From an uncultured Shinella sp. (lineage in GTDB: Bacteria > Pseudomonadota > Alphaproteobacteria > Rhizobiales > Rhizobiaceae), in assembly GCA_946481465.1 (NCBI GenBank), contig CAMLOC010000022.1, positions 1 to 14,472 of the forward strand: 14,472 nt of DNA. Reading direction: 5' to 3'. The position numbers and the translations under genes are program-made. Position 1 is the stretch's first letter. Every line of letters begins with the position of its first letter. Of this stretch, positions 1 to 14,472 are shown in pieces. The notes under the pieces are model-generated. The model was not told the DNA's origin. It ran no database searches and was given only the letters and a program-made list of their open reading frames with translations.

Positions 1-1067
1 GTCGACAGCGCGGCGGCCTGGGCGGTCGAAAGCGTCGCCATGTCGAGACCCGAGGCCTGACGCGCGCTCAACGCGCCGATCTGCGTTGTCGTCAGCCCGC
101 TGACCTGATCGGACGACAGGACGGCCAGCTGGGCGGGCTTGAGCGCGGCGAGCTGAACCGTCGTCAGCGCGCCGACCTGCGCGCTGGAAAGGGCGGCGAT
201 GACGTCGGTTGTGAGGCGCGCGACCACTTGCGTCTTGATGCTGGCGATCTCATCGGTCGAAAACGTCTCGATATCCTCGGCCTCGAGGCCGGCAATGGCA
301 GTGGCCGAGAACGCCGCGATCTGGGTGCTCGTAAGGGCCGCCGTCTGCTCGGACGAAAGGGCCGCGATCTGAAGTGTCTTCAGCCCCGCGATGAAGGCCG
401 TCGACAGGGCTGCGGTCTGGGCGGTCGAAAGTGCCGTCACGTCGAAGCCCGATGCCTGGCGCACGGTCAGCGCAGCCATCTGGGCAGTGCTCAGCGCTTC
501 CACCTGATCAGGGGTGAAGGCGGAGATCTGGGCGACCGAAAGCGCAGCGACCTGCGCCGTCGTCAGCGCGGTGACCTGCTCGGCCGAAAGCCCGGCGATG
601 GCGTCCGTGGTGAGGGCCGGCACCGCCTTGGCACTGATCGCCGCGATCTCGTCGGTCGTGAAGGTCGCGATGTCTTCGGCCGACAGCGCATGGACGCCCC
701 TTACGGAAAAAGCGCCGATCTGCGCGCTCGAGAAGGCTTCGATCTGGCCGGCATCGAGAGCATCGATCTGCTGGGAATAGAGCGCGCTGGCCTGTCCGGT
801 GGTGAGCGCCTGGATATGCTGCGAGGAAAGGTAGGCCATCTGCTCGATCGTCAGCCCCCCGATGGCGCGCGACGACACCGCACTGATCTGCTGCGTGGTG
901 AACGCACCGACATAGCCTGCATCGATGCTTGCGACCTGGCGCGCGTTCAGGACACCGATCTGCTCGCTGCTGAGCGCAGCCACATCCTCTGCCGTCCATG
1001 CCTGGATCGCGGCCGTCGAGAGAGTTCGGATCTGGCTGGTGGAAAGCGAGGGGATGGTCGATGACAT
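1..1067 (-). CDS. Octapeptide-repeat protein, function unknown (3' end outside window)
   Basis: Reading leftwards from an ATG at 1067, an uninterrupted frame of 355 codons reaches the window edge without a stop. A good ribosome-binding site (GGAAGG, 6 nt before the ATG) supports the start. After seven residues (MSSTIPS) the protein is a continuous run of about 44 eight-residue units of the form L-[ST]-[TSA]-x-[QDE]-[IV]-x-[AG], for example LTTAQVAA and LSTAQMAA. Position 1 is Leu in about 31 units and otherwise mostly Phe or Ile. Two five-residue units (FDVTA, LDMAT; residues 208-212 and 341-345) break the phase and lie 133 residues apart, inside a larger repeat. There is no Cys, signal peptide or membrane segment in the visible part. 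The S/T-x-x-Q/E pattern is a classic helix N-cap, so short stacked helices are plausible (inference). I do not recognise a function. A large surface or secreted protein is one possibility, but the C-terminus is not visible. Confidence 0.88.
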   Translation of the reverse strand, partial: MSSTIPSLSTSQIRTLSTAAIQAWTAEDVAALSSEQIGVLNARQVASIDAGYVGAFTTQQISAVSSRAIGGLTIEQMAYLSSQHIQALTTGQASALYSQQIDALDAGQIEAFSSAQIGAFSVRGVHALSAEDIATFTTDEIAAISAKAVPALTTDAIAGLSAEQVTALTTAQVAALSVAQISAFTPDQVEALSTAQMAALTVRQASGFDVTALSTAQTAALSTAFIAGLKTLQIAALSSEQTAALTSTQIAAFSATAIAGLEAEDIETFSTDEIASIKTQVVARLTTDVIAALSSAQVGALTTVQLAALKPAQLAVLSSDQVSGLTTTQIGALSARQASGLDMATLSTAQAAALS

Positions 1068-2691
<1,624 letters not shown>

Positions 2692-2708
2692 GGCAGCCCG
2701 AACGAAAG

Positions 2709-2733
2709 AAGGCCCCGGACGAACCGGGGCCTT
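2709..2733 (-). terminator. Hairpin terminator between glf and the flagellin gene
   Basis: AAGGCCCCGG (2709-2718), a 5-nt loop, then CCGGGGCCTT (2724-2733) form a perfect 10-bp stem between two convergent genes. On the minus strand the stem is followed by a T-rich CTTTCG tract, so it should end flagellin transcription. On the plus strand it could also stop glf transcripts, although the T run is poorer there. Confidence 0.8.
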
Positions 2734-2766
2734 CCAGGAACCTCGCGAGGCTCGGCGATCTTCCGA

Positions 2767-3942
2767 TTAACGGAAGAGCGTGAGGATGCTTTCCGAGGCG
2801 GAGTTGGCGATCGACAGCGACTGGACGGCGAGCTGCTGCTGGGTCTGCAGGGCCTTCAGGCGGGTCGATTCCTCGTTCATGTCAGCATCGACCAGGCGGC
2901 CGACGCCCGAGTCGATCGAGTCGGTCAGAGCCGAGACGAACTCTTCCTGCAGATCGATGCGCATGCCGATCGAGCCGAGGTCGGCGGCCGCGCTGGTCAT
3001 CAGCGTCAGGGCGTCGTCGACCATCTGGATGAGCTGGTCGAGCTGGCCGCCCGTGGTGGTCGAGGTGATCGTCAGGTCGGAGACCGAAGCGGTGGTCACG
3101 GTGCCGGGCGCGGCCGAGGTGTCGACTGCCCACATCGTGGTGCCGTCGTCGAAGGCGACTTCCTGCGTGGCAACGCCGGACTGGTCGACAGCTTCCACCC
3201 AGACGTCGTCCGAAACCTTGACGTAGCTCAGGCCGCTCGCGCCGCCCGTAGCAGAATCGCCCGTGAAGACGGAGCCGGTGTCGGCGATAACGTCGTCGAT
3301 CGTGTAGGCCTGGACGGTGACGGCCGAAATGACGCCGCCGGTGTTGATGTTCAGCGTGATGCTGTCGTCTTCGATCGCCGTCTGGGTGTCGAGGATCGCG
3401 GTGTCGCCGACGGTGTCGAACAGAACCGACGACGTGCTGAGGTCGTAGTCGACCTTCTTGACCGAGACGTTGCCGGAAGCGTCACGAACGAAGGAGCCGA
3501 CGACGGTCTTCGTCACGGTGCCGCTGGAAAGGTCCGTCTGGAGCCAGTTCTCGCCGGAGAAGGACGCGGCTTCGGAAATGCTGATCAGCTGATCCTGAAG
3601 CTGGGTGATTTCTTCCTGGATCTTGTCCTTGTCGACACCGTCTTCGGTGGCGGCAACGAGCTTGGCCTTGATTTCCTTGACGACCTCGATGGCCGATTCC
3701 ATACCGGCATAGGCCGTGTCGACCTTGGCGGCGCCGAGACCGAGCGCGTCCTGGACGGAAGACAGAGCCGCGTTGTCCGAACGCATGGTCGTTGCGATCG
3801 ACCAATAAGCCGCGTTGTCGGAAGCCGAGCCGACGCGCAGGCCCGAAGAAATCCGGCTCTGGGTGTCTTCCATGCTGCTGGAGATGGAGCGCAGCGTGGA
3901 GAGGGCCGCCATGGCGTTGGTGTTGGTGAGGATGCTGGTCAT
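2767..3942 (-). CDS. Flagellin, filament subunit
   Basis: Structural protein polymerised outside the cell into the flagellar filament. The 391-residue product has a conserved N-terminal region (about 1-150, starting MTSILTNTNAMAAL) and a Ser/Thr/Asp-rich variable middle (about 150-300). The conserved C-terminal region runs from about 300 to the end, including LQTQQQLAVQSLSIAN and ending ESILTLFR. It has no cleavable signal peptide and no Cys, as expected for type III flagellar export. The start is firm: AAAGGGA lies 6 nt before the ATG. It resembles rhizobial FlaA-type flagellins, which form multigene sets, so I do not assign a letter. It lies 235 bp downstream of fliP on the same strand. The gap suggests its own promoter for high late expression, though no clear flagellar promoter was recognised. 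Confidence 0.95.
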   Translation of the reverse strand: MTSILTNTNAMAALSTLRSISSSMEDTQSRISSGLRVGSASDNAAYWSIATTMRSDNAALSSVQDALGLGAAKVDTAYAGMESAIEVVKEIKAKLVAATEDGVDKDKIQEEITQLQDQLISISEAASFSGENWLQTDLSSGTVTKTVVGSFVRDASGNVSVKKVDYDLSTSSVLFDTVGDTAILDTQTAIEDDSITLNINTGGVISAVTVQAYTIDDVIADTGSVFTGDSATGGASGLSYVKVSDDVWVEAVDQSGVATQEVAFDDGTTMWAVDTSAAPGTVTTASVSDLTITSTTTGGQLDQLIQMVDDALTLMTSAAADLGSIGMRIDLQEEFVSALTDSIDSGVGRLVDADMNEESTRLKALQTQQQLAVQSLSIANSASESILTLFR

Positions 3943-4094
3943 TGCCTGTCCCTTTGAACGAAATACTGATTGGGGACATACCGGGTCGGATTACCTACCG
4001 GTCACGGCGGTTCGGCGTCATGCCAACTCGGCTCCTCCAGCGTTCTGAAGGGATACCAAACCCGTCGTGTGGTGCAAAACTCGCAGCCATTTCT

Positions 4095-4114
4095 TGCCAA
4101 CATCTTAATTGGCA
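4095..4114. promoter_or_regulatory. Candidate operator upstream of flagellin
   Basis: TGCCAA (4095-4100), eight bases, then TTGGCA (4109-4114) form a perfect 6-bp inverted repeat about 150 bp before the flagellin ATG in the fliP-flagellin gap. The symmetry suits a dimeric DNA-binding protein. Rhizobial flagellar regulators (VisNR, Rem) are candidates only by context. It could be chance. Confidence 0.3.
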
Positions 4115-4177
4115 CCCGTGCGTCCGAATCATGCGCGAGCATGGTGAACGGGTCCTAAACTGGGATGGTTAATCGGG

Positions 4178-4924
4178 TCAGCTGAACGAGCGGACCAGGC
4201 TGCCGACGAGGAGGTTCCAGCCGTCGATGAGCACGAAGAACAGGATCTTGAAGGGCAGCGAGATCGAGGTCGGCGGCAGCATCATCATGCCCATAGCCAT
4301 GGTGATGGTGGCGACGATCAGGTCGATGACGAGGAAGGGCAGCACGACGAGGAAGCCGATCTCGAAGCCGCGGCGGATTTCCGAGATCATGAAGGCCGGG
4401 ATGACGACGCGCAGGTCCGCGACATTGTTCTCGACAACCGTCTGCCCGCGTTCCTCGGCGAGCGAGATGAAGAGTTCGAGGTCCTTGTCGCGGGTATTGG
4501 CGACCATGAACTCGCGGAAGGGCTCGGCGATGCGCCTGGCCGCCTCGGTCTCGTCGATCTGGTTGGCGACGAGCGGCTCGACGCCGTTCTGCCAGGCCCG
4601 GTCGAAGGTCGGCGCCATGACGTAGAAGGTCATGAACAGCGCAAGCGAGACGAGGATCATGTTCGAGGGCGTCGTGGCGAGGCCCATGCCGGAACGAAGG
4701 ATCGAGAAGGCGATGACGAAGCGCGGAAAGCTCGTCACCATGATGAGGATGCCGGGCGCCACCGACAGCACGGTGAGCAGGCCGAAGGTACGGATGATCC
4801 AGGAGGCGACCGACCCGTCGACCTGCGCATTGAGCAGATCGCCCGGCAGCTGCAACTGCTGCTGGGCGTAGGCAATGCCGGTCATCGCCATCATGGCGAC
4901 GAAGGTCAGAAGGGCTCGAATCAT
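4178..4924 (-). CDS. fliP: Flagellar type III export gate protein FliP
   Basis: Inner-membrane core subunit of the flagellar export gate, forming with FliQ and FliR the channel that passes rod, hook and filament proteins. The 248-residue product matches the family length. It has an N-terminal signal-like segment (MIRALLTFVAMMAMTGIAYA), a first membrane region around residues 45-65 and the signature stretch TSFPRFVIAFSILRSGMG. This is followed by TPSNMILVSLALFMTFYVMAP and two C-terminal membrane segments ending in LLVGSLVRSF. FliP proteins often have PPNQ where this one has TPSN. The ATG overlaps the fliL stop (ATGA), so translation is probably coupled. It is the last gene of the tight operon. 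fliQ and fliR do not follow, as is normal for rhizobia, where they lie elsewhere. Confidence 0.97.
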   Translation of the reverse strand: MIRALLTFVAMMAMTGIAYAQQQLQLPGDLLNAQVDGSVASWIIRTFGLLTVLSVAPGILIMVTSFPRFVIAFSILRSGMGLATTPSNMILVSLALFMTFYVMAPTFDRAWQNGVEPLVANQIDETEAARRIAEPFREFMVANTRDKDLELFISLAEERGQTVVENNVADLRVVIPAFMISEIRRGFEIGFLVVLPFLVIDLIVATITMAMGMMMLPPTSISLPFKILFFVLIDGWNLLVGSLVRSFS

Positions 4925-5439
4925 TCGATCACAAAGGTCCGGAACATGACGTTGGTTACGCGCCCTTCGGACCTGAGGTCAACCCGCTCCTGCAGGTCGT
5001 CCCGGAGATATTGGAACCCGCGCGGACCCTGCACCTGCTGGAGCGAGACCGTGCGCATGTAGGCAAGGATGTCCTGATGGATTTCCTCGGCGAGCTTGAC
5101 GTCCGGCACGCCCTTGAACATCAGCGCGACTTCGACGCGGATGCGGTTGTCGGAGGGATAGGCGAGGTTGCTGGTGATCGGATCGAGCAGCACGACGCCG
5201 TTCGCCTCGGTGGAGATGTGCGGCACTTCCTGCGCCGCCTCGCCTTCCGCGCCGCCCTCGCCGCCGGCATGCGCCGCCGCCACCTCTTCCGCCGGCTTTT
5301 CGGCGGGCGGCGGGGCAAGCATGTTGCCCACCAGCCAGCCGCCGCCGGCCGCCAGCAGCGTCAGCACGCCGATGGCCGCGATGGTGATGACCAGGGCCGG
5401 CTTCTTCTTTTCCGCGACGACCTCTTCTTCGTCCGCCAT
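4921..5439 (-). CDS. fliL: Flagellar basal-body protein FliL
   Basis: Single-pass inner-membrane protein next to the stators, known to influence torque and stator function. The 172-residue product has a charged cytoplasmic N-terminus (MADEEEVVAEKKK) and one membrane helix at about residues 16-38. An Ala/Glu/Gly-rich periplasmic linker follows (about 43-72), then the FliL domain containing NLAYPSDNRIRVEVALMFKG and ending VTNVMFRTFVIE. GGGAAG a few bases upstream supports the ATG at 5439. It follows flgH by 30 nt and overlaps fliP by 4 nt. Confidence 0.95.
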   Translation of the reverse strand: MADEEEVVAEKKKPALVITIAAIGVLTLLAAGGGWLVGNMLAPPPAEKPAEEVAAAHAGGEGGAEGEAAQEVPHISTEANGVVLLDPITSNLAYPSDNRIRVEVALMFKGVPDVKLAEEIHQDILAYMRTVSLQQVQGPRGFQYLRDDLQERVDLRSEGRVTNVMFRTFVIE

Positions 5440-5469
5440 ATTCGTCTTCCCGTATTGTCAGGACTTGGG

Positions 5470-6180
5470 TCAGATCGGCGAAAGCAGGTCGACGGCCTGC
5501 TGGCCCCACGGCGGCTGCTGCACGTCGGTCAGGCGGCCGCGACCGCCATAGGAGATGCGGGCTTCCGCGATGCGCTCGTAGGCGATCTGGTTGTCGGCAT
5601 CGACATCCTGCGGGCGCACGATGCCGGCGACGTTGAGGATGCGAAGCTCGTGGTTGACGCGCACCTCCTGCGAACCGCTGATCAGGAGGTTGCCGTTCTC
5701 GATAACCCCCGTGACCACGGCGGCGACGAGCAGGTTCAGCTTTTCCGAGCGTTCGGTCGTGCCGTCGCCCTTGGTGCTGGTCGAGGAGCCGTAGGTGAGG
5801 TCGGCTTCCGTGTCGACCTTGAAATTGTTGCCCGAGCCGCCGAAGCCGAGGTTCATGCCGCTCTTGTTGGTGCGCGAACGGTCGGTCTTGTTGTCGAAGG
5901 TGGCGCGATCGTTGACGCGGATGTTGACGGTCAGGATATCGCCGACCTTGAAGGCGCGCGAATCCTTGAAGAGCGCCGACTGCTGGTCGCTCCAGATCGA
6001 ATAGCCGGCAACCGCCGTGCGCGGCTGCTTGGGATACATGGCCATCTGCGGCGTTTCGGCATAGTTGAGGCCGCTGCCGATCGGGCTCATCGAGGGAGCC
6101 CGGCCGATTTCGTCGATGGCCTGGCTCGTGCAGCTCGACAGCGTGAGCGCCACGGCGAGCGCGGAGGCGGTCTTCTTCAT
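5470..6180 (-). CDS. flgH: Flagellar L-ring lipoprotein FlgH
   Basis: Outer-membrane lipoprotein that forms the L ring around the rod. The 236-residue product (E. coli 232) begins with a lipoprotein signal peptide ending in the lipobox LSSC, giving Cys17 as the acylated residue. The body has typical FlgH blocks: SIWSDQQSALFKDSRAFKVG, ILTVNIRVNDRATFDNKT, GVIENGNLLISGSQEVRVN and ILNVAGIVRPQDVDADN. The ATG overlaps the motE stop (ATGA). Export needs Sec and lipoprotein sorting to the outer membrane. Confidence 0.97.
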   Translation of the reverse strand: MKKTASALAVALTLSSCTSQAIDEIGRAPSMSPIGSGLNYAETPQMAMYPKQPRTAVAGYSIWSDQQSALFKDSRAFKVGDILTVNIRVNDRATFDNKTDRSRTNKSGMNLGFGGSGNNFKVDTEADLTYGSSTSTKGDGTTERSEKLNLLVAAVVTGVIENGNLLISGSQEVRVNHELRILNVAGIVRPQDVDADNQIAYERIAEARISYGGRGRLTDVQQPPWGQQAVDLLSPI

Positions 6181-6725
6181 GACGGGTCCTTTGCCTTTGA
6201 CGTATTCGGATCGCCCGCAATGGCGATGAGGCGGGTGAGCAGCGCGGCCTTGTCGGCCGGCATTTCCGCAAGGATGGTGCTCGACTGGCGCGGCGGCAGC
6301 TTCATCACGATCGCCGAAGCGATCTCGGGCGTGATCTCGGCAAGCTGCGCGGCCGCCGCATCGGGCTTCATCTTGCGGTAGATTTCCACGAGCCCGGCTT
6401 CCGCCGACTTGAGGAAATCGTTGCGGCGCTTCAGCCAGTCCTCATATTCGGCGCGACGGGTTTCCAGCGTCTTGATGCGCGCGTCTATGTCCTTCTGGAG
6501 GCCTTCCAGTTCCTGCTTCTGCAACAGGTAGCGCTGGTCGCGCGCCGCGTCCGCAATGTTGGTGCAGAATTCGCGGATCTCGTCGGCGGTCGCCTTGGTC
6601 GTCATGATGACCGGGCGCTCCTCGGCGAAGGCGCCGGGTATGGCCATGAGCACGAAGCCGGCCATCGGCAGCGCGAGCTTGCGCGCCAGCGTCTTCACGG
6701 CGGTGAGGGTCGAAACTGTGGTCAT
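6177..6725 (-). CDS. motE: Flagellar protein MotE, periplasmic chaperone for MotC
   Basis: In Sinorhizobium meliloti MotE is a periplasmic chaperone needed for stability of MotC, a rhizobial motor protein, and works as a disulfide-linked dimer. This 182-residue product has a signal peptide ending near PGAFA-EE (about residue 34). A single cysteine (Cys54, in REFCTNIAD) is suited to an intermolecular disulfide. A predicted coiled coil spans about 58-110 (QKQELEGLQKDIDARIKTLE). The C-terminal domain resembles the MgtE N-terminal fold (MKPDAAAAQLAEITPEIASA, KLPPRQSSTILAEMP). The true start is the ATG at 6725, overlapping the flgI stop by 4 nt. The same frame is open further upstream, but there it only shadows flgI. 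Neither MotC nor MotB is in the window. Confidence 0.93.
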   Translation of the reverse strand: MTTVSTLTAVKTLARKLALPMAGFVLMAIPGAFAEERPVIMTTKATADEIREFCTNIADAARDQRYLLQKQELEGLQKDIDARIKTLETRRAEYEDWLKRRNDFLKSAEAGLVEIYRKMKPDAAAAQLAEITPEIASAIVMKLPPRQSSTILAEMPADKAALLTRLIAIAGDPNTSKAKDPS

Positions 6726-7837
6726 TGCAGCACCAGTTCTGCCTGGAGGGCGCCCGCGGTCTTTATGCTCTGCAGGATGGAGATGATGCCATCCGGCTTG
6801 ACGCCGATGCTGTTGAGACCGGTGACCAGCGAGCGCAGGCTGGAGCCATCGAGCAGGGCGACCGTGCCGCCGTCCTGCTGGACGAGGATATCCGTGTTGG
6901 GCTCCACCGCCGTCTCGCCCCGGGAGAAGGGCTCCGGCTGCACGATCTTCGGCATCTCGTTGATCTGCACGGTGAGCGTGCCGTAGCTGACGGCGACGGG
7001 TGAGATGCGCACGTCCTGGCCGATGACGATCGTTCCCGTGCGCTCGTTGACGACGACGCGCGCGGGCGCATCGGTCTCGATGACGAGGTTCTCGATATCG
7101 GCCATCAGGCGGGAGAGATCCGCCATCTTCGGCTTGGAGACGTAGACCGACTGGGAATCGCGCGACTCGGCGATCGGCGCACCGTACTGCGCGGCCGCAT
7201 AACGGTTGATCGCATCGGCCATGCCGACCGAGGTGGAGAAGTCGGGATTGCGCAATTGCAGCACGAGGTCGGAGCTGTCCTTGAAGCGCGAAGGCAGTTC
7301 GCGCTCGATGATCGCGCCGTTCGGCACGCGGCCGGCCGTGGTGACGCCCTGCTGGACGCTCGCCGCCTCGCCGCCGGCGCTGACGCCGGTAACGACGATC
7401 GAGCCCTGCGCGACCGCGTAGATCTGGCCGTCGGCGCCGGAGAGCGACGTCATGACGAGCGTTCCGCCGCGCAGCGACGAGGCGTCGCCGAGCGAACCGA
7501 CGGTCACGTCGATGCGGCTGCCGGGGCTGGCGAAGGGCGGCAGGTTGGCGGTGACGAGCACCGCCGCAATGTTCTTGGCGCGCGTCTGGGTGCCGACCAT
7601 CGAGATGCCGAGATTCTGCAGCATCGCCCGCATCGACTGCTCGGTGAAGGGCGAGGAGCGCATGCTGTCGCCCGTGCCTTGGAGACCGACGACGAGGCCG
7701 TAGCCGATGAGCTGGTTGTCGCGGCCGGCCTGCAGCGAGGCCACGTCCTTGATGCGGGCCGCCGGCAAGGCCGGACCGACCGCCAGCATAAAGCAGGCGA
7801 GGACGGCGAGGGCGCGGGAGAAGAAGCGACCCATCAT
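6722..7837 (-). CDS. flgI: Flagellar P-ring protein FlgI
   Basis: Periplasmic protein that assembles into the P ring in the peptidoglycan layer, surrounding the rod. The 371-residue product (E. coli 365) has a Sec signal peptide, probably cleaved before ARIKDVASLQ. Family blocks include DNQLIGYGLVVGLQGTGD, AAVLVTANLPPFASPGSRID, VVNERTGTIVIGQDVRISPV and, near the end, LVTGLNSIGVKPDGIISIL. Two adjacent ATGs (7837, 7834) are possible; the first overlaps the flgA stop (ATGA) and is preferred for coupling. Its chaperone gene flgA is immediately upstream, a common pairing. Confidence 0.97.
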   Translation of the reverse strand: MMGRFFSRALAVLACFMLAVGPALPAARIKDVASLQAGRDNQLIGYGLVVGLQGTGDSMRSSPFTEQSMRAMLQNLGISMVGTQTRAKNIAAVLVTANLPPFASPGSRIDVTVGSLGDASSLRGGTLVMTSLSGADGQIYAVAQGSIVVTGVSAGGEAASVQQGVTTAGRVPNGAIIERELPSRFKDSSDLVLQLRNPDFSTSVGMADAINRYAAAQYGAPIAESRDSQSVYVSKPKMADLSRLMADIENLVIETDAPARVVVNERTGTIVIGQDVRISPVAVSYGTLTVQINEMPKIVQPEPFSRGETAVEPNTDILVQQDGGTVALLDGSSLRSLVTGLNSIGVKPDGIISILQSIKTAGALQAELVLQ

Positions 7838-8340
7838 TTCGCCACCACATGCACGGTTCCGTCGGCCATGACCGTGCCGGAGACGATCACACCGGTATCC
7901 TTGTTGCGGATCCGGATGAGTTCGCCGACGCCCGCATCCTGCAGAGGGGTGCCGCTGGCGCGGATGACGAGCGAGCCGTCGTCAAAGACCATCTGCACGG
8001 TCGAGCCGCGATTGACGAGGAAGGGTTCACGCAGGGCCGAGACGAGAATGACGCGACCCGGCAGCAGGGTGCGCTTGGTGACGAGCCCGTTGACGTCGGA
8101 AATGCTTTCGGCAAACCCCTTGACGATGTTCGGGTTGGTCACTTCCACCACTTCGAGCTGGCCCGCCTGGATCTCCTCGCCGGGATAGATGATGCGCTTG
8201 GGCACGACGGCGGTGCGCATATCGGCGAGAGCCGCGTCGGCCACGAGAAGACCGGCAAGCGCGGCGGGCACGACGAAGGCCGCGCGCCACCGGACCGACA
8301 GGGTCTTTCCACTCCGAAGAGCTGCTTTCAGGCGAAACAT
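7834..8340 (-). CDS. flgA: Flagellar P-ring assembly chaperone FlgA
   Basis: Periplasmic chaperone for P-ring assembly by FlgI. The product of about 168 residues is short compared with enterobacterial FlgA (219). It keeps the SAF-type region VVPKRIIYPGEEIQAGQLEVV and the C-terminal FlgA domain with NRGSTVQMVFDDGSLVIRAS and GELIRIRNKDTGVIVSGTV. An N-terminal signal peptide with a long basic n-region ends near ALA-DMR. Two ATGs lie in tandem at 8343 and 8340. GGGGA is 5 nt before the second and only 2 nt before the first, so I prefer 8340. It follows flgG by about 20 nt and overlaps flgI by 4 nt. Confidence 0.93.
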   Translation of the reverse strand: MFRLKAALRSGKTLSVRWRAAFVVPAALAGLLVADAALADMRTAVVPKRIIYPGEEIQAGQLEVVEVTNPNIVKGFAESISDVNGLVTKRTLLPGRVILVSALREPFLVNRGSTVQMVFDDGSLVIRASGTPLQDAGVGELIRIRNKDTGVIVSGTVMADGTVHVVAK

Positions 8341-8362
8341 CATGTTCCCCGCGTGTTGGGTG

Positions 8363-9145
8363 TTATCTCAGGTTCTTGCTGACCACGGCCGCCATTTCGT
8401 CCGCGGCCTGGATGATCTTGGAATTCATCTCATAAGCGCGCTGGGCGGAGATCAGGTCGGTGATTTCCTTGACCGGATCGACGTTGGAGGCTTCGAGATA
8501 GTTCTGCTGGATATAGGCGAAACCCGCTTCGTCCGGCGCGCCGACATTGGCCGGGCCCGACGCCGCGGTCTCGCGGAAGAGGTTTTCGCCGAGCGGCTCG
8601 AGGCCGGCTTCGTTGACGAAGTTCGCCAGCGTGATCTGGCCGAGTTCCTGCTGCTCGCCGGCGACGGTCGCATAGACCTGGCCGGACTTGCTGACGGTGA
8701 CTTCCGTCGCGTCCTGCGGCACGTTGATGCCGGGCACGACCGTATAGCCGTCGAGCGTGACCAGCTGGCCTTCGGCATTGGTGTTGAAGGCGCCGGCACG
8801 GGTATAGAGGGTCGAGCCGTCGGCCGCCTCGATCTGGAACCAGCCGCGGCCGATCAAGGCGAGGTCGAAGGAGTTGCCCGTGCTGGTCAGGCCACCCTGG
8901 AGATGCAGGTTGCGCACGGCGGCGGTCTTGACGCCGAGGCCGACGATGGCGCCCTCCGGCACGACCGCCTGGTTGGCGCGGTTCGGCACGCCGGCGGCGC
9001 GCTCGGTCTGGTAGAGAAGGTCGGAGAACTCGGCGCGGGCGCGCTTGAAGCCGGTCGTGTTGATGTTCGCGATGTTGTTCGCGATGACTTCAAGGTTGGT
9101 CTGCTGCGCGTTCATGCCGGTGGCGGCGATGGCAAGGGCTTTCAT
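8363..9145 (-). CDS. flgG: Flagellar distal rod protein FlgG
   Basis: Forms the distal rod that crosses the P and L rings; exported by the flagellar type III system without a cleaved signal. The 260-residue product has the same length as E. coli FlgG. It opens with the rod/hook motif [15 protein letters not shown] and [19 protein letters not shown], includes the FlgG-type segment [14 protein letters not shown], and ends with the conserved helix [25 protein letters not shown] lies 6 nt upstream of the ATG. It sits 9 nt downstream of fliE in the operon. The ring genes that enclose the distal rod follow directly. Confidence 0.98.
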
Positions 9146-9154
9146 GTCCGGTCC

Positions 9155-9493
9155 TCAGATCTGCATTCTTGCGACTTCGAGATAGGCGGTGACGACCTTG
9201 TCGCGGATGGCGATGGCGGTCTGCAGCGTCTGCTCGGCATTCATGACGGCATCGACCACTTCGCGGGTGGTCGCCTTGCCCTGGATGGCCTCGAAGGACT
9301 TGGTCTCGCTGAGCTTCAGCCGGTCGACCATGTCCGTCGCCATGTCGCCCATCACCTGCGCGAAGCTCATCTGGGTGCCCGTTCCCTGCACGGCGGCAGC
9401 GGAGGCGGAAACCGGATTGGACGTCTCGGTGGCGACGCCCGACAGGGCGTTGGTGGAGAAGAGCGAATTGACGCCCTTTACGCTTTCGATCAT
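9155..9493 (-). CDS. fliE: Flagellar hook-basal body protein FliE
   Basis: Small rod-base protein joining the MS ring and export gate to the proximal rod. The 112-residue product (E. coli 104) has the typical low-complexity N-terminal half and the conserved C-terminal helices: [60 protein letters not shown]. The ATG overlaps the flgC stop (ATGA), linking its synthesis to the rod proteins it joins. Confidence 0.96.
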
Positions 9494-9909
9494 TGCGAGG
9501 CCCTCAGGAGGTCGATGGTCGCGGAGATCAGGTCACGCGACTGCTTGATGCTCTGCAGGTTGGCTTCATAGGAGCGGTTGGCTTCCCGCATGTCGGCCAT
9601 TTCGACCAGCATGTTGACGTTCGGCATCTTGACGATGCCCTCGGCATTGGCCGCCGGGTTGCCGGGGTCGTATTCCGTCGAAAACTCGCCTTCGTCGAAG
9701 CCGAGGCGTTCGACCTCGACGAGCGACGCGCCGGAGGCCCGGTCGAGCTCGGCCGCGAAGGTCACCGTCTTGCGGCGGAAGGGGTCGGCACCGGGCACGT
9801 CGCCGGTCGAGCGGGCGTTCGCCAGGTTCTCCGAGACGATACGGATACGGGTGGATTGCGCCTCAAGTCCCGAGGCCGCGACTTTCATTGAAGCTACGAG
9901 CGGATCCAT
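9490..9909 (-). CDS. flgC: Flagellar proximal rod protein FlgC
   Basis: Proximal rod subunit exported through the flagellar apparatus. The 139-residue product (E. coli 134) begins [20 protein letters not shown] with the rod motif [12 protein letters not shown]. It ends with the conserved helix [20 protein letters not shown] and [16 protein letters not shown] about 6 nt before the ATG supports the start. Only 3 nt separate it from flgB, and it overlaps fliE by 4 nt. Confidence 0.97.
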
Positions 9910-9912
9910 TTC

Positions 9913-10296
9913 TTACCTTCTTACTGTCATCAGCATCATGCGATGAAAGGCCTTGACGAGGCCGGCATTCAACTCGAACTCGCGCTTGACCTGCCCCTCT
10001 TTCATGAGCTCCTCGGCAAGACCGACCGTGTTGCCGGATTCCTGCACGCCGATCTCGTCGCTGGGCTTGGTCTCCACGACACGGCTGGCCATTTCGCTTC
10101 CATCGGTGAAATGGCCGGGCTGCGTCGCCGCCATGCGGATGCCCGTCGTTTCGAGCACCGCCTGAAAGGGGGTGACGTCCTTCGCCTTGAAGGCGGGGGT
10201 GTTGGCGTTGGCGATGTTGCCTGCAACCACACTCTGGCGGACGGATAGCCATTCGGCTTGTTTCGAGGCCAGTTCAAACAGTTGTATCGGTTGCAT
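9913..10296 (-). CDS. flgB: Flagellar proximal rod protein FlgB
   Basis: Proximal rod subunit, first gene of the visible flagellar operon. From the chosen start the product has 127 residues (E. coli 138). It begins MQPIQLFELASKQAEWLSVR with the rod motif VVAGNIANANTPAFKAKDV and ends in a helix with KREFELNAGLVKAFHRMM. An ATG four codons further upstream (10308) exists, but GGAG sits 6 nt before the 10296 ATG and nothing suitable precedes 10308, so 10296 is preferred. In S. meliloti the gene upstream of flgB belongs to the fliI region. Here a non-coding repeat region and the aceA operon come first. Confidence 0.94.
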   Translation of the reverse strand: MQPIQLFELASKQAEWLSVRQSVVAGNIANANTPAFKAKDVTPFQAVLETTGIRMAATQPGHFTDGSEMASRVVETKPSDEIGVQESGNTVGLAEELMKEGQVKREFELNAGLVKAFHRMMLMTVRR

Positions 10297-10359
10297 GACA
10301 AGCTCCATCCTTGTTCACGGCGAACCTACGGAGCCAATCTTGCGTCAGACTTGCTGCGC

Positions 10360-10380
10360 GGCGGTTTGTTTGCAACCGCC
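10360..10380. promoter_or_regulatory. Inverted repeat upstream of the flgB operon
   Basis: GGCGGTT (10360-10366), seven bases, then AACCGCC (10374-10380) form a perfect 7-bp dyad about 65 bp before the flgB start. It lies where an operator or leader hairpin for the whole ring/rod operon would be expected. A flagellar master regulator such as Rem or VisNR is a guess from context only. Confidence 0.35.
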
Positions 10381-10431
10381 TGAATTTGCGGGGGAATAAG
10401 TGTCTTCGTCTTTGGCCTGAAGCGCGGGCTG

Positions 10432-10571
10432 GCCCCTCATCCGGCCTGCCGGCCACCTTCTCCCCGTAAACGGGGCGAAGGGGATATGCCGCGCCGGTTT
10501 CCCCAACCAATATCCTTGCGCGGGCCACGTTCCCTCTCCCCGCTTGCGGGGAGAGGGTTAGGGTGAGGGGC
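10432..10571. repeat. RIME-like palindromic intergenic element
   Basis: A mosaic of palindromes about 140 bp long, bounded by GCCCCTCAT (10432-10440) and the near-inverse GTGAGGGGC (10563-10571). Inside are CCGG-CCTG-CCGG (10441-10452) and an imperfect stem around CTCCCCGTAAACGGGG (10456-10482). A perfect 12-bp stem CCCTCTCCCCGC-TT-GCGGGGAGAGGG lies at 10532-10557. This composition is characteristic of the RIME intergenic elements that are dispersed in rhizobial genomes. Open frames through it give low-complexity peptides such as LTLTLSPQAGRG and are not genes. Confidence 0.8.
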
Positions 10572-10664
10572 AAAGATAGTCCGCAGGTCGGAATTGAAGG
10601 GAAGGTGGGGCGGCGGATTCGGCAAGGTTCCACATTCATTCCCGCGATCCCACCCATCAACGCA
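10572..10664. other. Non-coding spacer
   Basis: Between the RIME-like element and the terminator I see no gene, promoter or repeat. With the flanking elements it completes the roughly 425-bp gene-free junction between flgB and the aceA operon. Confidence 0.5.
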
Positions 10665-10695
10665 AAACCCCCGGCGCAGGGACCGCCGGGGGTTT
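10665..10695 (-). terminator. Rho-independent terminator of the aceA operon
   Basis: AAACCCCCGGCG (10665-10676), loop CAGGGAC, then CGCCGGGGGTTT (10684-10695) form a perfect 12-bp stem. On the minus strand it is followed by a TTTT run. It lies 27 bp beyond the stop of the 79-residue gene, in the right place to end the aceA transcript and insulate the flagellar operon. Confidence 0.88.
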
Positions 10696-10721
10696 CGCTT
10701 CGACCGGATTGCCTTGCCGTG

Positions 10722-10961
10722 TCAGCCGCGGCCCTGCGTCACGATGACGGGGATCAGCAGGTCGCCCCAGTTGCCCTCTCCGCCGTGATGGCGGGCGGAG
10801 CGGACGAGCTCCACCGAGACCCCGGCCTCGACCGCCTTCATGACGGACTGGTTGAGGCGGTGCAGGTCGTTGGCGACCATGCGGATCATGGCCTGCTGGT
10901 CGGGGCTCATGGCGGAGGACTGCTCTTCCGCGCGTTCCTTGACCCGGGTCTGGACTGTCAT
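10722..10961 (-). CDS. Small protein downstream of isocitrate lyase, function unknown
   Basis: A 79-residue soluble protein with a strong ribosome-binding site (AGGAG, 7 nt before the ATG) and its own downstream terminator, so it is very likely translated. The first half is hydrophilic and helical (TRVKERAEEQ, SPDQQAMIRMVANDLHRLNQ). The second half contains SVELVRSARHHGGEGNWGDL and ends LLIPVIVTQGRG. There is no signal peptide, membrane segment or Cys. It lies 96 nt after aceA on the same strand with no terminator between, which suggests one transcript. Similar small genes follow aceA in other rhizobia as far as I recall, but no function is known to me. A role linked to isocitrate lyase is only inference. 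Confidence 0.8.
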   Translation of the reverse strand: MTVQTRVKERAEEQSSAMSPDQQAMIRMVANDLHRLNQSVMKAVEAGVSVELVRSARHHGGEGNWGDLLIPVIVTQGRG

Positions 10962-10980
10962 GGCATTTCTCCTCTTTTGA

Positions 10981-11021
10981 GCATTTGCAGGCAGGCGGTA
11001 CGCCTGTCGTCGCAGGAATGC
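10981..11021 (-). promoter_or_regulatory. Intercistronic RNA hairpin between aceA and the small gene
   Basis: CAGGCG-GTA-CGCCTG (10992-11006, plus-strand reading) is a perfect 6-bp inner stem. GCATT (10981-10985) and AATGC (11017-11021) extend it, with partial pairing of TGC and GCA between. It has no T run, so it is less likely a terminator than an RNA-stability or processing element. It could give aceA and the downstream gene different mRNA levels (inference). Confidence 0.4.
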
Positions 11022-11057
11022 GGCTCTGTTGGGGTTCTTGAAGGTTGACGTTCGGGG

Positions 11058-12347
<1,290 letters not shown>

Positions 12348-12416
12348 AATATCCTCCGGTACGGTCTTTCGCGATCGGGCTTGATCTCGTTTGCTGCCCG
12401 ATTTCATGTGACAGTA

Positions 12417-12555
12417 TTTACATCGCAGCGCACAATCGAGCGAGAGAAAACCGTAAAATCAGCGAAGTAATCGGGTAACGATGTCTTGCCTTTGACAGGC
12501 GAGGTCTGTAAAAAAGTAAATATTGTAAAACTCCTGATCGCGGCAGTGATGTAAA
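12417..12555. promoter_or_regulatory. Shared aceA/regulator control region with TGTAAA-type sites
   Basis: The 220-bp gap between the divergent genes holds several copies of one hexamer. TGTAAA occurs at 12507-12512, 12524-12529 and 12550-12555, AGTAAA at 12515-12520, CGTAAA at 12452-12457 and the inverse TTTACA at 12417-12422. TTTGACAG (12491-12498), 7 nt, CTGTAAAA (12506-12513) is an inverted repeat matching at 7 of 8 positions. A perfect -35 word TTGACA (12492-12497) for the regulator gene lies inside that repeat, with GTAAAT or TAAATA as a weak -10 about 18-19 nt on. Overlap of promoter and repeat suggests autoregulation. That the ScfR-type protein binds here is inferred. Confidence 0.5.
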
Positions 12556-12567
12556 GGATTTGACACG

Positions 12568-13983
12568 GTGGCGGAAAACAAGATCTTTGCCGGCCCGAAG
12601 GTCCGGCGCATCCGCAACGCCCTCGGCCTCACCCAGACGGCGATGGCCGAGGGCCTGTCGATCTCGCCTTCCTATCTCAACCTCATCGAGCGCAACCAGC
12701 GGCCGTTGACGGTGCAGCTCCTCCTGCGCCTCGCCTCCGTCTACAAGGTTGACCTCGACGAGCTGCAGGGCGAAAGCGCCGGCAATGCCCGGCAGCTGCG
12801 CGAGGTCTTCGCCGATCCGCTGCTTTCGGGCGAGCTGCCGGGCGATCACGAGCTGATGGAACTCGCCGACGCCGCGCCGAACGTGGCGAGCGGCATCGTC
12901 AAGCTCTACCGCGCCTATCGCGAGCAGGCCGCCCGCCTCACCGACCTTGCCGACCTGCTCGCCCGAGAGGGCCATGCGACGACGCTGTCGGGCACGTTGC
13001 TGCCGATGGACGAGGTGCGCGACAGGCTGGAGGGTCGTCCCAACTATTTCGGCGCCATCGACGAGGCGGCGGAGCGGTTTCATGCGGCACTGGCGCCGGG
13101 CGACGACCTGGCGAGCGCTCTGAAGGGCTGGCTGCGCAAGGAGCACGGCGTCGTCGTGCGCCTGCTGCCCGTCCACACCATGCCGAACCTGCGCCGCCGC
13201 TTCGACCGCCATTCCATGCGGCTCTTCCTGTCGGAGCGCCTGTCGCCCTTCGACCAGCTGCGCGAGATCGCCATGGAGACGGTGCAGCTCGCCCTGCAGG
13301 AGGAGATCTTCGCCGAGCTCGACGCGCTCGCCTTCTCGACGGCGGAGGCGAAGCGCATCGCCCGCTTCGAGCTGGCGCGCTACGCCGCCCATGCGCTGAT
13401 GATGCCCTATGAGGCCTTCCAGTCGACGGCCCAGCGCGTGCGCTACGACATCGACGTGCTGCGCTCGCGCTTCGGCGTCTCCTACGAGCAGGCGGCGAAC
13501 CGGCTGACCATGCTGCAACGGCCGGGCAGGGCGGGCGTGCCCTTCTTCATGCTGGAGATCGACAATGCCGGCAACCGCTTCCGACGGGCGGGGGCGCAAG
13601 GATTCCCGCAGGCGCGCTTCGGCGGCGGCTGTCCCAAGCTCGGCGTGCACTCCGCCTTCTCGCAGCCGGGGCAGATCCTCGTCGACCGCGTGGAAATGCC
13701 GGACGGCGCCGCGTTCCTGGCGGTCTCGCGCACGCTGGAGGGGCCGCAGGGCGTCTTTGCCGAGCGGGTGCGCCGCACCGCGCTGCTCATCGGCTGCGAT
13801 GCGGCCCATGCGCAGGAGACGGTTTACGGCGAGGCGGTGCGCCGGGACGGGGCGGTGGCGGTGGGAACGGCCTGCCGGCTCTGCGAGCGGCAGGGCTGTC
13901 TTGCCCGCGCCGAACCGCCCGTCACGCGGCCCCTCGGGCTCGACGAAATGGTCGCGGGCCTCAGCCTTTTCGACTTCCAGTGA
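12568..13983 (+). CDS. ScfR-family (RamB/PccR-like) short-chain fatty acyl transcriptional regulator
   Basis: A 471-residue DNA-binding protein of the short-chain fatty acyl regulator family. Relatives control glyoxylate-bypass or propionyl-CoA genes (RamB in Corynebacterium and Mycobacterium, PccR/MccR in Rhodobacter). Residues about 8-65 are an XRE-type helix-turn-helix (RNALGLTQTAMAEGLSISPS, YLNLIERNQRPLT). The middle resembles the ImmA/IrrE-like region, but in place of the HExxH motif it has RFELARYAAHALMMP, so protease activity is unlikely. The C-terminal ScfR domain ends with a Cys cluster (Cys436, Cys439, Cys444; ACRLCERQGC) followed by RAEPP, possibly metal- or ligand-binding. Translation starts at GTG 12568, with AAAGGA 9 nt upstream. 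Its position opposite aceA strongly suggests it regulates aceA. Whether it activates or represses is not shown. Confidence 0.92.
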   Translation: MAENKIFAGPKVRRIRNALGLTQTAMAEGLSISPSYLNLIERNQRPLTVQLLLRLASVYKVDLDELQGESAGNARQLREVFADPLLSGELPGDHELMELADAAPNVASGIVKLYRAYREQAARLTDLADLLAREGHATTLSGTLLPMDEVRDRLEGRPNYFGAIDEAAERFHAALAPGDDLASALKGWLRKEHGVVVRLLPVHTMPNLRRRFDRHSMRLFLSERLSPFDQLREIAMETVQLALQEEIFAELDALAFSTAEAKRIARFELARYAAHALMMPYEAFQSTAQRVRYDIDVLRSRFGVSYEQAANRLTMLQRPGRAGVPFFMLEIDNAGNRFRRAGAQGFPQARFGGGCPKLGVHSAFSQPGQILVDRVEMPDGAAFLAVSRTLEGPQGVFAERVRRTALLIGCDAAHAQETVYGEAVRRDGAVAVGTACRLCERQGCLARAEPPVTRPLGLDEMVAGLSLFDFQ

Positions 13984-14081
13984 CTTTTCGCTTGATTTCC
14001 AGCCCCGTTGAGGCTTCAAATCTGATAGGAATGGGAACAATGTGATATCAAAATTCACCCTCTGTTTGCGTAGAATGCCGC

Positions 14082-14109
14082 TTGTCGCCTCTTGAAAAAC
14101 ATCCATAAT
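14082..14109 (+). promoter_or_regulatory. Candidate promoter of the polyamine-binding protein gene
   Basis: TTGTCG (14082-14087) and CATAAT (14104-14109), spaced 16 bp, match the vegetative -35/-10 consensus at 4 of 6 and 5 of 6 positions. They lie about 60 bp before the ATG. No strong terminator for the upstream regulator gene was seen in the 183-bp gap, so some read-through is possible. Confidence 0.35.
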
Positions 14110-14115
14110 CGGTGA

Positions 14116-14472
<357 letters not shown>

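Follow-up and report, generated by a model that had tools for sequence, protein, structure and literature searches.

OGT and XcOGT, glycosyltransferases of family GT41, modify serine and threonine residues of proteins in the cytosol, and to our knowledge no acceptor is known for many bacterial enzymes of the OGT/SPINDLY type. One precedent links GT41 to secretion: the exoprotein HMW1 is secreted and served by the GT41 enzyme HMW1C, is N-glycosylated at asparagine sequons, and is exported by two-partner secretion (PMC3012730). The cassettes described here resemble that precedent in pairing a GT41 gene with a possibly exported protein but would differ from it in both chemistry and route: no sequon is present in the repeat fragment studied, and it is type I secretion genes that lie near some of its relatives.

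The fragment belongs to a family that already has a name, Pfam PF20080 (ALTTAQ repeat), although the name gives no function. Searches of the open-licence literature, where absence is weak evidence, found no paper on PF20080, ALTTAQ, or HeliScrew and no description of a partnership between ALTTAQ proteins, GT41 enzymes, and sugar enzymes. The new element is this partnership, which joins ALTTAQ genes to one GT41 group and to a lineage-specific sugar enzyme. Here we report, from computation, the repeat, its predicted fold, its intact relatives, its gene association, and the grouping of the GT41 proteins.

An octad repeat of the ALTTAQ family at the edge of the window

The window (the whole stretch of 14,472 nucleotides analyzed) opens on a minus-strand gene that is cut by its left edge (Table 1). 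As the sequence-only reading had stated, the frame runs from its initiator to the edge without interruption, and the first repeat unit begins at residue 8, seven residues past the initiator. Residue identity within the fragment was 0.29, 0.33, and 0.28 at lags of 8, 16, and 24 residues, respectively, and did not exceed 0.111 at any other lag in the range 1 to 23. A relaxed octad motif matched 38 times (2,000 shuffles: mean, 8.2; maximum, 19). The exact motif of the earlier reading fitted six places (shuffle mean, 0.025; maximum, 1), and the register of the octads shifts near residues 208 to 213 and 333 to 346. The earlier observation of about 44 consecutive octads is confirmed in part: the period is real, but the motif is looser than first given and the units do not follow one another strictly. 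At the first slip, six relatives (L004, L005, L007, L008, L011, and L064) carry three residues more than the window in the alignment, whereas L001, L002, and L003, like the window, do not. The ratio dN/dS of the window frame was 0.34 against L001, 0.44 against L003, and 0.29 against L002. We conclude that the octad repeat is genuine, coding, and under constraint at the protein level. A decayed remnant is unlikely for the part seen, given 355 codons without a stop, dN/dS values of 0.29 to 0.44, and intact genes in eight relatives. A phage origin was also considered and rejected; the fragment had no match among 50,697 phage records.

Table 1. Features at the left of the window
Feature	Coordinates	Strand	Basis
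ALTTAQ-repeat protein, N-terminal 355 residues	1..1067 (codons 1067 to 3; ATG start at 1067)	-	PF20080, octad period, AlphaFold, dN/dS <1; open at window edge
First register slip (residues 208-213), 3 residues shorter than six aligned relatives	429..446	-	Alignment
Intergenic, between divergent ALTTAQ and glf genes	1068..1497	.	One sigma-70-like consensus match
UDP-galactopyranose mutase gene glf; divergent to the ALTTAQ gene, an arrangement shared with S. fusca L001	1498..2691	+	PF03275 E 5.2e-79
Flagellin, context only	2767..3942	-	NF009329 E 3.1e-89, 299.5 bits, slightly below cut-off 311

The fragment matched PF20080 over 16 stretches (E 2.8e-62; 206.5 bits against a cut-off of 26.4). Nothing else in Pfam rose above its cut-off, no NCBIfam model matched at 1e-5, and no flagellin, hook, or rod family domain was found on the fragment at those thresholds. 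We found no difference between the window gene and PF20080, and the window protein is a member of that family. The commonest residues across 536 octads from five proteins give the consensus L, S/T, T/S/A, D/A, Q, I/V, A, A. From the window fragment and 11 relatives, AlphaFold predicted a solenoid (pLDDT 93.5, pTM 0.83) in which each octad forms one helix, mostly of 3 to 6 residues, in agreement with the solenoid of one-and-a-half-turn helices proposed from the letters. The 806-residue protein of Shinella fusca, modeled from three sequences, gave a like pattern with less confidence (pLDDT 87.5, pTM 0.58). The only PDB sequence match to the window repeat was 9zem, "HeliScrew4" (E 9.5e-14), likewise an octad protein but a short one, of 120 residues; it was absent among the 50 fold-search matches listed (database copy to April 2026). 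In Foldseek the best eight rows were mesothelin, and importin-alpha and beta-catenin made up most of the VIA-align rows listed. These folds and designed armadillo folds share stacked helices with the model, no row in either search stood clear of unrelated ones, and a new fold is not claimed. The earlier description of a repeat without known function thus holds in that the family name carries none, but the repeat does have a name and one sequence match in the PDB.

Searching the genome contigs returned ten loci. The closest, in S. fusca (L001), is an intact gene whose product is 75% identical to the window fragment. Further intact ALTTAQ genes encode 1199 (L002), 938 (L003), 1820 (L004), 1820 (L005), 1823 (L007), 2223 (L008), and 1143 (L011) residues; the frames of L006 and L009 run past contig ends, and the L010 frame, 760 residues long, is only distantly related. 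A second, longer period of 133 residues is present in the window gene (identity, 0.37), in S. fusca (0.52), and in L002 and L003. In L005, L007, L011, L062, L096, and L093, the long lag that ranks first or close to first is 136 residues (17 octads). Most of the rhizobial ALTTAQ proteins inspected end in a common tail like AVVxAY, and ALFL forms the C-terminus of L092 and of one L094 frame. A C-terminal RTX domain, which the sequence-only reading had suggested looking for, is missing from the full-length S. fusca relative, on which Pfam found PF20080 only. Some other ALTTAQ proteins are fused to RTX, Hint_2, Peptidase_C2, or DUF1217 domains, the last on two proteins.

Several further ALTTAQ frames were noted in passing. 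S. fusca carries a second, longer frame of 2669 codons on a different contig (G001:C2, 109645-114750). On a Pseudoroseomonas plasmid (L094, 1612-6699), the ALTTAQ coding lies in several short adjacent or overlapping frames, which may reflect broken repeats or an assembly problem. A hypothetical protein of the Spiroplasma plasmid psAtri5 (L097, 4245-7697) is 28.6% identical to the window fragment (E 2e-25); its frame has an internal stop under table 11, consistent with the Mollicutes code, and its octad similarity is possibly due to chance.

Association of ALTTAQ genes with one GT41 group and sugar enzymes

At the S. fusca locus, divergent glf and flagellins lie on one side of the 806-residue gene, and the locus also encodes a second ALTTAQ protein (463 residues) and a GT41. 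Of this cassette the window contains the ALTTAQ gene and glf, and a GT41 gene, if its genome has one, would lie past the left edge. The window glf scored 309.9 bits against TIGR00031 (cut-off, 303.75) and is 89% identical to the S. fusca copy; its start is ambiguous, a TTG upstream at 1381 also being in the open frame. The sigma-70-like match between the two genes (1355-1326, minus strand; shuffle mean, 0.2) gives no evidence of function.

A search with the S. fusca GT41 matched 47 of 121 Rhizobiaceae genomes. For 30 of these 47 we read the best match together with at most 8 kb of DNA to either side (one copy per genome, with L001 standing for genome G001), recognizing ALTTAQ genes by octad motif count rather than by the Pfam profile. 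The 30 loci split by identity to the S. fusca GT41 into 12 at ≥60% and 18 at ≤41%. An ALTTAQ frame and glf lay within 8 kb in all 12 close loci, whereas neither was found at any of the 18 distant loci. PF20080 itself was detected in 20 of the 121 genomes. Every one of the 12 with a close GT41 is among these 20 (P = 1.1e-11, uncorrected for kinship), and for each of the 12 the PF20080 matches listed include some that share the contig of the GT41 stretch and lie within or next to it; the close GT41 was absent from the remaining 8 of the 20. At 1e-60, glf matched 28 of the 121 genomes, once each. The 12 best matches (67 to 89%) fell in the same 12 genomes, adjoining GT41, and the next (G025, 61%) lay outside the 20 PF20080 genomes.

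Together with six loci picked for matching (L002, L003, L008, L011, L095, and L096), these 12 make up 18 rhizobial cassette loci. glf was near 16 of them and missing in L008 and L095, and the GT41 gene is immediately 3′ of the ALTTAQ gene in L001, L002, L008, and L011. No GT41 was seen near the ALTTAQ genes in the stretches read of L004, L005, L007, L098, L099, and L100. A PF12248 "Methyltransf_FA" protein accompanies at least six cassettes (L002, L011, L062, L064, L071, and L096). In Rhizobium sp. CCGE531 (L096, 14922-21274), curlin and csgH (curli-type) genes lie just past the ALTTAQ-GT41-glf stretch.

Among plasmids, 60 of the 101 GT41 records were listed, and these 60 include 27 of the 57 ALTTAQ records but not the other 30. 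Taking one best place per record, the two genes lay at most 10 kb apart in 26 of the 27 shared records (the exception being CP131057), which are not independent, because 11 of the 27 are from Cereibacter. When 299 genomes from across the phylum were searched with the GT41 of Cereibacter, 55 genomes matched at 1e-60, with identities of at most 45% in the rows listed; this result counts neither way.

When 49 GT41 proteins were placed in one tree, all 24 ALTTAQ-adjacent enzymes fell on one side of a branch (support, 100/99) and the 25 others on the opposite side, where "one group" means one side of that branch, the root is placed at the midpoint, and the 24 were chosen partly for carrying both genes. 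Their hosts are Rhizobiaceae, Cereibacter, Rhodovastum, Pseudoroseomonas, Niveispirillum, and Pseudomonas. The 25 others include 7 plasmid enzymes without an ALTTAQ frame in the stretches read, and 5 flagellin-adjacent enzymes that form a separate group (99/96). Some distant rows of the tree cover a matched stretch instead of the whole protein, those containing stops being cut to the longest stop-free piece, and for the controls L132 to L134 the longest open frame was taken, its start lying upstream of that of the annotated gene. A 41-protein GT41 tree was also built.

The S. fusca enzyme has a GT41 domain with TPRs, as OGT, XcOGT, and SPINDLY do, and matched all three in the PDB (E 7e-79, 1e-74, and 5e-49, respectively). 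It may differ from them in its donor, another sugar being suggested by the glf or UDP-xylose synthase gene that adjoins GT41 in the cassettes. The UDP-xylose synthase genes are near the pair in two Rhodospirillales loci (L094 and L131), whose GT41s cluster together (100/97).

These associations could have arisen by co-transfer, with GT41 and glf building a surface polysaccharide or modifying another protein and the ALTTAQ gene being a mere neighbor in a surface island. Such an origin would fit the many ALTTAQ genes that lack a neighboring GT41, the role in polysaccharide synthesis for which glf is best known, and the further sugar genes of the Cereibacter and Pseudomonas stretches. However, the pairing spans alpha- and gammaproteobacteria and tracks a single GT41 group, the Rhizobiaceae loci divide 12 of 12 against 0 of 18, and the structurally solved GT41 relatives, judging by their PDB names, act on proteins. 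We regard co-transfer as unlikely.

Flagellar genes near the cassettes

The main rival to a glycosylated, exported repeat protein is a flagellar role, because flagellin is near 3 of the 18 rhizobial cassettes (L001, L011, and L064), the window shares the arrangement of L001, and DUF1217 fusions exist. The flagellar type III apparatus would then export the ALTTAQ product, which would act as a sheath, a ruler, or an accessory to motility, and GT41 and glf would decorate flagellin rather than the solenoid. In both the window and S. fusca, the ALTTAQ gene sits inside a flagellar cluster; to the right of the flagellin, the window carries fliP, flgH, flgI, and flgG, followed by isocitrate lyase and a RamB-like regulator. 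The Rhodovastum ALTTAQ gene also adjoins flagellar genes, the DUF1217 domain borne by two ALTTAQ proteins is annotated beside flagellar genes in L011, and flagellins adjoin 5 of the 18 distant GT41s. Against this role, no flagellin is near 15 of the 18 rhizobial cassettes (16 loci judged from the stretches read, L095 and L096 from annotation tables), the GT41s next to flagellins belong to a different group from those next to ALTTAQ genes, and several nonrhizobial cassettes adjoin type I secretion genes. On balance we consider a flagellum-associated function improbable.

Three further arrangements were noted. The distant GT41s beside flagellin genes (L079, L082, L086, L088, and L089) are, by their position, candidate flagellin-modifying enzymes. 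On the Rhodovastum plasmid (L093, 1-14666), a gene for a 2913-residue ALTTAQ protein adjoins flagellar genes and is followed by a GT41 gene. In the window, at 11058-13983, isocitrate lyase (minus strand) is divergent to the RamB-like acetate regulator (plus strand; 330.7 bits, below the cut-off of 700).

Proposed glycosylation and export of the repeat protein

Neighboring genes suggest, without proving it, that ALTTAQ genes encode sugar-decorated, exported rod proteins. In the mechanism we propose, each octad would form one short helix starting at its serine or threonine, and the helices would stack into a rod, which a small cassette would make as its structural component. The GT41 enzyme of the cassette, with its TPRs and O-GlcNAc-transferase-like domain, would place sugar on serine and threonine residues of the solenoid inside the cell, from a UDP-sugar made by the product of the adjoining gene: presumably UDP-galactofuranose, via glf, in most rhizobial cassettes and the product of UDP-xylose synthase in the two Rhodospirillales. 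The decorated rod might then leave the cell with no signal peptide removed, through type I secretion in loci that encode it alongside, and act at or beyond the cell surface. We give slightly less than even chances to this reading, in which the solenoid receives an O-linked, locally made sugar from its own GT41 and is then exported.

The composition of the repeat bears on the linkage. The window fragment contains 85 serine and threonine residues and no N-x-S/T sequon; the 806-residue S. fusca protein likewise has none, and counts in 11 other ALTTAQ proteins ranged from 0 to 9. HMW1C-type N-glycosylation was rejected for the window fragment, which is devoid of sequons. We also looked for serine and threonine enrichment in GT41-linked ALTTAQ copies and found none. 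Because the content is equal with and without a GT41 neighbor, the richness of the repeat in these residues is no evidence for glycosylation.

With regard to export, type I secretion genes (ABC and HlyD) are near the pair in four of five nonrhizobial cassettes (L091, L092, L094, and L131) and were not found in the fifth, L093. Among the 18 rhizobial cassettes, an ABC-HlyD pair accompanies one (L063), with none in the other 17 stretches read, and no such genes were seen in the window. The sequence-only reading had seen no signal peptide, and the N-termini of the window gene and its relatives, judged by eye, agree. These last observations are also what one would expect of an intracellular scaffold, a solenoid that binds cytosolic partners, is modified by GT41 or serves it as a platform, and never leaves the cell. 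A scaffold would, however, leave unexplained the type I genes adjoining five cassettes, L063 among them, the RTX or Hint domains borne by some ALTTAQ proteins, and the short conserved C-terminal tails of most rhizobial copies inspected, and we judge it very unlikely.

If the solenoid is indeed glycosylated and exported, a Pfam repeat with no assigned function would acquire one and GT41 a new donor sugar, with a simple solenoid displaying sugars at an eight-residue period. A broader proposition is more doubtful, and we think it rather unlikely to hold: ALTTAQ solenoids would be dedicated acceptors of a single GT41 lineage, the donor being whichever UDP-sugar the cassette makes, UDP-galactofuranose in rhizobia (through glf) and UDP-xylose in Rhodospirillales. 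Such a modular scheme (one rod, one OGT-like enzyme, and one sugar), if real, would build a periodic extracellular glycan array in which each octad could offer a site. Gene context points to a putative acceptor family, a group of enzymes, and, for each lineage, a candidate donor. Among 14 control genomes, the sole PF20080-positive one was that of Caulobacter vibrioides, a tractable host.
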